A stretch of DNA of 64,000 nucleotides from Amycolatopsis granulosa (lineage in GTDB: Bacteria; Actinomycetota; Actinomycetes; Mycobacteriales; Pseudonocardiaceae). The notes below the pieces were generated by a model, which saw only the letters and a program-made list of their open reading frames with translations, had not been told where the DNA came from and made no database searches. Made by a program: the position numbers and the translations under genes. How positions within the stretch are numbered: position 1 is the first letter of the stretch; each line of letters opens with the position of its first letter. Where the stretch lies: positions 186,001 through 250,000 of the forward strand of contig NZ_JAANOV010000001.1 of assembly GCF_011758745.1 (NCBI RefSeq), given 5' to 3'. This document shows, one piece after another, positions 1 to 64,000 of the stretch.

Positions 1-528
1 ACCGAGGCCGCCGGCCTCGTGCAGCGCCTCGACGAACCGGACCAGTGTCCGCAGCCCGCGCCGGCGGGTGGGTGCCTCGAAGCTTTTGAACCGGATGCCG
101 TGGAACGGGGGCGCGGTTCCGGCACGGACCGACTCCGCCAGCACCTGCGCCGCCGCGACCACGGCGGCGTCTTCCGCGTCCTCGCCCGCGGTGAACCCGT
201 CCTCGAAGTCGATCCGCAGGTCCTCGACCGGCTCCCGGGACAGTTTCTCCCGCACCCACGGGTACACCTCGCTCACCGCGTCCGCGGCGACACCGGTGAT
301 CCCGGCGAACTCCTCCGCGGTGGGGGCGTGCCGGTCGAGGGCCGCCAGCGCCTGCTCGCCCCAGTCGCGCACGGTGCCGGCGGTGTACCGGTCGCCCGGC
401 ACGTAGACGGTGTGCACCGGCTGCCGCACGTCCCGGTCGCCCGGGTACCGGCGGGCGAGCGCGGAGTCCGCACCGGAAAGCCGCGCGTCGAGTTCGGCGG
501 CGAACGCGTTCAGTTCGTGGTCCCTCAT
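1..528 (-). CDS. DUF6986-like aldolase/citrate-lyase-type protein, C-terminus beyond window
   Basis: The visible 176 residues start at an ATG that overlaps the stop of the upstream malic enzyme by four bases (ATGA, 525-528), so the two genes are translationally coupled. The reading frame is open to the window edge, so the C-terminal part lies outside; this is not a truncation in the genome. The text DLRIDFEDGF and HGIRFKSFE resembles the HpcH/HpaI-aldolase-like DUF6986 family, whose reaction I cannot name. In many actinomycetes, from memory, such genes sit near glyoxylate and malate metabolism. Its place beside malic enzyme and purine catabolism suggests a role in carbon disposal from ureides. 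That role is inference. Confidence 0.6.
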   Translation of the reverse strand, partial: MRDHELNAFAAELDARLSGADSALARRYPGDRDVRQPVHTVYVPGDRYTAGTVRDWGEQALAALDRHAPTAEEFAGITGVAADAVSEVYPWVREKLSREPVEDLRIDFEDGFTAGEDAEDAAVVAAAQVLAESVRAGTAPPFHGIRFKSFEAPTRRRGLRTLVRFVEALHEAGGLG

Positions 529-1922
529 GCCCGGTCCGCCTCCCGGTTCGCGGCCCGCCCGACCGCGGCGGCGACCTCGGGCGCGACCTGCCGGTCGAAC
601 ACCGACGGGACGATGTAGCTGGCGTTGAGCTCGTCCGGTCCGACCCGGTCGGCGATCGCGGTGGCGGCGGCGAGCATCACCGATTCGGTGATCTCGTGCG
701 CTCCCGCGTCCAGCATCCCGCGGAAGAAGCCGGGGAACGCGAGGACGTTGTTGATCTGGTTGGGAAAGTCCGACCGGCCGGTCGCGACGACCGCCGCGTG
801 GGCGCGGGCCGCGAGCGGGTCGACCTCCGGGTCCGGGTTGGCCAGTGCGAACACGATCGCGTCGTCGGCCATCGTCGCGATGTCGTCGCCGGTGAGCAGG
901 TTCGGCGCGGACACGCCGATGAACACGTCGGCGTCCCGCAACGATTCGGTGAGCGTGCCGGTGAGCCCCCGCGGGTTGGTGTGGTCGGCGATCCACTGCC
1001 GCGCCGGGTCCATCTCCCCGCGGCCCCGGTGCACCACGCCGCGCCGGTCGCACGCCACGATGTCGCGCACCCCCTGGGCGAGCAGCAGCTTCACGATGGC
1101 GTGCCCGGCGGCACCGACACCGCTGACGACCACCCGGATCTCCGGCCGCTGCTTGCCCACCACCCGCAGGGCGTTGGTCAGCGCGGCGAGCACGACGATC
1201 GCGGTGCCGTGCTGGTCGTCGTGGAACACGGGGATGTCGAGCTGTTCCCGCAGCTGCCGTTCGATCTCGAAACAGCGTGGCGCCGCGATGTCCTCCAGGT
1301 TGATCCCACCGTAGACAGTGGACAGTGCGAGGACGATCTCGACGATCTTGCCGGTGTCCTGCGTGCCGAGGCACACCGGCCACGCGTCCACCCCGGCGAA
1401 CTGTTTGAACAGCGCTGCCTTGCCCTCCATGACCGGCAGTGCGGCGGCCGGGCCGATGTTGCCCAGCCCGAGCACGGCCGAACCGTCGGTCACGACCGCG
1501 ACGGTGTTGCGTTTGATGGTGAGCCGCCGGACGTCGGCGGGGTTCTCGGCGATCGCCCGGCACACCCGGGCGACCCCGGGGGTGTAGGCGCGGGAGAGGT
1601 CGTCGCGGTGCTTGAGCGGGACCTTCGGGTTGACCTCGAGCTTGCCGCCGAGGTGCATCAGGAAGGTGCGGTCGCTGACCTTGCGCACGCGAACCCGCGG
1701 GATCCCGGTGAGTGTCTTGGTGATGGTCTCGGCGTGGGCGGCGTCCACCGCGTCGCAGGTGACGTCCACGACGAGGCGGTCGGCGTGCGACTCCACGACG
1801 TCGAGCGCCGTCAGTTCGCCGCCGGAGCGGCTCACCGCGGCCACCAGATCACTGGTGGCGCCTGAGTGGGAGGGCGTCTCGACCCGGACGGTGACGGCGT
1901 ACCCGGGGCTGGTGTTCGGCAT
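525..1922 (-). CDS. NAD(P)-dependent malic enzyme with N-terminal ACT domain
   Basis: Oxidative decarboxylation of malate to pyruvate, cytosolic. The 465-residue protein has an ACT-like ligand-binding region at about 5-85, the malic N-terminal domain at about 100-235 (SRAYTPGVARV, EGKAALFKQFAG, metal-binding VFHDDQHGTA near 232-241) and a Rossmann NAD domain from about 240 on (SGVGAAGHA). The open frame extends 29 codons upstream, but ATG 1922 is preceded by GCGAGG at good spacing and fits the family N-terminus, so I chose it. It is divergent from the urate genes, sharing a 260-bp promoter region with palindromic sites. In this context it would convert malate made from glyoxylate to pyruvate; that link is inference. 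Confidence 0.9.
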   Translation of the reverse strand: MPNTSPGYAVTVRVETPSHSGATSDLVAAVSRSGGELTALDVVESHADRLVVDVTCDAVDAAHAETITKTLTGIPRVRVRKVSDRTFLMHLGGKLEVNPKVPLKHRDDLSRAYTPGVARVCRAIAENPADVRRLTIKRNTVAVVTDGSAVLGLGNIGPAAALPVMEGKAALFKQFAGVDAWPVCLGTQDTGKIVEIVLALSTVYGGINLEDIAAPRCFEIERQLREQLDIPVFHDDQHGTAIVVLAALTNALRVVGKQRPEIRVVVSGVGAAGHAIVKLLLAQGVRDIVACDRRGVVHRGRGEMDPARQWIADHTNPRGLTGTLTESLRDADVFIGVSAPNLLTGDDIATMADDAIVFALANPDPEVDPLAARAHAAVVATGRSDFPNQINNVLAFPGFFRGMLDAGAHEITESVMLAAATAIADRVGPDELNASYIVPSVFDRQVAPEVAAAVGRAANREADRA

Positions 1923-2182
1923 CGAACCTCGCTTGACGCGACAAGGAAAAGGGGAGAGGCGGAGAAGTTCCGCAACGCGAACACTAATGTCTGCATAGCG
2001 GAACAGCAAGTCCTCGCCAGCAGGTGCTCATCCTCGAGCCGGCTGTCCGCTGGGCGGAATCCGGTCCGCTCCCCGGGCAGGTTATCACCGATTTTCAACA
2101 AACTGTTGACGTGACCCGGGTCGCGGGCCCACCATCTCTCATGTCACGAAATGCGAATTCCGCACTGCGGAAGGAGTGCAGG
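1923..2182. promoter_or_regulatory. Divergent promoter region with TTCCGC/GCGGAA operator-like sites
   Basis: This 260-bp gap separates malic enzyme (leftward) from the urate operon (rightward). It contains a perfect 15-bp inverted repeat TTCCGCACTGCGGAA at 2158-2172, just upstream of the AAGGAG ribosome site of the OHCU decarboxylase gene. On the malic enzyme side, TTCCGCAACGCGAAC (1969-1983) is a near copy and a half site TAGCGGAAC follows around 1996-2004. Sites of this type at both ends of a divergent region suggest one regulator controlling both directions. The regulator is unknown; an IclR/AllR-type protein is a guess. Confidence 0.55.
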
Positions 2183-2677
2183 ATGACGTTGGAGGAGTTC
2201 AACTCCGCAGCCCCCGGCCCCCTCACCACCGCGCTACGCGCCTGCTGCGACGTGCCCGCGTGGGCGGACAAGGTCCGCGCCGGCCGCCCGTACGCGAATG
2301 CCGGCGCGCTGGTCGCCGTCGCGGACCAGGCCGCGCGCGAACTCACCGCGGCGGAGGTCGACCGGGCGCTGGCCGCGCACCCCCGCATCGGGGAACGCGC
2401 CCAGGGCAAGGACGTCGAGTCGGCCTGGTCGAGACAGGAGCAGTCGGCCGTCGGCGGCGACCCCGGCACCGCAGCCGCCCTGATCGAGGGTAACCGCGCC
2501 TACGAGGCGAAGTTCGGGCGCGTCTTCCTGATCTGCGCCACCGGCCTGTCCGGTGAGCAGATCCTCGCGAACCTGCGGGAGCGCCTCGGCCACACGCCGG
2601 AGGAGGAGGCCCCGGTCGTGGCCGGGGAACTGCGCAAGATCGCCGTCCTGCGCGTGCGGAAGCTGGTGGACGGATGA
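2183..2677 (+). CDS. uraD: 2-oxo-4-hydroxy-4-carboxy-5-ureidoimidazoline (OHCU) decarboxylase
   Basis: Third step of urate breakdown, decarboxylating OHCU to (S)-allantoin. The 164 residues show the family signatures AHPRIGE (catalytic His about 66), WSRQEQSA, NRAYEAKFGRVFLICATG and ILANLRERLGH. The frame is open further upstream, but ATG 2183 has AAGGAG at 2171-2176 and begins where family members begin. The stop overlaps the start of the HIU hydrolase gene (ATGA, 2674-2677). HIU hydrolase and uricase follow directly, so all three urate-to-allantoin enzymes are made from one message. Confidence 0.95.
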   Translation: MTLEEFNSAAPGPLTTALRACCDVPAWADKVRAGRPYANAGALVAVADQAARELTAAEVDRALAAHPRIGERAQGKDVESAWSRQEQSAVGGDPGTAAALIEGNRAYEAKFGRVFLICATGLSGEQILANLRERLGHTPEEEAPVVAGELRKIAVLRVRKLVDG

Positions 2678-3003
2678 GCGCGATCACCACCCACGTGCTC
2701 GACACCGCGCTCGGCCGCCCCGCCGCCGGCGTCCGTGTGCGGCTGGAGCGGGCCGGGAAGCCGGGGGTGCTGGCCACCGGCGCGACCGACGACGACGGCC
2801 GCATCGCCGACCTCGGCCCCGACCGCCTCGACGCCGGTGCCTACCGGCTCGTGTTCGACACCGCCGCCTACTTCGCCGCCACCGGCCAGACCTGCTTCTT
2901 CCCCGAAATCACCCTCACCTTCGCACTCGCCGATCCCGGGCAGCACTACCACGTCCCGGTGCTGCTGAGCCCGTTCGCCTACTCCACCTACCGAGGGAGC
3001 TGA
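2674..3003 (+). CDS. uraH: 5-hydroxyisourate hydrolase (transthyretin-like)
   Basis: Hydrolyses 5-hydroxyisourate, the uricase product, to OHCU. The 109-residue length is typical. The N-terminal ITTHVLDTALGRPAAGV carries the first conserved His (about 7) and the C-terminus ends in the diagnostic YRGS tetrapeptide after HYHVPVLLSPFAYST. The start overlaps the OHCU decarboxylase stop by four bases, and uricase begins 6 bp after its stop. Tight coupling of the three enzymes fits their chain of unstable intermediates. Confidence 0.96.
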   Translation: MSAITTHVLDTALGRPAAGVRVRLERAGKPGVLATGATDDDGRIADLGPDRLDAGAYRLVFDTAAYFAATGQTCFFPEITLTFALADPGQHYHVPVLLSPFAYSTYRGS

Positions 3004-3009
3004 CCCCCC

Positions 3010-3915
3010 ATGGCCATCGTCCTGGGCCCCAACCAGTACGGCAAAGCGCAGAACCACCTCGTCCGCGTCTACCGCGACACCCCGCGCCACGAGATCCGCG
3101 ACCTGACCGTCTCCAGCGCGCTGCGCGGCGACTTCGCCGGCGCGCACATCGAGGGCGACCAGGGCGACGTCCTGCCCACCGACACACAGAAGAACACGAT
3201 CTTCAGCTTCGCGAAGGAGAAGGGCATCGGCGCGATCGAGGACTTCGCCCGCACCCTCGCCGGCCACTTCCTCGACCGCACCCCCGCCGCCGACGGGGCG
3301 CGCATCGAGATCGACGAGACGCCGTGGCAGCGGATCCCGGTGGGCGGCAAGGGTCACGACCATTCGTTCGTGCAGACCGGCGTGGGCACCCGCACCACCG
3401 TGGTCAACGTCGATCGCCGCGGCGACGACCGGCGCACCCATGTCGTCTCCGGCATCAAGGACCTCACGGTCCTGAAGTCGACCGGCTCGGAGTTCCACGG
3501 TTTCCTCAAGGACTCCTACACGACACTGCCGGAGACCGACGACCGGATCCTGGCGACCTCACTGGTGGCCAGGTGGCGCTACGACCACACCGACGTGGCG
3601 TGGGACGAGTCCTACGAGTCGATCCGCGACCTGATGCTCGAGCAGTTCGCCGAGATCCACAGCTACGCGTTGCAGCAGACGCTGTACGGCATGGGCCAGG
3701 CGGTGCTGGAGAAGCACCCGGAGGTCGCCGAGATCCGCCTGTCCGCACCGAACAAGCACCACTTCCTGGTGGACCTCTCGCCGTTCGGGGTGGACAACCC
3801 CCACGAGGTGTTCTACGCGGCGGACCGCCCCTTCGGGCTGATCGAAGCCACTGTCCTGCGTGACGACGCATCGGAGCCGGGCTCGGCCTGGCACGCCGTG
3901 CCCGGCTGGGTGTGA
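3010..3915 (+). CDS. Urate oxidase (uricase)
   Basis: Cofactor-free oxidation of urate to 5-hydroxyisourate with release of hydrogen peroxide. The protein has 301 residues, the usual length for the two-T-fold-domain family. The catalytic Lys-Thr pair appears as YGKAQ (K12) and LPTDTQKNT (T57), the same Thr number as in characterised uricases. The C-terminal half contains NKHHFLVDLSPFG and FYAADRPFGLIEATV, both typical. It is the third gene of the urate operon and is followed 23 bp later by a nucleobase permease that probably brings in its substrate. The peroxide it makes gives a reason for the peroxiredoxin gene at the end of the cluster. Confidence 0.96.
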   Translation: MAIVLGPNQYGKAQNHLVRVYRDTPRHEIRDLTVSSALRGDFAGAHIEGDQGDVLPTDTQKNTIFSFAKEKGIGAIEDFARTLAGHFLDRTPAADGARIEIDETPWQRIPVGGKGHDHSFVQTGVGTRTTVVNVDRRGDDRRTHVVSGIKDLTVLKSTGSEFHGFLKDSYTTLPETDDRILATSLVARWRYDHTDVAWDESYESIRDLMLEQFAEIHSYALQQTLYGMGQAVLEKHPEVAEIRLSAPNKHHFLVDLSPFGVDNPHEVFYAADRPFGLIEATVLRDDASEPGSAWHAVPGWV

Positions 3916-3938
3916 GCCGACCTGACGAGGAGACAGCA

Positions 3939-5381
3939 ATGAGGCTGTTCAACCGATCTTCCAAGTACCGCGGCCGGCCCGAGGACGAGACCCATTCCTT
4001 CCCGCGATTGCTCGCCTACGGCACGCAGCACATCCTCACCATGTACGGCGGGGTCATCGCGCCGCCGCTGATCGTGGGCGGTGCCGCCGGCCTGTCGGCC
4101 GGGGACAAGGCGCTGCTCGTCACCGCCGGGCTGTTCGTCAGCGGCCTGGCGACCCTGCTCCAGACGCTGGGCCTCGGCCCGTTCGGCAGCCGCCTGCCGC
4201 TGGTCCAGGGTGTGTCCTTCGCGAGTGTGTCCACCATGGTCGCGATCGCCTCCGACGGGGGCGTGCGGCCGGTGTTCGGCGCCATCATCGTGGCCGGCCT
4301 GATCGGGCTGATCGCGTCGTCGTTCTTCGCGCAGCTCGTGCGGCTGTTCCCGGCGGTGGTCACCGGCACGGTCATCACGGTGATCGGCCTGTCGCTGATG
4401 CCGACCGCGTTCACCTGGGCGCAGGGCGGCGACGGCGCGAAGGACCTCGGCTCGGTGTCCAACATCGGCCTCGCGGCGCTGACGCTGGTCGTCATCCTGG
4501 TGATCAGCAGGCTGTTCCAGGGCGCCCTCTCGCGGCTGTCGATCCTGATCGGCATCGTGATCGGCACGGTCGTCGCGGTGTGCACCGGCAAGGCGGACTT
4601 CTCCCGGGTGGGCGAGGCGAAGATCTTCGCCCTCCCGCCGGTCCTGCACTTCGGGTCGCCCACGTTCGGGGTCGCCGCGATCGTGTCGATGACGATCGTC
4701 GTCTTCGTCATCATGACCGAGACGACGGCGGACATCCTCGCCGTCGGCGAGATCGTGGGGACCACAGTGGACGCCAAGCGGGTCGCGGGCGGCCTGCGCG
4801 CCGACATGGCCGCGTCCACGGTCGCCCCGCTGTTCGGGTCGTTCCCGGCGAGCGCGTTCGCGCAGAACGTCGGCCTGGTCGCGTTGACCGGGATCAAGAG
4901 CCGGTTCGCGGTGGCCGTCGGCGGTGGCGTGCTGCTGCTGTTCGGTCTGCTGCCGGTCGTGGGCGCGGTGGTCGCGGCGATCCCGTACCCCGTGCTCGGC
5001 GGCGCCGGCATCGTGCTGTTCGGCACGGTGATGAGCAGCGGGATCCGCACCCTCGCGCGGGTGCGGTACCAGAACAACCTCAACATGCTGATCGTGGCGG
5101 TCGCCCTGGGCATCGGGATCATCCCGGTCGCCGCGCCGAAGTTCTGGCAGGCGTTCCCGTCGTGGTTCGGCGTCATCATGCACTCCGGCATCAGCGCGAC
5201 GGCGATCGTCGCGGTCGTGCTGAACCTGCTGTTCAACGAACTCCGGGCCGGCAACAAGCCGGGCGCGTCGGTCTTCGAGGCGGGGGAGAGCTCGCTCGAC
5301 CGGTTCGGCGACACGCTCGAGGACGACCTGGACACCCGGGAACGCCGTGCCAGGGCCGGGCATCGCCCCGCCGGGACCTGA
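3939..5381 (+). CDS. NCS2-family urate/xanthine/uracil permease
   Basis: Polytopic inner-membrane nucleobase:cation symporter of 480 residues with about 12-14 hydrophobic segments. Family features include QGVSFASVSTMVAI in the substrate region and TETTADILAVGEIVG, close to the NCS2 signature. Position directly after uricase suggests urate or xanthine as substrate; substrate is inference. A GTG at 3912 is possible, but ATG 3939 with GAGGAG upstream is preferred and matches the family N-terminus (FPRLLAYGTQHILTMYGG). The stop codon lies inside the first unit of a 14-bp tandem repeat. Confidence 0.9.
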   Translation: MRLFNRSSKYRGRPEDETHSFPRLLAYGTQHILTMYGGVIAPPLIVGGAAGLSAGDKALLVTAGLFVSGLATLLQTLGLGPFGSRLPLVQGVSFASVSTMVAIASDGGVRPVFGAIIVAGLIGLIASSFFAQLVRLFPAVVTGTVITVIGLSLMPTAFTWAQGGDGAKDLGSVSNIGLAALTLVVILVISRLFQGALSRLSILIGIVIGTVVAVCTGKADFSRVGEAKIFALPPVLHFGSPTFGVAAIVSMTIVVFVIMTETTADILAVGEIVGTTVDAKRVAGGLRADMAASTVAPLFGSFPASAFAQNVGLVALTGIKSRFAVAVGGGVLLLFGLLPVVGAVVAAIPYPVLGGAGIVLFGTVMSSGIRTLARVRYQNNLNMLIVAVALGIGIIPVAAPKFWQAFPSWFGVIMHSGISATAIVAVVLNLLFNELRAGNKPGASVFEAGESSLDRFGDTLEDDLDTRERRARAGHRPAGT

Positions 5382-5419
5382 CCGCGGGGACCTGACCGCG
5401 GGGACCTGACCGCGGGGAC
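5373..5419. repeat. 14-bp tandem repeat, about 3.4 copies
   Basis: Three exact head-to-tail copies of GGGACCTGACCGCG start at 5373, 5387 and 5401, followed by a partial GGGAC. The stop codon of the permease (5379-5381) is inside copy one, and later copies repeat a TGA in shifting frames. The repeat fills the spacer before the hydroxypyruvate isomerase ribosome site and may have grown by replication slippage. No function is apparent. Confidence 0.9.
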
Positions 5420-5440
5420 TCAAAGGAGCGAGGAACGAAC

Positions 5441-6265
5441 GTGACACACGCACTGCCCTACGAAGTCAACTGCTCCATCCTGTTCACCGAGCTGCCGCTG
5501 CTGCAACGACCCGCGGCGGCGAAGGAGGCCGGGTTCGACGGCGTCGAGTTCTGGTGGCCCTTCGCCGAGGCGGTGCCGGGCGACGCGGAGGTCGACCGGT
5601 TCGTCTCGGCCGTCCGCGACGCCGGTGTCCAGCTGGCCGGGCTGAACTTCTTCGCCGGTGACATGGCAGGCGGCGACCGCGGCCTGGTGTCGTGGCCGGC
5701 CCGGTCGGCCGAGTTCCGCGACAACATCGACGTCACGATCGGCATCGGCGAACAGCTGGGCGCCAGGAGCTTCAACGCGCTCTACGGCAACCGGGTCGGC
5801 GGTGCGCCGGAGGAACAGGACGAGCTGGCCGTGCAGAACCTGGTGCTGGCGGCGCGGGCGGCGAACCGCATCGGCGGGACCGTGCTGGTCGAGCCGGTCA
5901 GCGGTGCGCCGCGGTACCCGCTGCTGACCGCGGCCGACGCGCTCGCCGTCCTGGACCGGGTCCGGCAGGCGGGGGCGGACAACGTCGCCCTGCTCGCCGA
6001 CCTCTACCACCTGGCGGTCAACGGGGACGACGTGGACGACGTCATCGCCGCGCACGCCGGCCGCATCGGGCACGTGCAGATCGCCGACGCACCGGGGCGG
6101 CACGAGCCCGGCACCGGCCGGCTCCCGCTCCAGCGCCAGCTGGCGGACCTGCAGGAGCGCGGCTATTCCGGGTGGGTGGGCCTGGAGTATGTGCCCTCGG
6201 GTGCCTCGGCGGACAGCTTCGGCTGGCTGCCGCGGGACCGCCGCGGCGCGGGCGCCCGCGCCTGA
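5441..6265 (+). CDS. hyi: Hydroxypyruvate isomerase (TIM-barrel)
   Basis: Interconverts hydroxypyruvate and tartronate semialdehyde. The 274-residue protein is the usual length, with VNCSILFTELPLLQR at the N-terminus, GFDGVEFWWPF early on and metal-ligand-type segments LVEPVSG, LLADLYHL and HVQIADAPGRHEPG. The GTG start at 5441 follows AAGGAGCGAGG. It lies between the urate genes and tartronate semialdehyde reductase, the standard order for glyoxylate-to-glycerate conversion. I am confident of the family and fairly confident of the exact substrate because of the neighbours. Confidence 0.9.
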   Translation: MTHALPYEVNCSILFTELPLLQRPAAAKEAGFDGVEFWWPFAEAVPGDAEVDRFVSAVRDAGVQLAGLNFFAGDMAGGDRGLVSWPARSAEFRDNIDVTIGIGEQLGARSFNALYGNRVGGAPEEQDELAVQNLVLAARAANRIGGTVLVEPVSGAPRYPLLTAADALAVLDRVRQAGADNVALLADLYHLAVNGDDVDDVIAAHAGRIGHVQIADAPGRHEPGTGRLPLQRQLADLQERGYSGWVGLEYVPSGASADSFGWLPRDRRGAGARA

Positions 6266-6299
6266 TGACCAGCAACCCCCAGGGAAGGACGGCAGGAAC

Positions 6300-7184
6300 A
6301 TGAGCAGCATCGCGTTCATCGGTCTCGGCATCATGGGCAGCCCGATGGCGGTGCACCTGGCCGGGGCCGGGCACGACGTGACCGGGTACAACCGGACACC
6401 GGAGAAGACCAAACCCCTCGTGGACGCCGGCGGCCGCGCCGCGCGGTCGATCGCCGAGGCGGTCGAGGGCGCCGACGTGATTTGCGTGATGGTCCCCGAC
6501 TCGCCGGACGTGCGGGAGGTCCTCGCGGGGGAGGGCGGTGTCTTCGACCACGCGCGGCGGGGCGCGCTGGTGATCGACTTCTCCAGCATCCGCCCGGACG
6601 TGACCGCCGAGCTCGCCGAACAGGCCCGGGAGCGCGGTCTCCGGTTGCTGGACGCGCCGGTGTCCGGCGGCGAGGCCGGCGCCCGCAACGCCGCACTGTC
6701 CATCATGGTCGGTGGCGAGAGGGCCGACTTCGCCGCCGCGAAACCGATCTTCGACGTGGTCGGCAAGACCGTCGTGCACGTCGGCCCGACCGGTTCCGGG
6801 CAGACCGTGAAAGCCGCCAACCAGCTGATCGTCGCGGCGAACATCCAGGCGCTCGCGGAGGCTGTCGTCTTCCTCGAGGCCTACGGCGTGGACACCGAGG
6901 CCGCACTGGAGGTCCTCGGCGGCGGGCTGGCCGGGTCGACGGTGCTCGAGCAGAAGAAGCAGAACATGCTCACCCACTCGTTCCCGCCCGGCTTCCGCAT
7001 CGAACTGCACCACAAGGACCTGGGCATCGTCACCGCCGCCGCCCGCGAAGCCGGCGTCGTCATCCCCCTCGGCGCGCTGGTCGCCCAGCTCATGGCCGCA
7101 GCGAAGGCCGCCGGGGACGGCGGGCTCGACCACTCGGGCCTGCTGCGCGGCGTCGAGCGGCTCAGCGGCCGCGCCGACACCTGA
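6300..7184 (+). CDS. glxR: 2-hydroxy-3-oxopropionate (tartronate semialdehyde) reductase
   Basis: Reduces tartronate semialdehyde, the glyoxylate carboligase product, to D-glycerate with NAD(P)H. The protein has 294 residues and belongs to the beta-hydroxyacid dehydrogenase family. Visible features are the N-terminal nucleotide fold [11 protein letters not shown], the substrate loop [13 protein letters not shown] and the catalytic lysine segment [18 protein letters not shown] 6300 follows GGAAGGACGG; longer in-frame starts extend into the previous gene and are rejected. It lies between hydroxypyruvate isomerase and glyoxylate carboligase. Confidence 0.93.
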
Positions 7185-7237
7185 CCTCCGTCCGGGGCGG
7201 CACGTCCCGGACCTCGCGCATCGGAAGGAAACCAACC

Positions 7238-9013
7238 ATGGCACGCATGAGAGTCGTCGACGCCGCGGTGCTCATCCTGGAGAAGGAGGGCGCCACCCAG
7301 GCGTTCGGCCTGCCGGGTGCGGCGATCAACCCGTTCTACAGCGCCATGAAGGCCCACGGCGGCATCCGGCACGTGCTGGCCCGCCACGTCGAGGCGGCCT
7401 CGCACATGGCCGAGGGCTACAGCCGCGCCGAGCCGGGCAACATCGGCATCTGCGTCGGGACCTCCGGTCCGGCCGGCACCGACATGATCACCGGCCTGTA
7501 CTCGGCGTCGGCGGACTCCGTCCCGATCCTGTGCATCACCGGGCAGGCGCCGGTCGCCAAGCTGCACAAGGAGGACTTCCAGGCCGTCGACATCTCCGCC
7601 ATCGCCGCACCGGTCGCGAAGATGGCGGTCACCGTCCTGGAGCCCGCGCAGGTGCCGGGCACGTTCGCCAAGGCGTTCCGGCTGATGCGGGAGGGCAGGC
7701 CCGGCCCGGTGCTGATCGACCTGCCGCTCGACGTCCAGCTCGCCGAGATCGAGTTCGACATCGCCACCTACGAGCCGTTGCCGGTGGCCAGGCCCGCCGC
7801 GACCCGGGCGCAGGCCGAGCGGGCCCTGTCGATGCTGGCCGGGGCCGAGCGGCCGCTGATCGTCTCCGGCGGCGGCGTGGTCAACGCCGACGCCGCCGAG
7901 CTGCTGGTCGAATTCGCCGAGCTGACCGGCGTCCCGGTGGTGCCGACGCTGATGGGCTGGGGCACGATCCCCGACGACCATCCCCTGATGGCCGGGATGG
8001 TGGGCCTGCAAACCTCGCACCGCTACGGCAACGCGACGCTGCTGGCCAGCGATTTCGTGCTCGGCATCGGCAACCGCTGGGCCAACCGGCACACCGGCGG
8101 CCTGGACGTCTACACCGCCGGCCGCACGTTCGTGCACGTCGACATCGAGCCGACGCAGATCGGCCGGGTGTTCGCGCCGGACTACGGCATCGTGTCCGAC
8201 GCCAGGGCCGCGCTCGAGGTCTTCGTCGAGGTGGCGCGCCAGTGGCGGGCCGCGGGCCGGCTGCCGGACCGCTCGCGGTGGGCGGCGGAGTGCCGGCAGC
8301 GCCGCCGGACCCTGCTGCGCAAGACGCACTTCGACACCGTGCCGATCAAGCCGCAGCGCGTCTACCAGGAGATGAACCGCGCCTTCGGCCCCGGCACCCG
8401 CTACGTCAGCACGATCGGGCTGTCGCAGATCCAGGCCGCGCAGATGCTGCACGTCTACCAGCCGCGGCACTGGATCAACGCCGGGCAGGCCGGCCCGCTC
8501 GGCTGGACCGTTCCCGCCGCGCTGGGGGTGGCCACCGCCGACCCGGACGCCACGGTCGTGGCACTGTCCGGTGACTACGACTTCCAGTTCCTCATCGAGG
8601 AGCTGGCGGTCGGCGCGCAGTTCGGCATCCCGTACGTGCACGTGCTGGTGAACAACGCCTACCTCGGACTGATCCGGCAGGCACAGCGCGGGTTCGACAT
8701 GGACTACTGCGTCCAGCTGTCGTTCGACAACATCAACGCACCGGAGCTCGGCGGCTACGGTGTCGACCACGTCAAGGTCGCCGAAGGGCTGGGCTGCAAG
8801 GCGATCCGGGTGTTCGAGCCCGACGACATCCTGCCGTCGCTGGAAAAGGCCAAGACGCTCGCGGCGGAGCTGCGCGTGCCGGTGGTCGTCGAGATCATCC
8901 TGGAGCGGGTCACGAACGTGTCGATGGGCGCCGCGGCCATCGACGACGTGGCCGAGTTCGAGGAGCTCGCCGAGCGGCCCGGGGACGCGCCGACCGCGAT
9001 CGTCCCGGCCTGA
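7238..9013 (+). CDS. gcl: Glyoxylate carboligase (tartronate semialdehyde synthase)
   Basis: ThDP- and FAD-dependent condensation of two glyoxylates to tartronate semialdehyde plus CO2. The 591 residues match the family length (E. coli 593). In [13 protein letters not shown], Val51 occupies the place of the otherwise universal catalytic Glu of ThDP enzymes; that Val51 is the hallmark separating carboligase from acetolactate synthase. The C-terminal ThDP motif is GDYDFQF with VNNAYLGL downstream. ATG 7238 has GGAAGGAA upstream. It is central to recovery of the glyoxylate released from allantoin. Confidence 0.95.
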
Positions 9014-9023
9014 GGGGCCTCCG

Positions 9024-10169
9024 GTGCCAACGGTGTTGACGGTGCTCGTCGCTTCCGACAAGTTCAAGGGCTCGCTGACCGCGGCGCAGGTCGCCGACGC
9101 CGTGGGTGCCGGCGTGCGCCGGGCCAGGCCGGACGCGCGGGTGCGCGCGGTGCCCGTCGCCGACGGGGGCGACGGCACGCTGGCGGCGGTGCTGGCCGCG
9201 GGGTTCACCGCGGTCCCGGTCACCGCGTCCGGGCCGACGGGCGAGCCGGTGGACACCTGGTACGCCAGGCGGGGTGACGTCGCGGTGGTGGAGCTGGCCG
9301 CCGTGTCCGGGCTGGTGCGCCTGCCCGGTGGCCGGCTCCGGCCACTGCGGGCCACCAGCCGCGGCACGGGCGAGGTGATGGCCGCGGCGATCGCGGCCGG
9401 CTGCCGCGAGATCGTGCTGGGCGTCGGCGGCAGCGCCGGCACCGACGGTGGTGCCGGCCTGGTCGCCGCGCTCGGCGCGCGCCTGCTCGACGCCTCGGGC
9501 GGCGAGATCGGTGACGGCGGGGTGGCGCTGCCCGGGGTCGCCTCGATCGACCTCACCGGCCTGCGGGCGGCGACGCGGGACGTCGCGGTGACGATCGCGT
9601 CCGATGTGGACAATCCGCTGACCGGTCCGCGGGGCGCGGCGGCGGTGTACGGTCCGCAGAAGGGAGCCGGACCGGCGGAGGTCGCCCGGCTGGACGTGGC
9701 CCTGGCGCACTGGGCCGACGTGGTCGCCCGCACCACCGGCCGCGACCTGCGGGACACGCCCGGTGCGGGCGCGGCGGGAGGCGTCGGCTTCGCCGGGCTG
9801 GCCCTGCTCGGCGCGGCGCTGCGGCCGGGCATCGAGCTGGTGCTCGACCTGGCCGGGTTCTCCGGGGCCCTCCGCGGCGCCGACCTCGTCGTGACCGGGG
9901 AGGGCATGCTGGACGAGCAGACGTTGCACGGCAAGGCACCGGCCGGGGTCGCGCGGGCGGCCGGGCGTGCCGGCGTGCCGGTGGTCGCGGTGTGCGGCAG
10001 CACGACGCTGCCGCCCGCGCGGCTGCACGACACCGGCATCCGGGCGGCCTACGCGCTGACCGACCTCGAACCGGACATCGACGTCTGCCTGCGCGACGGG
10101 GCGCGGCTGCTGGAAACACTCGGCGAGCGGATCGCCGCCGAACACCTCGAGGGAGGCGAAACCGAATGA
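9024..10169 (+). CDS. glxK: Glycerate kinase
   Basis: Phosphorylates the D-glycerate made by the reductase, feeding glycolysis. The 381-residue protein opens with [18 protein letters not shown], typical of the GlxK/GarK class, and has the glycine-rich [11 protein letters not shown] segment and the late [17 protein letters not shown] motif of this family. The GTG start at 9024 lies 10 bp after glyoxylate carboligase; a second in-frame start a few codons later cannot be excluded. The stop overlaps the allantoinase ATG (ATGA, 10166-10169). Whether the product is 2- or 3-phosphoglycerate is not decidable from sequence alone. Confidence 0.93.
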
Positions 10170-11497
10170 GCGAGCGAACGCTGGTCATCCGGGCCCGCCG
10201 GACGGTCACCCCGTCCGGGGAACGGCCGGCCGCTGTCGTGGTCCGCGGGAGTGTGATCGCCGCCGTCGAGGCGTTCGACGCGGTCGTGCCGGGCGCCGAG
10301 GAGGTGCACCTGGCCGGCGACGAGGTCCTGCTGCCCGGGCTGGTGGACTCCCACGTGCACGTCAACGATCCCGGCCGCACCGAGTGGGAAGGCTTCCGCA
10401 GCGCGACCAGGGCAGCCGCGGCCGGCGGCGTGACGACCCTGGTCGACATGCCGCTCAACAGCATCCCGCCCACGGTCGACGTCGCCGCCCTGGAGACCAA
10501 GCGCAAGACCGCGCGGGACCAGATCTGGACGGACGCCGGGTTCTGGGGCGGGGCCGTGCCCGGCAACGTGCCGGACCTGCGGCCGCTGCACGAGGCCGGG
10601 GTGTTCGGGTTCAAGTGCTTCCTGTCGCCGTCGGGTGTCGAGGAGTTCGGTCACCTCGACCGGGCCCAGCTGGACGCGGCGATGCGGGAGATCGCCTCGT
10701 TCGGCGGGCTGCTGATCGTGCACGCCGAGGCCCACGACGCGGTCGGCGCCGCCCACGGCCGCGACTACCGCGACTTCCTGGCGTCCCGGCCGCGGGAGGC
10801 GGAGAACCGCGCGGTCCGGGAGGTTGTCGAGCTGTCCGGCGCGACCGGGTGCCGGGTGCACATCCTGCACGTGTCGAGCGCGGAGGTTGTGCCGATCATC
10901 GCGCAGGCCCGCGCCGGCGGGGTGGCGGTCACCGCCGAGACCTGCCCGCACTACCTGACCCTCACCGCCGAGGACATCCCGCCCGGCGCGACCCAGTTCA
11001 AGTGCTGCCCGCCGATCCGGGAACGGGACAACCGCGAACAGCTGTGGGCGGCACTGCGCGACGGTGTGATCGATCTGGTGGTCAGCGACCACTCACCGTC
11101 CACAGTGGCCCTGAAACGACTGGACTCGGGGGACTTCGGCGAGGCGTGGGGCGGTATTTCGTCGCTCCAGCTCGGTCTGCCGCTGGTGTGGACGCACGGG
11201 CGGGCGCGCGGCTTCGGGCTGTCCGATGTGGTCAGGTGGATGGCGCAGGCGCCGGCCGCGCAGACCGGGATGCGCCGCAAGGGCCGCATCGAGCCCGGCT
11301 GCGACGCGGACTTCTGCGTGCTCGCGCCGGACGAGGAGTTCGTCGTCGTGGCGCGGTCGCTGCACCACCGCAACCCGATCACCCCGTACGAGGGGCAGCG
11401 GTTGAGCGGTGTGGTGCGCAGCACGTGGCTGCGGGGCGAGCGGATCGACCTCGGCGCGCCGCCGCGGGGCCGGATGCTGGTGCGGGACGAGACGTGA
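10166..11497 (+). CDS. allB: Allantoinase
   Basis: Zinc amidohydrolase opening the allantoin ring to allantoate. The 443-residue protein has the cyclic amidohydrolase signatures: [17 protein letters not shown] (two metal His), [11 protein letters not shown] with the presumed carboxylated bridging Lys, later metal His in HAEAHD and HILHVSSAE, and catalytic Asp in VVSDHSPST. The [10 protein letters not shown] form distinguishes allantoinase from dihydroorotase and hydantoinase. The start overlaps the glycerate kinase stop. It acts on the product of OHCU decarboxylase. Confidence 0.95.
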
Positions 11498-11535
11498 GCG
11501 CCGACGGGTTTTCCGACGAGAACGGGAGAGATGGC

Positions 11536-12351
11536 ATGAACGGCCGGTACTACGCACCCACGGGCGGCCTGCCCCCGCAGACCCAGCTCACCACCGACCG
11601 GGCGGTGTTCACCGAGGCCTACGCCGTCCTGCCGCGCGGCACGATGACCGACATCGTGACCAGCAACCTGCCGTTCTGGGACGGCACGCGGGTGTGGATC
11701 CTCGCCCGGCCGCTGTCCGGGTTCGCCGAGACGTTCTCCCAGTACATCGTGGAGGTCTCACCCGGTGGCGGCTCTCAGCGGCCCGAACCGGACCCGCGCG
11801 CGGAGGGCGTGCTGTTCGTGGTCGGCGGCGAGCTGGTCGTGACGATCGGCGGCACCGCGCACACCCTCGGCGAGGGTGGTTACGCCTACCTGCCGCCCGG
11901 GACCGGCTGGAACGCGCGCAACGAGGGCGGCGAGCCGGCCCGGTTCCACTGGGTGCGCAAGGCCTACGAGGCCGTCGAGGGCATCGCCGTGCCGGAGGCG
12001 TTCGTCACCAACGAGCGCGACATCGAGCCGGCGCCGATGCCCGGCACCGGCGGCGCCTGGACGACCACCCGGTTCGTGGACCCCGCCGACCTGCGGCACG
12101 ACATGCACGTCAACATCGTCAACTTCCAGCCCGGCGCGGCGATCCCGTTCCCGGAGACGCACGTGATGGAGCACGGGCTCTACGTGCTCGAGGGCAAGGC
12201 CGTGTACCTGCTGAACAAGGACTGGGTGGAGGTGCAGGAGGGCGACTTCATGTGGCTGCGGGCGTTCTGCCCGCAGGCCTGTTACGCCGGGGGACCGGGC
12301 CGGTTCCGCTACCTGCTGTACAAGGACGTCAACCGGCACCCGAAGCTGTGA
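11536..12351 (+). CDS. allE: (S)-ureidoglycine aminohydrolase, two-cupin
   Basis: Releases ammonia from (S)-ureidoglycine to give ureidoglycolate, a Mn-dependent step after allantoate breakdown. The 271-residue protein is a bicupin: first barrel about 75-130 (EGVLFVVGGELVV, GGYAYLPPG), second about 190-260 (INFQPG-like entry, ETHVMEHGLYVLEGKAVY with metal His and Glu, DFMWLRAFCPQACYAGG). The C-terminal YLLYKDVNRHPKL is typical. ATG 11536 is used; an ATG at 11531 is in another frame. The allantoate amidohydrolase that supplies its substrate is not in this window. Confidence 0.92.
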   Translation: MNGRYYAPTGGLPPQTQLTTDRAVFTEAYAVLPRGTMTDIVTSNLPFWDGTRVWILARPLSGFAETFSQYIVEVSPGGGSQRPEPDPRAEGVLFVVGGELVVTIGGTAHTLGEGGYAYLPPGTGWNARNEGGEPARFHWVRKAYEAVEGIAVPEAFVTNERDIEPAPMPGTGGAWTTTRFVDPADLRHDMHVNIVNFQPGAAIPFPETHVMEHGLYVLEGKAVYLLNKDWVEVQEGDFMWLRAFCPQACYAGGPGRFRYLLYKDVNRHPKL

Positions 12352-12374
12352 ACTCACCGACGAGGAGGTCCGAG

Positions 12375-12842
12375 ATGGTCGTGCACCTGGACACGGGCGA
12401 TGCCGCCCCCGATTTCACGCTGCCCGGTGCCGACGGCGCGACGGTGACGCTCGGGTCGCTGCTGGGCCGGCGGAGCATCCTGTACTTCTACCCGGCCGCC
12501 GGCACTCCCGGCTGTACCACCGAGGCGTGCGACTTCCGGGACAACCTGGCTTCGCTGCACGCGGCCGGGGTGACGGTCGTCGGCATCTCCCCGGACCCGC
12601 CGCACCGGCTCGCGGAGTGGGCCAGGACGGAGCAGCTGACGTACCCGCTGCTGTCCGATGTGGACGGATCGGTGCACCGCAGCTACGGCGCGTGGGGCGA
12701 GAAGACCGTCAACGGCACGACCGGTGCCGGCCCGCTGCGCTCGACGTTCGTCCTGGACGCGACCGGCCGGATCGAACACGCCCGGTACGCGGTGCAGGCG
12801 CAGGGGCACGTCCGGCAGCTGCGCGCGCTGCTGGGGATCTGA
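12375..12842 (+). CDS. Bcp-type thioredoxin-dependent peroxiredoxin
   Basis: Thiol peroxidase of 155 residues that reduces hydrogen peroxide and organic peroxides. The peroxidatic Cys47 sits in GTPGCTTEACDFRD with a second Cys52 five residues on, the usual Bcp arrangement. ATG 12375 has GAGGAGG upstream and lies 23 bp after the ureidoglycine aminohydrolase stop, so it looks like the last gene of the purine operon. Uricase in the same operon makes peroxide, so a local detoxification role is likely (inference). It converges with the next gene, leaving only 11 bp. Confidence 0.93.
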   Translation: MVVHLDTGDAAPDFTLPGADGATVTLGSLLGRRSILYFYPAAGTPGCTTEACDFRDNLASLHAAGVTVVGISPDPPHRLAEWARTEQLTYPLLSDVDGSVHRSYGAWGEKTVNGTTGAGPLRSTFVLDATGRIEHARYAVQAQGHVRQLRALLGI

Positions 12843-12853
12843 GCCGCCCGTCG

Positions 12854-13288
12854 TCAGGGGGTGCCCAGCGCGGCGGTCAGGCCGAGTTGTGTGCGCACCG
12901 CGTGTTCGTCCCACAGGGTCCAGCGGTGGGTGAACCGGCCATCCGGGTCGAAGCGGTACACGTCGACCATCGGCACGCACAACCGGGCTCCGGTGGCCGG
13001 GGGCAGCCCGGCGAAGGCATCACCCTGGTGCGTGCCGGTGAGGATGAGCCGCTGCACGAGGGTGTCGCCCTCGACGATCTGCTCCTCGGTGTGGACCCGC
13101 AGGTCCGGGAACGCCCGGCGGGTCCCGGCGACGAACGCGGCGAGCTCCGCCGCGTTCGTGGTGCGGTCCTCCGCGGCGAGGTACTGGGTGTACCCGGGGG
13201 CGAGGAGGTCGTCGAGGACCGCGACGTCGCCCTGGTTGAACACCTCTTCGCTGATGCGGCGTGCGCGGATCTTGATCTCGGCGGTCAT
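12854..13288 (-). CDS. SnoaL-like/ester cyclase-type protein
   Basis: A 144-residue NTF2-fold protein of the SnoaL-like polyketide-cyclase/ester-cyclase superfamily, judged from EEVFNQGDVAVLDDLLAPGY, FVAGTRRAFPDLRVHTEEQIVEGD and HQGDAFAGLPPATGA. Many members have unknown substrates, and no polyketide genes are near, so I do not assign a reaction. ATG 13288 follows GGAAGGAAACG. It is divergent from the large NB-ARC regulator with a 119-bp gap, suggesting it may be that regulator's target. Confidence 0.8.
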   Translation of the reverse strand: MTAEIKIRARRISEEVFNQGDVAVLDDLLAPGYTQYLAAEDRTTNAAELAAFVAGTRRAFPDLRVHTEEQIVEGDTLVQRLILTGTHQGDAFAGLPPATGARLCVPMVDVYRFDPDGRFTHRWTLWDEHAVRTQLGLTAALGTP

Positions 13289-13407
13289 GGTCGTTTCCTT
13301 CCGTCGGTGACTGCCCGTCCAGCATGGGCGCGGGAGGCGGACGAGCCCACGACGAACGCTCACCGCACACCTGACACATCCGCGCACCCCGCGGCGATGT
13401 CCCTGGT

Positions 13408-15888
13408 GTGCGCACCTCGGGTTTCGGCGCCCTGCTCAAACGGCTGCGGCTGGCCGCGGGGCTGACCCAGGAGGCCCTGGCCGAGCGGGCCGGGGTGAGC
13501 CCGCGCGCGGTCAGCGACCTGGAACGGGACCCGCGCCGCAGCCCGCGGCTGGACACCGTGCGGTTGCTGGCCGACGCCCTGGAACTGGACGCGGACCAGC
13601 GTGCGAACGTGCTGGCCGCCGCACGCCCGGGGGCCGTCGAGCCGGTGACGTCCGGGCCGCTGCTGCTGCCGCCGTTGATCGGCCGCGCCGGGGTCGCGGC
13701 GGCGCTCGTCGAGCTGCTCGAGCGCGGCGAGACCCGGTTGCTGACGCTGACCGGGCCCGGTGGCGTGGGCAAGACGCGCCTCGCGCTGGACGTGCTCGGC
13801 GCACTGGGCGAGCAGTACCCCGGCGGCGCCGTGTTCGTCGACCTGTCGCCGGTGCGCGACCCAGGTCTGGTCACCGCGGCGATCGCCCGGCAGGTGGGGC
13901 TGGACGAACGCGGGCCGCTGCCGGTGTCCACCCGCCTGACCGCGGTGTTGCGCGACAAGCGGGTGCTCCTGCTGCTGGACAACTTCGAGCACGTGGTCGC
14001 CGCCGGGACCGAGGTGCTGGGCCTGCTGACCGCCTGTCCCGGGCTCACCGTCCTGACCACGAGCCGGGTGCCGCTGCGCCTGCGCGCCGAGCGCGAGTAC
14101 CGCATCGCGCCGCTGGAGTCGCGTGACCCGGACTCGCCGGCGGCCCGGTTGTTCACCGAACGCGCCGCAGCAGCCGGGGTGCCACCGGAGCCCGGTGATG
14201 TCGAAGCCGTGGCGGAGATCTGCCGTCGGCTGGACGGGCTGCCGCTGGCGATCGAGCTGGCCGCGGCGCGCGTGCGGTCGCTGCCGCCGCGTGTCCTGCT
14301 CCACCGGCTGGAACAGCGGCTGCCGGTGCTGGTCGGCGGCCCTCGCGACCTGCCCGACCGGCAGCGGACGATGCGGGACGCGATCGGCTGGAGCTACCAG
14401 CTGCTCTCCGGTGATGCGCGGGCGGCGTTCCGGAAGCTGTCGGTGTTCGCGGGCGGCTGTTCCCGGCACGCCGCGGAATCCGTCGCGAGTGGACAGTCGC
14501 TGGACGAGCTGGCTGAGGCGAGCATCGTCGACGTCCGGCCGGACGGGCGCATCCGCATGCTCGAAACGATCCGCGAGTACGGACTCGAGCGCCTGACGGC
14601 GGCGGGGGAGGCGGAGGCGGCCGTCCGGGCGCACATCCGCTACTACGCCGGGCTGGCGGAGCGGGGGACGCCGGAGGAGCTGGCGCCCGAGCTCGACAAC
14701 CTCCGCGCCGCGCTGGAGCGGGCGCTGGCCGCCAGGGACGCGGCACACGCGCTGCGGCTGTGCGCGGCGCTGCCCGCGTTCTGGCTGGAACACGGCCTGC
14801 TCGGGGAAGGTGTCCGCGTCGTCCGCGCGGCCCTGGGGCTGGGCGGCGTGGAGCGGGTGCCGGTGCCGACCCGGGTGGCGGCACTGGCCGGAGCCGCCCG
14901 GATGGCGATCGAGGTGTCGGCGCTGGCGGACGCCGGGGCCTGGTGCGAGCAGCTGGTCGGTCTGGCCCGCCGGGAGGGGACCGCCGCCGACCTGGTCACC
15001 GCACTCAACACCCGCGGCGTGTTCCGGCGCGTCACCGACCGGTACGCGGAGTCGGCCGCCGACCACGACGAAGCCCGCGCGCTCGCGGACCGGATCGGTG
15101 ACCGGGCCGGGCACGCCGCGGCGCTGCTCGGGTTGTCCTACGACCTGATGTTCACCGGCGACACCGCGCGGGCCGGTGAGCTGGCCGACCGGGGACTGGC
15201 CGAGACCCGCGCGACCGGTTCGGCGCGGGATCTCGGGGAGGCGCTCCTGTTGCTCGCCTGGCAGGCCACGCAGGCCGGCCGGCCCGGACGGTCGCGCCGG
15301 CTGGCCGGGGAAGCGCTCGAGCTCGCCCGGGCCCGGCGCGACGGCAGCCGCATCGCCGACGCGCTGCGCATCCTGGGCACGAACGCGCAGCTCGACGGCC
15401 GGTACGAGGACGCGGCGCGGTGGCTGGGGGAATGCGAACGGCTCCACCGCGCACGCGGCGACGAGCGGAGTGCCGACCAGCTCCTGGCACACCTCGCCCA
15501 CGTGGCGCAGCTGACCGGCGACCTGCGGCGGGCGCGCGAGCTCGGCGAGGTCGCGCTCGCCTCCGCCCGGCGGTACGGGGACCTGTGGGCCACGGCGATG
15601 TCCACCACCCAGCTCGGTCACACCGAGCTCGCCGCCGGCCGGGTCGGCGCGGCGCGGGGGCTGTTCGAGGAGAGCCGGGAGTTGTTCGAGCACATCGGCA
15701 ACCCGATGTACCTGTCGTGGTGCCTGGAGGGTCTGGCGGCGGTAGCGGTCGCCGGGGGCCGCCTGGCGGACGCGGCCCGGCTCTGCGCGCAGCGGGACGA
15801 CGTGGCGGCCGGGCTCCCGCCGATGAACCCGGAGGGGCACCGCGCCACCGTCGCCGCGGTCGGGCGGTTGGCGCGGCCGGAACGGTGA
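13408..15888 (+). CDS. XRE-HTH / NB-ARC ATPase / TPR-type transcriptional regulator
   Basis: An 826-residue cytosolic regulator. The N-terminal 75 residues form an XRE helix-turn-helix (LRLAAGLTQEALAERAGVSP). An ATPase module follows at about 80-420, with P-loop TGPGGVGKTRLALDV, Walker-B-like VLLLLDNFEHV and GLPLAIELAAARV, all typical of the NB-ARC/AfsR-like STAND class. The remainder is helical and TPR-like, with repeated NTRGVFRR, GDTARAGELADRG and ARELGEVALASARR type units. STAND proteins are usually ligand-triggered switches. The GTG start at 13408 gives the HTH at the usual place. It probably controls the divergent SnoaL-like gene; that is inference from position. Confidence 0.85.
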   Translation: MRTSGFGALLKRLRLAAGLTQEALAERAGVSPRAVSDLERDPRRSPRLDTVRLLADALELDADQRANVLAAARPGAVEPVTSGPLLLPPLIGRAGVAAALVELLERGETRLLTLTGPGGVGKTRLALDVLGALGEQYPGGAVFVDLSPVRDPGLVTAAIARQVGLDERGPLPVSTRLTAVLRDKRVLLLLDNFEHVVAAGTEVLGLLTACPGLTVLTTSRVPLRLRAEREYRIAPLESRDPDSPAARLFTERAAAAGVPPEPGDVEAVAEICRRLDGLPLAIELAAARVRSLPPRVLLHRLEQRLPVLVGGPRDLPDRQRTMRDAIGWSYQLLSGDARAAFRKLSVFAGGCSRHAAESVASGQSLDELAEASIVDVRPDGRIRMLETIREYGLERLTAAGEAEAAVRAHIRYYAGLAERGTPEELAPELDNLRAALERALAARDAAHALRLCAALPAFWLEHGLLGEGVRVVRAALGLGGVERVPVPTRVAALAGAARMAIEVSALADAGAWCEQLVGLARREGTAADLVTALNTRGVFRRVTDRYAESAADHDEARALADRIGDRAGHAAALLGLSYDLMFTGDTARAGELADRGLAETRATGSARDLGEALLLLAWQATQAGRPGRSRRLAGEALELARARRDGSRIADALRILGTNAQLDGRYEDAARWLGECERLHRARGDERSADQLLAHLAHVAQLTGDLRRARELGEVALASARRYGDLWATAMSTTQLGHTELAAGRVGAARGLFEESRELFEHIGNPMYLSWCLEGLAAVAVAGGRLADAARLCAQRDDVAAGLPPMNPEGHRATVAAVGRLARPER

Positions 15889-15973
15889 CTGCTCGGTGAG
15901 TGCGCGTCGTGGCCGCCGCCGTCGTCCGCCGCGCAGGCTGGAGGCCCGTTCCGACCCTTCCGAGGAGATCGTC

Positions 15974-16342
15974 ATGAACCGTCACGTCACCTTCACCACC
16001 GGCCTGGTCCTGTGCGCGCTGCTCGGCCTCGCCGACCTCGCCGGCGCCGCCGGTCTCGGCCGGGACGGCGCCCCGCCCGTCGCGGTCGTCGTCATCGGGG
16101 CCGTGCTCGGCCTCGTCACACTCGTCGCCGTGACTCCGGCGTGGCGGCGCGTCCGGGGCGGGGTGATCACCGTCGTCGTGTCGCGGGCGGTGGCCGGCCT
16201 GCTGGCGATCCCGGCGTTCTTCGTCGACGCGCCCGGCTGGGCCCGCCTGCTGGCCGCGATCACGCTGGTGCTCACCGTCGCCGGGGTGGGCCTGCTCGCC
16301 GGTGCCGGCCGCGGCCGGGTGCCCGCCGGGATGCCGCGATGA
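15974..16342 (+). CDS. Small four-helix membrane protein
   Basis: A 122-residue hydrophobic protein with about four membrane segments (near 5-25, 37-55, 68-85 and 92-112) and Arg-rich loops. I recognise no family with confidence; it resembles uncharacterised actinobacterial integral membrane proteins. ATG 15974 has GAGGAGA upstream. Its stop overlaps the start of the next membrane protein by four bases (ATGA at 16339-16342), so the two are probably co-translated and may act together. Confidence 0.7.
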   Translation: MNRHVTFTTGLVLCALLGLADLAGAAGLGRDGAPPVAVVVIGAVLGLVTLVAVTPAWRRVRGGVITVVVSRAVAGLLAIPAFFVDAPGWARLLAAITLVLTVAGVGLLAGAGRGRVPAGMPR

Positions 16343-16947
16343 CCACCGGCAACGCCGCCCCGCCGGTGCCGCGGACCCGCTCCGCCGGTCCGCTGATCGC
16401 CACCGGCGGGCTCGCCGGCCTGACGTGGGCGGCCGCCCTGCGCGGCGTGATGGCCGAAGTGTCCGGGCCGGACTCCACCGTCACCTGGTACGGCACCTTC
16501 GGCCAGATCCTGCTGCCCGGGGCCGTCACCGGTGCCCTGCTGGCGTGGGCCGAGCACCTGCGCCGCACCGGCGGACGGCGCCGGTGGCGGCTGCTGGCGC
16601 TGGCGCCGCTGACGTTCCCCGCTGCCGTACTCCTCTCCCCGGAGACGGTGGCCGCTCTCGGCGGCGGTCAGCCGCTGTTCAGCGGCGGGATCGGTGGCGG
16701 CGCGCTGGCCCTGCCACTGTTCGGCATGGCCGGCGGGTACGCGATCGCCGGCCGCGGGCGGTGGTGGGTGCGCCTGGCGGCCGGTGCGTTCGCGGTGACG
16801 CCGATCCCGGTGTGGGTGCTGGTTTCCGGTGCCTTCGGCCCCGAGTTGGTCGTCACCACCCCGCGCGGGGCCTGGGTCGCCGTGTTGTTCTCCGCCTGCG
16901 TGGCGACGCTGGCGCTGGCGTGCGCTGTTCCGCATCGGCGGGTGTGA
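16339..16947 (+). CDS. Hypothetical polytopic membrane protein
   Basis: A 202-residue protein with about five to six hydrophobic segments and a short polar N-terminus (NAAPPVPRTRSAG). It is coupled to the upstream small membrane protein through ATGA overlap. No catalytic motif or known family is evident. Very high G/C at third codon positions supports real coding. The function is unknown; a two-subunit membrane complex with the preceding protein is possible. Confidence 0.65.
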   Translation: MTTGNAAPPVPRTRSAGPLIATGGLAGLTWAAALRGVMAEVSGPDSTVTWYGTFGQILLPGAVTGALLAWAEHLRRTGGRRRWRLLALAPLTFPAAVLLSPETVAALGGGQPLFSGGIGGGALALPLFGMAGGYAIAGRGRWWVRLAAGAFAVTPIPVWVLVSGAFGPELVVTTPRGAWVAVLFSACVATLALACAVPHRRV

Positions 16948-17014
16948 CGTGGGGCGGCGTGGATCGTGTGCGACGCTTCCCCCGGCCCTGCCGCTGCAGC
17001 GAACGGATTCGAGT

Positions 17015-17839
17015 GTGACCGAGCACGCCACCACCACCTTTGCCGAAGCCACCCGCGTCGAGGAGGTGTCCCCGGGACGTTTCACGGCGGAGGCACACCC
17101 GGCCTGGACCGTGCTCGGCAAGCCCAACGGCGGCTACCTGCTGGCGATGCTGGGGCGTGCCGCGGCGCGGTCCGGCGCGCACCCGGACGTCGTCGCGGCG
17201 AGCGCGCTGTACCTGCGGTCCCCGGAGCCGGGGCCGGTCGCCCTGGACGTGGAGGTGCTGCGCGCCGGCCGGTCGGCCAGCCAGGTGCGGACGCGGATGA
17301 CGCAGGACGGCACGCCCTGCGTGGAGGCGCTGTGCACGCTCGGCGCACTCGATCCGGAGGCGAAGCCGTACTGGAGCGACGGCCTGCCCGAGCCGGTGCG
17401 CGGCGAGCCGGCGGACTGCGTGCGGGTGACCGGTCCCGCCGGGGGTGGCCCGGGGCCGGCGATCATGGACCAGGTCGAGCTGCGCATCCAGCCCGGGGAC
17501 CTCGGGTTCAGCCGCGGCGCGCCGAGCGGCGCGGGCGTGCTGCGGGGCTGGCTGAGCCTGCCCGGCGGCGCGGACCTCGACCCGTTCGCCCTGCTCTACG
17601 CCGTCGACGCGTTCCCGCCGGCGTCGCTGGACGTCGCCGTCACCGGGTGGGTGCCCACCCTGGAGCTCACCGCGTACGTGCGGGCGCTGCCGGCGCCCGG
17701 CCCGGTGCGGGTGCTGCAGAAGGCGCAGCTGATCGAGGGGAACCGGGTCGATCAAGCCTGCTTCGTCTGGGACAGCCGGGGCCGGCTGGTGGCCCAGGCG
17801 ACCCAGCTGGCCGGGATCCGCCTCGACCCGCCCGCCTGA
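17015..17839 (+). CDS. Acyl-CoA thioesterase-like (TesB-type double hot-dog) protein
   Basis: A 274-residue cytosolic protein resembling the actinobacterial thioesterase family with tandem hot-dog folds. The N-terminal barrel includes HPAWTVLGKPNGGYLLAMLGRAA and VVAASALYLRSPEPGPVALDVEVLRAGRSAS; the C-terminal barrel has TLELTAYVRALPAPGPVRV and DQACFVWDSRGRLVAQATQLAG. GTG 17015 is chosen because the GTG two bases earlier runs at once into TGA. The ribosome site is weak. Substrate chain length cannot be told from sequence. Confidence 0.8.
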   Translation: MTEHATTTFAEATRVEEVSPGRFTAEAHPAWTVLGKPNGGYLLAMLGRAAARSGAHPDVVAASALYLRSPEPGPVALDVEVLRAGRSASQVRTRMTQDGTPCVEALCTLGALDPEAKPYWSDGLPEPVRGEPADCVRVTGPAGGGPGPAIMDQVELRIQPGDLGFSRGAPSGAGVLRGWLSLPGGADLDPFALLYAVDAFPPASLDVAVTGWVPTLELTAYVRALPAPGPVRVLQKAQLIEGNRVDQACFVWDSRGRLVAQATQLAGIRLDPPA

Positions 17840-17866
17840 GCGGCTCGCGCGCCGCGTCCGCAACGG

Positions 17867-18088
17867 TCAGCGCTGGAGCGGCCGCCGGCCCGCCCCGGTG
17901 GCCGGGCGGCAGGCCGCGCACCGCGGATCCCGCCGCCACCGCCGGGCCGCCGCGCGCAGGTCGCGGCGGCACCGGCGCCCGGGCCGGCCGTCCCGCCGCG
18001 TGCCGAACACCCGGAGTTCGGTGCGCCGGCCCCCGCACCTGGGGCAGCGCACCCGGCGGAACGCGCGGAGTACGGTGACCGCGGACAT
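17867..18088 (-). CDS. Small Arg-rich zinc-ribbon-like protein
   Basis: A possible 73-residue protein starting at ATG 18088 behind GAGGAG. It has a CPRCGG pair near residue 17 and a CRR...CAAC set towards the C-terminus, which could form a zinc site, and about one third Arg. It lies 29 bp downstream of the glycosyltransferase stop on the same strand, so it may be the last gene of the exosortase operon. No family is recognised, and very GC-rich DNA can give spurious frames, hence moderate confidence. Confidence 0.45.
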   Translation of the reverse strand: MSAVTVLRAFRRVRCPRCGGRRTELRVFGTRRDGRPGRRCRRDLRAAARRWRRDPRCAACRPATGAGRRPLQR

Positions 18089-18117
18089 GACGCTCCTCGA
18101 GGGCAGGGCGACCGCTG

Positions 18118-19494
18118 CTAACTGTCGATCGCGACGGCGGCGGGCTCGGTGTTGCGGCGGGTCTTCGTCCACCCGTTGCGTCCCCGGACGAGCCGGACGA
18201 GCGCGCGCCAGGACGTGACGTAGAACGTGTAGATGTACACCGCGTAGGCCAGGCCCATCCCGATGCCGCGCAGGAAATTCTTGCTGCGCAAGCACTTCCA
18301 CTGGTAGATCGGTCCCCACACGACGAACGGGGCGAGCCCGAACGTGCCGTAGACGGCGAAGAGGATCCAGCCGCCGCCGGTGAACCAGCCACCCATCCGG
18401 GACGGGTCGGTCACGGTGGCACCCAGGAACACCAGGAACGGCACCGGGTAGATGAGCGAGCCGAGCAACTGCATCCACGGCTGCGCCAGGTAGTACATCA
18501 TCTCTGCCGCGCCGAAGGTGCTGACATGCACCGAATCCCAGATGCGGCGCAGATAACGGCCGCACTGCATGGTTCCCTGCCCCCACCGCGTCCGCTGCGT
18601 CAGGAAGCGCCGCAAGCTGTACAGCGCCTCCTGCGACACGTGGGTGTCCGGGGTGAACTCGGTGCGCCAGCCCGCGATGAGCAGGTGGACGCCCAGCTCG
18701 AAGTCCTCCAGCAGGGAGCCGCGCCACGGCTTGAGCTCCGCGCCGCCGATGGACGCCAGCGCGGACATCCGGGTGAACTGCCCGTTGCCGCCCAGCGAGA
18801 TCGTGCCGGTGTACCGGCGCGAGGTCTGGATCGCGGCGATGGCGGTGCGGAACTCGAGATCCTGCAGCTGGGCCAGTTTCAGCCCGAACACCCGGCCCGG
18901 ACGGGATCGCGACGGCGGCGGGGCGTCCCGGTTGCTCATCCAGACGTCGACCTGGACGGCGCCTACCGTGCGGTCCCCGAAGAGGTGGCCGGCCGCGCAC
19001 ACGTCGAGGCAGCCGGGGGCGGGCCGGCCGTCCGCGTCGACCACCACCACGATCACCCGGTCGTAGTCCTCGCGCAGTCCCTGGAAGGCGACCAGCTGCG
19101 CGTAGGCCGCGTTGAGCGCGTCACCTTTGCCGGTGCGGGCCTGCGGCCGCCTGCGGCGCACGAGGTGCAGGCGCGGGTCGGGGGAGCCGCCGCGGTACTG
19201 CAAACCGGTGACGATCTGCGCGGTCCGGTCGTCGGAGTCGTCGTCCACGATCCACACGTGCGCCTGCGGGAACGTCGAGCGCAGGTAGTGGATGGTGTCG
19301 CCGATCACCGCCTCCTCGTCGCGGCAGGGCACGAAGAAGTGCCAGCTGAACGCGCTGCTGTCGCCGGCGGGTCGCGGCTTGTGCCGCACGAACGGCACGA
19401 CGATGACGGTGACGTAGACCAGGAACGCCACGCTCATCATCAACGCGAACGCCTGGGTGATACCCAGGACGACCTGGAAGGACTCGTCGCTCAT
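18118..19494 (-). CDS. Processive family-2 glycosyltransferase, exosortase-linked
   Basis: A 458-residue membrane glycosyltransferase. An N-terminal membrane segment (about 10-36) is followed by the GT2 domain: FFVPCRDEEAVIGDT, VDDDSDDR (84-90), VVDADGRPAP with the DxD-like metal site, SLLEDFELGVHL with the ED base, and QRTRWGQGTMQ, the (Q/R)xxRW motif of cellulose/hyaluronan-synthase-like processive enzymes. Several C-terminal membrane helices follow. Its start overlaps the stop of the exosortase gene (ATGA, 19491-19494). A GT2 gene next to an exosortase recalls the XrtG-type arrangement of Gram-positives, from memory. Likely role: making a surface glycan linked with, or carried by, the exosortase substrate (inference). 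Confidence 0.88.
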   Translation of the reverse strand: MSDESFQVVLGITQAFALMMSVAFLVYVTVIVVPFVRHKPRPAGDSSAFSWHFFVPCRDEEAVIGDTIHYLRSTFPQAHVWIVDDDSDDRTAQIVTGLQYRGGSPDPRLHLVRRRRPQARTGKGDALNAAYAQLVAFQGLREDYDRVIVVVVDADGRPAPGCLDVCAAGHLFGDRTVGAVQVDVWMSNRDAPPPSRSRPGRVFGLKLAQLQDLEFRTAIAAIQTSRRYTGTISLGGNGQFTRMSALASIGGAELKPWRGSLLEDFELGVHLLIAGWRTEFTPDTHVSQEALYSLRRFLTQRTRWGQGTMQCGRYLRRIWDSVHVSTFGAAEMMYYLAQPWMQLLGSLIYPVPFLVFLGATVTDPSRMGGWFTGGGWILFAVYGTFGLAPFVVWGPIYQWKCLRSKNFLRGIGMGLAYAVYIYTFYVTSWRALVRLVRGRNGWTKTRRNTEPAAVAIDS

Positions 19495-20027
19495 GCGGTC
19501 CGCTCGCGGCGCAGGCCGATCCGGACGAACAACACGAGGGCGAGGGCCCCGCCGATCACGCTGACGAGTGACCCCATCAGGGTGTGCCCCCAGTAGTAGC
19601 CCGTGGAGATCCCGAGCCAGTTCACCAGGCCGACGATGAGCAGCATGCGCAGCTGGTTGACCGCGGCGACGACGGCAGCGAAGACCAGCAGGGACAGCAG
19701 CAGCCGGCGCGTGTTCGCGGGCCGCAGGTACCCCAGCACGGCCGTCACCAGGACCAGCGGCACGACCAGGAACAGGGACGAGCACTCCGGTGTCATCTGC
19801 AGTCCCAGCGGCCGGTTGCCGCCCAGGCCGAAGTAGACGGTGTGCCTTGCGCCGGCCACGTACACCCCGTGCTCGCTGATCAAGCGCAGGACGGCGCCGG
19901 TCACCTGCACCTCGGCGGTGCGGTACGCCCCCTGGCACACCACGAGCAAGCCGACCACGGCGAGCATCGCGATGACGAGCCACCGGACCGGTAACCGGCT
20001 GGACAACGGCGCAGCGTTCGCCGACAT
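19491..20027 (-). CDS. Exosortase/archaeosortase-family transpeptidase
   Basis: A 178-residue polytopic membrane protein with about five to six helices. The proposed cysteine-protease-like triad of the family is visible: Cys82 in MTPECSSLF, Arg127 in VNQLRMLLIVG and His148 in WGHTLMG, each in a transmembrane context as expected. ATG 20027 has GGAGGG upstream; the frame is open for 47 codons more but without family-like sequence. These enzymes recognise a C-terminal tripartite sorting tail, cleave it and are thought to attach the protein to an envelope acceptor. A candidate substrate with such a tail is encoded divergently 198 bp away. The subtype is not assigned; the glycosyltransferase neighbour suggests an XrtG-like group. 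Confidence 0.85.
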   Translation of the reverse strand: MSANAAPLSSRLPVRWLVIAMLAVVGLLVVCQGAYRTAEVQVTGAVLRLISEHGVYVAGARHTVYFGLGGNRPLGLQMTPECSSLFLVVPLVLVTAVLGYLRPANTRRLLLSLLVFAAVVAAVNQLRMLLIVGLVNWLGISTGYYWGHTLMGSLVSVIGGALALVLFVRIGLRRERTA

Positions 20028-20087
20028 CGACCCTCCACAACAGACTCTCCCCAGAGCCCGGCTGACATTACCCAGCGTTTTCGCGGA

Positions 20088-20099
20088 ACTCCTAGGAGT
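20088..20099. promoter_or_regulatory. 12-bp palindrome in exosortase/substrate divergent promoter region
   Basis: ACTCCTAGGAGT is a perfect inverted repeat placed in the 198-bp gap between the divergent exosortase gene and the secreted-protein gene. Its central position would suit one regulator acting on both. No regulator gene is adjacent, and the site could be chance. Confidence 0.3.
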
Positions 20100-20225
20100 G
20101 CTACCCGCCAGGGGGATATTTGGGCCGAACGCGTGACGCTGCGCGAACCGCGCCGATAGCAAGATCACGAGCCGGCGCGGCGCCGATGGGGCGCCCGCGG
20201 CCGTGGAAGAAATCGGAGTGTCTCA

Positions 20226-20987
20226 ATGCGAAGAGCAAGGCTCGGGCTCGCCGCCGCGATGGCGGCGGGCGTGGTTCTGCTGGGTGCGGTACCCGCGTCG
20301 GCGGCCCCCGGGGACGGGTCGGCCTACGGTGCGGACGTCGACGTGACCCTGCTCGGCAAGCCGGCCGTGCACGTGGGACCGCTCGCGCAGGCGTCCACGG
20401 AAGGACCCACCAGCGGCACGCTCGTGGGCATCGACGTGCCCGGCATCGCCCACAGCGGCACGGTCCAGACAACGGCCGTGCGGGACGAGACCACGGGTGC
20501 CGTCGACAGCAAGGCGACGGTGGAGAACCTGTCGGTCGGCGTCCTGGGTGCGCTCGGCACCATCAAGGCCGACGCCGTGACCGCGGAGTGCCACGCCACC
20601 CAGGACGGCAACGCGGGTGCCGCCACGCTGGCCGGGCTGAACCTCGGCCCGCTCGGCAACGTCAGTGCCACGCCGGCGGCGAACACCGTCGTGAACGTGG
20701 GCGCGCTCGGGGCCAACGTCGCGAAGATCACGTTCAACGAGCAGATCGCCAACCCGGACGGCAGCCTGACGGTCAACGCCATCCACGTGCGCCTGCTCGG
20801 CGGTGTGCTCGGTTCCCTCGGCTCGGGCGACGTGATCGTGTCGTCGGCGACCTGCGGCCCGGCCGGGCTGCCGGTGCCGCTGGCGTCCGGTGCGGGCATG
20901 TGGATCGGGCTCTGTCTGCTGGCCGCGCTCGGCCTGCCGGCCGGAGTCTGGTTCAACCGCCGCCGCGCCACCGCGCAGGCCGTCTGA
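20226..20987 (+). CDS. Secreted surface protein with exosortase-like C-terminal sorting tail (choice-of-anchor P-like)
   Basis: A 253-residue exported protein. A signal peptide covers residues 1-27 (MRRARLGLAAAMAAGVVLL then PASAA). The mature part is Gly/Ala/Val-rich and beta-prone, with repeats of the type VLGALGTIKADAVTAECHA and PLGNVSATPAANTVVNVGALG, resembling what databases call choice-of-anchor P proteins. The last 43 residues form a sorting tail: GPAGLPVPLASG, one membrane helix (about 224-243) and FNRRR, close in layout to PEP-CTERM tails. The divergent neighbour is an exosortase, so this is its probable substrate (inference). Two Cys (AECHA, SATCG) may form a disulfide. Confidence 0.8.
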   Translation: MRRARLGLAAAMAAGVVLLGAVPASAAPGDGSAYGADVDVTLLGKPAVHVGPLAQASTEGPTSGTLVGIDVPGIAHSGTVQTTAVRDETTGAVDSKATVENLSVGVLGALGTIKADAVTAECHATQDGNAGAATLAGLNLGPLGNVSATPAANTVVNVGALGANVAKITFNEQIANPDGSLTVNAIHVRLLGGVLGSLGSGDVIVSSATCGPAGLPVPLASGAGMWIGLCLLAALGLPAGVWFNRRRATAQAV

Positions 20988-21000
20988 CGGGCGAGGGCGG

Positions 21001-21180
21001 ATGTACCGGATGCCCGGCGCCGGGATCACCACCGCGGGCGGCACCGCGGGCACGCTCGCCTATACCGGTGCCGATGTCGGTTGGTGGATCGCGCTCGGCG
21101 TGATCCTCGTGCTCGCCGGGATCGCGGCACTCGTCGCCGCGACCCGTCGCAGCAGGAGACTCGCCGGTTCCCGGAAATGA
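21001..21180 (+). CDS. 59-residue protein with LAYTG sortase anchor signal
   Basis: A minimal protein: 18 Gly/Thr-rich residues, then LAYTG (19-23), a hydrophobic helix (about 27-46) and a basic tail TRRSRRLAGSRK. This is the complete layout of an LAxTG class E sortase signal with almost nothing to anchor and no N-terminal signal peptide. ATG 21001 has a weak GAGGGCGG upstream and lies 13 bp after the surface protein stop, so co-transcription is likely. It could be a tiny membrane protein, or the remnant of a larger anchored protein whose tail now follows the exosortase-type gene. No sortase gene is in the window. Confidence 0.6.
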   Translation: MYRMPGAGITTAGGTAGTLAYTGADVGWWIALGVILVLAGIAALVAATRRSRRLAGSRK

Positions 21181-21239
21181 GGTTCGCGGCCGCCGCCGAG
21201 GGCGGCGGCCGCGGACTCCCCACTCGTCAGGAGACTCAC

Positions 21240-22400
21240 GTGGACATCATGCTGCTGGCCGGAACTCGCCCGGAGGCGGTGAAGCTGGCGCCGCTGGCGC
21301 TCGCGCTGCCCGGGCACCCCGTCCTGCGTCCCGTCATAGTCCACAGTGGACAACATGACGGGATGGTCGAGCAGGCGCTCGCGCCGTTCGGCCTGCTCGT
21401 GGACGACCGGCTGCCCACTCCGGTGCGGCGCAACGGGGGACAGGCCGAGCTGGTCGCGGGTCTGCTGCCGTCGCTCGACGGGTTCCTGCGCCGCAGGAGC
21501 CCGGCCGCGGTGGTCGTCCAGGGCGACACGACGACGGTGCTGGCCGGCGCGCTCGCCGCGTTCTGGCGCGGCATCCCCGTGGTGCACCTGGAGGCGGGCC
21601 TGCGCACCCACGACCTCGCCGCGCCGTTCCCCGAGGAGGGCACCCGGCAGATGGTGTCGCGCCTGGCGGCACTGCACCTCGCGCCGACCGGTGCCGCCGT
21701 CGCCGCGCTGCTGGGCGAAGGGGTGCCGGCCGAGCGGATCGTCCTGACCGGCAACACCGTCGTGGACGCCGTGGAGCACATCGCCGCTCGCGGCCGGCCT
21801 GCTCAGGACCGGGCACTCGCGGCGGCCGAACTGCGGCTGCTGGAGCAGGGGCGGCGGCTGGTGCTGGTGACCTCCCACCGGCGCGAGTCGTGGGGAAAGC
21901 CCTTGCAGCGCGTCCTGTCCGCCGTGCGGGACCTGGTGCGCCGGCGGCCCGATGTCGAGGTGCTGTTCCCGGTCCACCCCAACCCGGCCCTGCGCGACCA
22001 GGTCACCACGGCACTGTCGGGAGTACCGCGGATCACGGTCACCGGGCCGCTGGAGTACCCCGACCTCGTGCGCGCGCTCCGCCTGGCCACGGTGGTGCTC
22101 ACCGATTCCGGGGGGATCCAGGAGGAGGCACCGAGTTTCGGCACGCCGGTGGTCGTGCTGCGGGACACCACCGAGCGACGGGAGGCGATCGACAGCGGGC
22201 ACGCCCGTCTCGTGGGCACGGACCCCGCCGCGATCGGCCGGGCCACCGAGGACGTGTTGTCGGGGCGGTGGCGCCCGGCGAGCCCGGCCAACCCGTACGG
22301 CGACGGCAAGGCCGCGCAGCGGGCGGTGGCGGCCATCGGCGAGCTGCTCGCCGTGCCGTCGCGCAGCCGGGTGCTCGCCCCGCCCGAACCGGTGCCCTGA
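21240..22400 (+). CDS. wecB: UDP-N-acetylglucosamine 2-epimerase, non-hydrolysing
   Basis: Interconverts UDP-GlcNAc and UDP-ManNAc in the cytosol, supplying an activated sugar for envelope glycans. The 386 residues show family motifs AGTRPEAVKLAPL, VVVQGDTTTVLAGALAAF, VHLEAGLRTHDL, FPEEGTRQM, LTGNTVVDAV and the UDP-binding TDSGGIQEEAP. GTG 21240 follows AGGAG. It lies 60 bp after the LAYTG protein on the same strand. Neighbouring glycosyltransferase and exosortase genes suggest that its product is used for a glycan on or around the exosortase substrate (inference). Confidence 0.93.
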   Translation: MDIMLLAGTRPEAVKLAPLALALPGHPVLRPVIVHSGQHDGMVEQALAPFGLLVDDRLPTPVRRNGGQAELVAGLLPSLDGFLRRRSPAAVVVQGDTTTVLAGALAAFWRGIPVVHLEAGLRTHDLAAPFPEEGTRQMVSRLAALHLAPTGAAVAALLGEGVPAERIVLTGNTVVDAVEHIAARGRPAQDRALAAAELRLLEQGRRLVLVTSHRRESWGKPLQRVLSAVRDLVRRRPDVEVLFPVHPNPALRDQVTTALSGVPRITVTGPLEYPDLVRALRLATVVLTDSGGIQEEAPSFGTPVVVLRDTTERREAIDSGHARLVGTDPAAIGRATEDVLSGRWRPASPANPYGDGKAAQRAVAAIGELLAVPSRSRVLAPPEPVP

Positions 22401-22409
22401 GCGGCCGCC

Positions 22410-22625
22410 GTGACCGAACCGGCGAGCACCGATGACAGACAGCTCGTCCCGTACCTGGCGGCGTGGTGCGCCGACATCGACAGCGTGCGGTTCCCGGCAC
22501 CCGGCGACGGTGTGCTCACGGAGATCACCGCGATCATCGCGGGTCGGCTGCCGCCGGCCCCGGGGCATGGGGCCGGCGGCAGCCTGGCTCCTACTCGATG
22601 CGGGCGATCACCTCGCCCTGCTTGA
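22410..22625 (+). CDS. Possible short protein or gene remnant after wecB
   Basis: A 71-codon frame from GTG 22410, 9 bp after wecB. The first ~48 codons (QLVPYLAAWCADIDS, VLTEITAIIAGRLPP) have strong G/C third-position bias and look like real protein. After that the frame enters a long perfect hairpin at 22547-22583 and then runs antisense into the lipoyl-domain gene, where it no longer looks coding. It may be the start of a gene whose remainder was lost, or a short regulatory peptide. No family is recognised. Confidence 0.3.
   Translation: MTEPASTDDRQLVPYLAAWCADIDSVRFPAPGDGVLTEITAIIAGRLPPAPGHGAGGSLAPTRCGRSPRPA
22547..22583. terminator. Strong bidirectional terminator-like hairpin
   Basis: A perfect 15-bp stem, GCTGCCGCCGGCCCC (22547-22561) and its complement (22569-22583), with a 7-base loop. 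It lies between the convergent wecB and dehydrogenase genes, 8 bp beyond the lipoyl-domain stop, as expected for a shared terminator. There is no T-tract, which is common in high-GC actinomycetes. Confidence 0.75.
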
Positions 22626-22824
22626 CCACCTCGCCCTCCTGCACCAGCAGCCGCAGCACGCCCGCCGCCGGGGCGGGCACCTCCACGTCCACCTTGTCGA
22701 CCGCGACCTCCGCGATCAGGTCGCCCTCGCCGACCCGGTCGCCGTCGCCGGCGAACCAGGTGGCGAGGACGCCCTCGGCGTCGGGCTCGTTCTCCGAGAC
22801 GCGCGGGAAGGCGATGTCGGTCAT
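22591..22824 (-). CDS. Stand-alone lipoyl-domain protein
   Basis: A 77-residue protein consisting of one biotinyl/lipoyl domain. The lipoylated Lys is in EVAVDKVDVEVPAPAAG, preceded by AGDGDRVGEGDLI and followed by VVKQGEVIARIE. It starts at ATG 22824 inside the E1 beta stop (ATGA overlap). Normally this domain is the N-terminus of an E2 acyltransferase, but the stop falls directly after the domain and no E2 catalytic core or E3 follows. It may act as a mobile swinging arm shared with E2/E3 encoded elsewhere. Confidence 0.85.
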   Translation of the reverse strand: MTDIAFPRVSENEPDAEGVLATWFAGDGDRVGEGDLIAEVAVDKVDVEVPAPAAGVLRLLVQEGEVVKQGEVIARIE

Positions 22825-23867
22825 GCGCCCACCAGGCCGAGGACGGCCCGGCGGATCCGGTCCGGCGTCGGCAGCACGGCGTACTCGAGCGGGCGGGCGT
22901 AGGGGATCGGGACGTCGGGCACCGCCACCCGGGCGGCGGGCGCGCGGAGCAGGCCGGGGTCGCGCTCGGCGACCCGGGCGATGATCTCGCCGGACACCCC
23001 GAACGACAGGTAGTCCTCGTCGACGACGAGCAGCCGCCCGGTGCGCCCCACCGATTCCAGGATCGTCTCGGTGTCCAGCGGGACCACGCTGCGCAGATCC
23101 ACGACCTCGCAGTCGACGCCCTGCTGCGCGAGTTCCTCGGCCACGTCCAGCGCGTGGTGCACCGACAGCGACAACGTCACCACCGTGACGTCGCTGCCCG
23201 GCCGCACGACGTTCGCCTTGCCGATCGGCACCAGATGCTCGCCTTCGGGAACCGGGCCGACGGACCGGCGGTTCTTGGCCATCCAGGGCAGGCCCATCAC
23301 TCCCTTGTGGAACAGGTACACCACCGGGTTGTCGTCGCGGATCGCGGCGGTCATCAGGCCCTTGGCGTCGGCGGGGTTGCTGGGCGCGACCACCTTCATC
23401 CCGGGCAGGTGCGCGAACGTGCCCCACAGGCACTGCGAGTGCTGCGCGCCGTCGGAGTAGCCGCCGCCCACCGCGGCGGTGAGCACCATCGGGACGGTGA
23501 CGTTGCCGCCGGACTCGAAGTGGATCTTCGCCATGTGGTTGTAGATCTGGTCCATGCACACACCGAAGAAGTCGACGAACATCAGCTCGACCACCGGCCG
23601 CATGCCTTCGACCGCGGCGCCGATGGCCGCGCCGATGAACGCGGTCTCCGAAATGGGCGTGTCCAGGACACGCCGGGGCCCGAACTTCTCGAGCAGCCCG
23701 GTGGTGGAGCTGAAGATGCCGCCGTAGGCACCGACGTCCTCGCCGAGCACGAAGACGTCCTCGTCGCGCTCCATTTCCTGCGCGATGGCCTCGACCATGG
23801 CCTTGGCGGTGCTGAGCTTGCGCTGGGCGGGTGCGGAGGAGGATGCCGAAGCGTCCGTGAGCGTCAT
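22821..23867 (-). CDS. 2-oxoacid/acetoin dehydrogenase E1 component, beta subunit
   Basis: The 348-residue beta subunit of a ThDP-dependent alpha2beta2 dehydrogenase. Family features include AMVEAIAQEMERDEDVFVLG, RVLDTPISETAFIGAAIGAA, MRPVVELMFVDFFG, the long SDGAQHSQCLWGTFAHLPGMK region and a transketolase C-terminal domain with GRLLVVDEDYLSFG. The N-terminus carries 15-20 extra Ser/Ala-rich residues. It overlaps the lipoyl-domain gene downstream and lies 39 bp after the alpha subunit gene. Acetoin and pyruvate are the most likely substrates; branched-chain acids cannot be excluded. Confidence 0.92.
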   Translation of the reverse strand: MTLTDASASSSAPAQRKLSTAKAMVEAIAQEMERDEDVFVLGEDVGAYGGIFSSTTGLLEKFGPRRVLDTPISETAFIGAAIGAAVEGMRPVVELMFVDFFGVCMDQIYNHMAKIHFESGGNVTVPMVLTAAVGGGYSDGAQHSQCLWGTFAHLPGMKVVAPSNPADAKGLMTAAIRDDNPVVYLFHKGVMGLPWMAKNRRSVGPVPEGEHLVPIGKANVVRPGSDVTVVTLSLSVHHALDVAEELAQQGVDCEVVDLRSVVPLDTETILESVGRTGRLLVVDEDYLSFGVSGEIIARVAERDPGLLRAPAARVAVPDVPIPYARPLEYAVLPTPDRIRRAVLGLVGA

Positions 23868-23906
23868 TGCTGCTTCTCCTTGCTTGCTGGCGTGCCGGTG
23901 GTGGGT

Positions 23907-24896
23907 TCAGGCCCGCGCGAACACGTGGTCGAGCGCGGTGGCCGGGTCGGGTTCCGGGCTGCGCTTGGCGAACTCGATCGCCGCCTCGACGCGGTCGCGG
24001 GCCTGCGCGGCGATCGACGCCACCGTGATGTCGCCGCTGTCGTGGAGGACACCGGCCGCCCGCAGCTGCTTTTCGTAGGTGGGCAGCGGGTCCCGGCCCG
24101 GCACACCCTCCAGGTCGGACCGGTAGCCCTGCGCGTCGCCCTCGAAATGCCCCCACAGGCGCAGCGTGTGCACCTCGATCAGGCTCGGCCCCTCGCCCGC
24201 GCGGGCCCGCTTGATCGCCGTACCGGCCGCCGCGTGCACCGCCTCCACCGAGTTGTCCTCGACGCGCTCGCCGGGAATGCCGTACCCGCCGGCCCGCAGC
24301 GCGTTCGAGGTGACGCAGGTCGAGGCGCTGCGCGGCACCGAGATGCCCCAGTCGTTGTCCTCCACCACGAACACCACCGGCAGCTTCCACAGCGCCGCCA
24401 GGTTGAGCGCCTCGTGGAAGGCACCCTGGTTGGCCGCGCCCTCACCGGTGACGGCGACCGCGACCCGGTCGGTGCCCCGCCGCTGGAACGCCAGCGCCTG
24501 GCCGACCGCGGGCGGGTAGCCCTCGGCGATGATGCCCGAGCAGGAGAAGTGCGTGGCGGGGTCGAACAGGTGCATGTGCCCGCCGCGGCCCCGGCCGAGC
24601 CCGTCCACCCGGCCGAAGATCTCGGCGGTCATCCGCTCCAGGTCCACCCCGTGCGCGATGGCGAAGTGGTGGGGCCGGTGGGTGGCGGTGACGGCGTCGT
24701 CGGCGGTCAGGTGCGCGCACACCCCGGCGGCCACGGGTTCCTGCCCGGCGGCCAGGTGCATCTCGCCGGGGATGAGCCCGGCGCCGATGTCGAAGGCGGG
24801 CTTCTTGTCCGCGTGGTACTCGCGCAGGATCGACTCCTCGTAGGTGCGGATCAGGACCATCGTGCGGTACAGGGCCAGCCGGTCGTCCGGTTCCAT
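23907..24896 (-). CDS. 2-oxoacid/acetoin dehydrogenase E1 component, alpha subunit
   Basis: The 329-residue ThDP-binding alpha subunit. Visible are GEMHLAAGQEPVAAGV, HRPHHFAIAHG, GRGRGGHMHLFD and the ThDP/Mg motif GEGAANQGAFHEALNLAALW, then VVEDNDWGISVP. ATG 24896 directly follows GGGAGG at good spacing, so it is preferred over the in-frame start four codons upstream. It is the first structural gene after the IclR regulator on the same strand, 97 bp away. Sequence resembles AcoA of acetoin dehydrogenase as much as pyruvate dehydrogenase E1 alpha. Confidence 0.92.
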   Translation of the reverse strand: MEPDDRLALYRTMVLIRTYEESILREYHADKKPAFDIGAGLIPGEMHLAAGQEPVAAGVCAHLTADDAVTATHRPHHFAIAHGVDLERMTAEIFGRVDGLGRGRGGHMHLFDPATHFSCSGIIAEGYPPAVGQALAFQRRGTDRVAVAVTGEGAANQGAFHEALNLAALWKLPVVFVVEDNDWGISVPRSASTCVTSNALRAGGYGIPGERVEDNSVEAVHAAAGTAIKRARAGEGPSLIEVHTLRLWGHFEGDAQGYRSDLEGVPGRDPLPTYEKQLRAAGVLHDSGDITVASIAAQARDRVEAAIEFAKRSPEPDPATALDHVFARA

Positions 24897-24993
24897 GTGA
24901 CCTCCCAATCGGTGTGGGAGTCACTGTCGCGGGGCCCCGCGGCACCGGCAACGGTGCGGATTTCAGATGGTGATACCGGGCCGTTTCCGCTGG

Positions 24994-25731
24994 TCAGGAC
25001 AGCAGTGCGAAGGCGCGGGAAACGCGCCGCGAAGCGCGCTGCAACGAGACCGGCTCGACCGAGGGCAGCCGGCGCGCGGGCAGCGAGATCGCCACCGCGC
25101 CGACCACCCCGGGCGCCCGCACCGGCGTGGCCAGGCAGGCCGTGCCGAGCAGGTACTCCTCGCGGTCGTTGAAGACGCCGCCGCCCTCGGCCAGGCGCTG
25201 CTCGAGCAGCCGGGTGTCGGTGATGGTGTGCGGGGTGAGGTCGGCCAGCCGGTACCGGGCGAGGTGGTCGCGCCGGGCCCCCGGATCCAGGCACGCCAGG
25301 ATGCACTTGCCGAACGCGGTGGCGTGCGCTGCCTCCTGCACGCCCACCCACAGATCCACCGGCGGGGTGTCCGGGGCGTCGGCGATGTCGACCAGCTCGA
25401 TCTCGCCGCCGGAGTACAGCGACAGGTACGCGGCGCCGCGGACCTCGTCCCGCAGCGCGCGCAGCACCGGACGGATCTTCGGCAGCAGCGCGTGCCGGGT
25501 GTCGTGCCGCCGCAGCGCGCCGAGCTGCTCGCCCAGCACGTAGCCGTCGTCGAGCTTGCGGAGGTAGCCCTCGTGCAGCAGGGTGCGCAGGAGGTGGTAG
25601 GTGGTGGGCAGCGGGAGCCCGACCCCGCGGGCGAGTGCCTTGGCCGTGACCGGCCGGTCGCTCGCGCCGACCGCGTCGAGCAGGTGCAGTGCGCGCTGTA
25701 CGGATCCGATCAGTGTCGGTCCAGCAGCCAT
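24994..25731 (-). CDS. IclR-family transcriptional regulator
   Basis: A 245-residue one-component regulator: N-terminal winged helix (RALHLLDAVGASDRPVTAKALARGVGLP, then TYHLLRTLLHEGYL) and C-terminal effector domain from about 75 (AHATAFGKCILACLDP, FNDREEYLLGTACLATPV). ATG 25731 follows GGAGGTGACCG, a near-ideal ribosome site. It lies immediately upstream of the E1 alpha/E1 beta/lipoyl genes on the same strand and is their likely controller. The effector is unknown; such domains often bind the pathway substrate. Confidence 0.9.
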   Translation of the reverse strand: MAAGPTLIGSVQRALHLLDAVGASDRPVTAKALARGVGLPLPTTYHLLRTLLHEGYLRKLDDGYVLGEQLGALRRHDTRHALLPKIRPVLRALRDEVRGAAYLSLYSGGEIELVDIADAPDTPPVDLWVGVQEAAHATAFGKCILACLDPGARRDHLARYRLADLTPHTITDTRLLEQRLAEGGGVFNDREEYLLGTACLATPVRAPGVVGAVAISLPARRLPSVEPVSLQRASRRVSRAFALLS

Positions 25732-25888
25732 CGGTCACCTCCGCCGCCCGTTGCCGCGCACCCCAGAATGCCGGGTGACGCGCATCACGGGCAAGGTCCG
25801 CGGCCCGAACCGGTGACGCCGGTGCTCCACCGGTGCCGCCGGTGCCGCCGCGGGCCGGGAGAACCGGCTCGCGCGGTGCGGTGGTTCC

Positions 25889-27337
25889 TCAGGCGTGCTG
25901 GGCCTGGTGCCGGGCCCGCGCGTCCTGTGTGTGGCCGGATTCGGCGCCGTGGGAGAAGGTGCTCGATTCGGTGCCGTGCTGGGGCTTGTCCTGGCCGCGC
26001 AGGCGGGGGAGGGCACGGCTGAGGTCGCCGAGCAGCAGGTCGGCCATGTCGTGGGTGAAGCCGTTGCGCACCACGATCCGCAGTACCGCGAGGTCCTCCC
26101 GGTGCGCCGGGAAGGTGTAGGCGGGCACCAGCCAGCCGTGTTCGCGCAGGGCGGCGGACACGTCGAACACCGAGTAGCCCTCCTCGCCGTCGGCGAGGGT
26201 GAACGCGAACACCGGCAGCTGCGTGCCGTCGGTGAGCAGCCGGAACGCGCCCAGGTCGGCGATGCGGCCGGCGAGGCCGCTGGCCACCTCCCGGCAGTAC
26301 TGCTGCACCCGCCGGTAGCCCTCGAAGCCGAAGCGGATGAAGTTGAGGTATTGGGCGGCGACCTGCGCGCCGGGGCGGGAGAAGTTCAGGGCGAAGGTGG
26401 GCATTTCGCCGCCGAGGTAGTTGACGTGGAACACCAGGTCCTCCGGCAGGGCCCGCGCATCGCGCCACACGACCCAGCCCACGCCGGGGTAGACGAGCCC
26501 GTACTTGTGCCCGGAGGTGTTGATCGACGCCACCCGCGGCAACCGGAAGTCCCACTCCAGCTCCGGATCGCAGAACGGGGCGATCATGCCGCCGGAGGCG
26601 CCGTCGACGTGCACCGGGATGTCCCAGCCGCGCTCCTGCTGGAGCTGGTCGAGTGCGGCGCAGATCTCGGCGACGGGTTCGTAGCTGCCGTCGAACGTGG
26701 ACCCGAGCACCGCGACGACCCCGATGGTGTTCTCGTCGCAGTAGCGCACCGCCTCCTCGGCCGTGAGGTGGAACCGGTCGCCGGACATCGGCACCAGCCG
26801 GGCCTCGACGTCCCAGTAGTTGGCGAACTTCTCCCAGCACACCTGCACGTTGATGCCCATCACCAGGTTCGGGCGGGCCCCGGTGCGGCCGTCCCGCGCG
26901 ACCCGGTGCTGCCAGCGCCGTTTGAGCGCCAGGCCGGCCAGCATGCACGCCTCGCTCGACCCGGTGGTGGAGCAGCCGGTCGGATGATCCGGGTCGGGGG
27001 CGTGCCACAGATCGGCGAGCATCCGCACGCACCGCTGTTCGAGTTCGGCGGTGCGCGGGTACTCGTCCTTGTCGATCATGTTCTTGTCGAAGCACTCGCT
27101 CATCAGCGTGCGCGCCTCGTCCGACATCCAGGTGGTGACGAAGGTGGCGAGGTTGAGCCGCGCGTTCCCGTCGAGCATCAGCTCGTCGTGCACGATCTGG
27201 TACGCCGTCTGCGGATCCAGTTCGCCCTCGGGCAGCCGGTCCCGGGGGATGCGCAGCGGTTCGCGGGTGAAGACCGGGTTGACGCCGATCTCCTCGCGGC
27301 CGGTGCGGTCCGGGTCGGCGGAGTGGGCCAGCGGCAT
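25889..27337 (-). CDS. gad: Glutamate decarboxylase
   Basis: PLP enzyme converting glutamate to GABA while consuming a proton. The 482 residues include the fold-I PLP site SGHKYG with Lys278 (276 in the E. coli enzyme), HVDGASGG with the PLP-ring Asp245, and TGCSTTGSSEACMLAGLA for phosphate binding. The C-terminus has a polar His-rich extension (HGTESSTFSHG onward); in E. coli a C-terminal His acts in pH-dependent self-inhibition, so this tail may be regulatory (inference). ATG 27337 follows GAGGAGC. An amidotransferase lies just upstream and a cation/proton exchanger diverges from it, suggesting acid stress or GABA metabolism. Confidence 0.95.
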   Translation of the reverse strand: MPLAHSADPDRTGREEIGVNPVFTREPLRIPRDRLPEGELDPQTAYQIVHDELMLDGNARLNLATFVTTWMSDEARTLMSECFDKNMIDKDEYPRTAELEQRCVRMLADLWHAPDPDHPTGCSTTGSSEACMLAGLALKRRWQHRVARDGRTGARPNLVMGINVQVCWEKFANYWDVEARLVPMSGDRFHLTAEEAVRYCDENTIGVVAVLGSTFDGSYEPVAEICAALDQLQQERGWDIPVHVDGASGGMIAPFCDPELEWDFRLPRVASINTSGHKYGLVYPGVGWVVWRDARALPEDLVFHVNYLGGEMPTFALNFSRPGAQVAAQYLNFIRFGFEGYRRVQQYCREVASGLAGRIADLGAFRLLTDGTQLPVFAFTLADGEEGYSVFDVSAALREHGWLVPAYTFPAHREDLAVLRIVVRNGFTHDMADLLLGDLSRALPRLRGQDKPQHGTESSTFSHGAESGHTQDARARHQAQHA

Positions 27338-27362
27338 GGTGGGGCTCCTCGTTCTCGTGCGG

Positions 27363-28232
27363 TCACTGCCCGGTCTGCGACGCCTTGGCGTGCGCGCCGA
27401 GGTCGTCGAGGGTGAGCTGGTGGCGGGGCGGGTCGTGGAGGATCACCCGGCGGGTGACGGTCAGGCCGGGTCCGACGTGCAGCAGCTCGCCGGACCGCAG
27501 GTTCTGCCATCCGGGGTCCTCGTCCATGCGCTCGCTGGCGACGATCACGGCCGGGTGCTCGGCCAGCGCGCCGGAGCGGGCGCGGATGCGCCCGGCGGTG
27601 CTGGCGTGGTCGAGGTGCCGGTCGCCGTGCGGGCCGCCGGCCGCGCGCTGGAGCACGAACAGGTCGTGCGTGCCGGGGTAGCGCAGCGCCCACAGTTCGT
27701 CCGGGGTGGTCAGGATCAGGTTGATCGCGTAGACGGGCAGGTGCTCGGCGGCCCAGTACGCGGCTCCCGTGATGCCGGCGGTGACGTCGCCGCCGTGCCG
27801 GTCGGTCTGCTGGGTGACGAGCGCGAAGAACCGCTCGGAGTCGGTGTCGCCCTGCACCAGGTCCCGGTAGTCACCCAGCTCGCGGTCCAGCACGTCCAGC
27901 CCGCCCAGCACCCCGTTGTGCGCGAAGATCCGGCCGCGCTGCACGAACGGGTGGGTGTTGCGCTGGTCCAGACCACCGGTGGAGGCGTACCGCACGTGCG
28001 CGACGAACGTCGTGGACTCGCACTCCTTGGCCTCCTCGGCGAACCGCCGGTCCTGGTAGGCCGCGAGCGGCTGCTTGTCGACCATCGGTGTGCCACCCGG
28101 GCCGAAGGTGCCGAGCCCCGTGCCGTCCGGTTCGCGACGGCTCTGCTCGGCGAGGCTGTCCGGCGCTTCGAGCAGCCAGAACGTGGCCCGCACGCGTTCC
28201 GGGCTCGCCGACAATCCGAACAACCGGCACAT
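27363..28232 (-). CDS. Class II glutamine amidotransferase (EgtC-like)
   Basis: A 289-residue N-terminal-nucleophile amidotransferase. After Met removal the catalytic Cys is exposed (MCRLFGLSASP). Other class II features are FVAHVRYASTG, RNTHPFVQRGRIFAHNGVLGG and GDTDSERFFALV. It resembles EgtC, the gamma-glutamyl hydrolase of ergothioneine synthesis, but no egt genes are near. It is 25 bp upstream of glutamate decarboxylase on the same strand, so it may release glutamate from a gamma-glutamyl compound for that enzyme; this is inference. Confidence 0.87.
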   Translation of the reverse strand: MCRLFGLSASPERVRATFWLLEAPDSLAEQSRREPDGTGLGTFGPGGTPMVDKQPLAAYQDRRFAEEAKECESTTFVAHVRYASTGGLDQRNTHPFVQRGRIFAHNGVLGGLDVLDRELGDYRDLVQGDTDSERFFALVTQQTDRHGGDVTAGITGAAYWAAEHLPVYAINLILTTPDELWALRYPGTHDLFVLQRAAGGPHGDRHLDHASTAGRIRARSGALAEHPAVIVASERMDEDPGWQNLRSGELLHVGPGLTVTRRVILHDPPRHQLTLDDLGAHAKASQTGQ

Positions 28233-28371
28233 CCCGACCCCTCCTCGCCGTGGCTCCTGGTGTGGCTACCACCGCTGAACCGCGGGAAACGGCCGCATCC
28301 GCATTGTCCACTGTGCCCGGTTGGGCCAGCGCGGCCGTTTACCGGGAGGGCCATCGGGTAGGCGCTGTCGC

Positions 28372-29478
28372 ATGGTGCGAGGCGATGCCGTGGCGCAACG
28401 CCCGGACACCGGCGGCCCGGGCCGGGCCCGGTTCTCCCGGGCCGACTACCTGCTCCTCGGCGGGTCGGTGGCCGCCGTGGTGGTCACCTTCGCCCTCCGG
28501 ACGGCCGGCCTGGCCGAGACGGCCGTGTTCGTGCTGAGCGCGGTCGCGCTGGCGCTGCTGGCCCGCGTCGTGGGCCGTGGGGTGGGCGCGCTGGGGGACC
28601 GGCTCGGTCCCTCGCTCACCGGGATCGTGCAGAGCGCGCTGGGCAACCTGCCCGAGCTGTTCGTCTCCCTCTTCGCCCTCCGGGCCGGGCTGGTGGGGGT
28701 GGTGCAGTCGGCCATCGTCGGGTCCATCCTGGCGAACGTGCTCCTGGTGCTGGGGCTGGCGTTCCTGGTCGGCGGTCTGCGGCACGGACGGCTGACGTTC
28801 GCCGCCGGCACGGCGCGGATCATCGGGCTGATGCTGCTGCTGTCGGTGGCGGCCCTGCTGGTGCCCGCCCTGACGGCCGAGCTGCACAGCCCCGCCGCCG
28901 GGCACGAGAACCTGTTGTCGCGGATCGTGTCCGGGGTGCTGCTCGTGTTGTTCGCGCTGTCGCTGTTCGCCCCGGCCCTGCGGGAGCCACCGGCGGGCGG
29001 CGAGGCCGAGCGGCCCGCGGAGTGGCCGGTGGCGGCGGCCCTCGCCGTGCTCACCGCGGGTGGGGTGGCGGCGGCGTTCGTGTCGGACTGGTTCGTCGAG
29101 GGCTTGCAGCCCGCGATGACGGCGCTGCACATCTCGCAGGCGTTCGCCGGGCTGGTCATCGTCGCCATCGCGGGCAACGCGGTGGAGAACGTGGTCGGCA
29201 TCCAGCTCGCGGCGCAGGGCCGGACGGACTACGCGCTGTCGGTGATCCTGCAGAGCCCGCTGCAGATCGCGCTGGTGCTGGCCCCGGTGATCGTGCTCGC
29301 CGCGCCGCTGATGGGCGCGTCCTTCACGCTGGTGCTGCCGCCGCTGCTGATCGCCGTGCTGGTGATCGCCGTGGTGATCGTGGTCCTGGTGGTGCTCGAC
29401 GGGGAGGGGACCTGGTTCGAGGGCGCGGCGCTGATCGCCTTGTACGCCATCATCGCGGCCGCTTTCTGGTGGGGCTGA
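28372..29478 (+). CDS. Cation/proton antiporter, CaCA family
   Basis: About 368 residues with some 10-11 transmembrane helices. The two inverted CaCA repeats are visible as GNLPELFVSLFALRAG (first alpha repeat, with the ion-binding Glu) and GNAVENVVGIQLAAQG (second). This matches ChaA/VCX-type calcium- or sodium/proton exchangers. The start is uncertain: ATG 28372 is used, but a GTG six codons later has a better ribosome site. It is divergent from the amidotransferase/glutamate decarboxylase pair, fitting a pH or ion homeostasis module. Confidence 0.88.
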   Translation: MVRGDAVAQRPDTGGPGRARFSRADYLLLGGSVAAVVVTFALRTAGLAETAVFVLSAVALALLARVVGRGVGALGDRLGPSLTGIVQSALGNLPELFVSLFALRAGLVGVVQSAIVGSILANVLLVLGLAFLVGGLRHGRLTFAAGTARIIGLMLLLSVAALLVPALTAELHSPAAGHENLLSRIVSGVLLVLFALSLFAPALREPPAGGEAERPAEWPVAAALAVLTAGGVAAAFVSDWFVEGLQPAMTALHISQAFAGLVIVAIAGNAVENVVGIQLAAQGRTDYALSVILQSPLQIALVLAPVIVLAAPLMGASFTLVLPPLLIAVLVIAVVIVVLVVLDGEGTWFEGAALIALYAIIAAAFWWG

Positions 29479-29484
29479 CGCGCG

Positions 29485-30492
29485 TCAGCGCTTGCGGCTG
29501 AGCGCGGCCAGGCCCACCGCCGCCGCGGCGGCCGCCACGGCGCCGAGCACCCCGTGGTGCTGCGAAGCCCACAGCTGCGGGCTGCGGGTCTTGGCCTCGC
29601 GGTCGAACCGGCCGTGCGCGCCGAAGTCCGTGCCCGTGGTGTCGTCGGCCGGTGCCCACAGGTTCACCGGCTGGTCCGGATCGCGGGGCTGCTCGGCCTG
29701 CTGGGACTCGAACCCGGTGCGCGCCAGGTAGCGGTCGAGCAGGCCGGCGGCGAACGCGTTGGCGACGAGCGTGCCGACGGTGGAGCCGCCGACCCAGTAC
29801 TCCCGCCGGCCGGGGTGCGCGGCCGCGTGGACGATGGCCTTCGCCGGGATCTCCGGCTGGTAGATGGGCGGCACCGGCTGGGCGCGGCGGGGCAGGCGGG
29901 ACAGCACCCAGTCGAACTGCGGGGTGTTCACCCCGGGCATCTGCACCATGGTGATGCGCACGTTCGACTTGTCGTGCAGCAGCTCGCACCGCACCGATTC
30001 GGTGAAGCCCTGGATCGCGTGCTTCGCGCCGCAGTAGGCGCTCTGCAGCGGGATGCCCCGGTACGCCAGCGCGGACCCGACCTGGACGATCGCGCCGCGA
30101 TCGCGCGGCAGCATCCGCTTCAGCGCCGTGCGGGTGCCGTTGACGTACCCCAGGTAGGTCACCGCGGTGACCCGGCGGAACTCCTCCGGCTCGATGTCGG
30201 TGAACCGGGCGAACACGCTGGTGAACGCGTCGTTGACCCACACGTCGATGGGGCCGAACGTGTTCTCGACCTGATCGGCGGCCGCGTCGAGGGCCTGGTG
30301 GTCGGCGACGTCGACGGGCAGCGGGAGCGCCTGGCCACCCGCTCGTTCGACCTCCGCCGCGGCCGCCTTCAGGCCCTCGTCCCCGCGGGCGATCAGGGCC
30401 ACGCGGTCCCCGCGCTCGCCGAACGCCCGCGCCGCCGCGCGGCCGATGCCGCCACTGGCCCCGGTCACGACCACCACTCGTCCCTGATCCAC
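29485..30492 (-). CDS. SDR-family oxidoreductase with C-terminal membrane segment
   Basis: A 335-residue short-chain dehydrogenase: [15 protein letters not shown] nucleotide motif, [11 protein letters not shown] (an altered NNAG, reading VNDA), catalytic Ser in VGSALAYRG and YCGAKHA as YxxxK. Beyond the SDR fold it continues with [11 protein letters not shown] and ends in an Ala-rich hydrophobic segment and RKR, which could tether it to the membrane. GTG 30492 has GGAGGGAG upstream. It is convergent with the antiporter, only 6 bp apart. Substrate unknown. Confidence 0.85.
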
Positions 30493-30634
30493 TGCCGGCT
30501 CCCTCCGGGGTCTCGTGCGCACCGGTCCTGGTGGTACCCGCGGACGGCTGCCGGCATGCCTGATCCGCAAGTCCGGCGGCGAGCGCCGGGCTCGTCCACA
30601 GTGGAGCGGTGCTCCGGGCTGCGACAATCGCGCC

Positions 30635-31246
30635 ATGCAGCTCACTGATGTCGTGCTTCCCCGCAGTTCCGCGTGTTCGGCCGCCCTGGAGGTGGCGACC
30701 ACCTACGCCTCGCCGGCTCTGGTGAACCACTCGTTGCGCTCCTACGTCTGGGCCGCGGCCTACGGCGACGCGCACGGGCTCGACCACGACCCCGAATTGC
30801 TGTTCGTCGCCGCGGTGCTGCACGACATCGGGCTGGTGGCGGAGTTCGACAGCCACACCGTGCCGTTCGAGGTGGCCGGGGGGAGCGTCGCGTGGGTGTT
30901 CGCCGCGGGAGCGGGCTGGGCGCGGGACCGGCGGCAGCGGGTGGCCGAGGTGATCATCCGGCACATGTGGGACGAGGTGGATCCCGGCGCGGACCCCGAG
31001 GGCTTCCTCCTGTGCCGCGCCACGGGCGTGGACATCTCCGGCCGCAACGCCGGGGACTTCCCGGACGAGTTCCGGGCCGAGGTGCTGCGGCGGTATCCGC
31101 GGCTGGGCCTGGCCGAGGAGTTCGTGCGGTGCTTCGAGGACCAGGCGAAACGCAAGCCGGACAGCACCGCCGCGGCCGTGGCCCGCAGCGGCCTCGCCGC
31201 CCGCATGGCCCGCAACCCGCTGGAACCGCGGGCCCCCGAGCAGTAG
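30635..31246 (+). CDS. HD-domain phosphohydrolase-like protein
   Basis: A 203-residue cytosolic protein with HD superfamily metal residues: His in [17 protein letters not shown] in [14 protein letters not shown] and later His in [17 protein letters not shown]. The layout is that of the short HD proteins related to cyanamide hydratase rather than of nucleotide second-messenger enzymes. ATG 30635 is chosen because upstream sequence in frame is Arg/Pro-rich and unlike the family. It is divergent from the SDR gene by 142 bp. Confidence 0.8.
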
Positions 31247-31274
31247 ACACCGGAGCAGCAACGCCCCCGCGAGG

Positions 31275-31298
31275 CCGCCCGGGGGCCGGCCCGGGCGG
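31275..31298 (+). terminator. Terminator-like hairpin after HD-domain gene
   Basis: A perfect 9-bp stem CCGCCCGGG / CCCGGGCGG with a 6-base loop, 29 bp after the HD-protein stop and before the protease gene. It has no T-tract. Confidence 0.55.
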
Positions 31299-31375
31299 TG
31301 CGGACCAACCATGACCCCGGTTTGGTCCGCCCGCCCACGGGAACGCTGCCGGGGCCGGGAGCGGGAGGAGACACG

Positions 31376-32305
31376 ATGGCTGGGTCCGGAACGGCTGCCG
31401 GGCGCCCACGGCGCCTCTGGCTGCGCATGTTCGGCACCGGCCTGGGGTTGTGGCTGCTGACCGTGGTGGTCATCTTCCTCACCGGCAACCCGAACCTGAT
31501 CCCGACCCTGGTGCTGCTGGGCAGCTTCCTGGTTCCGGTGACGTTCGTGGCGTGGGCCTTCTCGCGCCGGCACAGCGGGGAGCTGACGGCCGAGCTGGTG
31601 CTGTCCACCTTCGTCACCGGCGGGGTGCTCGGCGTCCTGGCGGCCTCGGTGCTGGAGACCTACCTGCTGCACCCGTCACCGTGGTTGTTCCTGGGTGTCG
31701 GGCTGATCGAGGAGGCCGTGAAACTCGCCGCGCTGGCGGTGCTCACCCGGCGGCTGGCGCACAAGTACGTCCGCGACGGGCTCATCCTCGGTGCCGCGGT
31801 CGGGTTCGGGTTCGCCGCGTTCGAGTCCGCCGGGTACGCGTTCACGGCGCTGTTCACCGAGCGCGGGCTGTCCGTGGCCGACCTGGTGGAAACCGAGCTC
31901 CTCCGCGGGCTGCTCGCGCCGGTCGGGCACGGCCTGTGGACCGCGATCCTCGGTGGCGTGCTGTTCTCCTCCAGCGCGCGCGAGCACTTCGCGCTGACCG
32001 GGCGGCTCGTGGTCTCCTACCTCGGGGTCTCGGTGCTGCACGCGTTGTGGGACTCCATGCACGGCATCGCGTTGCTGCTGACCCTGGTGCTGACCGGAAC
32101 GCCGGCGCAGGACCAGCTCCTGGCGCAGGGCTACCAGCCGCGGCCCACACCCCTGCAGGCCCACCTCTTCACGCTCCTGAGCTGGGGCGGGCTGGCCGTG
32201 GTGGCGTTGCTGGGGCTGGTGTGGCTGCGTGCGGTCCGGCGGCACGCGGACCGGGCGGACACCTCCCGCGTGTGGTGGCGCATCGCCACGCCCGGGTCGC
32301 GATGA
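31376..32305 (+). CDS. PrsW-family intramembrane metalloprotease
   Basis: A 309-residue polytopic protein with about eight helices. PrsW active-site motifs are present: GLIEEAVKLAAL (EExxK, Glu112-113), GFAAFESAGYAF (ExxxY-type, Glu150), GHGLWTAILGG (His185) and LHALWDSMHG. PrsW of Bacillus cuts an anti-sigma factor at site 1; many actinobacterial relatives have unknown substrates, and no sigma/anti-sigma pair is here. ATG 31376 follows GGGAGGAG. Confidence 0.85.
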   Translation: MAGSGTAAGRPRRLWLRMFGTGLGLWLLTVVVIFLTGNPNLIPTLVLLGSFLVPVTFVAWAFSRRHSGELTAELVLSTFVTGGVLGVLAASVLETYLLHPSPWLFLGVGLIEEAVKLAALAVLTRRLAHKYVRDGLILGAAVGFGFAAFESAGYAFTALFTERGLSVADLVETELLRGLLAPVGHGLWTAILGGVLFSSSAREHFALTGRLVVSYLGVSVLHALWDSMHGIALLLTLVLTGTPAQDQLLAQGYQPRPTPLQAHLFTLLSWGGLAVVALLGLVWLRAVRRHADRADTSRVWWRIATPGSR

Positions 32306-32394
32306 CACGTCGCGATGACACCCGGTACGGCCGCCGCCGGCCGGGTATGCCCGGGGGAGGCGAGTCGACGGACTCCCGGGAAGGAGCAGGGGCG

Positions 32395-32739
32395 ATGGCG
32401 ACGAACGGCGCGATCGAGGTCCGCATCGGGGAACCGGGCAAGGTTCTGGTCATCGAGGTGGGCCGGGTGACCATCGACGTCCCGCGCTCGGTCGGGTTCT
32501 TCGGCGGCCTCGCCGCGGCCGTCGGTCTGGGGCTGATCGAGCCGCCGCTGGCCGTGTTCGTCGCGGCGGTCCCGGCGTTCAAGGCGCTGACCGACACCGC
32601 GCTGCCGATGGCGATCCGGGCGGTCGGTGAGGTGCTGGAAGGCGCGGCCAAACCGGTCGGCAGCGACGCCGACGGCGTGATCGCCCTGGCGGACCAGCAC
32701 CGCCGCGCCGACGTCGTCGGCCTCGGGCACCGGCGGTGA
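32395..32739 (+). CDS. Small hypothetical protein with hydrophobic core
   Basis: A 114-residue protein starting at ATG 32395 behind AAGGAG. Residues 5-30 are beta-like (IEVRIGEPGKVLVIEVGRVT), followed by a Gly/Ala-rich hydrophobic stretch (about 37-62) and a polar end. I recognise no family. The upstream protease gene is 89 bp away on the same strand. A membrane-associated protein is possible. Confidence 0.6.
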   Translation: MATNGAIEVRIGEPGKVLVIEVGRVTIDVPRSVGFFGGLAAAVGLGLIEPPLAVFVAAVPAFKALTDTALPMAIRAVGEVLEGAAKPVGSDADGVIALADQHRRADVVGLGHRR

Positions 32740-32754
32740 CGGCGCGCCGGGGAA

Positions 32755-34275
32755 CTATCGGGGCCGGTCCGTGACGGCCATCGCGATGAGCATGCCCAGG
32801 CGCTGACCGGGGTCGGTGAGGTCCAGGCCCGGCGCCGCGGCGGTGATGCGGCGCAGGCGGTTGCGCACCGTGTTCTGGTGCACCGCCAGCGCCGCGGCGG
32901 CCCGGGCCAGGTCGCCCTGCGATTCCAGCCAGGCGCGCAACGTGGGGACGAATTCGGTGCCGTGCGTGGCGTCGTGCTGGGCCAGGCGGGCCACCGGGCC
33001 GCGGGCGGGGACGCGGCCCGCCGCCGCCGCGGAACGCAGGCGCTGGAGAAGCACCTCGGGCCAGGCGTCGTCGTAGCACACGGCGCCGTCGCGCCCGAGG
33101 GCCAGGCATTCGTCGGACTCGCGCCGGCCGGTGGGCAGGTCGGCGACCGAGCACTCACCCGACACGCCCGCCACGATCCGCAGATGCCGCGGCAGACCCT
33201 GGACGAGGCCGCCGACCCAGCGCACCGCCGGCGCCGGATCCGCCGCGGGCAGCACGGTGTAAACGGTGTTGCCGAACAGGGTGCTCCGCCCCACCCGGGA
33301 CCAGCCGAACCCGGTGGTGGCGCGCTCGAAGGCGAGCAGCAGGCCGGCGTTGCGCTCGGCCTCGGCGTGGGCCTGCACCGCGACGACCCGCAAGCCCGAG
33401 CCCGGCAGGCCCAGCTTCCCGGCGGTGGTGTCGGCGTCCGCGTCGCCCTCCAGGAGCTGGATCACCAGCTCGGACTCCACCTGCCGTTCCAGGTCGGCGC
33501 TGACCCGCCAGCGCAGCAGGTGCAGAGCCACCGTGCGCGCCCCGTCGGTGAGGATGCGGGCCCGGGCAGCGTCCAGCGGGGCGCGGCGGGACACCCACAG
33601 CGACCCGAGCAGCTCCCGGCCGGCGCGCACCGCCACCACCGAGCGGCCCTGCAATCCGTGCTCGGCCGACGCGGGAACGTACACCGGCTCGTCGGAGCGG
33701 GCCAGGTGGGTGAACACGCCCCGCTGCTCGAGCAGGGCCCGCACCCGGTCCGGCACCCGCCGGCCGAGGATGGTGTCCTGCCGTGCCCGGTCGGCTTCGT
33801 GCTGCTGGCTCGAATACGCCATCACCCGGGACAGCTGGTCCTCGATGGTGACCGGCCCGCCGACCGCCGCCGCGATCGTGTCGGCGAGCGCGGACAGGTC
33901 CGCCGGGCCGCGGCCGGACTCGGTTTCCCGGCCCTCCAGCACCAGGCCGTACACCACCCCGGCCACCTGGCTCCACGACACGCTCGGCTCGACCACCAGC
34001 AGCGCGACCCCCGCGGCGGCGCGCAGCAGCTCGGCCGACGGGGTTTCCGTGGTCCGCGCGACCAGCACCCGGGCGCCGGCCTCGCGGGCCAGGCGGACGG
34101 CGTCGGCCAGGGTGGGGACCCCGACCGCGAGGAAGACCTCGCCGGCCCCGGACCCGGGCCGGACCGGATCGTGCAGCGCGACGCTGTGCAGCTCGGCGTC
34201 GCGATCGGCGGCGGGACCGGTCAGCCGGGCGCCGTAGGTGCCCAGGATGGTGATCAGCCGGTCGAGCTTGACCAT
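32755..34275 (-). CDS. PucR-family transcriptional regulator
   Basis: A 506-residue regulator of the PucR class: an N-terminal purine-catabolism-regulator-like domain (about 5-115), a central GGDEF-like region and a C-terminal HTH_30 helix-turn-helix with VHQNTVRNRLRRI. ATG 34275 gives the family-like VKLDRLITI start; the frame is open further upstream without family-like sequence. It is divergent from a DadA-like oxidase 136 bp away, its probable target. Despite the family name, distance from the purine block makes urate control uncertain; PucR proteins also control amino acid and amine catabolism. Confidence 0.9.
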   Translation of the reverse strand: MVKLDRLITILGTYGARLTGPAADRDAELHSVALHDPVRPGSGAGEVFLAVGVPTLADAVRLAREAGARVLVARTTETPSAELLRAAAGVALLVVEPSVSWSQVAGVVYGLVLEGRETESGRGPADLSALADTIAAAVGGPVTIEDQLSRVMAYSSQQHEADRARQDTILGRRVPDRVRALLEQRGVFTHLARSDEPVYVPASAEHGLQGRSVVAVRAGRELLGSLWVSRRAPLDAARARILTDGARTVALHLLRWRVSADLERQVESELVIQLLEGDADADTTAGKLGLPGSGLRVVAVQAHAEAERNAGLLLAFERATTGFGWSRVGRSTLFGNTVYTVLPAADPAPAVRWVGGLVQGLPRHLRIVAGVSGECSVADLPTGRRESDECLALGRDGAVCYDDAWPEVLLQRLRSAAAAGRVPARGPVARLAQHDATHGTEFVPTLRAWLESQGDLARAAAALAVHQNTVRNRLRRITAAAPGLDLTDPGQRLGMLIAMAVTDRPR

Positions 34276-34411
34276 GTGCGCCCCGCTTCCCGGTCGTCCG
34301 GTTGTGCTGATCCTACAAGCCCAGTAGGCCAGATTGTCCGGTTCCCACACGCCCGGCCTGGCGGAACTCGGCGATGCTCGGTTCCGACAGGGGCTGCCGA
34401 GGAGGATAAGC

Positions 34412-35671
34412 ATGAGCGAGGCCGGTCAGGACGCGGGTCCGCGCACCGCGGTGGTGGTCGGTGCGGGGATCGTGGGCTTGTCGACGGCGTGGTTCCTGCA
34501 GGAACACGGCGTGCGGGTCACGGTGCTGGACCGCGACGCGGTCGCGGCCGGGGCGTCGTGGGGCAACGCCGGGTGGTTGTCGCCCGGGCTGGCGATCCCG
34601 CTGAACGAACCATCGGTGCTGCGCACCGCGCCGGCCGCGCTCGTCCGGCCGGACGCGCCGCTGCACGTGCCGCTGACCGCCGACCGGGCGCTGTGGTCGT
34701 TCCTGCTGCGCTTCGCCGCCCACTGCACCTGGCCCGCGTGGCGCCGGGTCGTGCGCGGCAACCTGGCGCTCAACCGCGAATGCCTCGACACCTTCGACAC
34801 CCTCACCCGGGGCGGTGTCGCGGTGGGCACCGTCGAAGCGCCGGTCACGGCCGTGTTCGGATCGGCGGCGGAGGCCGGGCACCTGCTGGCCGAGCTCCGG
34901 CGGTTCACCGCGGCGGGCGCGGAGGCCGCGCACACGGTCCTGACCGGGGCCGAGGTCCGCGACCGTCTGCCGCAGCTGTCCGCCGCGGCCGGCGCCGGGG
35001 TGGAGCTGGCCGGGCAGCGGTACGTGGATCCGGGCCGGTTCGTCAAGGCGCTGGCCGACTCGGTGCGCCGCCGTGGTGGCACGATCCGCACCGGCTTCGA
35101 CGTCCGCTCGATCCGTCCGCGGCGGTACGCGGTGACCGTCGTCTCGCGGGAGAACGTCAGCTTCTCCGCCAACGTCGCCGTTCTCGCGACCGGAGCCTGG
35201 CTGGGTTCGCTCGCCCGCGGGCTGGGGGTGCGGGTCCCGGTGCGGGCCGGGCGCGGGTACTCGTTCACGGTCCCGGTCGCCGAGCCGCCGCGGCAGCCGG
35301 TGTACCTGCCGGGCGTCCGCGTGGCCTGCACGCCGTACCAGGACGGGATGCGCGTCGCCGGGACGATGGAGTTCCGCGGGCCGGACGACCCGGCCGATCA
35401 GCGGCGGGTGCGGGCGATCGTGCGGTCGGCGGCCCCGTACTTCGAGGGGGTGGACTGGGCGGCGCGCACCGATGTGTGGGTGGGGCCGCGGCCGGTGAGC
35501 AGCGACGGGCTGCCGATCATCGGCGCGACCGCGGAACCGGGCGTGTTCGTCGCGGGCGGTCACGGCATGTGGGGTCTCACCCAGGGACCGGTCACCGGGA
35601 AGCTGCTCGCCGAACACATCGTCACCGGCAAACAGCCGGATGCCCTGCGCCCCTTCGACCCGTTGAGGTGA
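34412..35671 (+). CDS. DadA-like FAD-dependent amino acid oxidoreductase
   Basis: A 419-residue flavoprotein of the D-amino-acid dehydrogenase/glycine oxidase group: N-terminal dinucleotide fold VVVGAGIVGLSTAWFLQEHG, DadA-type SWGNAGWLSPGLAIPL, central substrate domain and C-terminal GLPIIGATAEPGVFVAGGHGMWGLTQGP. ATG 34412 follows GGAGGA. Likely role is oxidative deamination of a D-amino acid or imino acid. It is divergent from the PucR regulator, which is probably induced by its substrate. Substrate not decidable. Confidence 0.87.
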   Translation: MSEAGQDAGPRTAVVVGAGIVGLSTAWFLQEHGVRVTVLDRDAVAAGASWGNAGWLSPGLAIPLNEPSVLRTAPAALVRPDAPLHVPLTADRALWSFLLRFAAHCTWPAWRRVVRGNLALNRECLDTFDTLTRGGVAVGTVEAPVTAVFGSAAEAGHLLAELRRFTAAGAEAAHTVLTGAEVRDRLPQLSAAAGAGVELAGQRYVDPGRFVKALADSVRRRGGTIRTGFDVRSIRPRRYAVTVVSRENVSFSANVAVLATGAWLGSLARGLGVRVPVRAGRGYSFTVPVAEPPRQPVYLPGVRVACTPYQDGMRVAGTMEFRGPDDPADQRRVRAIVRSAAPYFEGVDWAARTDVWVGPRPVSSDGLPIIGATAEPGVFVAGGHGMWGLTQGPVTGKLLAEHIVTGKQPDALRPFDPLR

Positions 35672-35674
35672 GCC

Positions 35675-36319
35675 GTGGACTCCACAATGGACTCGGAGCT
35701 GGCGTTCCTGCGAGCCGAGAACGCGCTGCTGCGCACCGAACGGGATGTCCTGCTGCGGGTCGCGGCCGGGTTCGCCGAGGACGCGAACGCGACCCTGCTC
35801 CGGCGGCGGCGTCCCACCCCACCCGACGAACGAGGATCCACCATGGACACCAGGGACAGTATCGACCGTAGCGGCACGGTGTGGCTGACCGAGGAAGCCC
35901 ACGCGCGGCTGCGCGGCGAGCTCGGCGAGCTGCGGGTCGCGGACGAGGCGAGCGGTGACGATCAGGACCGGATCCTGCAGCTGCGCCGGCGGCAGGCGCG
36001 GACCCGGGAGCTGGAGGACCTGCTGCGCCGTGCGGTGGTCGGGCGGATCCCGCCCGACGACGGGGTCGCCGAGCCCGGCATGGTCCTCACCGTGCGGTTC
36101 GACGGCGAGGAGGTGACCGAGACGTTCCTGCTCGGTGTGCGCGACGGGGCGGGAAGCGACGACCTGGAGGTGTTCTCGCCCGATTCGCCGCTGGGCCGCG
36201 CGGTGACCGGTGCCCGCCAGGGTGAGTCGCGGACCTACACCGTGCCCAGCGGCGCGACCGTGCGGGTGACGCTCGTCGCCGCGGTGCCCTACGGCCGGCA
36301 CCTGTCGCAACAGGGGTAG
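35675..36319 (+). CDS. GreA/GreB C-terminal domain protein with IS3-OrfA-like N-terminal coil
   Basis: An uninterrupted 214-codon frame. Residues 1-50 (ELAFLRAENALLRTERDVLL) look like the leucine-zipper tail of IS3-family transposase OrfA. Residues from about 56 (IDRSGTVWLTEEAHARLRGEL) to the end are a Gre-factor-like protein: a short coil, then the FKBP-like domain with VLTVRFDGEEVTETFLLG, FSPDSPLGRAVTGARQGE. A second start, ATG 35843 behind GAGGA, would give the Gre-like protein alone (158 residues). The first start lies 3 bp after the DadA-like stop. Gre-like proteins bind the RNA polymerase secondary channel; the fused form, if made, is unusual. Confidence 0.75.
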   Translation: MDSTMDSELAFLRAENALLRTERDVLLRVAAGFAEDANATLLRRRRPTPPDERGSTMDTRDSIDRSGTVWLTEEAHARLRGELGELRVADEASGDDQDRILQLRRRQARTRELEDLLRRAVVGRIPPDDGVAEPGMVLTVRFDGEEVTETFLLGVRDGAGSDDLEVFSPDSPLGRAVTGARQGESRTYTVPSGATVRVTLVAAVPYGRHLSQQG

Positions 36320-36340
36320 CGCGTCCCGCGCCCGCGATGG

Positions 36341-37054
36341 TCAAGCGGACAGGGCCGTCAGCCGCGTGTGGACCGCCGCCCAGGCCGCGCTGTCCGGGTC
36401 GATCAGCTCGAAGTGCCCGGTCCCCGGCAGCGTGACCAGCTCCGCCACGGGGTGAGCCGCGGCGTAGGACCGGCTCAGTGCGGCGGGCACCACGGTGTCG
36501 GCCTCGCCGTGGAGCAGGACGACGGGGGTGCCCGGGGACGGGAGCAGCCGCGGGTCCAGGTCGCGGTGGTCCGTGGGCGGGCCGCCGAGGAAGTCCGCGA
36601 CCGCGTCGTCGTCCAGGCGTGCCTCGTGCGCCATCGCCAGGTCCGCCACCGGGGCGAGGGCGAGGGTGCCCAGCAGCCCGGGTGGCGGACAGGTGGCGGC
36701 GGCCCAGAGGGCGAGGTGACCACCGGCCGAATGTCCGATGAGGATGGTCGTGGTGGCGGACAGGCGCGCCGGCAGGACCGACACCGCGGCCCGGACGTCG
36801 GCGACGGTGTGCCCGGGCCGCCCGGGTGTCCGCCGGTACTCGGGGGCGACGACCGGCCAGCCCGCGTCCCGCAGCGCGCGGCAGAGGATGCGGGTGTGCC
36901 TCCGGTCGTACCCGGGCCGCCAGAAGCCGCCGTGGAGGAGCACCAGCAACGGTTTCCCGGCCGTCGCCGGTCGCCACACGTCCGCGACCTGGTGTCCGTC
37001 GTGCAGCTCCGCGTCCGGTTCGGGCGCGGGGCGGGTGAGGATGGATCGGTCCAC
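36341..37054 (-). CDS. Alpha/beta hydrolase (esterase/kynurenine-formamidase-like)
   Basis: A 237-residue hydrolase: oxyanion motif LHGGFWRPGYDR, nucleophile Ser in IGHSAGGHLALW, Asp in HGEADTVVP and His in GTGHFELIDP. The pattern matches the carboxylesterase/arylformamidase-like branch. GTG 37054 is preferred because GGAGGGA precedes it at suitable spacing; another GTG four codons earlier overlaps that site. Convergent with the Gre-like gene (21-bp gap) and divergent from the DUF1707 gene. Confidence 0.83.
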   Translation of the reverse strand: MDRSILTRPAPEPDAELHDGHQVADVWRPATAGKPLLVLLHGGFWRPGYDRRHTRILCRALRDAGWPVVAPEYRRTPGRPGHTVADVRAAVSVLPARLSATTTILIGHSAGGHLALWAAATCPPPGLLGTLALAPVADLAMAHEARLDDDAVADFLGGPPTDHRDLDPRLLPSPGTPVVLLHGEADTVVPAALSRSYAAAHPVAELVTLPGTGHFELIDPDSAAWAAVHTRLTALSA

Positions 37055-37144
37055 GGTTCCCTCCACACCGGCGTTTCACGGCAGTTCGACTCCGGACGCC
37101 GTAGCCTCACCGTATCGGTGACGCCGAGCGGAACGGGGACGACG

Positions 37145-37576
37145 ATGACGACGACTCGGGATTTCGCGGCACGGCAGACCTCCGGCGCGGTCCGGTGCTC
37201 GGACGCCGAACGCGACCGCGTGGGAGCGCGATTGCAGGAGGCGGTGGGCGAAGGGCGGTTGTCGCTGAGCGAGGTCGAGGACCGGATGGCGAAGGTGTAC
37301 GCCGCGCGGTACCGGCACGAACTGGACGATCTGGTCGCCGACCTGCCACCGGTGGCCGGCGCCGCCACCGGCTGGTCCGGCGTGCTGGCCGCCGCGCGCG
37401 ATCAGCTCGCCGCCGACTGGGCGGCGATGCGCCAGGGCGGTCTGGCCACGCGCCGCACCCTGGCGTACGCGGCGGTGGTCCTGACCCTGCTGGTGCTGGC
37501 GATGATCGCGTTCGCGCTGGTCCTGCACGGCATCAGCGGAGGTTATGAACCGCACCACCACTTCGGGCGGCGCTGA
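37145..37576 (+). CDS. DUF1707 domain membrane protein
   Basis: A 143-residue protein. The N-terminal DUF1707 domain (about 14-66) includes VRCSDAERDRVGARLQEAV, EGRLSLSEVEDRM and YAARYRHELDDLVADLP, a SHOCT-like helical unit common in actinobacteria. A linker and one membrane helix (about 108-130) follow, with a His-rich end. Function unknown. Its last 44 bp overlap the MFS gene on the opposite strand (37533-37576), a tail-to-tail overlap. Confidence 0.85.
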   Translation: MTTTRDFAARQTSGAVRCSDAERDRVGARLQEAVGEGRLSLSEVEDRMAKVYAARYRHELDDLVADLPPVAGAATGWSGVLAAARDQLAADWAAMRQGGLATRRTLAYAAVVLTLLVLAMIAFALVLHGISGGYEPHHHFGRR

Positions 37577-38783
37577 CCGCCCCGGAGCCGGCCCTCGCGC
37601 GCGGACGGTCGTCGCGGACGCCGAGCAGAGCGGCGGCACCGAGCAGCGGGCCGGCGGCGAGCAGGGCGAAGGCCGAGTAGAACGAGCCGGTGGCGTGGAA
37701 GACGGGCCCGACCGCGGCGGGCACCAGGACGCTGCCGAGCTGCCACACCGCGTTGACGCCACCGGCCGCGGATCCGGCGAGCCGCCCGCCGGCCAGCACG
37801 GGGATCATCGCCGCGGTGAGGGGGCTGTAGGCGTAGGCGGCGATGCCGAGCACCGGCGCGACCGCGAGGAACGCGCCGTAGCTGCGCATCGCGCCGAACA
37901 ACAGCAGGGAAGCGGTGAACAGCAGCAGGATCACCATGATCGGCAGGCGCATGCCGAGCCCGAGCCGGTCGGTGACCCAGCCGACCAGCGGCTTCACCGC
38001 GACGGCGACCCCGGAGAAGATCACCACGACGACGCCGGCATCCACGGGCGAGATGTGGCTGCCCTTGACCATCAGGGTGTTGGACCAGGTGACGAAACCG
38101 TAGGTGCCCCACAGACCGCCGAACCCGGCGAGCCCGAGCAGCAGCAGGTCCCTGTTCCGCAGCAGCGGACGCACGTCGGGCAGCGCCCGCCGGGTCCCGG
38201 TGGTGCGGACGGTGCCGTTGCGCAGGAACACCACGCACAGCACGGCGAGCACGACGGTGACGCCGCCGAACAGGTGGTAGGAGGCGCCCCAGCCGGCGTG
38301 CTGGACGAACGTCGGCACCACGGCGTTGGCGATGACGGTGCCGAGCGAGGTGGCGGTCATGAAGATGCCGCTGCCCAGGCCGATCTCGCGCGGCGGCAGC
38401 CAGGTGGTGATCAGCTTCATCCCGGCGGAGAACTCGACACCGGCGAAGAGACCCACGAGGCCCTGCACGGCGAGGCCGAGCGGGACGGAGGTGGTCGAGC
38501 CGAACACGATCATCAGCGTGCCGGCGGCGAGCAGGCTGATGCCGAGCACGAGGCGGCTGCCCAGCCAGTCGGTGAGGAACCCGCCGGCCGCGTTGGAGAT
38601 CACGTAACCGATGTAGTAGCAGGTGGCGAAGATCCCGAGGGCCGCCAGCGGGACGTGCCAGGAGTCGCTGACCGCGGCCGAGGCGGGGCCCCAGGTCGAG
38701 CGGTCGACCGAGGTCATGGTGAAGCTGGCCCAGCACAGCAGCAGCACGACCCACCGGTAGCGGGAGAGCACGGGGGAACTCAT
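37533..38783 (-). CDS. Major facilitator superfamily transporter
   Basis: A 416-residue, 12-helix MFS protein with DRSTWGPASAAV in helix 1, the loop motif GGFLTDWLGSRLVLG after helix 2 and VGWVTDRLGLGMRLP between helices 8 and 9. It resembles organic-anion or aromatic-acid importers of the ACS group. ATG 38783 is chosen over an upstream in-frame start because VLSRYRWVVLLLCW begins the first helix. It lies 28 bp after the FAD-oxidoreductase gene on the same strand, so importer and enzyme are probably one operon. Confidence 0.87.
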   Translation of the reverse strand: MSSPVLSRYRWVVLLLCWASFTMTSVDRSTWGPASAAVSDSWHVPLAALGIFATCYYIGYVISNAAGGFLTDWLGSRLVLGISLLAAGTLMIVFGSTTSVPLGLAVQGLVGLFAGVEFSAGMKLITTWLPPREIGLGSGIFMTATSLGTVIANAVVPTFVQHAGWGASYHLFGGVTVVLAVLCVVFLRNGTVRTTGTRRALPDVRPLLRNRDLLLLGLAGFGGLWGTYGFVTWSNTLMVKGSHISPVDAGVVVVIFSGVAVAVKPLVGWVTDRLGLGMRLPIMVILLLFTASLLLFGAMRSYGAFLAVAPVLGIAAYAYSPLTAAMIPVLAGGRLAGSAAGGVNAVWQLGSVLVPAAVGPVFHATGSFYSAFALLAAGPLLGAAALLGVRDDRPRARAGSGAVSAARSGGAVHNLR

Positions 38784-38811
38784 CGTCGAGACTCCGATCG
38801 GGAAACGGGGG

Positions 38812-40056
38812 TCACAGGATCGCATCCTGGCGCAGCAGCTGCGCCCGGATGGCGGAAACGTCGTGGCGGGTGCCCGCGGCGTACTGGGCGGCGGCCACCC
38901 CGGCCGCGTGGCCGGTGGCGAAGGCGGTGCCCATGACGCGCACCGACGCGTAGGCCTCGGCGTCGGCGCTGGTCAGCCGGCCGACGCCCCACAGGTTGTG
39001 CGTGTCCGCCGAGCGGATCGCGTCGTAGGGCACGTCGTACCAGCCGCGGCCGGCGATGGGGACGTAGCGGGTCACGCCCGGGCCGGCGTGGTCTTCGACC
39101 GGCCAGCCGCAGCGGGCGATCGAGGTGTCCGGCCGCTTGCGGGCGCCGAGCACGTCGGCACCGGTGACGGTGTCCCGCCCGGCGAGGTGCCTGCCCTCCC
39201 GGATGCCCAGCTGCGGGCCGGTCTCGATCAGGTACGCCCCGGCCCAGCCGGGCAGGTGCTTGCGCAGTGCGTCGAGATAGCGCCACGCCTGGCGGCGTGC
39301 GCTCGCCTCGTGCCGGCTGAACGCGGCCGCGTCGAGCACGTCGGCCTGTTCGTCGACCAGCAGCGCGATGACCTCCCTGGTCAGCGGGAGGTGGACGGCG
39401 ATGCCGTAATCGCGGGGGAGGTCGGCGCCGGTGGCGCGGTGGTAGGCGGCGACGGCGGCCCGCAGGCCCTCCCGGGACAGGTCGGCGTCCTCGGTGACCC
39501 CGCCGAAGCGGCACACCAGTGTGCTGGTCTGGCGCCGCTCGACCGGCTCGACCCGCACCGCCGCGCCCGCCCCGGCCAGGAGGGCGCCGTCGCCGCTGGC
39601 GTCGACGAACGCCGCCGCGGTGACGTGCTCGCGGCCGCCGCGGTGGTGCAGTTCGACCTCGGTGACCTCGTCGTCGTGCCGGCGCGCCCCGATGAGGGTG
39701 GTGTGCAGCCGGACGTCCACCCCGGCTTCGGCGGTGACGGTGTCGCAGGCGAGCTTGGTGGCCTCGGTGTCGAGCAGGACGATCCGGTTGCCGGTCCAGC
39801 CCATCACCTTCTCCTCGTACGCACCGAGGTCGCGCAGCTGCCGCAGCACCCGCTCGCCGACCCCGGCCACGACGCGCTCGCCGCGCTGGTCGAAGAAGCC
39901 GCAGTAGGTCAGGACCGAACTGATCGTCGCGGCGCCGCCGAGGAACGGGTACTGCTCCACCAGCAGCACCCGCGCCCCGGACCACGCGGCGCCCACCGCG
40001 GCGCCGATGCCCCCGGCGCCGCCGCCGACGACCACGACGTCGTAGGACTTGCTCAT
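38812..40056 (-). CDS. FAD-dependent oxidoreductase (FAD_oxidored family)
   Basis: A 414-residue flavoprotein with N-terminal YDVVVVGGGAGGIGAAVGAAW, EQYPFLGGAATIS and the C-terminal VGRLTSADAEAYASVRVMGTA typical of the FAD_oxidored (PF12831-type) group. That group includes fumarate-reductase-like enzymes and many of unknown substrate. ATG 40056 has GAGAGAGGCAGG upstream. It heads a two-gene unit with an MFS importer and faces a LysR regulator 99 bp away, the usual layout of a small substrate-inducible catabolic locus. Confidence 0.85.
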   Translation of the reverse strand: MSKSYDVVVVGGGAGGIGAAVGAAWSGARVLLVEQYPFLGGAATISSVLTYCGFFDQRGERVVAGVGERVLRQLRDLGAYEEKVMGWTGNRIVLLDTEATKLACDTVTAEAGVDVRLHTTLIGARRHDDEVTEVELHHRGGREHVTAAAFVDASGDGALLAGAGAAVRVEPVERRQTSTLVCRFGGVTEDADLSREGLRAAVAAYHRATGADLPRDYGIAVHLPLTREVIALLVDEQADVLDAAAFSRHEASARRQAWRYLDALRKHLPGWAGAYLIETGPQLGIREGRHLAGRDTVTGADVLGARKRPDTSIARCGWPVEDHAGPGVTRYVPIAGRGWYDVPYDAIRSADTHNLWGVGRLTSADAEAYASVRVMGTAFATGHAAGVAAAQYAAGTRHDVSAIRAQLLRQDAIL

Positions 40057-40155
40057 CGCCTGCCTCTCTCTCGGGTGCAGCCAGTACACGATGAGCGGCG
40101 GCGGCAGGGCCAATATCATTCGGGCACCCGGGGCATGACGAAAAGGTATGGGGCA

Positions 40156-41040
40156 ATGGAGCTGCGGCAGCTGCGGTACTTCGTCGCGATCTTCGAGCGG
40201 CGGTCGATCTCGCGCGCGGCCGAGCACCTGCGGATCTCGCAGCCCGCGCTCACCCGGCAGCTGCACCAGCTCGAGCGGTACGTCGGCACACCGCTGTTCG
40301 ACCGCGTCCCCGGCGGGGTCAGCCCCTCGCCGGCGGCGATGGCGTTGCACGAGCACGCGCGGCTGGTGTTGCGCCTGGCCGACGCCAGCCGGGAGGTGGC
40401 CCGCTCGGCGGGCCCCGTCCGCGAGGCGGTGCGCGTCGGCCTGCCGCCCGGGGTGCCCGGGACGTGGATCGAGCGCGTGATCGGTGCGGTGGCAGGGGAG
40501 GTGCCCGGCGCGGCGCTGACGGTCACCGATGCCAGCAGCGTGGACCAGGTGCGGTTGCTCCGGGAAGGCCACCTGGACCTCGGCCTGATCCACCAGCGGC
40601 CGCCGGCGCCGTTCGCCGCCCGGCTGGTGCTCGAACAGCAGCTCGGGCTGGCCGTGCGGCCCGGGCACGAGCTGTCCCGGCGGCGCCGCTGTCACCTGTC
40701 CGACCTCGACGGGCTGCGGATCCTGGCGCACAGCCGGGACCAGGTGACCGCCGAGCACGACCGGGTGCTCGCCGAGGCGGAGGCCCAGGACGTCCACCCG
40801 GAGTGGGTGTTCGCCTGGTTCACCGAAAACGCCTACGCCTGCGTCCTGGCCGGCGACGCGGCCGCCGCGCTGCTGACCCGCCCGAGCGCGGAACGCCTGC
40901 TGCCCGGGTGGTGCTGGATCCCGTTCGACCCCGCGGGTTTCGCGCTCCCGCTGTGGCTGGCCCAGCACCCCCAGACCCGGACGGTGGTGACGGCGGTGGC
41001 CGACGTCGTCGCCGCGACCCCCGCCGGCGACGCGGGCTGA
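40156..41040 (+). CDS. LysR-type transcriptional regulator
   Basis: A 294-residue LysR protein: N-terminal winged HTH (ELRQLRYFVAIFERRSISRAAEHL, SQPALTRQLHQLE) and a C-terminal periplasmic-binding-like effector domain. ATG 40156 is the standard family start (MELRQL). It is divergent from the FAD oxidoreductase/MFS pair and probably activates it in response to the imported compound. Confidence 0.92.
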   Translation: MELRQLRYFVAIFERRSISRAAEHLRISQPALTRQLHQLERYVGTPLFDRVPGGVSPSPAAMALHEHARLVLRLADASREVARSAGPVREAVRVGLPPGVPGTWIERVIGAVAGEVPGAALTVTDASSVDQVRLLREGHLDLGLIHQRPPAPFAARLVLEQQLGLAVRPGHELSRRRRCHLSDLDGLRILAHSRDQVTAEHDRVLAEAEAQDVHPEWVFAWFTENAYACVLAGDAAAALLTRPSAERLLPGWCWIPFDPAGFALPLWLAQHPQTRTVVTAVADVVAATPAGDAG

Positions 41041-41048
41041 CCGTCCAC

Positions 41049-41075
41049 CCGGGACAGTCGCGTTCGTGGTCCCGG
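41049..41075. terminator. Weak terminator-like inverted repeat
   Basis: CCGGGAC (41049-41055) and GTCCCGG (41069-41075) can pair across a 13-base loop between the convergent LysR and DinB-like genes. The short stem makes this a weak call. Confidence 0.35.
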
Positions 41076-41080
41076 TGGTG

Positions 41081-41662
41081 TCAGGGGCGCGGGTTTCCGG
41101 CTTGCCAGCCCGGGTCGCGGCCGATGAAGGCGATCAGCTTGTCCTGCGCGGAGGCGTCCTCGGCGACCGGCACGGCCGGCCCGAACTGCCCGCTGCCCCG
41201 CAGGATCTCCTCCATCGGCCGCATCGCGGCGAGCGCGGCGGTGCAGCGCTCCTGGCCCAGGTCCGGTTCGCGGCCGAGCGCCTTGGCCAGGTCCCAGGTG
41301 TGCAACCACACGTCGCCGGTGTAGAACTGGTCGATCGCCTGGTCCACGGGTTTGTCGCCGGTGTGCGGGTTGCTGAGCACGCGACCGGCGGGGTCGTCGA
41401 GGATGGCCTGGATGTCGGCGACGTGCTGCTTCCACGCGGCGCGCGGGTCGGCCTCGACGTCGAGCGCGGGCAGTTCGATCCCGGCCCCGCCCAGGAATGC
41501 GCGGGACCACTCGATCAGGTGCTTCACGACGTCGAGCGCTGTCCACCCCGCAACCGGGGCGGGCCGCGCCCAGTCGGCGGCCGAGGCGGATTCGACCAGC
41601 GCGGTGAACCGGGCCGCGTCGTGTGCGTGCTGTTCGGCGGGACTGTTCGGCGTCATCGTCAC
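41081..41662 (-). CDS. DinB-like/TIGR03086-type putative metal-binding protein
   Basis: A 193-residue helical-bundle protein of the mycothiol-dependent maleylpyruvate isomerase/DinB superfamily, TIGR03086-like. PVAGWTALDVVKHLIEW, DQFYTGDVWLHTWDLAKALG supply the three expected His metal ligands. GTG 41662 overlaps the stop of the SRPBCC gene; ATG 41656 is an alternative. It is the third gene of the ArsR-SRPBCC-DinB operon. Such proteins act as thiol transferases or have unknown activity. Confidence 0.85.
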   Translation of the reverse strand: MTMTPNSPAEQHAHDAARFTALVESASAADWARPAPVAGWTALDVVKHLIEWSRAFLGGAGIELPALDVEADPRAAWKQHVADIQAILDDPAGRVLSNPHTGDKPVDQAIDQFYTGDVWLHTWDLAKALGREPDLGQERCTAALAAMRPMEEILRGSGQFGPAVPVAEDASAQDKLIAFIGRDPGWQAGNPRP

Positions 41663-42147
41663 GCATCCTTCGCGAGCAGCTCGTCGAGCTTCTCGTAGCC
41701 TTCGGTGATCCCGGTCTCCATGCCGCTGGCCAGCATGCCGTCGCGCGTTTCGAAGTCCTTCACGACGCTGAGCACCCGCAGCCGGGTACGGCCGTCCTGG
41801 AGCGCCTCGAACGTCACCGTCTCCAGCGCGACCCCGTCGGGCTCACCGAGGTAGGTGAACGTCCACACGATCCGCTCGTGCGGGCGCACTTCGTGGAAGC
41901 TGCCGAAGAACGCGGCGATCTCCTCGCCGTCGCGGTCGTTGGCGAACGCCCACGCGCCGCCGGTGCGCGCATCCCACCGGGTGATCCGCGTGGTGAGGGA
42001 GCGCGGACCGACCCACTGCGCGTAGAGCTCGGGGTCGATGTGGGCGCGGAACACCTGCTCGCGTGGTGCGTCGAACTCGCGGATGATCTCGATGGTGGGG
42101 ACCTTCTCGGCCGCCACGATCTGGGTCTCGGTCTGTCGGGTGATCAT
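41659..42147 (-). CDS. SRPBCC/AHSA1-family protein
   Basis: A 162-residue START-like (AHSA1, Aha1 C-terminal-like) protein: IEIIREFDAPREQVFRAHIDPELYAQW at the N-terminal strand-helix, LTTRITRWDARTGGAWAF in the middle and a long C-terminal helix TEGYEKLDELLAKDA. It would bind a hydrophobic ligand in a deep pocket. It begins at ATG 42147 overlapping the ArsR stop (ATGA), so it is co-translated with the repressor. ArsR-SRPBCC pairs are frequent in actinobacteria; the ligand is unknown. Confidence 0.9.
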   Translation of the reverse strand: MITRQTETQIVAAEKVPTIEIIREFDAPREQVFRAHIDPELYAQWVGPRSLTTRITRWDARTGGAWAFANDRDGEEIAAFFGSFHEVRPHERIVWTFTYLGEPDGVALETVTFEALQDGRTRLRVLSVVKDFETRDGMLASGMETGITEGYEKLDELLAKDA

Positions 42148-42503
42148 GATGCGTCTTCCCGGGTGTGTCGATGGTCGTCGGTCATGTGGTCCAGCAAGGC
42201 GTCCAGGCGCCGGTAGCGTTCCTCGGCCGTGCGCCGGTAACGCTCGATCCACTTCGTCATCAGGTGGAGCACCTCCGCATCCAGGTGAACGGGCCGCCGC
42301 TGCGCGACCTTGCTGCGGGTCACCAGCCCGGCTTCCTCCAGCACCTTCACGTGTTTGGAGATCGCCTGGAGGCTCATCGCGTACGGCTCGGCGAGCTCGC
42401 CCACGGTCGCGTCCGCGGCGGCCAGCCGGGCGACCAGGTCCCGCCGGGTCGGATCGGCCAGTGCCGCGAACACCCGGTTCAGCTGCTCGATGTTCTCGTC
42501 CAC
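42144..42503 (-). CDS. ArsR-family winged-helix repressor
   Basis: A 119-residue regulator: LNRVFAALADPTRRDLVARL, then the recognition helix MSLQAISKHVKVLEEAGLV and the wing VTRSKVAQRRPVHLD. No metal-binding Cys cluster, so it probably senses something other than metal. GTG 42503 is used. Two near-identical 18-bp palindromes lie directly upstream, fitting autoregulation of the three-gene operon. Confidence 0.92.
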   Translation of the reverse strand: MDENIEQLNRVFAALADPTRRDLVARLAAADATVGELAEPYAMSLQAISKHVKVLEEAGLVTRSKVAQRRPVHLDAEVLHLMTKWIERYRRTAEERYRRLDALLDHMTDDHRHTREDAS

Positions 42504-42512
42504 CCTGTTTCC

Positions 42513-42576
42513 TCAACTGCTTGGTTGAGAACGACGATAGGGGGCGCCACGGGCGTTGTCAACCTGTCGGTTGAGA
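42513..42576. promoter_or_regulatory. Tandem 18-bp ArsR operators
   Basis: TCAACTGCTTGGTTGAGA (42513-42530) and TCAACCTGTCGGTTGAGA (42559-42576) share the palindromic arms TCAAC(C)/GGTTGA and are spaced 46 bp start to start. The first lies 10 bp upstream of the repressor start. The spacing is close to four to five helical turns. These are almost certainly binding sites of the adjacent ArsR protein. Confidence 0.75.
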
Positions 42577-42747
42577 AACGGGGTGCCACCGGCGCGGTGC
42601 CCCCTGTGCGGGTGAGTCCACGCCGCGCCCTGCCCAGCCAGACCCCGGGTGACCTGCGAAAACCTCTTGTGTAACACCTGCCACAGCAAAACCGTCCGTT
42701 TACACGCGTCCCGCATGTCACGCACACTGCGGTCGTAGCGGAAGGGG

Positions 42748-44058
42748 GTGGCTGCCGTGGGCCGGATCGCGACGCGGGTGTTCGTGGCGCTGGTCGTGCT
42801 GGTTCTGTGCGCCGCGCCGCAGGCGTCCGCCGAGCCCGCGCCGGTGCCGGGAATGGACGTGTCCGGTCACCAGGGCGAGGTGAACTGGCCGGCGGCCTGG
42901 GCCGCGGGTGCCCGCTTCGCCTACGTCAAGGCCACCGAGGGCACCGGGTACCGCAACCCCTACTTCGCCCAGCAGTACGACGGGTCCTACCAGGTGGGGA
43001 TGATCCGCGGCGCCTACCACTTCGCGCGGCCGGACATCTCCGGCGGTCCCGCCCAGGCGGACTTCTTCGTGGCGCACGGCGGCGCCTGGTCCGCGGACGG
43101 CAGGACCCTGCCGCCGATGCTGGACATCGAGTACAACCCGTACGGCCCGGTCTGCTACGGGCTCGCCCGGGACGCGATGGTCGAGTGGATCCGGTCGTTC
43201 TCCGCGCAGGTGCACGCCCGCACCAGCCGGTGGCCGATGCTCTACACCACCACGGACTGGTGGCGGACCTGCACCGGTGACTCCGCGGCGTTCGGGGACA
43301 CGCATCCGCTGTTCATCGCCCGCTACGCCAGCAGCCCCGGCGCGCTGCCCAGCGGCTGGCGGTACTACTCCATGTGGCAGTACTCGGATTCCGGTGCGCT
43401 GCCCGGCGACCAGGACACGTTCAACGGCTCGATGGACCAGCTGATCAAGCTGGCCGGCGGCGACCCGGCCCGCGGCACCGTGGACCCGGCACCCGCGCCG
43501 CCCACCACGACCACTCGGCCCACGACGACCGTGCCGCCCACCACGACCATGCCGACCACCACGACCATGCCGACCACGCCGAGCACTCTGCCCACCACCA
43601 CCACCGTGCCGGCCACGACCACGGTGCCGCCCACCACGACGACCACCGCCGCGCCGCCGCACTCCGCCGCGGCGAGCAGCAGCGCGCGGGCCGACGCCAC
43701 GACGCGGACGGAAACCACCGCCGCCACCACGTCGGTGTCCCCGGCCCCGCCGGGCAGCGCTTCGGACGTCCCACCGCCCGCCGGCGCGCAGCACCCGGCG
43801 GAACCGATCAGCGGGCTGGTCTGGGCGGGCGGGCACGCAGGGACCCCGCCGGTGTCCCTGCGGGACGACCACCACGCCGAGGAGCTCGTCGCCCGTGTCG
43901 ACCCCGGTGCTTCGCCGGACAGCAGCCTGGCACCCGCGGAGTCCCGTGCGCTGGCGAGCACCGGCACGAGCCCCGCGCGGGGGATCGTCTTCGGCGGCGC
44001 GCTCGTCCTGCTCGGTGTGATCCTCACGGTCCTGGCCCGCGCCGTCGCGCCCCGCTGA
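42748..44058 (+). CDS. GH25 muramidase with Thr-rich linker and LASTG wall anchor
   Basis: A 436-residue exported lysozyme. Signal peptide about 1-28 (VFVALVVLVLCAAPQASA). GH25 catalytic domain about 33-235, with active-site Asp37 in PGMDVSGHQG, YVKATEGTGYRNPYF and the catalytic DIE in MLDIEYNPYGP. Then a Thr/Pro-rich linker (about 250-310), a Ser/Ala-rich region and a C-terminal sortase signal LASTG (402-406), hydrophobic helix and basic end. It cuts the MurNAc-GlcNAc bond while tethered to the wall. GTG 42748 is used; GTG 42757 has better ribosome spacing. A paralogue is at the right window edge. Confidence 0.9.
   Translation: MAAVGRIATRVFVALVVLVLCAAPQASAEPAPVPGMDVSGHQGEVNWPAAWAAGARFAYVKATEGTGYRNPYFAQQYDGSYQVGMIRGAYHFARPDISGGPAQADFFVAHGGAWSADGRTLPPMLDIEYNPYGPVCYGLARDAMVEWIRSFSAQVHARTSRWPMLYTTTDWWRTCTGDSAAFGDTHPLFIARYASSPGALPSGWRYYSMWQYSDSGALPGDQDTFNGSMDQLIKLAGGDPARGTVDPAPAPPTTTTRPTTTVPPTTTMPTTTTMPTTPSTLPTTTTVPATTTVPPTTTTTAAPPHSAAASSSARADATTRTETTAATTSVSPAPPGSASDVPPPAGAQHPAEPISGLVWAGGHAGTPPVSLRDDHHAEELVARVDPGASPDSSLAPAESRALASTGTSPARGIVFGGALVLLGVILTVLARAVAPR
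43502..43660 (+). repeat. Thr/Pro-coding short tandem repeats in lysozyme linker
   Basis: Imperfect repeats of CCACCACGACCA/GCCGACCACC type encode the PTTTT/MPTTTT/VPPTTT linker of the GH25 protein. Such simple coding repeats are prone to length change and act as an extended, probably O-glycosylated, wall spacer. Confidence 0.8.
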
Positions 44059-44106
44059 CCCACCCCATCGCCCGCCGCGGCCACCCCACCGCCGGGAGCG
44101 GCGAAC

Positions 44107-44165
44107 ACGCGGCCGGGAGCGGCGCATACGGCGTGTTTGCCCTCGGGGCGCGCCGTGTTTGCTGT
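44107..44165. repeat. Short intergenic repeats (GCCGGGAGCGGCG, GTGTTTGC)
   Basis: In the 118-bp gap between the lysozyme and ArsR genes, GCCGGGAGCGGCG occurs twice (starting about 44091 and 44112) and GTGTTTGC or its complement-like form GCGAACAC three times between 44100 and 44163. This looks like a small interspersed repeat element, possibly folding into a terminator. Copy number elsewhere is unknown. Confidence 0.45.
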
Positions 44166-44176
44166 TCCGTTCCCGG

Positions 44177-44524
44177 TTATGTCCAGCGATCCATGATTTC
44201 GCGTCCCTGCGGGATGACGAGGTCGAGCAGGCCGGGGAACCGGGCGTCGAGATCGTCGCGGCGGAGCCGGTTGAGCCGCCTGGTCCCTTCGTCTCGCTGG
44301 TGGATCACGCCTGCCTCGCGCAGGGTCCGGAAGTGGCCGCTCTGCGTGGACTTGCTGACCGGGAGCGCGAAGGTCGTGCAGGCCAGTTCGCCCTCGGGCT
44401 CGACGGTGGCCAGCCGGGCGACGATCGCCAGCCGGACGGGATCGCTCAGCGCGGTCATCACGGTGGGGAACTCCAGCTCGTCCCGCGCCGGGTGCACGAG
44501 CTGGGTTGCGGTGCGACTCGCCAT
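44177..44524 (-). CDS. ArsR-type HTH repressor of divergent MFS pump
   Basis: A regulator of 115 residues from ATG 44524: TVMTALSDPVRLAIVARLATVEPEGELACTTFALP, recognition helix KSTQSGHFRTLREAGVI and wing DEGTRRLNRLRRDDLDARFPG. An upstream ATG at 44545 is rejected because it lies within a perfect operator-like palindrome. It is divergent from an MFS transporter, and CGAACAT/ATGTTCG sites fill the 83-bp gap. Probably a ligand-responsive repressor of drug or metabolite export. Confidence 0.88.
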   Translation of the reverse strand: MASRTATQLVHPARDELEFPTVMTALSDPVRLAIVARLATVEPEGELACTTFALPVSKSTQSGHFRTLREAGVIHQRDEGTRRLNRLRRDDLDARFPGLLDLVIPQGREIMDRWT

Positions 44525-44538
44525 GAGGTCCATCCTAA

Positions 44539-44590
44539 CGAACATGTTCGGCTTCTACGAACATCTGCTATGTTCGAGAAACGCGAACAT
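44539..44590. promoter_or_regulatory. CGAACAT/ATGTTCG operator cluster
   Basis: CGAACATGTTCG (44539-44550) is a perfect 12-bp palindrome. CGAACATCTGCTATGTTCG (44558-44576) is a perfect inverted repeat with 5-bp spacer. A third half site CGAACAT is at 44584-44590. All lie between the divergent ArsR and MFS genes, so binding would block both promoters. Confidence 0.8.
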
Positions 44591-44607
44591 GATGCCGGAG
44601 GTAGGAC

Positions 44608-45870
44608 ATGCCGAACGACACACCCCTGCTCGGAGCGCCGGCCGGGTCACGGGCTCAGCCAAACTCATCCGGGCGCGGCCCGCGAACCGGCCGCCCGGGC
44701 GGGTGGCGATTCTGGGCCACGGCCTACACGCTGCTGATCCTGCTCACCGGAACGAACCTGCCGACACCGCTGTACCGCGGCTACGAGGCGAGGTTCGGCT
44801 TCTCGCCGTTCGTCGTCACGCTGATCTTCGCCGTGTACGTGGCCGTGCTCATCCCGTCCCTGCTGGTGGCCGGCCCGCTCTCGGACGCACTCGGCAGACG
44901 CCGGGTTCTGCTGCCGGCGGTGCTGCTGGCGGCTGCGGGGTCGCTCGGGTTCGTGTTCGCCACCAGCACGGGGTGGCTGTTCGCGGCGCGGGTCCTGCAG
45001 GGTCTGGCCGTCGGCGCGGCTTCCGGGGCGCTGACTGCTGCGCTGAGTGAACTCGAACCCTCCGGCAACCCACGGAAAGCGGCGCTGGTCTCGACGGTGG
45101 CGTCGGTCGGCGGACTGGGTCTCGGCCCGGTGCTGGCCGGATTGCTCGCCCAGTACGCACCGGCGCCCACCGTGGTGCCGTTCGTCGTCGAGATCGTGCT
45201 GCTGATCCCGGCCGCCGTCACCGTCATCCGGATGCCATCCACGCAACCGAGGACGCGGTGGCGGCCTCGCCGGCCGGAAATCCCGCCCATGATGCGCGCG
45301 GTGTTCGCGACCAGTGGGACCGCGAATTTCCTGGCCTTCGCCGTGATCGGGCTGTTCCTCACCCTCATCCCGGCCTACGTGGCCGCACTGACGAACAGCA
45401 CGAACCTCCTGCTCGGCGGGGGAACCGCCGCTTCGACGCTGGCCTTCTCGGCGGTCGTCCAGGTCCTCGCCCACGGACGGCCGTCGCGCCGGCTGCAGCT
45501 CGCTGGCCTGCCGATCCTGGCCCTGGGCCTGGGTCTCCTGGTGCTCGTCGGGCGCGTACCGTCGCTGGTCCTCCTGCTGGCCGCCACCGCGCTCGCCGGT
45601 ACCGGTCACGGGCTGGTGTTCCTCGGCGGGCTCACCGCGGTCAACAAGGCGGCGCCGGACGGCAGCCGCGGCGAAGTGCTCTCCAGCTTCTACGTCATCC
45701 TCTACACCGGCGTCGGGTTTCCCGTCCTCGGCGTCGGCATCCTGGCGACCGCGGTCGGTCTCGCCACCGCCGTGAGCTGGTTCGCCGCCATCGTCGCCGT
45801 GCTGTGCCTGCTCGTGCTGCTGGCGCTCGGCCGTGGTCACCGCCACGCACCCGCCGATGCCGGCAGCTGA
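44608..45870 (+). CDS. MFS transporter (drug/metabolite efflux type)
   Basis: A 420-residue, 12-helix MFS protein with a polar 30-residue N-terminus. Motif A is visible as AGPLSDALGRRRVLL after helix 2, and GLAVGAASGALTAALSEL in helix 4/5. ATG 44608 has GGAGGTAGGAC upstream. The adjacent divergent ArsR gene and its operators indicate ligand-induced expression. The substrate is unknown. Confidence 0.9.
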   Translation: MPNDTPLLGAPAGSRAQPNSSGRGPRTGRPGGWRFWATAYTLLILLTGTNLPTPLYRGYEARFGFSPFVVTLIFAVYVAVLIPSLLVAGPLSDALGRRRVLLPAVLLAAAGSLGFVFATSTGWLFAARVLQGLAVGAASGALTAALSELEPSGNPRKAALVSTVASVGGLGLGPVLAGLLAQYAPAPTVVPFVVEIVLLIPAAVTVIRMPSTQPRTRWRPRRPEIPPMMRAVFATSGTANFLAFAVIGLFLTLIPAYVAALTNSTNLLLGGGTAASTLAFSAVVQVLAHGRPSRRLQLAGLPILALGLGLLVLVGRVPSLVLLLAATALAGTGHGLVFLGGLTAVNKAAPDGSRGEVLSSFYVILYTGVGFPVLGVGILATAVGLATAVSWFAAIVAVLCLLVLLALGRGHRHAPADAGS

Positions 45871-45898
45871 CTCCGCTCGCCCGGACCCGGGGAGACCC

Positions 45899-46204
45899 AT
45901 GGACACCGCTGAATTCGACGCCGCCCATCGCGGGCAGCTCACCGTCGCCGCGTCGATCGCGGGCCCGGCCGGTCACCAGCGGGGTGCCCGCATCCTGGGA
46001 GCGCTTTCCGCGCCCCGGTGCCGTCCCGCACCATCGGGGCAGGCATTCCGGCACTGGGCGGTGGTTCATGGTGACACGACTGTTCCGCACGATCGGCCGT
46101 GCGCTCGGCGGGCTCGGCCACGCGATGGTGCCGGTCAGCGCGCCCTACGATCTCGGGTTCGCACTGCCCCGGCCCGACGACCCGCCGGCCGGGTACCCGG
46201 GTGA
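45899..46204 (+). CDS. Doubtful short frame after MFS gene
   Basis: A 101-codon frame from ATG 45899 behind GGGGAG. The first ~40 codons (DTAEFDAAHRGQLTVAASIAG) have good third-position bias, but the rest becomes Arg-rich and overlaps another frame with stronger coding signal from 46068. It may be a decayed or frameshifted gene. No family recognised. Confidence 0.25.
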   Translation: MDTAEFDAAHRGQLTVAASIAGPAGHQRGARILGALSAPRCRPAPSGQAFRHWAVVHGDTTVPHDRPCARRARPRDGAGQRALRSRVRTAPARRPAGRVPG

Positions 46205-46277
46205 CCGGCTGAGCGTCCCGCTCTCGCCGCGGGAGCGGGCGGCGTTCCACGTCCTCACCGCGGACCTGGCGCTGTGA
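46068..46277 (+). CDS. Small hypothetical protein
   Basis: A 69-residue protein (MVTRLFRTIGRALGGLGHAM start, VPLSPRERAAFHVLTADLAL end) with very strong G/C third-position preference. There is no clear ribosome site before ATG 46068. It is convergent with the LigD-like gene, 24 bp apart. No family recognised; an amphipathic N-terminal helix is possible. Confidence 0.4.
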   Translation: MVTRLFRTIGRALGGLGHAMVPVSAPYDLGFALPRPDDPPAGYPGDRLSVPLSPRERAAFHVLTADLAL

Positions 46278-46301
46278 CCGGTCACCGTCGCCGGGCCGGG
46301 G

Positions 46302-47903
46302 TCACAGCGCGGGCAGGCGCTGCGGCAGGCCGATGAGCGGCGCGAGCGGGTCGCCGGTGTGGTGGACGCGGTCGAGGACGGTGCGCAGGGTCCACCGGTC
46401 CGGCCGCAGGTCCGGGTCGTCGAGTTCGTCCCAGGCGACCGGCACCGAGACCGGTGCTCCGGGGGCCGGGCGCGGGCTGAACGGGGCGACCAGGGTCTTG
46501 TTGATGGCGTTCTGGGTGTAGTCGAGGCGGGCGCGGCCTTCGCGCTCCTTCTTGTACCACCGCCAGCTGACCAGGTCGGGCAGGACGCGGCCGACGACGC
46601 GGGACAGCTTCTCCACCCAGGCGCGGGTGTCGGCGAAGCTGTGGCCGGGTGCGACCGGCACCCAGATCTGGATGCCGCGCTGCCCGGTGACCTTGGGCAT
46701 GCCGGCCAGGCCGAGGTGGTCCAGCGCGGTGCGGTAGAGCCGGGCCAGCGTGAGCACGTCGTCGAATCCGGTGGTGGGCCCCGGGTCGATGTCGATCAGC
46801 GCCCAGGTGGGCTGGTGGACGTCGGGCAGCCGCGAGGTCCACGGGTGCAGTTCCACGGCGCCGAAATTGGCCATCCAGACCAGGGCGGGCACACTGTCCA
46901 GCACCGGGTAGCACTGGGTCTCGTCCTCGTCGGCCTCGGTGTTGTGCCAGCGGGTGAGCCAGCCCGGGGCGTGGCCGGGCACCTCCTTGTGCCAGAAACC
47001 GGGCCGGTCCACGCCGTCGGGGTAGCGGTGCGCGTTGACCGGCCGTCCGGCGAGATAGGGCAGCATGACGGGAGCGATCTGCGCGAAATAGCGGACGAGG
47101 TCGCGTTTGGTCACCGGGGGCTCGTCACCGGTGCCGGGGAAGAGCACCTTGTCGAGGTTGGTGAGCTTGAGCCGGCGGCCGGCCAGCGACCACGTGCCGG
47201 CGGCGCCGATCCTGTCGAGCGCGGCGAGCTCTGCGGCGGTGGGCGGGTCCCAGCGGGGGAGCGGGGGAGTCAGCGGCACCTCGGCCTCGGCCGCCGGTGC
47301 GTCGCTGCGCCACATCGCCGCGGGCGCGGCGGCCACCTCGTCGTTGGTCCGGCCGGACTTCACCGACCGCGGCAGGTCCTCGGGATCCCAGCCCGGCCGG
47401 GCGGCCTCGTCGTGCTTGTGGATCAGCAGCCACTGTTCCTTGCCGCGCCGCTCGCTGCGGACGAGCGCGAACCGGCCGGCCAGCTTCTCGCCGTGCAGGT
47501 CGAAGTGCAGCTCGCCGTCCTCGATCGCCCGGACCGGGTCGAGGCCGTCGGCGGGCTGCCAGGTGCCCCGGTCCCACACGATCACGTCACCGCCGCCGTA
47601 CTGGCCCTTCGGGATCACGCCTTCGAAGTCGGCGTACTCCAGCGGGTGGTCCTCGACGTGGACGGCCAGCTGCCGCACGTCCGGGTCCAGCGTGGGGCCT
47701 TTGGGCACCGCCCAGCTGGCGAGCACGCCGTCCACCTCGAGCCGGAAGTCGTAGTGCAGGCGGCGGGCGCGGTGCCGCTGCACGACGAACCGGCCGCCGG
47801 CCGCCCCCGCCGTCGCCGACCCGGCCGGCTCCGCGGTCACCGAGAAGTCCCGTTTGGACCGGTAGGACTCGAGCCGGTCCGGATTCCGCCGTCGTGCGCT
47901 CAC
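46302..47903 (-). CDS. LigD-like 3'-phosphoesterase + primase/polymerase, no ligase domain
   Basis: A 533-residue protein for non-homologous end joining or related repair. The N-terminal 3'-phosphoesterase domain (about 35-155) has HRARRLHYDFRLEVDGVLASWAVPKG split metal ligands and HVEDHPLEYADFEGVIPKGQYGGG. The C-terminal LigD polymerase domain (about 245-520) has HRYPDGVDRPGFWHKE, metal site LIDIDPGP and WAELDDP-like end (AWDELDDPDL). The central motif reads VTGQRGIQIWVP, where M. tuberculosis LigD has SGSKGLH, from memory. The ATP-dependent ligase domain is absent. GTG start at 47903. No Ku gene is adjacent. Confidence 0.88.
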   Translation of the reverse strand: MSARRRNPDRLESYRSKRDFSVTAEPAGSATAGAAGGRFVVQRHRARRLHYDFRLEVDGVLASWAVPKGPTLDPDVRQLAVHVEDHPLEYADFEGVIPKGQYGGGDVIVWDRGTWQPADGLDPVRAIEDGELHFDLHGEKLAGRFALVRSERRGKEQWLLIHKHDEAARPGWDPEDLPRSVKSGRTNDEVAAAPAAMWRSDAPAAEAEVPLTPPLPRWDPPTAAELAALDRIGAAGTWSLAGRRLKLTNLDKVLFPGTGDEPPVTKRDLVRYFAQIAPVMLPYLAGRPVNAHRYPDGVDRPGFWHKEVPGHAPGWLTRWHNTEADEDETQCYPVLDSVPALVWMANFGAVELHPWTSRLPDVHQPTWALIDIDPGPTTGFDDVLTLARLYRTALDHLGLAGMPKVTGQRGIQIWVPVAPGHSFADTRAWVEKLSRVVGRVLPDLVSWRWYKKEREGRARLDYTQNAINKTLVAPFSPRPAPGAPVSVPVAWDELDDPDLRPDRWTLRTVLDRVHHTGDPLAPLIGLPQRLPAL

Positions 47904-48055
47904 CGCCCGGGACTACCCCTGAGCCGCAGCGCCCATACCGCCGTGGGCCCGCCCGTCCGGCGCGGGATACTCGGCGTTCACGGTTTCGCGGACGATAACG
48001 CAGGGTAGCCGCGAAGTCAGTCGTCTTGAGCACACAGGACGGGTCGGGAGTGGGC

Positions 48056-48517
48056 ATGCGTCACGACGAGGAGATCGCCACCGGCGGCGACGGGGTGAGC
48101 CTGTGGCTGCCGCCGGACGAGCGGCCGCCACCGCTGGTGCGCCTCCGCCGGTGGGCGGCGGAGGCGCTGGCCGACCTGGGCGAGGACCACCTGGTGGCCA
48201 CGCAGCTGGTCGCGACCGAGCTGGTGACCAACGCCTACGAGCACGGCGGGGGCCCGGCCCGGGTGCGGGTGCGGCGAGAACGCGAGCCGTGCCGGATCCG
48301 GATCGAGGTCTCCGACCGCTCGAGCACGCCGCCGGTGGCCAAGGACCCCGATGACACGGTAGTGGGTGGCCGGGGGTTGCGGATGGTCGACAAGGTGTCA
48401 CTCGACTGGGGCAGCCACCCCTCGGACGGAGGAAAGACGGTGTGGGCGCTGGTCGACTGCGCAGCCTACGGGTGGCAGCCGTGCTCGGCGCTTGAGCAGC
48501 CCGGGCGCGGCCGTTAG
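48056..48517 (+). CDS. RsbW-like ATP-binding (HATPase_c_2) protein
   Basis: A 153-residue GHKL ATPase like anti-sigma factor kinases: VATQLVATELVTNAYEHGGG is the N-box, VGGRGLRMVDKVSLDWG the G-box. Streptomyces-type genomes hold many such stand-alone copies, acting as anti-sigma factors or kinases of anti-anti-sigma proteins. ATG 48056 follows GGGAG; an upstream TTG at 48026 is less likely. No sigma factor or STAS partner is next to it. Confidence 0.87.
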   Translation: MRHDEEIATGGDGVSLWLPPDERPPPLVRLRRWAAEALADLGEDHLVATQLVATELVTNAYEHGGGPARVRVRREREPCRIRIEVSDRSSTPPVAKDPDDTVVGGRGLRMVDKVSLDWGSHPSDGGKTVWALVDCAAYGWQPCSALEQPGRGR

Positions 48518-48537
48518 GCGCGGAGCCGGCGCAGCCC

Positions 48538-48575
48538 CACCTGCCGCGGCGAACCCGGTGCCGCCGCGGCAGGTG
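48538..48575. terminator. Strong bidirectional terminator-like hairpin
   Basis: A perfect 14-bp stem CACCTGCCGCGGCG / CGCCGCGGCAGGTG with a 10-base loop lies between the convergent ATPase-like gene and the transketolase C-terminal gene. Confidence 0.75.
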
Positions 48576-48591
48576 CTGCCGTGCGGTGCGT

Positions 48592-49578
48592 TCAGCCCAG
48601 TGCCGTCCGGGCGGCGTGCACGATCCCGTCGGTGTCGAGGCCGTAGTGCCGGTACAGGTGGGTCGGCGGCCCGACGAGGGCGTACTCGTCGCGCAGCCCG
48701 TGCCGCACCACCCGCGCACCGTGGCCGTGGCCGGCGACGACTTCCGCGACCGCGCCGCCGAGCCCGCCGAGAACGCTGTGCTCCTCGACGGTGAGGATCA
48801 CCCCGGAGCGGGCGGCGGCCCGGGACACCGCGTCCGCGTCGAGCGGTTTGACGGTGTGCATGTCGAGCACTCCGGTGGAGATGCCCTCCGCCTCGAGCAC
48901 CGCTGCCGCGGACAGCGCGGGGTGCACCATCGAGCCGGTGGCGATGATGGTCAGGTCGCTGCCCGTCGAGTGCTCGATGGCGCGGCCGATCGTGAAGCCG
49001 CGGTCGTCGTGGTCGTAGACGTCGGGATCCTGGCCGCGCCCGATCCGGAAGTAGATCGGCCCGGGCCAGTCGGTGGCCGCCCGCAGCGCGGACCGCAACT
49101 GCGCCGCGTCGGCCGGGGCGATCACCGTCAGGCCCGCGATGCTCCGTGTGATGGCGAGGTCTTCGGTGGCGTGGTGGGACGTGCCGTAGTAGCCCAGGGT
49201 GATGCCGGCGTGGTGACCGATCAACCGGACCGGGAGCCGGGTGTAGGCCACGTCCGTGCGGATCTGCTCACACGCCAGCAGCGCCAGGAACGAGGCGAAG
49301 GTGGCCACGTGCGGCTGCCAGCCGGTGGTGGCCAGTCCCGCGGCGGTGGACACCATGTGCTGTTCGGAGATGCCGAACTGGACGTAGTGGTCCGGGTGCC
49401 GCTCCTGGAAGCGGACCAGGCCGTTGGAGTACTTCAGGTCCGCGGTGCCGGCGAGGATCGGATGCCCCTCGTCCACCAGGTCGGCCAGGGTGTCGGCCAG
49501 GGCGTGCAGGCCCGGCGCGCGGTCGAGGAGTGTCAGCAGGTGCCAGGATTCGGGCTGCAGCCCGGGTGCGATGCTCAC
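48592..49578 (-). CDS. Transketolase, C-terminal section (split)
   Basis: The 328-residue second half of a two-gene transketolase. It holds the pyrimidine-binding domain (ISEQHMVSTAAGLATTGW with the catalytic-type Glu, YGTSHHATEDLAITRSIAGL) and the C-terminal domain (GVILTVEEHSVLGGLGGAVAE). GTG 49578 overlaps the stop of the N-terminal half (GTGA, 49575-49578). The pair shuttles two-carbon units between sugar phosphates; split forms are common in sugar-specific loci. A ribose-type importer nearby suggests a dedicated sugar or polyol pathway. Confidence 0.92.
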   Translation of the reverse strand: MSIAPGLQPESWHLLTLLDRAPGLHALADTLADLVDEGHPILAGTADLKYSNGLVRFQERHPDHYVQFGISEQHMVSTAAGLATTGWQPHVATFASFLALLACEQIRTDVAYTRLPVRLIGHHAGITLGYYGTSHHATEDLAITRSIAGLTVIAPADAAQLRSALRAATDWPGPIYFRIGRGQDPDVYDHDDRGFTIGRAIEHSTGSDLTIIATGSMVHPALSAAAVLEAEGISTGVLDMHTVKPLDADAVSRAAARSGVILTVEEHSVLGGLGGAVAEVVAGHGHGARVVRHGLRDEYALVGPPTHLYRHYGLDTDGIVHAARTALG

Positions 49579-50438
49579 CGGCCCCTCCGGAGTTCCTCGA
49601 TCGCGTTGCGTTCGTCCTGCTCGGCGAGCCAGCCCAGGTGCCAGCCGAACTCGGCTTCCATGTACGAGATCCCCTTGCCCTTCACCGTGTCGGCGATGAT
49701 CACCACGGGAGACGTGCGGGCGGTGTCGGCCACGACGCTGCGCAGGAGCGCGAGCAGGGCGGCCACGTCGTGCCCGTCGACCCGGTGCGCCTGCCAGCCG
49801 AAGGCGCGCCACTTGTCCTCGAGCGGTTCGATTCCGGTGACGGTGTCGATCCGGCCGTCCAGCGAGTGGTCGTTGCGGTCCACGATCGCGATCAGGTTCG
49901 ACACCTGGTGGTGGGCCGCCCCGAGCGCCGCTTCCCAGATCTGGCCCTCGTGCAGCTCGCCGTCGCCGAGGAGGACGAAGACGTTCGAGTCGTAGCCCCG
50001 CATCCGGGTGCCCAGGGCGATCCCGGTGCCGGTGGACAGCGCGTGGCCGAGCGAGCCGCTGCTGAAGTCGATGCCGGGGATCCGGGTCATGTCCGGGTGG
50101 TCGCCGAAGGCGTTGCCCAGCCGCGTGTACTCGTCCAGCTCGCGGGGGTCGAAGAACCCCCAGTCGGCCAGGAGCGGGTACAGCGTCGCCGCGGCGTGCC
50201 CCTTGCCGAACAGGAATCGGTCCCGCTCGGGCCAGTCCGGCTCGCCGCGGCGCAGCCGCATCACGCCGTAGTAGAGCGTCGCGAGGATCTCCGCGCACGA
50301 GAAACCGGAGGCGTAGTGACCGGTCTTGGCGATGGAGATCAGCCGGACCGTTTCCAGGCGGGCGAACAGCGCGCGCTCGCTGATCGTGTCGATGAGGTCC
50401 GCGAGGTCGCGCTGCGGATCGCGTTTGACGACTGTCAT
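49575..50438 (-). CDS. Transketolase, N-terminal section (split)
   Basis: The 287-residue ThDP diphosphate-binding half: RDRFLFGKGHAAATLYPLLADWG, GIDFSSGSLGHALSTGTGIALG and the ThDP motif GDGELHEGQIWEAALGA followed by IAIVDRNDHSLDG. ATG 50438 is used; no good ribosome site is visible, so the message may be leaderless or nearly so. It is divergent from an IclR regulator by 93 bp and translationally coupled to the C-terminal half. Confidence 0.92.
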   Translation of the reverse strand: MTVVKRDPQRDLADLIDTISERALFARLETVRLISIAKTGHYASGFSCAEILATLYYGVMRLRRGEPDWPERDRFLFGKGHAAATLYPLLADWGFFDPRELDEYTRLGNAFGDHPDMTRIPGIDFSSGSLGHALSTGTGIALGTRMRGYDSNVFVLLGDGELHEGQIWEAALGAAHHQVSNLIAIVDRNDHSLDGRIDTVTGIEPLEDKWRAFGWQAHRVDGHDVAALLALLRSVVADTARTSPVVIIADTVKGKGISYMEAEFGWHLGWLAEQDERNAIEELRRGR

Positions 50439-50531
50439 GAGAGCGCAAAGTACCGCCTGACGGTCAGACTGTCCATACAACGAGAATCTTTTCTATTGGT
50501 CGTCTTGTCCGCACAGCGGTAACATCCCGAG
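50439..50531. promoter_or_regulatory. Divergent transketolase/iclR promoter region
   Basis: The 93-bp gap contains CTGACGGTCAG (50457-50467), a perfect inverted repeat with one central base, and further right the pattern ATACAACGAGAAT. A related TTGTATGAGAAT occurs upstream of the SDR gene of the facing operon. Both are candidate sites for the adjacent IclR regulator. Confidence 0.4.
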
Positions 50532-51323
50532 GTGGCGAATGACGGAAGCGTGATGCTGGTGCGCAAGGTGGCTCAGGTGCTCGACCACCTCGCGCAGGGA
50601 GAGGCGACGGCGGCGGAGCTCGCCGAGGCGCTGGGAGAGCCGCGCAGCTCGGTCTACCGGCTGCTGTCCAGCCTGCAGGCCGAGCGCCTGGTGGAGCAGG
50701 GAGCGCGGCGGGGGCAGTTCCGGCTGGGGGTCAAGCTGCTCACCCTGGGCACGGCGGTGGTCGCGAGGTTCGACGAGCGCGAGTTCGCGCAACCGGTGCT
50801 GGAGCGGTTGCACGATCTGACCGGCGAGACGGTCTTCCTCTGCGTCCGGCGCGGCGATGCCGCCGTGTGCATCGAACGGCTCGCGGGCAAACGGGTGCAG
50901 TCGCTGGCGCTGCAGCTGGGCGGGTCCCTGCCGTTGCACGCGGGCGCCGCCTCCCGTGCCCTGCTGGCCTTCGCGCCGGAGACCGAATGGGAGGCCTACC
51001 TGGAACGGAACGTGCCGTTGTCGCGGTTCACCGCGTCCACTCCGTCCGAGCCTGCCGCGCTCCGCAAGGTGCTGCGGCAGGCTCGTGCGGACGGCTTCGC
51101 CGTCAGCGACCAGGACGTCACGGTCGGCGTGGCCGCGATCGGAGTGCCGGTCGTCGACTACCGCGGCGAGGTCCGCGCCGCGGTGTCGATCAGCGGCGTG
51201 CGCGAGTCGATCCTCGGCGAGGACTTCCCCCGCTGGCGTGACCTGTTGCTCGGCGCGGGGCAGGAGGTGTCCCGCGCTCTGGGCTCCGAGCTCGCCGGCA
51301 AGAACATCGCCCGGTTCGACTGA
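50532..51323 (+). CDS. IclR-family transcriptional regulator
   Basis: A 263-residue regulator: winged HTH (KVAQVLDHLAQGEATAAELAEALGEPRSSVYRLLS in the first 60 residues) and effector domain (FLCVRRGDAAVCIERLAG, LHAGAASRALLAFAP, VAAIGVPVVDYRGEVRAAVS). GTG 50532 is used; ATG 50553 with GGAAG upstream is a fair alternative. It sits between the split transketolase and the SDR/ABC/PRISE/FMO operon and probably controls both. Confidence 0.92.
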   Translation: MANDGSVMLVRKVAQVLDHLAQGEATAAELAEALGEPRSSVYRLLSSLQAERLVEQGARRGQFRLGVKLLTLGTAVVARFDEREFAQPVLERLHDLTGETVFLCVRRGDAAVCIERLAGKRVQSLALQLGGSLPLHAGAASRALLAFAPETEWEAYLERNVPLSRFTASTPSEPAALRKVLRQARADGFAVSDQDVTVGVAAIGVPVVDYRGEVRAAVSISGVRESILGEDFPRWRDLLLGAGQEVSRALGSELAGKNIARFD

Positions 51324-51353
51324 CTCGGCGCCCCGAACGCGCCCAGGCCGAAA

Positions 51354-51392
51354 TTCTCACCCACTAGACGAGACGTCCTTTGTATGAGAATG
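51354..51392. promoter_or_regulatory. ATTCTCA / TGAGAAT inverted repeat before SDR-ABC operon
   Basis: Perfect 7-bp arms at 51354-51360 and 51386-51392 are 25 bp apart, so their centres are about three helical turns apart. The right arm is part of TTGTATGAGAAT, similar to a sequence in the transketolase/iclR gap. It is a candidate operator, 56 bp upstream of the SDR start. Confidence 0.45.
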
Positions 51393-51448
51393 TGTCTCCC
51401 AACGTGGGGCGTGCAGCCCCGGTCCCTGACGGTTGAGGGAGGCCATTC

Positions 51449-52240
51449 ATGGTCAACGGTGACCTGTCCGGTCGGGTCGTGGTCATCACCGGTGCGGGCG
51501 GCGGCATCGGGCTCGCCTGCGCCCGGCACGCGCTGGACGCGGGCGCCCGCGTCGTGGGCGCCGACCTGCAGACCGGGCAGCTCGGGGAACTCGCCGGCCC
51601 GGACCGGTTGCGCGTCGTTCCCGCCGACCTGCGCACGTCCGCCGGTGCCGAGGCGATGATCGCGGCCGCGCTCGACGGATTCGGCCGCGTCGACGTGCTG
51701 GTGAACAACGCCGGGGTCGCCCCGGTGCGGGACGGGTTCCTCGGCATCACCGACGCCGACTGGGCGTCGACGCTCGAGCTCAACCTCATGGGCTACGTCC
51801 GGGCGGCCCGCGCCGCCCTGGCGGTGATGCGCGACGCCGGGTCGGGCGTGCTCATCCACATCGCCTCGGAGGCGGCGCGCATGCCCAACCCCCGGCTGCC
51901 CGACTACAGCGTGTCCAAGGCCGCCGTGCTGATGCTGTCGAAGGTGCTCGCCGCCGAGTTCGCGCCCTACGGCATCCGGTCCACTGTGGTCTCGCCCGCG
52001 TTCGTGCGCTCACCCATCTACGACCGTCCCGGTGGTATCGCGGACAGTCTCGCCGAGGAGTTCGGTGTGGACCGGGAGACGGCCTTGCAGCGGTACGTCG
52101 AGCTGAACGGGATCCCGCTCGGCCGGCTCGGCACCGTGGACGAGGTCGCCGCGATGGTGACCTTCCTGGCTTCCGACCGCGCCGCCTTCGTGACCGGCGC
52201 CAACTTCTGCATCGACGGCGGCGTGACGCCGGTCGTGTGA
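51449..52240 (+). CDS. SDR-family dehydrogenase
   Basis: A 263-residue classical SDR: VVVITGAGGGIGLACARHA, DVLVNNAGVAP, catalytic Ser in IHIASEAARM and YSVSKAA (YxxxK), ending in the typical TGANFCIDGGVTPV. ATG 51449 follows GAGGGAGG. It is the first gene of a probable six-gene operon with a ribose-type importer 56 bp downstream. It likely oxidises a sugar, polyol or other imported alcohol; substrate unknown. Confidence 0.92.
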   Translation: MVNGDLSGRVVVITGAGGGIGLACARHALDAGARVVGADLQTGQLGELAGPDRLRVVPADLRTSAGAEAMIAAALDGFGRVDVLVNNAGVAPVRDGFLGITDADWASTLELNLMGYVRAARAALAVMRDAGSGVLIHIASEAARMPNPRLPDYSVSKAAVLMLSKVLAAEFAPYGIRSTVVSPAFVRSPIYDRPGGIADSLAEEFGVDRETALQRYVELNGIPLGRLGTVDEVAAMVTFLASDRAAFVTGANFCIDGGVTPVV

Positions 52241-52296
52241 CCCCACCGCGGGTCGGCTGGCCGGCCCGTTCCCCGAACAGACAAGGACAATCAACG

Positions 52297-53253
52297 ATGA
52301 TTCCTCGCACGCTGCCCGCGCGCCGGCCGCTGCGCCGCGCCGGCGCCCTGGTCGCGGCCGGCCTCACGGTCCTCGCCACGCTCGCCGGGTGCGCCTCCGG
52401 TGCCGGTTCCGCCGGCGGTGACCGCACCGTCGGCGTCACGCTCAACGCCGCGTCCAACCCGTTCTTCCTGGCCGAGGGCAAGGCGATCGAGGCGGCGGCC
52501 GGACCCGGGGTGCGGGTCGCCGTCCAGTACGCCAACGCCGACGTGGCCACCCAGAGCAACCAGATCGACACCTTCATCCGCCAGCGCGTGAGCTCGATCG
52601 TGGTCGACGCGGTCGACTCCGACGGGATCGGTCCCGCGGTACTGCGGGCCAAGCAGGCGGGCATCCCCGTGGTGGCCATCGATGTCGCCGCCGCGGGCGC
52701 GGACGCCACCGTCGCCAGCGACAACGTCCAGGCGGGCCGCGATGCGTGCGCCTACCTCGCCGAGCAGCTCGGCGGGCGGGCGAAGATCGCGATCGTGGAC
52801 GGGTCGGCGGTGTCGGCCATCGCCGACCGCATGACCGGGTGCCGGCAGGCCCTCGCCCAGGCTCCCGGGATCGACGTCGTCGCCACCCAGCGCGCCGACC
52901 TGACCCGGGACAAGAGCATGACCGTGGCGAGCAACATCCTCACGGCCCATCCCGACGTCGCCGGGTTCTTCGGGGTCAACGACCCGACCGCGATCGGCAT
53001 CGCGCTCGCCGCCCAGCAGAAGGGCGCCCGCGTGAAGGTCGCCGGTGTGGACGGTGCCCGCCAGCTCACCGACCTGTTCGGCGACGGCCTGATCATCGGG
53101 ACCTCGGGGCAGGACCCGGCGAAGCTCGGCCGCACCGGGCTGGACCTGGCGACGCGCCTGGCGCGCAAGGAGCAGGTTCCGTCGGCTCCGGTGCTGATCC
53201 CCACCGTGCTGGTCACGCCGCAGACCCTCGGCTCCTACCCGAGCTGGGGCTGA
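52297..53253 (+). CDS. Ribose-type ABC transporter substrate-binding lipoprotein
   Basis: A 318-residue periplasmic-binding-protein-like lipoprotein. The signal peptide ends in a lipobox (TLAGC, lipid on Cys about 31). The mature part has the RbsB-like fold: VGVTLNAASNPFFLAEGKAIEAAA, VDAVDSDGIGPAVLRAKQAGIPVVAID, ADATVASDNVQAGRDACAYLA and GFFGVNDPTAIGIALAA. ATG 52297 follows AAGGA. It delivers a sugar or sugar-like compound to the following ATPase and permease. Ligand not decidable. Confidence 0.92.
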   Translation: MIPRTLPARRPLRRAGALVAAGLTVLATLAGCASGAGSAGGDRTVGVTLNAASNPFFLAEGKAIEAAAGPGVRVAVQYANADVATQSNQIDTFIRQRVSSIVVDAVDSDGIGPAVLRAKQAGIPVVAIDVAAAGADATVASDNVQAGRDACAYLAEQLGGRAKIAIVDGSAVSAIADRMTGCRQALAQAPGIDVVATQRADLTRDKSMTVASNILTAHPDVAGFFGVNDPTAIGIALAAQQKGARVKVAGVDGARQLTDLFGDGLIIGTSGQDPAKLGRTGLDLATRLARKEQVPSAPVLIPTVLVTPQTLGSYPSWG

Positions 53254-53254
53254 C

Positions 53255-54847
53255 ATGGCACGCCACGCAGACGTAGCCGGTACCGCCGACACAGCGGGTA
53301 CCGCCGACGCAACCGGTACCACCGACACAGCCGGCACAGCCGTGGTGCGGCTGGACGGCGTCACCAAGTCCTTCGCGGGCAACCCGGTACTGCGCGGTGT
53401 CTCGCTCGGCCTCGTCCCGGGCGAGGTGCACGTGCTGGCCGGGGAGAACGGGGCGGGCAAGTCGACGCTGATCAAGGTGCTGACCGGGATTCACGCCCCC
53501 GACGGCGGCCGGGTTCTGGTCGACGGCGTGCCGGTGACCTTCTCCGGCCCGGGGGACGCCCGCGAGCGCGGGCTCACCGTCGTCCACCAGGAACTGAGCC
53601 TGGTGCCGGACCGCACGATCGCGGAGAACATCGTCCTGGGCCGCGAGCCGCGCCGCCGCGGCGGGCGGTTCGACCGGCGCCAGGCCCGGGCGCGCGCGGC
53701 CGCCGCGCTGGCGCGGGTCGGCGCGGCGCTCGACCCGGACACGCGGGTGGCCGACCTCAACACCGGGCAGCAGCAGCTGGTCGAGATCGCACGTGCCCTG
53801 GCCGACCGTCCGCGGGTGCTGGTGCTCGACGAGCCCACGGCCGCCCTGTCCGACGAGGAGGCCAGGGCGCTGCTGGGGATCGTCGCGGAACTGCGCGACG
53901 CGGGCCTCGGACTGCTCTACATCAGCCACCGGATGGCCGAGATCGACCGGATCGCCGACCGCGTCACCGTCCTGCGTGACGGCCGCGTCGCCGACACCAT
54001 GTCCCGCGCCGGGATGACCGAGGACCGGATCGTGACCTCCATGGTCGGCCGGCCCGTCGAGAACCTGTACCAGCACGGTGAGCGCCGCCCCTCCGCGCAG
54101 GTGCGCCTGCGGGTGGAGCGGATCAGCTCGCGCACCGTGCGGGAGTCCTCGTTCGAGGTGCGGGCAGGGGAGGTCGTCGGGCTGGCGGGCATCGTCGGTG
54201 CCGGCCGCAGCGAGCTGTGCCGGCTGATCGCCGGTTTCGACCGCAGCGACGGGGGCGCTGTCACGGTGGACGGCCGGCCGGTCGACCTCCGGCACCCGGC
54301 CTCGGCCGCGGCGTCGGGGATCGTGATGCTGCCGGAGAGCCGCAAGACCCAGGGCCTGTTCCCGGCGATGTCGGTGGCGGACAACGTCTGCACCGGCACC
54401 CCGCTCGGCCGGCGCCCGCTGGGGCGGACGTCGGCGGGGGCGCGCCGGGCCGCCGCCCGCTCCTACGCCGACCGGATGCGGATCAAGGCAGCCGGCCTGG
54501 ACCAGCGCGTCGCCGAACTGTCCGGCGGCAACCAGCAGAAGGTCCTGCTCGCCCGCTGCCTCGCCCGCCGTCCCGCGGTGCTCATCCTCGACGAGCCCAC
54601 GCGTGGCGTCGACATCGGCGCGAAGGCCGACATCTACGCCCTGGTCAACGAAGTCGCCGCCCGCGGCGTCGCCGTCGTGCTGATCTCCTCCGAACTGCCC
54701 GAGGTTCTCGGGCTCGCCGACCGCGTGCTGGTGATGAGCGGGCGGGCCATCGTCGCCGAACTGACCGGCGAGGCGATGACGGAGGAAGAGGTCATCCGGC
54801 ACGCCACCGGCTCGGTGAGCGTGCCCGCCGAACTCACACAGAGGTGA
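53255..54847 (+). CDS. Ribose-type ABC transporter ATP-binding protein
   Basis: A 530-residue double-ATPase protein like RbsA. First domain: GENGAGKST Walker A, LNTGQQQLVEIARALA signature, VLVLDEPTAALS Walker B. The second domain lacks a normal P-loop (GIVGAGRSELCRLIAG), as usual in RbsA, and has LSGGNQQKVLLARCLA with VLILDEPTRGVD. ATG 53255 lies 1 bp after the binding-protein stop. The first 30 residues are odd: three to four copies of AGTADT before the domain begins at VRLDGVTKSF. Confidence 0.93.
   Translation: MARHADVAGTADTAGTADATGTTDTAGTAVVRLDGVTKSFAGNPVLRGVSLGLVPGEVHVLAGENGAGKSTLIKVLTGIHAPDGGRVLVDGVPVTFSGPGDARERGLTVVHQELSLVPDRTIAENIVLGREPRRRGGRFDRRQARARAAAALARVGAALDPDTRVADLNTGQQQLVEIARALADRPRVLVLDEPTAALSDEEARALLGIVAELRDAGLGLLYISHRMAEIDRIADRVTVLRDGRVADTMSRAGMTEDRIVTSMVGRPVENLYQHGERRPSAQVRLRVERISSRTVRESSFEVRAGEVVGLAGIVGAGRSELCRLIAGFDRSDGGAVTVDGRPVDLRHPASAAASGIVMLPESRKTQGLFPAMSVADNVCTGTPLGRRPLGRTSAGARRAAARSYADRMRIKAAGLDQRVAELSGGNQQKVLLARCLARRPAVLILDEPTRGVDIGAKADIYALVNEVAARGVAVVLISSELPEVLGLADRVLVMSGRAIVAELTGEAMTEEEVIRHATGSVSVPAELTQR
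53276..53341 (+). repeat. In-frame 18-bp tandem repeat at ATPase N-terminus
   Basis: Units start at 53276, 53294 and 53312 with a partial copy at 53330, close to GCCGGTACCGCCGACACA. They encode AGTADT, AGTADA, TGTTDT and AGTA. Because the unit is a multiple of three, gain or loss keeps the frame. The segment precedes the conserved ATPase fold and is probably a disordered N-terminal extension. Confidence 0.85.
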
Positions 54848-54851
54848 TCAG

Positions 54852-55862
54852 ATGGAAACGACGTCAGTGATCGAAGCAGCCCCGCCGGACCGGCGGGACC
54901 CGCGGCGGAGGCTGCGGCGGCGGGGGAGCGTGGCCGACTGGCTCGGCGTGCTGTCCGCGTTGCTCGTGCTCGTCATCGTGTTCGCGATCGCGGCGCCCTA
55001 CTTCTTCACCGTACCCAACCTGCTCGACATCGCCCGGCAGATCGCCGTCACCGCGGTCCTCGGGGCCGGCCTGACCTTCGTCATCATCACCGCGGGCATC
55101 GACCTGTCGGTCGGCTCGGCCGTGGGGGTCACCGCGTTCGTGGCGGTTTCGCTGTCGTTGCACGGGGTCACCGCGCTGGTCGCGCTCCCGGCGGCCCTCG
55201 CCGCCGGCGTGGTCGTGGGCCTCGTCAACGGTGTGCTCGTGGCCGGTCTCGGTCTGGCGCCGTTCATCGTGACGCTGGCCGCGCTCACCTACCTGCGTGG
55301 CGTGACCTACGTGGGCACCGGCGGAACCACGCTGTTCTCCACCGACCTCGGTTACGCGGCGGTGGGCAGCGGGGTGGTGCTGGGCGTCCCGACGCCGGTG
55401 CTGGTCATGGTCGCGGTGTTCGCGATCGGTGGTTACCTGCTCAACCGGACGGTGTTCGGGCGGTGGGTCTTCGCGGTGGGCGGCAACCCCGAGGCCGCGC
55501 GGCTGGCCGGCATCCCGGTCCGGCGCGTGCTCGTGTGGGTCTACGTCCTGTCCGGGCTGTGCGCGGCGATCGGCGGGGTGATCGCTTCGGCCCGCCTGCA
55601 GAGCTCGGTGCCCGACCTGGGCACCGGCTACGAGCTGTCCGCCATCGCGGCCGTGGTGCTCGGCGGCACGTCACTGATGGGCGGGCGTGGATCGCTGACC
55701 GGCACGTTCCTCGGCGCCGCCATCATGGGTGTGCTGGTCAACGGGATGACGCTGCTCGACGTGTCCTCGTTCTACCAGCAAATCATCCAGGGCGCGGTCA
55801 TCGTCGTCGCTGTCGCGCTGGACCGCCTGCGGTCCCGCCGGGCCGGAGCGGGCCCGGCATGA
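54852..55862 (+). CDS. Ribose-type ABC transporter permease
   Basis: A 336-residue, roughly 9-10-helix permease of the RbsC family: ITAGIDLSVGSAVGVTAFVA, LVNGVLVAGLGLAPFIVTLAALTYLRG, FAVGGNPEAARLAGIPVRRVLV and GYELSAIAAVVLGGTSLMGGRGS, all typical. The N-terminus is Arg-rich. ATG 54852 follows GAGGTGATC, 4 bp after the ATPase stop. It completes an importer with the binding protein and ATPase. Confidence 0.94.
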   Translation: METTSVIEAAPPDRRDPRRRLRRRGSVADWLGVLSALLVLVIVFAIAAPYFFTVPNLLDIARQIAVTAVLGAGLTFVIITAGIDLSVGSAVGVTAFVAVSLSLHGVTALVALPAALAAGVVVGLVNGVLVAGLGLAPFIVTLAALTYLRGVTYVGTGGTTLFSTDLGYAAVGSGVVLGVPTPVLVMVAVFAIGGYLLNRTVFGRWVFAVGGNPEAARLAGIPVRRVLVWVYVLSGLCAAIGGVIASARLQSSVPDLGTGYELSAIAAVVLGGTSLMGGRGSLTGTFLGAAIMGVLVNGMTLLDVSSFYQQIIQGAVIVVAVALDRLRSRRAGAGPA

Positions 55863-55896
55863 GCTCCATCCACGCAACCAACCGGAGAGAACAACA

Positions 55897-56958
55897 GTGA
55901 CAACTCCAACCACACTCGTCGTCGGGGCGCACGGTGTCATCGGCGGGGCGGTGGCGCAGCGGCTGCGCGACCACGACCGGCGGGTGGTGACGCTGGCCCG
56001 CCGCGGCCCGGTCACCCTCCCCGACGGGACCGTGATCGACGACCACGTGCAGGTCGACCTGCTGGACCGCGACGCGACGATCGCCGCGCTGGCAGGCCGG
56101 GCGGACATCACCGACGTCGTGTTCGCCGCGTACGTGGAGCGCGAGACCATGGCGGCGACGGTCGGCCCGAACGTCGCCATGCTGCGGCATCTGCTCGACG
56201 CGCTGCACGCGAGCGCGTCGACGGTGCGCCACGTCGTGCTCATCGGCGGGGGCAAGTCCTACGGCGAGCACCTCGGCCACTACAAGACGCCGGCGAAGGA
56301 GAGCGATCCGCGTTTTCTCGGGCCGATCTTCTACAACGACCAGGAAGATCTGCTGTGGACGGACGCCGGACGGGCGGGTTACACCTGGACGGTGCTGCGG
56401 CCGGACGGCGTGCTGGGGGTCAGCCTCGGCTCACCGATGAACATGGTCACCGGGCTGGGGGTGTTCGCGGCGGTCAGCAAGTACCAGGGCGTGCCCCTGC
56501 GGTTCCCGGGCACGCCGGGGGCGTGGACGGCACTGCACCAGGCCACCGACGCGCGGATCATCGCCGGCGCGGTCGAGTGGGCGCTGGACAGCGCGGCCGC
56601 GCGCGGCGAGGTCTTCAACGTCACCAACGGCGACCACTTCCGCTGGCAGCACCTGTGGCCGGACATCGCGGCGTTCTTCGCGATGCCCGCGGCGCCGCCG
56701 CAGCCGATGTCCCTCGCCGAGCAGATGGCGGACAAGGACAGCACCTGGGATGCCCTGACGGCCGAGCACGGTCTGCGGTCGCTGCCGCTGTCCGCCGTGG
56801 CCGCGTGGCCGTTCATCGACGGCTGGCTCGCCAACGAGGCCGACATGGTGCAGAGCACGATCAAGATCCGCCGTGCCGGGTTCACCGAGTGCATCGACAC
56901 CCACGACAGCTTCCTGGACAACCTCGACCGGATGCGCGCCCTGCGCCTCATCCCGTGA
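55897..56958 (+). CDS. PRISE-type NAD(P)H-dependent reductase (SDR e-class)
   Basis: A 353-residue atypical SDR resembling progesterone 5-beta-reductase/iridoid synthase-like proteins. Seen: VVGAHGVIGGAVAQRL nucleotide motif, LIGGGKSYGEHLG with the presumed catalytic Lys, KTPAKESDPR, IFYNDQEDLLW with the presumed catalytic Tyr and VLRPDGVLGVSLGSPMN. These enzymes reduce activated C=C bonds of enones. GTG 55897 follows GGAGAG. It is 34 bp after the permease and 23 bp before the monooxygenase, so it probably processes the imported compound or its aglycone. Confidence 0.82.
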   Translation: MTTPTTLVVGAHGVIGGAVAQRLRDHDRRVVTLARRGPVTLPDGTVIDDHVQVDLLDRDATIAALAGRADITDVVFAAYVERETMAATVGPNVAMLRHLLDALHASASTVRHVVLIGGGKSYGEHLGHYKTPAKESDPRFLGPIFYNDQEDLLWTDAGRAGYTWTVLRPDGVLGVSLGSPMNMVTGLGVFAAVSKYQGVPLRFPGTPGAWTALHQATDARIIAGAVEWALDSAAARGEVFNVTNGDHFRWQHLWPDIAAFFAMPAAPPQPMSLAEQMADKDSTWDALTAEHGLRSLPLSAVAAWPFIDGWLANEADMVQSTIKIRRAGFTECIDTHDSFLDNLDRMRALRLIP

Positions 56959-56981
56959 CCGCTCGCTACCCTCAGGAGACG

Positions 56982-58721
56982 ATGATGACGACGACCGACC
57001 CGGCGGCGATCGCGCAACGGTGGCTCGACGAGTTCGGCAACGTGCTGACGCGCGGAGCCGATCTGTCCGGGCTGTTCGCGAACGAGTGCTACTGGCGCGA
57101 CCTGGTGGCGTTCACCGACGACATCCGCACGGTGGCGGGGGACCGGGTGCCGGTGGAGCTGGCCGCCCGCCAGCCGGTCGCCAAGGCCTCCGGGTTCCGG
57201 GTCGCGGCCGGCCGCACCCCGCCGCGGTTCGTCGAGCGCAACGGCATCCGCGCGGTGGAGGCGATCTTCGAGTTCGAGGTCACCGCGGGCAGCGGCGCGG
57301 GTGTCGTGCGGCTGGTCGAGGAGCCCGGGCGCGGCCACGTGGCGCGGAACCTGCTGACCACAGTGGACCAGCTGGCCGGCTATCCGGAACGCACCGGCGA
57401 GAACCGGCCGGTGGGCCAGCGCGACTCGGCGAAGTTCGGCGGCCCGAACTGGCTCGACCGCCGGGAGGCGGCGCGGGCCTATGCCGATCACGATCCGGAC
57501 GTTCTCATCGTGGGCGGCGGGCAGAGCGGACTGGCGCTCGCCGCGCGCCTGGGACAGCTCGACGTGGACGCGCTCGTGGTCGACACGCACGAGCGTCCCG
57601 GCGACAACTGGCGCAAGCGCTACCACGCGCTGACGTTGCACAACGCGGTGTGGCTCAACGACCTGCCGTACCTGCCGTTCCCGCAGACCTGGCCGGTGTT
57701 CCTGCCCAAGGACAAGCTGGCCGGCTGGTTCGAGTCCTACGTGGACGCGATGGAGATCAACTTCTGGGGCGGCACCACCCTCGAGGGGGCCGCGTACTCC
57801 GCCGCGAGCGGCACCTGGGAGGCCCGGCTGCGCCGTGCCGACGGCAGCACGCGGGTGCTGCGCCCCAGGCACGTCGTGATCGCGACGGGCGTGAGCGGCC
57901 TGCCCTTCGTCCCGGACCTGCCCGGCCTCGGCGAGTTCGCGGGGGAGGTGGTGCACTCCAGCGCCTACCAGGACGGCGCCGCCCACGCCGGCCGGCGGGT
58001 CATCGTGGTGGGCACCGGCAACAGCGGGCACGACGTGGCGCAGGACCTGCACGCCAACGGCGCCTCGGTCACCATGGTCCAGCGCAGCCCCACGACGGTG
58101 ATCAGCATCGACCCGAGTGCCGCGCTGGCCGACGCCTCCTACCTGACCGCACCGACGCTGGAGGACAGCGACCTGATCGGGCTGTCGGTGCCGTACCCGG
58201 ACCTCGTCGTGGGCGCGAAGCAGCTCACGGCGCGGATGAAGGAACTCGACCGCGACCTCGTCGAGGGGCTCAACCGGGTCGGTTTCCGCACCGACTACGG
58301 CCACGACGAGACCGGGCAGCAGATGAAGTACATGCGCCGCGGCGGCGGGTACTACCTCAACGTCGGGTGCTCGGACCTGCTCATCTCCGGCGAGATCGGC
58401 CTGGTGCAGTGGTCGGACGCGGACCGGTTCGTGCGTGCGGGGCTGCGGATGTCCGACGGCTCCGTGGTCGAGGCGGATCTCGTCGTGCTCGCCACCGGGT
58501 ACCGGAGCCAGCAGGAGGGCTTGCGGCACCTGATGGGGGACGAGGTGGCCGAGACCGTGGGACCCATCTGGGGTTACGACGACGAGGGCGAGATCCGCAA
58601 CATGTGGCGGCGCACCCCGCACCCCGGACTGTGGTTCACCGCGGGCAACTTCCAGATGTGCCGCACCTACTCGAAGGTGCTCGCCTTCCACCTGCGGCGC
58701 GCGCTGGACCAGGCGCGGTGA
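56982..58721 (+). CDS. Flavin-containing monooxygenase with N-terminal NTF2-like domain
   Basis: A 579-residue protein. Residues 1-135 look like a SnoaL/NTF2-type domain (WLDEFGNVLTRGADLSGLFA, CYWRDLVAFT). From about 165 the FMO fold follows: FAD site VLIVGGGQSGLALAARLG, signature FAGEVVHSSAY (FxGxxxHxxxY-type), NADPH site VVGTGNSGHDVAQDL and LVVLATGYRSQQEG. The C-terminus has GLWFTAGNFQMCRTYSK. It would oxygenate a ketone, amine or sulfide; Baeyer-Villiger activity is possible. ATG 56982 follows CAGGAGAC. It ends the SDR-ABC-PRISE operon before a strong terminator. Confidence 0.88.
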   Translation: MMTTTDPAAIAQRWLDEFGNVLTRGADLSGLFANECYWRDLVAFTDDIRTVAGDRVPVELAARQPVAKASGFRVAAGRTPPRFVERNGIRAVEAIFEFEVTAGSGAGVVRLVEEPGRGHVARNLLTTVDQLAGYPERTGENRPVGQRDSAKFGGPNWLDRREAARAYADHDPDVLIVGGGQSGLALAARLGQLDVDALVVDTHERPGDNWRKRYHALTLHNAVWLNDLPYLPFPQTWPVFLPKDKLAGWFESYVDAMEINFWGGTTLEGAAYSAASGTWEARLRRADGSTRVLRPRHVVIATGVSGLPFVPDLPGLGEFAGEVVHSSAYQDGAAHAGRRVIVVGTGNSGHDVAQDLHANGASVTMVQRSPTTVISIDPSAALADASYLTAPTLEDSDLIGLSVPYPDLVVGAKQLTARMKELDRDLVEGLNRVGFRTDYGHDETGQQMKYMRRGGGYYLNVGCSDLLISGEIGLVQWSDADRFVRAGLRMSDGSVVEADLVVLATGYRSQQEGLRHLMGDEVAETVGPIWGYDDEGEIRNMWRRTPHPGLWFTAGNFQMCRTYSKVLAFHLRRALDQAR

Positions 58722-58728
58722 CCGGGCG

Positions 58729-58758
58729 GTGGCTCCGCGGGCTCGCCCGCGGAGCCAC
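58729..58758. terminator. Strong bidirectional terminator-like hairpin
   Basis: A perfect 13-bp stem GTGGCTCCGCGGG / CCCGCGGAGCCAC with a 4-base CTCG loop, 7 bp after the monooxygenase stop and before the convergent MarR gene stop. Confidence 0.8.
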
Positions 58759-58770
58759 TGCCGGATCCGG

Positions 58771-59205
58771 TCAGGATTCCAGGGCGGCGACGAGGGGGGC
58801 CAGCTCGGGCATGCCGGCCGCGCGCTCGAGCGACTTCTCGAGCACTTCGTCGTGGGTCGGCCGCGCGCGGGCGAGCGCGCGCTGCCCCTCGGAGGTGAGC
58901 TCGGTGTAGATGCCGCGGCGGTCGTCGGCGCACAGGACCCGTGTCAGCAGCCCGCGGTCCTCCAGGCGGGTCACCAGCCGGGTGGTCGCGCTGCTGGACA
59001 GTGCGGCCGCCCGGGACAGCTGCTGCATCCGCATGTGCCACCCGTCCTGGCGGCTGAGCGCGTCCAGGACCGTGAACTCCACCACCGACAGCTGGTGCTC
59101 CCGCTGCAGCGACCGTTCGAGTTCGGTTTCGATCAGATTGTGCAGGGCGGCGAGGGTGCGCCAGCCCCGGGCGCGGATCTCCACGGCGTCGTCGGCGATG
59201 CCCAT
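58771..59205 (-). CDS. MarR-family transcriptional regulator
   Basis: A 144-residue winged-helix regulator: LHNLIETELERSLQREHQLSV, SRQDGWHMRMQQLSRAAAL, recognition helix SSSATTRLVTRLEDRGLL and wing DDRRGIYTELTSEGQRAL. ATG 59205 follows GAAGGAGACC; a GTG eight codons upstream is less well placed. It is divergent from the gentisate operon by 268 bp and is its likely aromatic-acid-responsive repressor. Confidence 0.92.
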   Translation of the reverse strand: MGIADDAVEIRARGWRTLAALHNLIETELERSLQREHQLSVVEFTVLDALSRQDGWHMRMQQLSRAAALSSSATTRLVTRLEDRGLLTRVLCADDRRGIYTELTSEGQRALARARPTHDEVLEKSLERAAGMPELAPLVAALES

Positions 59206-59473
59206 TGCGGTCTCCTTCGTGTCGCTCACTCCAGCCTACCGTGCCCAGCGCTCGTAGAGCGCGCGTGCAAATACCAGGCCACGCGCTCTTCCGGCTCCAC
59301 CGGCGCCGGGCTGACGGAGCTCGCGGGCACCGGCCCGGGCCGATCCGTACGGCGGCGTGTTCTTCAGAGCAGAATTTCCGATCCCTGCTGACAGAACAAG
59401 CTTACGTTTCCGGCATGCCCGCCGCGTGGCGCGAGGTCGCGCCCGTTGCCGTCAAGGAAGGAGTGGTCACCCG
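59206..59473. promoter_or_regulatory. Divergent marR/gentisate promoter region with imperfect dyad
   Basis: The 268-bp gap holds GTTCTTCAGAGCAG (59359-59372) and CTGCTGACAGAAC (59385-59397), which pair as an imperfect dyad centred near 59378. It is a candidate MarR operator overlapping the rightward promoter. AAGGAG at 59456 serves the gentisate dioxygenase start. Nothing else is evident in the rest of the gap. Confidence 0.45.
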
Positions 59474-60547
59474 ATGACCCCCAGCCAGCCGGATCCCTCC
59501 CCGGAGCTCGACGAGCTCTACCGCGGCTTCGCGAAGGAACTGCTCGTTCCACTGTGGACCGAGATCGGCGACCTGATGCCGGCGAGCCCGGCGCCGGCGA
59601 TGCGCCCGCACGCCTGGCGCTGGCAGACCCTGCTGCCGCTCGCGGAGAAGGCCGGTGAGCTGGTCCCGGTCGGCCGCGGCGGCGAGCGGCGCGCCATCGC
59701 GCTCGCCAACCCGGGCCTCGGCGGCGCGCCGTACGCGACACCCACGCTGTGGGCCGCGATCCAGTACCTCGGTCCCGGCGAGAACGCCCCCGAGCACCGG
59801 CACACGCAGAACGCGTTCCGGTTCGTGGTCGAGGGCGAGGGTGTGTGGACCGTGGTCGACGGTGACCCGGTCGCCATGCGCCGCGGCGACTTCCTGCTCA
59901 CGCCGGGCTGGCACTTCCACGGCCACCACAACATCTCGTCCGAGCCGATGGCGTGGATCGACGGGCTGGACATCCCGTTCGTGCACTACACCGGCTCGGC
60001 GTTCTTCGAGTTCGGGCCGGAGCGGGTGTCCAGCACCGAGACCCCGGCCCGCTCGCGGGCGGAGCGGCTGTGGGCCCACCCCGGCCTGCGCCCGCTGTCG
60101 CAGACCGCGCCCGCCGTGCACTCGCCGATCGCCGCCTACCGGTGGGAGCACACCGACGCCGCGCTGACCGACCAGCTCGCGCTGGAGGACGAGGGCCACC
60201 CGGGTGTGGTGGAGCCGGGTCACGCCGCGATCCGCTTCACCAACCCGACCACCGGCGGCGACGTGATGCCGACCATCCGCGCGGAGTTCCACCGGTTGCG
60301 CGCCGGGACCCGGACCGCGCCGCGCCGGGAGGTCGGTTCGGCCGTGTGGCAGGTGTTCGAGGGCTCCGGCACGGTCCGGGTCGCCGATCAGGAGTGGCGC
60401 GTCGACCACGGCGACCTGTTCGTCGTGCCGTCCTGGGCCGAGGTCACCCTGGCCGCCGGCACGCAGCTGGACCTGTTCCGGTTCAGCGACACCCCGATCT
60501 TCGAACGACTGCACGCCGATCGCGTGCAGGTGGGAGGACAGCAGTGA
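59474..60547 (+). CDS. Gentisate 1,2-dioxygenase
   Basis: Fe(II) bicupin cleaving gentisate to maleylpyruvate. The 357-residue protein has a first cupin (about 95-160) with PEHRHTQNAFRFVVEGEG and GDFLLTPGWHFHGHHN holding the iron His residues, and a second cupin (about 270-345) with VWQVFEGSGTVRV and DLFVVPSWAEVTL. ATG 59474 follows AAGGAG. The next three genes encode the remaining steps from 3-hydroxybenzoate to fumarate and pyruvate, which supports the assignment. Confidence 0.94.
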   Translation: MTPSQPDPSPELDELYRGFAKELLVPLWTEIGDLMPASPAPAMRPHAWRWQTLLPLAEKAGELVPVGRGGERRAIALANPGLGGAPYATPTLWAAIQYLGPGENAPEHRHTQNAFRFVVEGEGVWTVVDGDPVAMRRGDFLLTPGWHFHGHHNISSEPMAWIDGLDIPFVHYTGSAFFEFGPERVSSTETPARSRAERLWAHPGLRPLSQTAPAVHSPIAAYRWEHTDAALTDQLALEDEGHPGVVEPGHAAIRFTNPTTGGDVMPTIRAEFHRLRAGTRTAPRREVGSAVWQVFEGSGTVRVADQEWRVDHGDLFVVPSWAEVTLAAGTQLDLFRFSDTPIFERLHADRVQVGGQQ

Positions 60548-61377
60548 AACTGGCGACCCTGCGCACCGCAGAGGGCACCCGCGCGGTCCGCGTCGAGGGC
60601 GAGCGCTACGCCGAGCTCGGCGCGCCCGATGTCGGCGCGTTCCTGGCCCAGGAGGACTGGCGCGCCCAGGCCGCGGCCCTCACCCCGGAGCGGCCGCTGG
60701 CCGGTGCCGACCTCGCCCCCGTCGTGCCGCGGCCCGGCAAGATCCTGTGCGTCGGGCTGAACTACCGCAACCACATCCTGGAGATGGGCCGCGAAATCCC
60801 GCGGTACCCGACGCTGTTCGCCAAGTACCCGGAGGCGCTGATCGGCCCGGGCGACCCGGTCGCGCTGCCGCCGGAGTCGGCCGCGGTGGACTGGGAAGCC
60901 GAACTGGCGCTGATCATCGGCGCGACCGTGCGGCGCGCGGGTGACGCCGAGGCGGCCGCGGCGATCGCCGGATTCAGCGTCCTCAACGACGTCACCGCGC
61001 GGGACTGGCAGTACCACTCGCCGATGTGGTTGCCGGGCAAGACGTTCGAGGGCACCACCCCGTTCGGCCCGTACCTCGTGACGCCCGACGAGCTGCCGGG
61101 CGGCACCGCGCCCGCGCTCGAGCTGAGCTGCGCGGTGGACGGTGAGCAGGTGCAGAAGGCCAACACCGGCGACCTGGTGTTCGACCCGGTCCAGCTCGTC
61201 CGGTACGCCTCGACGATCCTGACGCTGCGGCCCGGTGACGTGATCGCCACCGGCACGCCCGGCGGCGTCGGCCACGCCCGCAAGCCGCCGCGCTACCTGT
61301 CCCACGGCGCCCGGCTGGTCACCGAGATCAGCGGCCTCGGCCGGCTGGACAACGTGGCGTGTGATGAGCAGGCGTGA
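60544..61377 (+). CDS. Fumarylpyruvate hydrolase (FAH family)
   Basis: A 277-residue FAH-fold hydrolase with KILCVGLNYRNHILEMGREIP, metal-binding DWEAELALIIG, VLNDVTARDWQ, GKTFEGTTPFGPYLV and GDVIATGTPGGVGHAR. In this operon it would split fumarylpyruvate into fumarate and pyruvate. GTG 60544 overlaps the dioxygenase stop (GTGA), and its own end overlaps the isomerase start by 17 bp, so the three are translationally coupled. Confidence 0.92.
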   Translation: MKLATLRTAEGTRAVRVEGERYAELGAPDVGAFLAQEDWRAQAAALTPERPLAGADLAPVVPRPGKILCVGLNYRNHILEMGREIPRYPTLFAKYPEALIGPGDPVALPPESAAVDWEAELALIIGATVRRAGDAEAAAAIAGFSVLNDVTARDWQYHSPMWLPGKTFEGTTPFGPYLVTPDELPGGTAPALELSCAVDGEQVQKANTGDLVFDPVQLVRYASTILTLRPGDVIATGTPGGVGHARKPPRYLSHGARLVTEISGLGRLDNVACDEQA

Positions 61378-61951
61378 CTGGATGGACGAGGGCACCCGGC
61401 TGGTCCTGCGGGTGATCGGCGAGCTGCCCGACGACGCGTTCGACGCGCCGACGCTGCTGCCCGGCTGGACCCGCCGCCACCTCGTCGCGCACCTGCACTA
61501 CAACGCCGAAGCGTTGCGGCGCCTGGTGAACTGGGCACGCACCGGTGTGGAGTCACGCATGTACGCCGACGCCGGGCAGCGCACTGCCGAAATCGAGGCG
61601 GGTGCGCGCCTGCCCGTGCCGGAACTGCGGCGGCTGGTCCGCGGATCGGCGGACGCACTGGCCGCGGACCTGGACGCGCTGCCGGGCGAAGCCTGGTCGA
61701 ACGAGGTGGTCACCGCGCAGGGCCGCACCGTCCCGGCCACCGAGATCGTCTGGATGCGGACCCGCGAGGTCGCCGTGCACGCGGTCGATCTCGGCGCCGG
61801 GGTGGACTTCGCGGACCTGCCGGCGGACCTGGTCCGGGCGCTGATCGACGACACGCTGACCCGCCGGATCGCGCAGGGGCACGGTCCGGCTCTGGCGAGC
61901 TGGTTCACCGGACGCACCGCCCAGGCCCCTGATCTGGGCCCCTGGTTGTAG
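61361..61951 (+). CDS. Mycothiol-dependent maleylpyruvate isomerase
   Basis: Isomerises maleylpyruvate to fumarylpyruvate. The 196-residue protein is a DinB-like bundle with LLPGWTRRHLVAHLHYNAEALRRLV (first metal His), WMRTREVAVHAVDLGAGVDF (further metal His) and a short C-terminal part. Actinobacteria use mycothiol here instead of glutathione. The GTG start at 61361, or ATG 61364, lies inside the end of the hydrolase gene. The protein is shorter than the roughly 240-residue enzyme I recall from Corynebacterium. Confidence 0.87.
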   Translation: MMSRRDWMDEGTRLVLRVIGELPDDAFDAPTLLPGWTRRHLVAHLHYNAEALRRLVNWARTGVESRMYADAGQRTAEIEAGARLPVPELRRLVRGSADALAADLDALPGEAWSNEVVTAQGRTVPATEIVWMRTREVAVHAVDLGAGVDFADLPADLVRALIDDTLTRRIAQGHGPALASWFTGRTAQAPDLGPWL

Positions 61952-61963
61952 GAGGAGATGGAG

Positions 61964-63136
61964 ATGAGCGGCACCGAGGTGGTGGTCGTCGGTGGTGGCA
62001 TCGGCGGACTGGCCAACGCCTACGCCCTGGCCGCGGCCGGGCACCGGGTCCGGGTGCTCGAGCGGGCGCCGGAGTTCGCCGAGGTGGGTGCGGGCTTGCA
62101 GCTGGCGCCGAACGCCACCCGGATCCTGCGCGAGTGGGGCCTGCTCGACGAGGTGGTCGCCCGTGGTGTGCTGCCGCGGCGGCTCGTGCTCAAGGACGCG
62201 CTCGACGGCGCCGAGCTGACCTCGCTGGACCTCGGGCGCGGGTTCACCGGCCGCTACGGCGCGCCGTACGTGGTGATCCACCGCAGCGACCTGCTGACGA
62301 TCCTGCACGACGCCTGCCGGGATGCCGGGGTCGAGCTGCTGGCCGATCACAAGGTCGACGACGTCGAGGTGGACGCCGAGGGTGTGCGCGTGCGGGTGGG
62401 GGAGCGGGAGTTCGCCGGGGACGCCGTGCTGGCGGCGGACGGGTTGTGGTCGTCGCTGCGGCCGCGGCTGTCCGCCGACCAGCCGGTGTGTTCCGGGTAC
62501 GTGGCCTACCGCGGTACCCGCCCGGTGGCGGAGGTGACCGGCCTGGACGCCGACGTGCTGACCGATGTGGTCGTCCACTTCGGACCGCGGTGCCACCTCG
62601 TGCAGTACCCGTTGCGCGGTGGCGAGCTGCTCAACACGGTGGCCGTGTTCGCCTCGCCGGCCTTCGACCGGGGCGCCGCGGAGTGGGGCGGGCCGGACGA
62701 GCTGGACGCGGCGTTCGAGGGCACGTGTGACGCGGTGCGGCGCGGCTTGGCGTGGCTGTGGCGGGACCGGCGGTGGCCGATGTACGACCGGCTGCCCGTG
62801 CGGAACTGGGTGGACGGCCGCCTGGCGCTCACCGGGGACGCCGCGCATCCGATGTTGCAGTACCTGGCGCAGGGTGCGTGCCAGGCGCTGGAGGACGCGC
62901 ACAGCCTGGCCGGTGAGGTCGCCAAGCAGCAGGCCGCGTCGGCGCTGGACTGGCCGTCCGCGCTCACCGCTTACGAGCAGGCCCGCCTCGACCGGACCGC
63001 GCGGGTGCAGTCCAGCGCCCGCGTGTGGGGCGAGCTGTGGCACTGCGACGGGCTGGCCCGCCTGCTGCGCAACCAGTACCTGGGTGAACGCCGGCTGGAC
63101 GACTACCGCTGGACCGACTGGCTCTACCGGCCCTGA
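61964..63136 (+). CDS. 3-hydroxybenzoate 6-hydroxylase (FAD monooxygenase)
   Basis: A 390-residue class A flavin hydroxylase: VVVVGGGIGGLANAYALAAAGHRVRVLER at the FAD end (shown by GGGIGG), the DG motif AADGLWSSLRPRLS, and GRLALTGDAAHPMLQYLAQGACQALEDA. The GDAAHPMLQYLAQGA form is typical of 3-hydroxybenzoate 6-hydroxylase and salicylate hydroxylase. With gentisate dioxygenase in the same operon, formation of gentisate is the consistent role. ATG 61964 is preferred over 61958 because GGAGGAG lies 6 bp upstream of it. Confidence 0.9.
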   Translation: MSGTEVVVVGGGIGGLANAYALAAAGHRVRVLERAPEFAEVGAGLQLAPNATRILREWGLLDEVVARGVLPRRLVLKDALDGAELTSLDLGRGFTGRYGAPYVVIHRSDLLTILHDACRDAGVELLADHKVDDVEVDAEGVRVRVGEREFAGDAVLAADGLWSSLRPRLSADQPVCSGYVAYRGTRPVAEVTGLDADVLTDVVVHFGPRCHLVQYPLRGGELLNTVAVFASPAFDRGAAEWGGPDELDAAFEGTCDAVRRGLAWLWRDRRWPMYDRLPVRNWVDGRLALTGDAAHPMLQYLAQGACQALEDAHSLAGEVAKQQAASALDWPSALTAYEQARLDRTARVQSSARVWGELWHCDGLARLLRNQYLGERRLDDYRWTDWLYRP

Positions 63137-63435
63137 CCGGTGGACCACTGACCGGTGGACCCCGACCGGCGCCGGGCGCGGGCAGGATTGCTCCGTTCGG
63201 AGCAGTCGCGGGACCGAAACGGTTTCCGGAAACGGCTTTACCGGGCGAAAAACGCGGGGATGACCGGCTGACTGACGGCCGGGCCGGGTGGTCGGGAAGT
63301 TTCCGACCACCGCCGATGTCCTTTTCCCAGCGGTAATGGGGTGTCCGGTTTCCACTGTGGATCCGGCACCGTTTACAGTTCCGTTCGCCGCGTTCGGTCG
63401 AACCGGATTCCGTTGCCTTGTACTGGGGAGGTCCC
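63137..63435. other. Intergenic region with two hairpins before GH25 gene
   Basis: A 299-bp gap without a convincing gene. TGCTCCGTTCGGAGCA (63189-63204) is a compact hairpin that could end the hydroxybenzoate operon. GGTGGTCGG (63287-63295) pairs with CCGACCACC (63303-63311) over a 7-base loop. The stretch CACCGTTTACAGTTCC, about 60-70 bp before the lysozyme start, resembles CCGTCCGTTTACACG in front of the other GH25 gene and may be a shared promoter element. No riboswitch could be matched. Confidence 0.5.
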
Positions 63436-64000
63436 GTGCGCTCGACGCGTGCGCTCGTGCTGCTCGCTGTCCTGGTGGCCGGGCTGACGCCGCTGGGGCT
63501 CCCCGCCGTCGCGGCCACCGCGTCCGGCCCCGCCCATCCGGACACCGATTTTGCCGGGTCGACGGTGCACTCCCCGCCCGCGGCGCGCTCCTTCGCCGCC
63601 ACCGCGCAGCCGGCCGCCGCACCGGCCGGCACCCCCGGGATGGACGTCTCCCACTACCAGGGCACCGTGGACTGGCCGTCCGCGGCGGCGAAGGGAGCGA
63701 AGTTCGCGTACCTGAAGGCGACCGAGGGCACCGGTTACACCGATCCGCAGTTCGGCGTGAACTACACCGGTTCGGCGAACGCGGGACTCGCCCGCGGCGC
63801 CTACCACTTCGCCCTCCCGGGCGACTCCAGCGGCGCCGCCCAGGCCATGTTCTTCCTCGCGCACGGCGGCGGATGGGTTGCCGACGGCCGCACGCTGCCG
63901 CCGGTGCTCGACATCGAGTACAACCCGTACGGCACCGCGGACTGGGCCGGCTGGTGCTACAACCTCACCCCGGCCCAGTTGACGGCGTGGATCAGCGAGT
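63436..64000 (+). CDS. GH25 muramidase, C-terminus beyond window
   Basis: The visible 188 residues start at GTG 63436 behind GGGGAGG. A signal peptide (about 1-27, VLLAVLVAGLTPLGLPAVAA) is followed by a Ala/Ser-rich stretch and then the GH25 domain from about 68: PGMDVSHYQGTVDW with the active-site Asp, FAYLKATEGTGYTDPQFG, ARGAYHFALPG and LDIEYNPYGTADW with the catalytic acidic pair. It is a paralogue of the lysozyme at 42748. The frame is open at the window edge, so linker and anchor, if any, are not seen. Confidence 0.92.
   Translation, partial: MRSTRALVLLAVLVAGLTPLGLPAVAATASGPAHPDTDFAGSTVHSPPAARSFAATAQPAAAPAGTPGMDVSHYQGTVDWPSAAAKGAKFAYLKATEGTGYTDPQFGVNYTGSANAGLARGAYHFALPGDSSGAAQAMFFLAHGGGWVADGRTLPPVLDIEYNPYGTADWAGWCYNLTPAQLTAWISE

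Follow-up and report, generated by a model that had tools for sequence, protein, structure and literature searches.

The pairing of an exosortase with a glycosyltransferase in Gram-positives is known for the type named XrtG. Amycolatopsis, the host of the locus described here, is Gram-positive, and the target to which exosortases attach their substrates is, to our knowledge, an open question. PEP-CTERM systems, according to their description (PMC1569441), occur in hosts with an outer membrane, and EpsH is not homologous to sortases. Two further papers characterise a dedicated sorting system as one enzyme with one target (PMC3237569), and exosortase substrates as attached to 'an unidentified compound' (PMC7468200). 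Among the matches listed in the literature searched, a scope that leaves subscription journals mostly outside, no paper on XrtP or CoaP was found, although several of those listed mention other 'choice-of-anchor' proteins.

The present locus lies in a window of 64,000 nucleotides of Amycolatopsis granulosa, i.e. the whole stretch of DNA that was analysed. Very likely it is a dedicated one-enzyme, one-substrate cassette of exosortase P (XrtP) and CoaP, joined to a glycan module of GT2 glycosyltransferase (GT), WecB and a LAXTG mini-protein. An earlier note on the same sequence had proposed an exosortase with one dedicated substrate, accompanied by a UDP-sugar enzyme and a GT2 of the processive type, a reading supported by the HMM matches and by the gene neighbourhood.

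Gene content and layout

The locus consists of two divergent units. The minus strand carries the XrtP-associated GT2 (18118..19494, 458 aa) and XrtP (19491..20027, 178 aa), whose gene overlaps the start of the GT by 4 bp, as the overlap with a processive GT2 had been described in the earlier note; position 17867, given there as the start, belongs to a different ORF overlapping the GT, which ends at 18118. Beyond a divergent intergenic region of 198 bp (20028..20225), the plus strand carries CoaP (20226..20987), the LAXTG mini-protein (21001..21180, 59 aa) and WecB (21240..22400). The five genes expected there (exosortase, GT2, secreted protein, LAYTG mini-protein and epimerase) are thus all present, and all five proteins exceed the curated cut-off of their family in the NCBIfam HMM search. 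These five passes, together with identical order and strands in 68 of 68 five-gene loci, place the locus beyond chance. Every part of the cassette has already been named by the NCBIfam curators, and the cassette belongs to that named kind: the window matches all four entries for XrtP, XrtP-associated GT and CoaP (NF012139, NF053846, NF053845, NF040603) and shows no difference from them.

XrtP reaches 210.6 bits with NF012139 (cut-off 200) and 35.2 bits with the general signature TIGR04178 (cut-off 23). The XrtG type named in the earlier note is ruled out by a score of 16.1 bits with TIGR03110 (cut-off 102.75); a genome search for XrtG gave no match, but neither did its control genomes, and this search carries little weight. 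Scores for the PEP-CTERM/EpsH exosortases also stay below cut-off (PF09721, 21.5 of 25.7 bits; TIGR02602, 18.7 of 105.55 bits). The triad Cys82/Arg127/His148 was recovered in the alignment with exactly this numbering and is conserved among 83 exosortase rows (Cys82 in 79, Arg127 in 82, His148 in 81). The earlier note had named a missing exosortase HMM match and loss of the triad in orthologues as refuting its reading; the match is present, and the catalytic Cys persists in 79 of the 83 rows. The AlphaFold model (pLDDT 79.7) comprises five long helices and a small beta element; it has no PDB match at E <= 0.001, and no PDB sequence relative was found.

CoaP combines a signal-peptide-like N-terminus, a choice-of-anchor P beta domain (NF040603, 96.4 bits, cut-off 27) and a C-terminal sorting tail (20868..20969, plus strand; CoaP_CTERM, NF053845, residues 215-248, 51.9 bits, cut-off 35). 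Hydropathy indicates hydrophobic segments at 4-29 and 214-244, and the AlphaFold model (pLDDT 84.2) shows an 11-strand beta domain and a C-terminal helix at 194-224 of the model. No PDB match to the fold was obtained at E <= 0.001 (best 0.017, TM 0.24) and no PDB relative to the sequence; we therefore derive no function from the fold, and a weak Pfam match to HtaA (E 0.11) was set aside. The tail consensus among relatives is P-x-P-[LM]-A-S-G-x-G-[LM]-W, followed by a membrane helix and a basic end (RRR); the FNRRR of the tail, read earlier as an exosortase-type signal, is present and the tail passes CoaP_CTERM. The window genome contains three choice-of-anchor P paralogues, with a tail on CoaP only, and the genome-wide tail search suggested in the earlier note returned CoaP as the single CoaP_CTERM match among the 150 scored of 209 first-look candidates, in agreement with the definition of a dedicated sorting system. 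At 27 of the 80 relatives' loci CoaP is followed by a second choice-of-anchor P paralogue that has no tail; these mostly end in ACSPTP or ACTPTP, roughly where the tail would be expected to start.

The GT scores 730.4 bits with NF053846 (cut-off 520) and 93.4 bits with Glyco_tranf_2_3. Hydropathy places hydrophobic stretches at its N-terminus and within its C-terminal half, its processive-type QxxRW is found in 90 of 93 GT rows, and no PDB relative to its sequence was found. The mini-protein, with LAYTG motif, matches the class E sortase substrate family LAXTG_small_WW (NF058583, 85.1 bits, cut-off 65); hydropathy indicates one hydrophobic segment (19-51) and no separate signal peptide. WecB, a non-hydrolysing UDP-GlcNAc 2-epimerase (UDP-ManNAc supply), reaches 354.7 bits with TIGR00236 (cut-off 210.15).

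Distribution and conserved order

XrtP exceeds its cut-off in one of 296 genomes of the phylum sample, the window's own, and a second genome (G040) matched at 23 bits. Among 249 genomes of the family, scores above cut-off were obtained in 59 for XrtP (71 at any score), 67 for the GT (with a weaker GT2 match in every genome), 64 for CoaP_CTERM and 59 for LAXTG. XrtP and tail occur together in 58 genomes, XrtP alone in one, the tail alone in six and neither in 184. The lone genome with XrtP and no tail (G419) has the tail stretch masked by a run of N. Among the genomes with tail only, G301 contains two XrtP scoring 191 and 177, i.e. below cut-off, G321 possesses a different exosortase on another contig, and G405, G422, G535 and G467 have no XrtP match. 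All 59 XrtP genomes also possess the GT, and 57 of them LAXTG (G325 and G427 are slightly below cut-off). Fisher values for these co-occurrences (~1e-48) ignore relatedness and are not readable as probabilities; the sequences are related, and the counts are therefore not independent events. Tail number tracks enzyme number, with one of each in 57 genomes and two XrtP with two tails in G447; tail counts are lower bounds, as 29 first-look candidates were scored per genome.

A GT-based genome scan provided the best 80 of 81 relatives, which together with the window make 81 loci; this set and the family census have assemblies in common and are not independent. In 67 of the 81, an active XrtP occurs together with the tail motif, LAXTG and WecB, and L051 has the same make-up except for an N-masked tail. 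Gene order and the two divergent strands are identical in all 68 five-gene loci, window included, and the neighbourhood is thus conserved in relatives, a check the earlier note had named. The remaining loci contain a dead exosortase (L055, L081), none (L090, L092, L093, L095, L104) or other exosortases (L106-L109, L111, L112). In the census, an active XrtP locus was defined by an intact triad and at least 190 bits on a purpose-built profile (n = 62). The strict tail motif occurs in 59 of these 62, the exceptions being the two G301 copies and one masked tail.

Dead exosortases, orphan tails and class E sortases

Four of 83 homologues lack Cys82: L055 (Cys to V, Arg to His), L081 (Cys to N, His to Ala), L118 (Cys to H, His to Ala) and L128 (Cys to G). 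A tailed CoaP is absent at all four loci, and CoaP_CTERM gave no match over cut-off in the genomes that carry them, G544 (with L055; 150 of 344 candidates scored), G353 and G421. L081 and L055 belong to the same strain. The dead copies probably have three origins (L055; L081 with L118; L128), the first being separated from L081/L118 in the GT tree, and L128, which has no GT, being judged by sequence. Ten further homologues (L106-L109, L111, L112, L119-L122) keep the Cys although the CoaP HMMs match nothing at their loci. All ten are other exosortase types (L107 XrtS and L112 XrtR by cut-off; L119 and L121 pass the general TIGR04178). L106 possesses a distantly CoaP-like protein whose membrane tail differs (a weak tblastn match, also seen by eye), and L119 and L120 two other tailed proteins each; at the remaining seven, no substrate was found by a pattern scan, whose blanks carry little weight as it missed the L106 protein.

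The converse case, a tail in the absence of an exosortase, is found in G405, G422, G535 and G467. The strict motif fails in four of these four genomes versus two of 61 unmasked active XrtP loci; it was defined after viewing the data, and allowing V at the fourth place lets G405 pass while three of the four tails still depart from it. At such loci the LAXTG protein has lost its WW and kept its motif (L113), lost the motif (L115) or is intact (L114), and was not found at L116; the GT is fragmented at L113, full-length with QxxRW lost at L116 (G467), and was not found at L114 and L115.

Between the dead exosortases of L081 and L118, 43% of residues differ (dN 0.325, dS 1.02, ratio ~0.32), compared with 0.21-0.43 in five active pairs, 0.30 for L055/L035 and 0.83 for L128/L127. 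This one pair, assessed by a simple dN/dS method, suggests that the dead exosortase of L081/L118 may have kept a non-catalytic role.

A class E sortase-like gene directly follows the GT at L081 and L118 and follows WecB at L090, L092, L093, L095 and L124. Such a gene also lies a few kb from L119, L120, L121 and L198, whose other-type exosortases keep the triad. The class E family NF033747 (cut-off 160) is passed at L081, L090, L092, L118, L119 and L124 with 179.5-217.4 bits; the assignment of L093, L095, L120, L121 and L198 is by tblastn only. No sortase occurs at any of the 68 active XrtP loci of the 81-locus set, versus five of the six loci with GT, LAXTG and WecB and a dead or absent exosortase, the exception being L055; L104, which lacks LAXTG and has no sortase, was left out of the six. 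Fisher's test gives 3.7e-7 for this contrast, unadjusted for kinship. Census loci include a sortase at L118 and L124 and none at L113-L117, L123, L125, L126 and L128. The search covered the available stretch of each locus, some of which end at a contig edge. There is no sortase match within the window and there are four elsewhere in its genome. With four to nine sortase matches per genome (five genomes), it is unlikely that chance placed one at the locus.

In the unrooted GT tree (45 chosen rows of 93) a single clade (100/100) unites the five sortase loci that lack an exosortase; it is nested in a 16-row Amycolatopsis-type clade (100/100) that otherwise contains XrtP or dead XrtP. The dead pair L081/L118 forms a separate clade (100/100), so the sortase version presumably arose at least twice. 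Three strains contain one locus of each version (L047/L090, L042/L092, L054/L095); A. orientalis, Amycolatopsis sp. 2-2 and A. echigonensis include strains with both. These patterns support a modular reading of the cassette, in which the anchoring module is exchangeable and separate from a module of glycan genes and LAXTG. The co-loss of tail and triad and the replacement by a sortase also support CoaP as the dedicated substrate of XrtP; within the literature searched, both patterns are new.

Proposed mechanism and comparison with known systems

For the XrtP/CoaP cassette we infer cleavage, transfer, sugar identity and acceptor as follows. CoaP would be exported via its signal peptide and retained in the membrane by the tail helix; XrtP, with its intramembrane Cys/Arg/His, would recognise the tail motif at the outer face, cleave there and hand the new C-terminus of CoaP to an acceptor. 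WecB would provide UDP-ManNAc, and the GT may synthesise and export a polymer from UDP-ManNAc or UDP-GlcNAc. The likeliest, though unproven, acceptor would be this polymer, as such or in a lipid-linked form, while the mini-protein would be part of the glycan module, anchored by a sortase encoded elsewhere in the genome. We likewise infer the conjugation of CoaP to the glycan, phrased in the earlier note as "glycosylation of one dedicated surface protein".

Five loci (L090, L092, L093, L095, L124) possess GT, LAXTG and WecB and lack exosortase and CoaP. They rule out the five genes as one inseparable unit and imply a role of the glycan apart from CoaP. XrtP might accordingly do no more than cut and release CoaP, with the GT making a separate wall glycan that only shares the locus. 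That the glycan module also occurs alone would fit, as would the tailless, presumably freely secreted paralogues at 27 of 80 loci, by which a soluble form seems useful; a tailless gene alone, however, achieves release and needs no enzyme, and the GT accompanies XrtP in every XrtP genome and also adjoins XrtS (L107) and XrtR (L112), so we regard release without conjugation as rather unlikely. The mini-protein could instead be the acceptor, a sortase-anchored wall peptide to which XrtP ligates CoaP. LAXTG exceeds its cut-off in nearly all XrtP genomes (57 of 59) and a pattern confined to the aligned stretch detects its motif at 60 of the 62 active loci, but the mini-protein is kept where CoaP is missing and the exosortase dead or absent (L055, L081, L118, L090, L092), and this alternative is improbable.

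There is also little probability that the exosortase homologue chiefly serves the GT as a scaffold or partner in the membrane, with proteolysis secondary. The Cys- and His-less copies at L081 and L118 stay open and adjoin the GT, and their dN/dS lies within the range of active pairs; yet this is a single dead pair judged by a method that is crude, the remaining two dead copies stand alone, the pair L128/L127 reaches 0.83, the triad is retained in nearly all homologues, and the five exosortase-less GT loci do without the enzyme. More tentatively than the dedicated XrtP/CoaP cassette, and as somewhat less likely than not, we consider a wider scheme in which GT, WecB and LAXTG would form a platform with an exchangeable anchor, either exosortase with tailed CoaP or class E sortase, with at least two changes and with the dead exosortase of one lineage under purifying selection as a partner of the GT.

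Under the preferred reading of a dedicated cassette, the enzyme and its single substrate lie next to the glycan synthase and the sugar supply in named, sequenced soil actinomycetes. The natural enzyme-dead, enzyme-less and sortase-bearing versions, some in the same strain, make the question of the acceptor directly testable.

Likenesses to PEP-CTERM/EpsH (PMC1569441) comprise the C-terminal motif with helix and basic cluster, the conserved sortase-like triad and the link to polysaccharide genes. The XrtP cassette differs from it by one substrate versus several and by PF09721 and TIGR02602 scores below cut-off. With the XrtG and GT pairs of Gram-positives it shares an exosortase beside a GT2, and differs in its XrtG score (16.1 of 102.75 bits). 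The class E sortase/LAXTG system (PMC5148588) has its counterparts in the LAXTG mini-protein of the cassette and in the class E sortase that some relatives carry at the locus. In contrast to that system, the window is without a sortase match. The T9SS differs from the XrtP cassette in membrane and sugars. T9SS enzymes are different from those of the exosortase cassette. Its C-terminal glycoconjugation (PMC7468200) resembles the proposed reaction in joining a protein C-terminus to a sugar, a functional analogy and not homology.

Choice-of-anchor P proteins with other C-termini

Among the named loci (the 80 best relatives from the glycosyltransferase-based scan), 27 possess an additional choice-of-anchor P paralogue without a tail after WecB (e.g. 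L063:4188-4979, minus strand), and many such loci are found in Lentzea and Saccharothrix. Most of these paralogues terminate in ACSPTP or ACTPTP, and the membrane tail is absent. Two further paralogues, L135 of the window genome (G000:C1:3694637-3695017) and L130, possess a Thr/Pro-rich end with the final residues PTPVKAHLDVTG; paralogues with this ending are common to the window genome and A. anabasis. The Thr/Pro-rich end possibly serves another mode of surface attachment.

The Mangrovihabitans locus L106 contains a distant CoaP-like protein (plus strand, ORF end at 10261), which adjoins an exosortase other than XrtP and carries a proline-rich membrane tail unlike that of CoaP. Here, the same substrate domain is possibly joined to another sorting signal.

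Tailed proteins near other exosortases

Two repeat-like proteins each occur at the relatives' loci L119 (4622-5656 and 11499-13226, plus strand) and L120 (1553-3280 and 9111-10289, minus strand), with similar membrane tails, RRR at the end and exosortases nearby. These exosortases are of a type intermediate between XrtS, XrtP and XrtR; those of L119 and another relative's locus, L121, score under the cut-offs of all three, but over the general TIGR04178 cut-off. The repeat-like proteins may serve as substrates for an exosortase of yet another type.

Accompanying genes

Beyond the cassette, the window contains putative 2-oxo acid dehydrogenase subunits and a putative IclR-type regulator (22821-25731, minus strand), judged by eye. 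Loci of the sortase version possess both a conserved 745-aa protein (L124:8068-10302, minus strand), without a match in the NCBIfam search, and a dehydrogenase (L124:10561-11760, minus strand), which is related to the daptide RiPP family with 185.7 bits, under the cut-off of 300.
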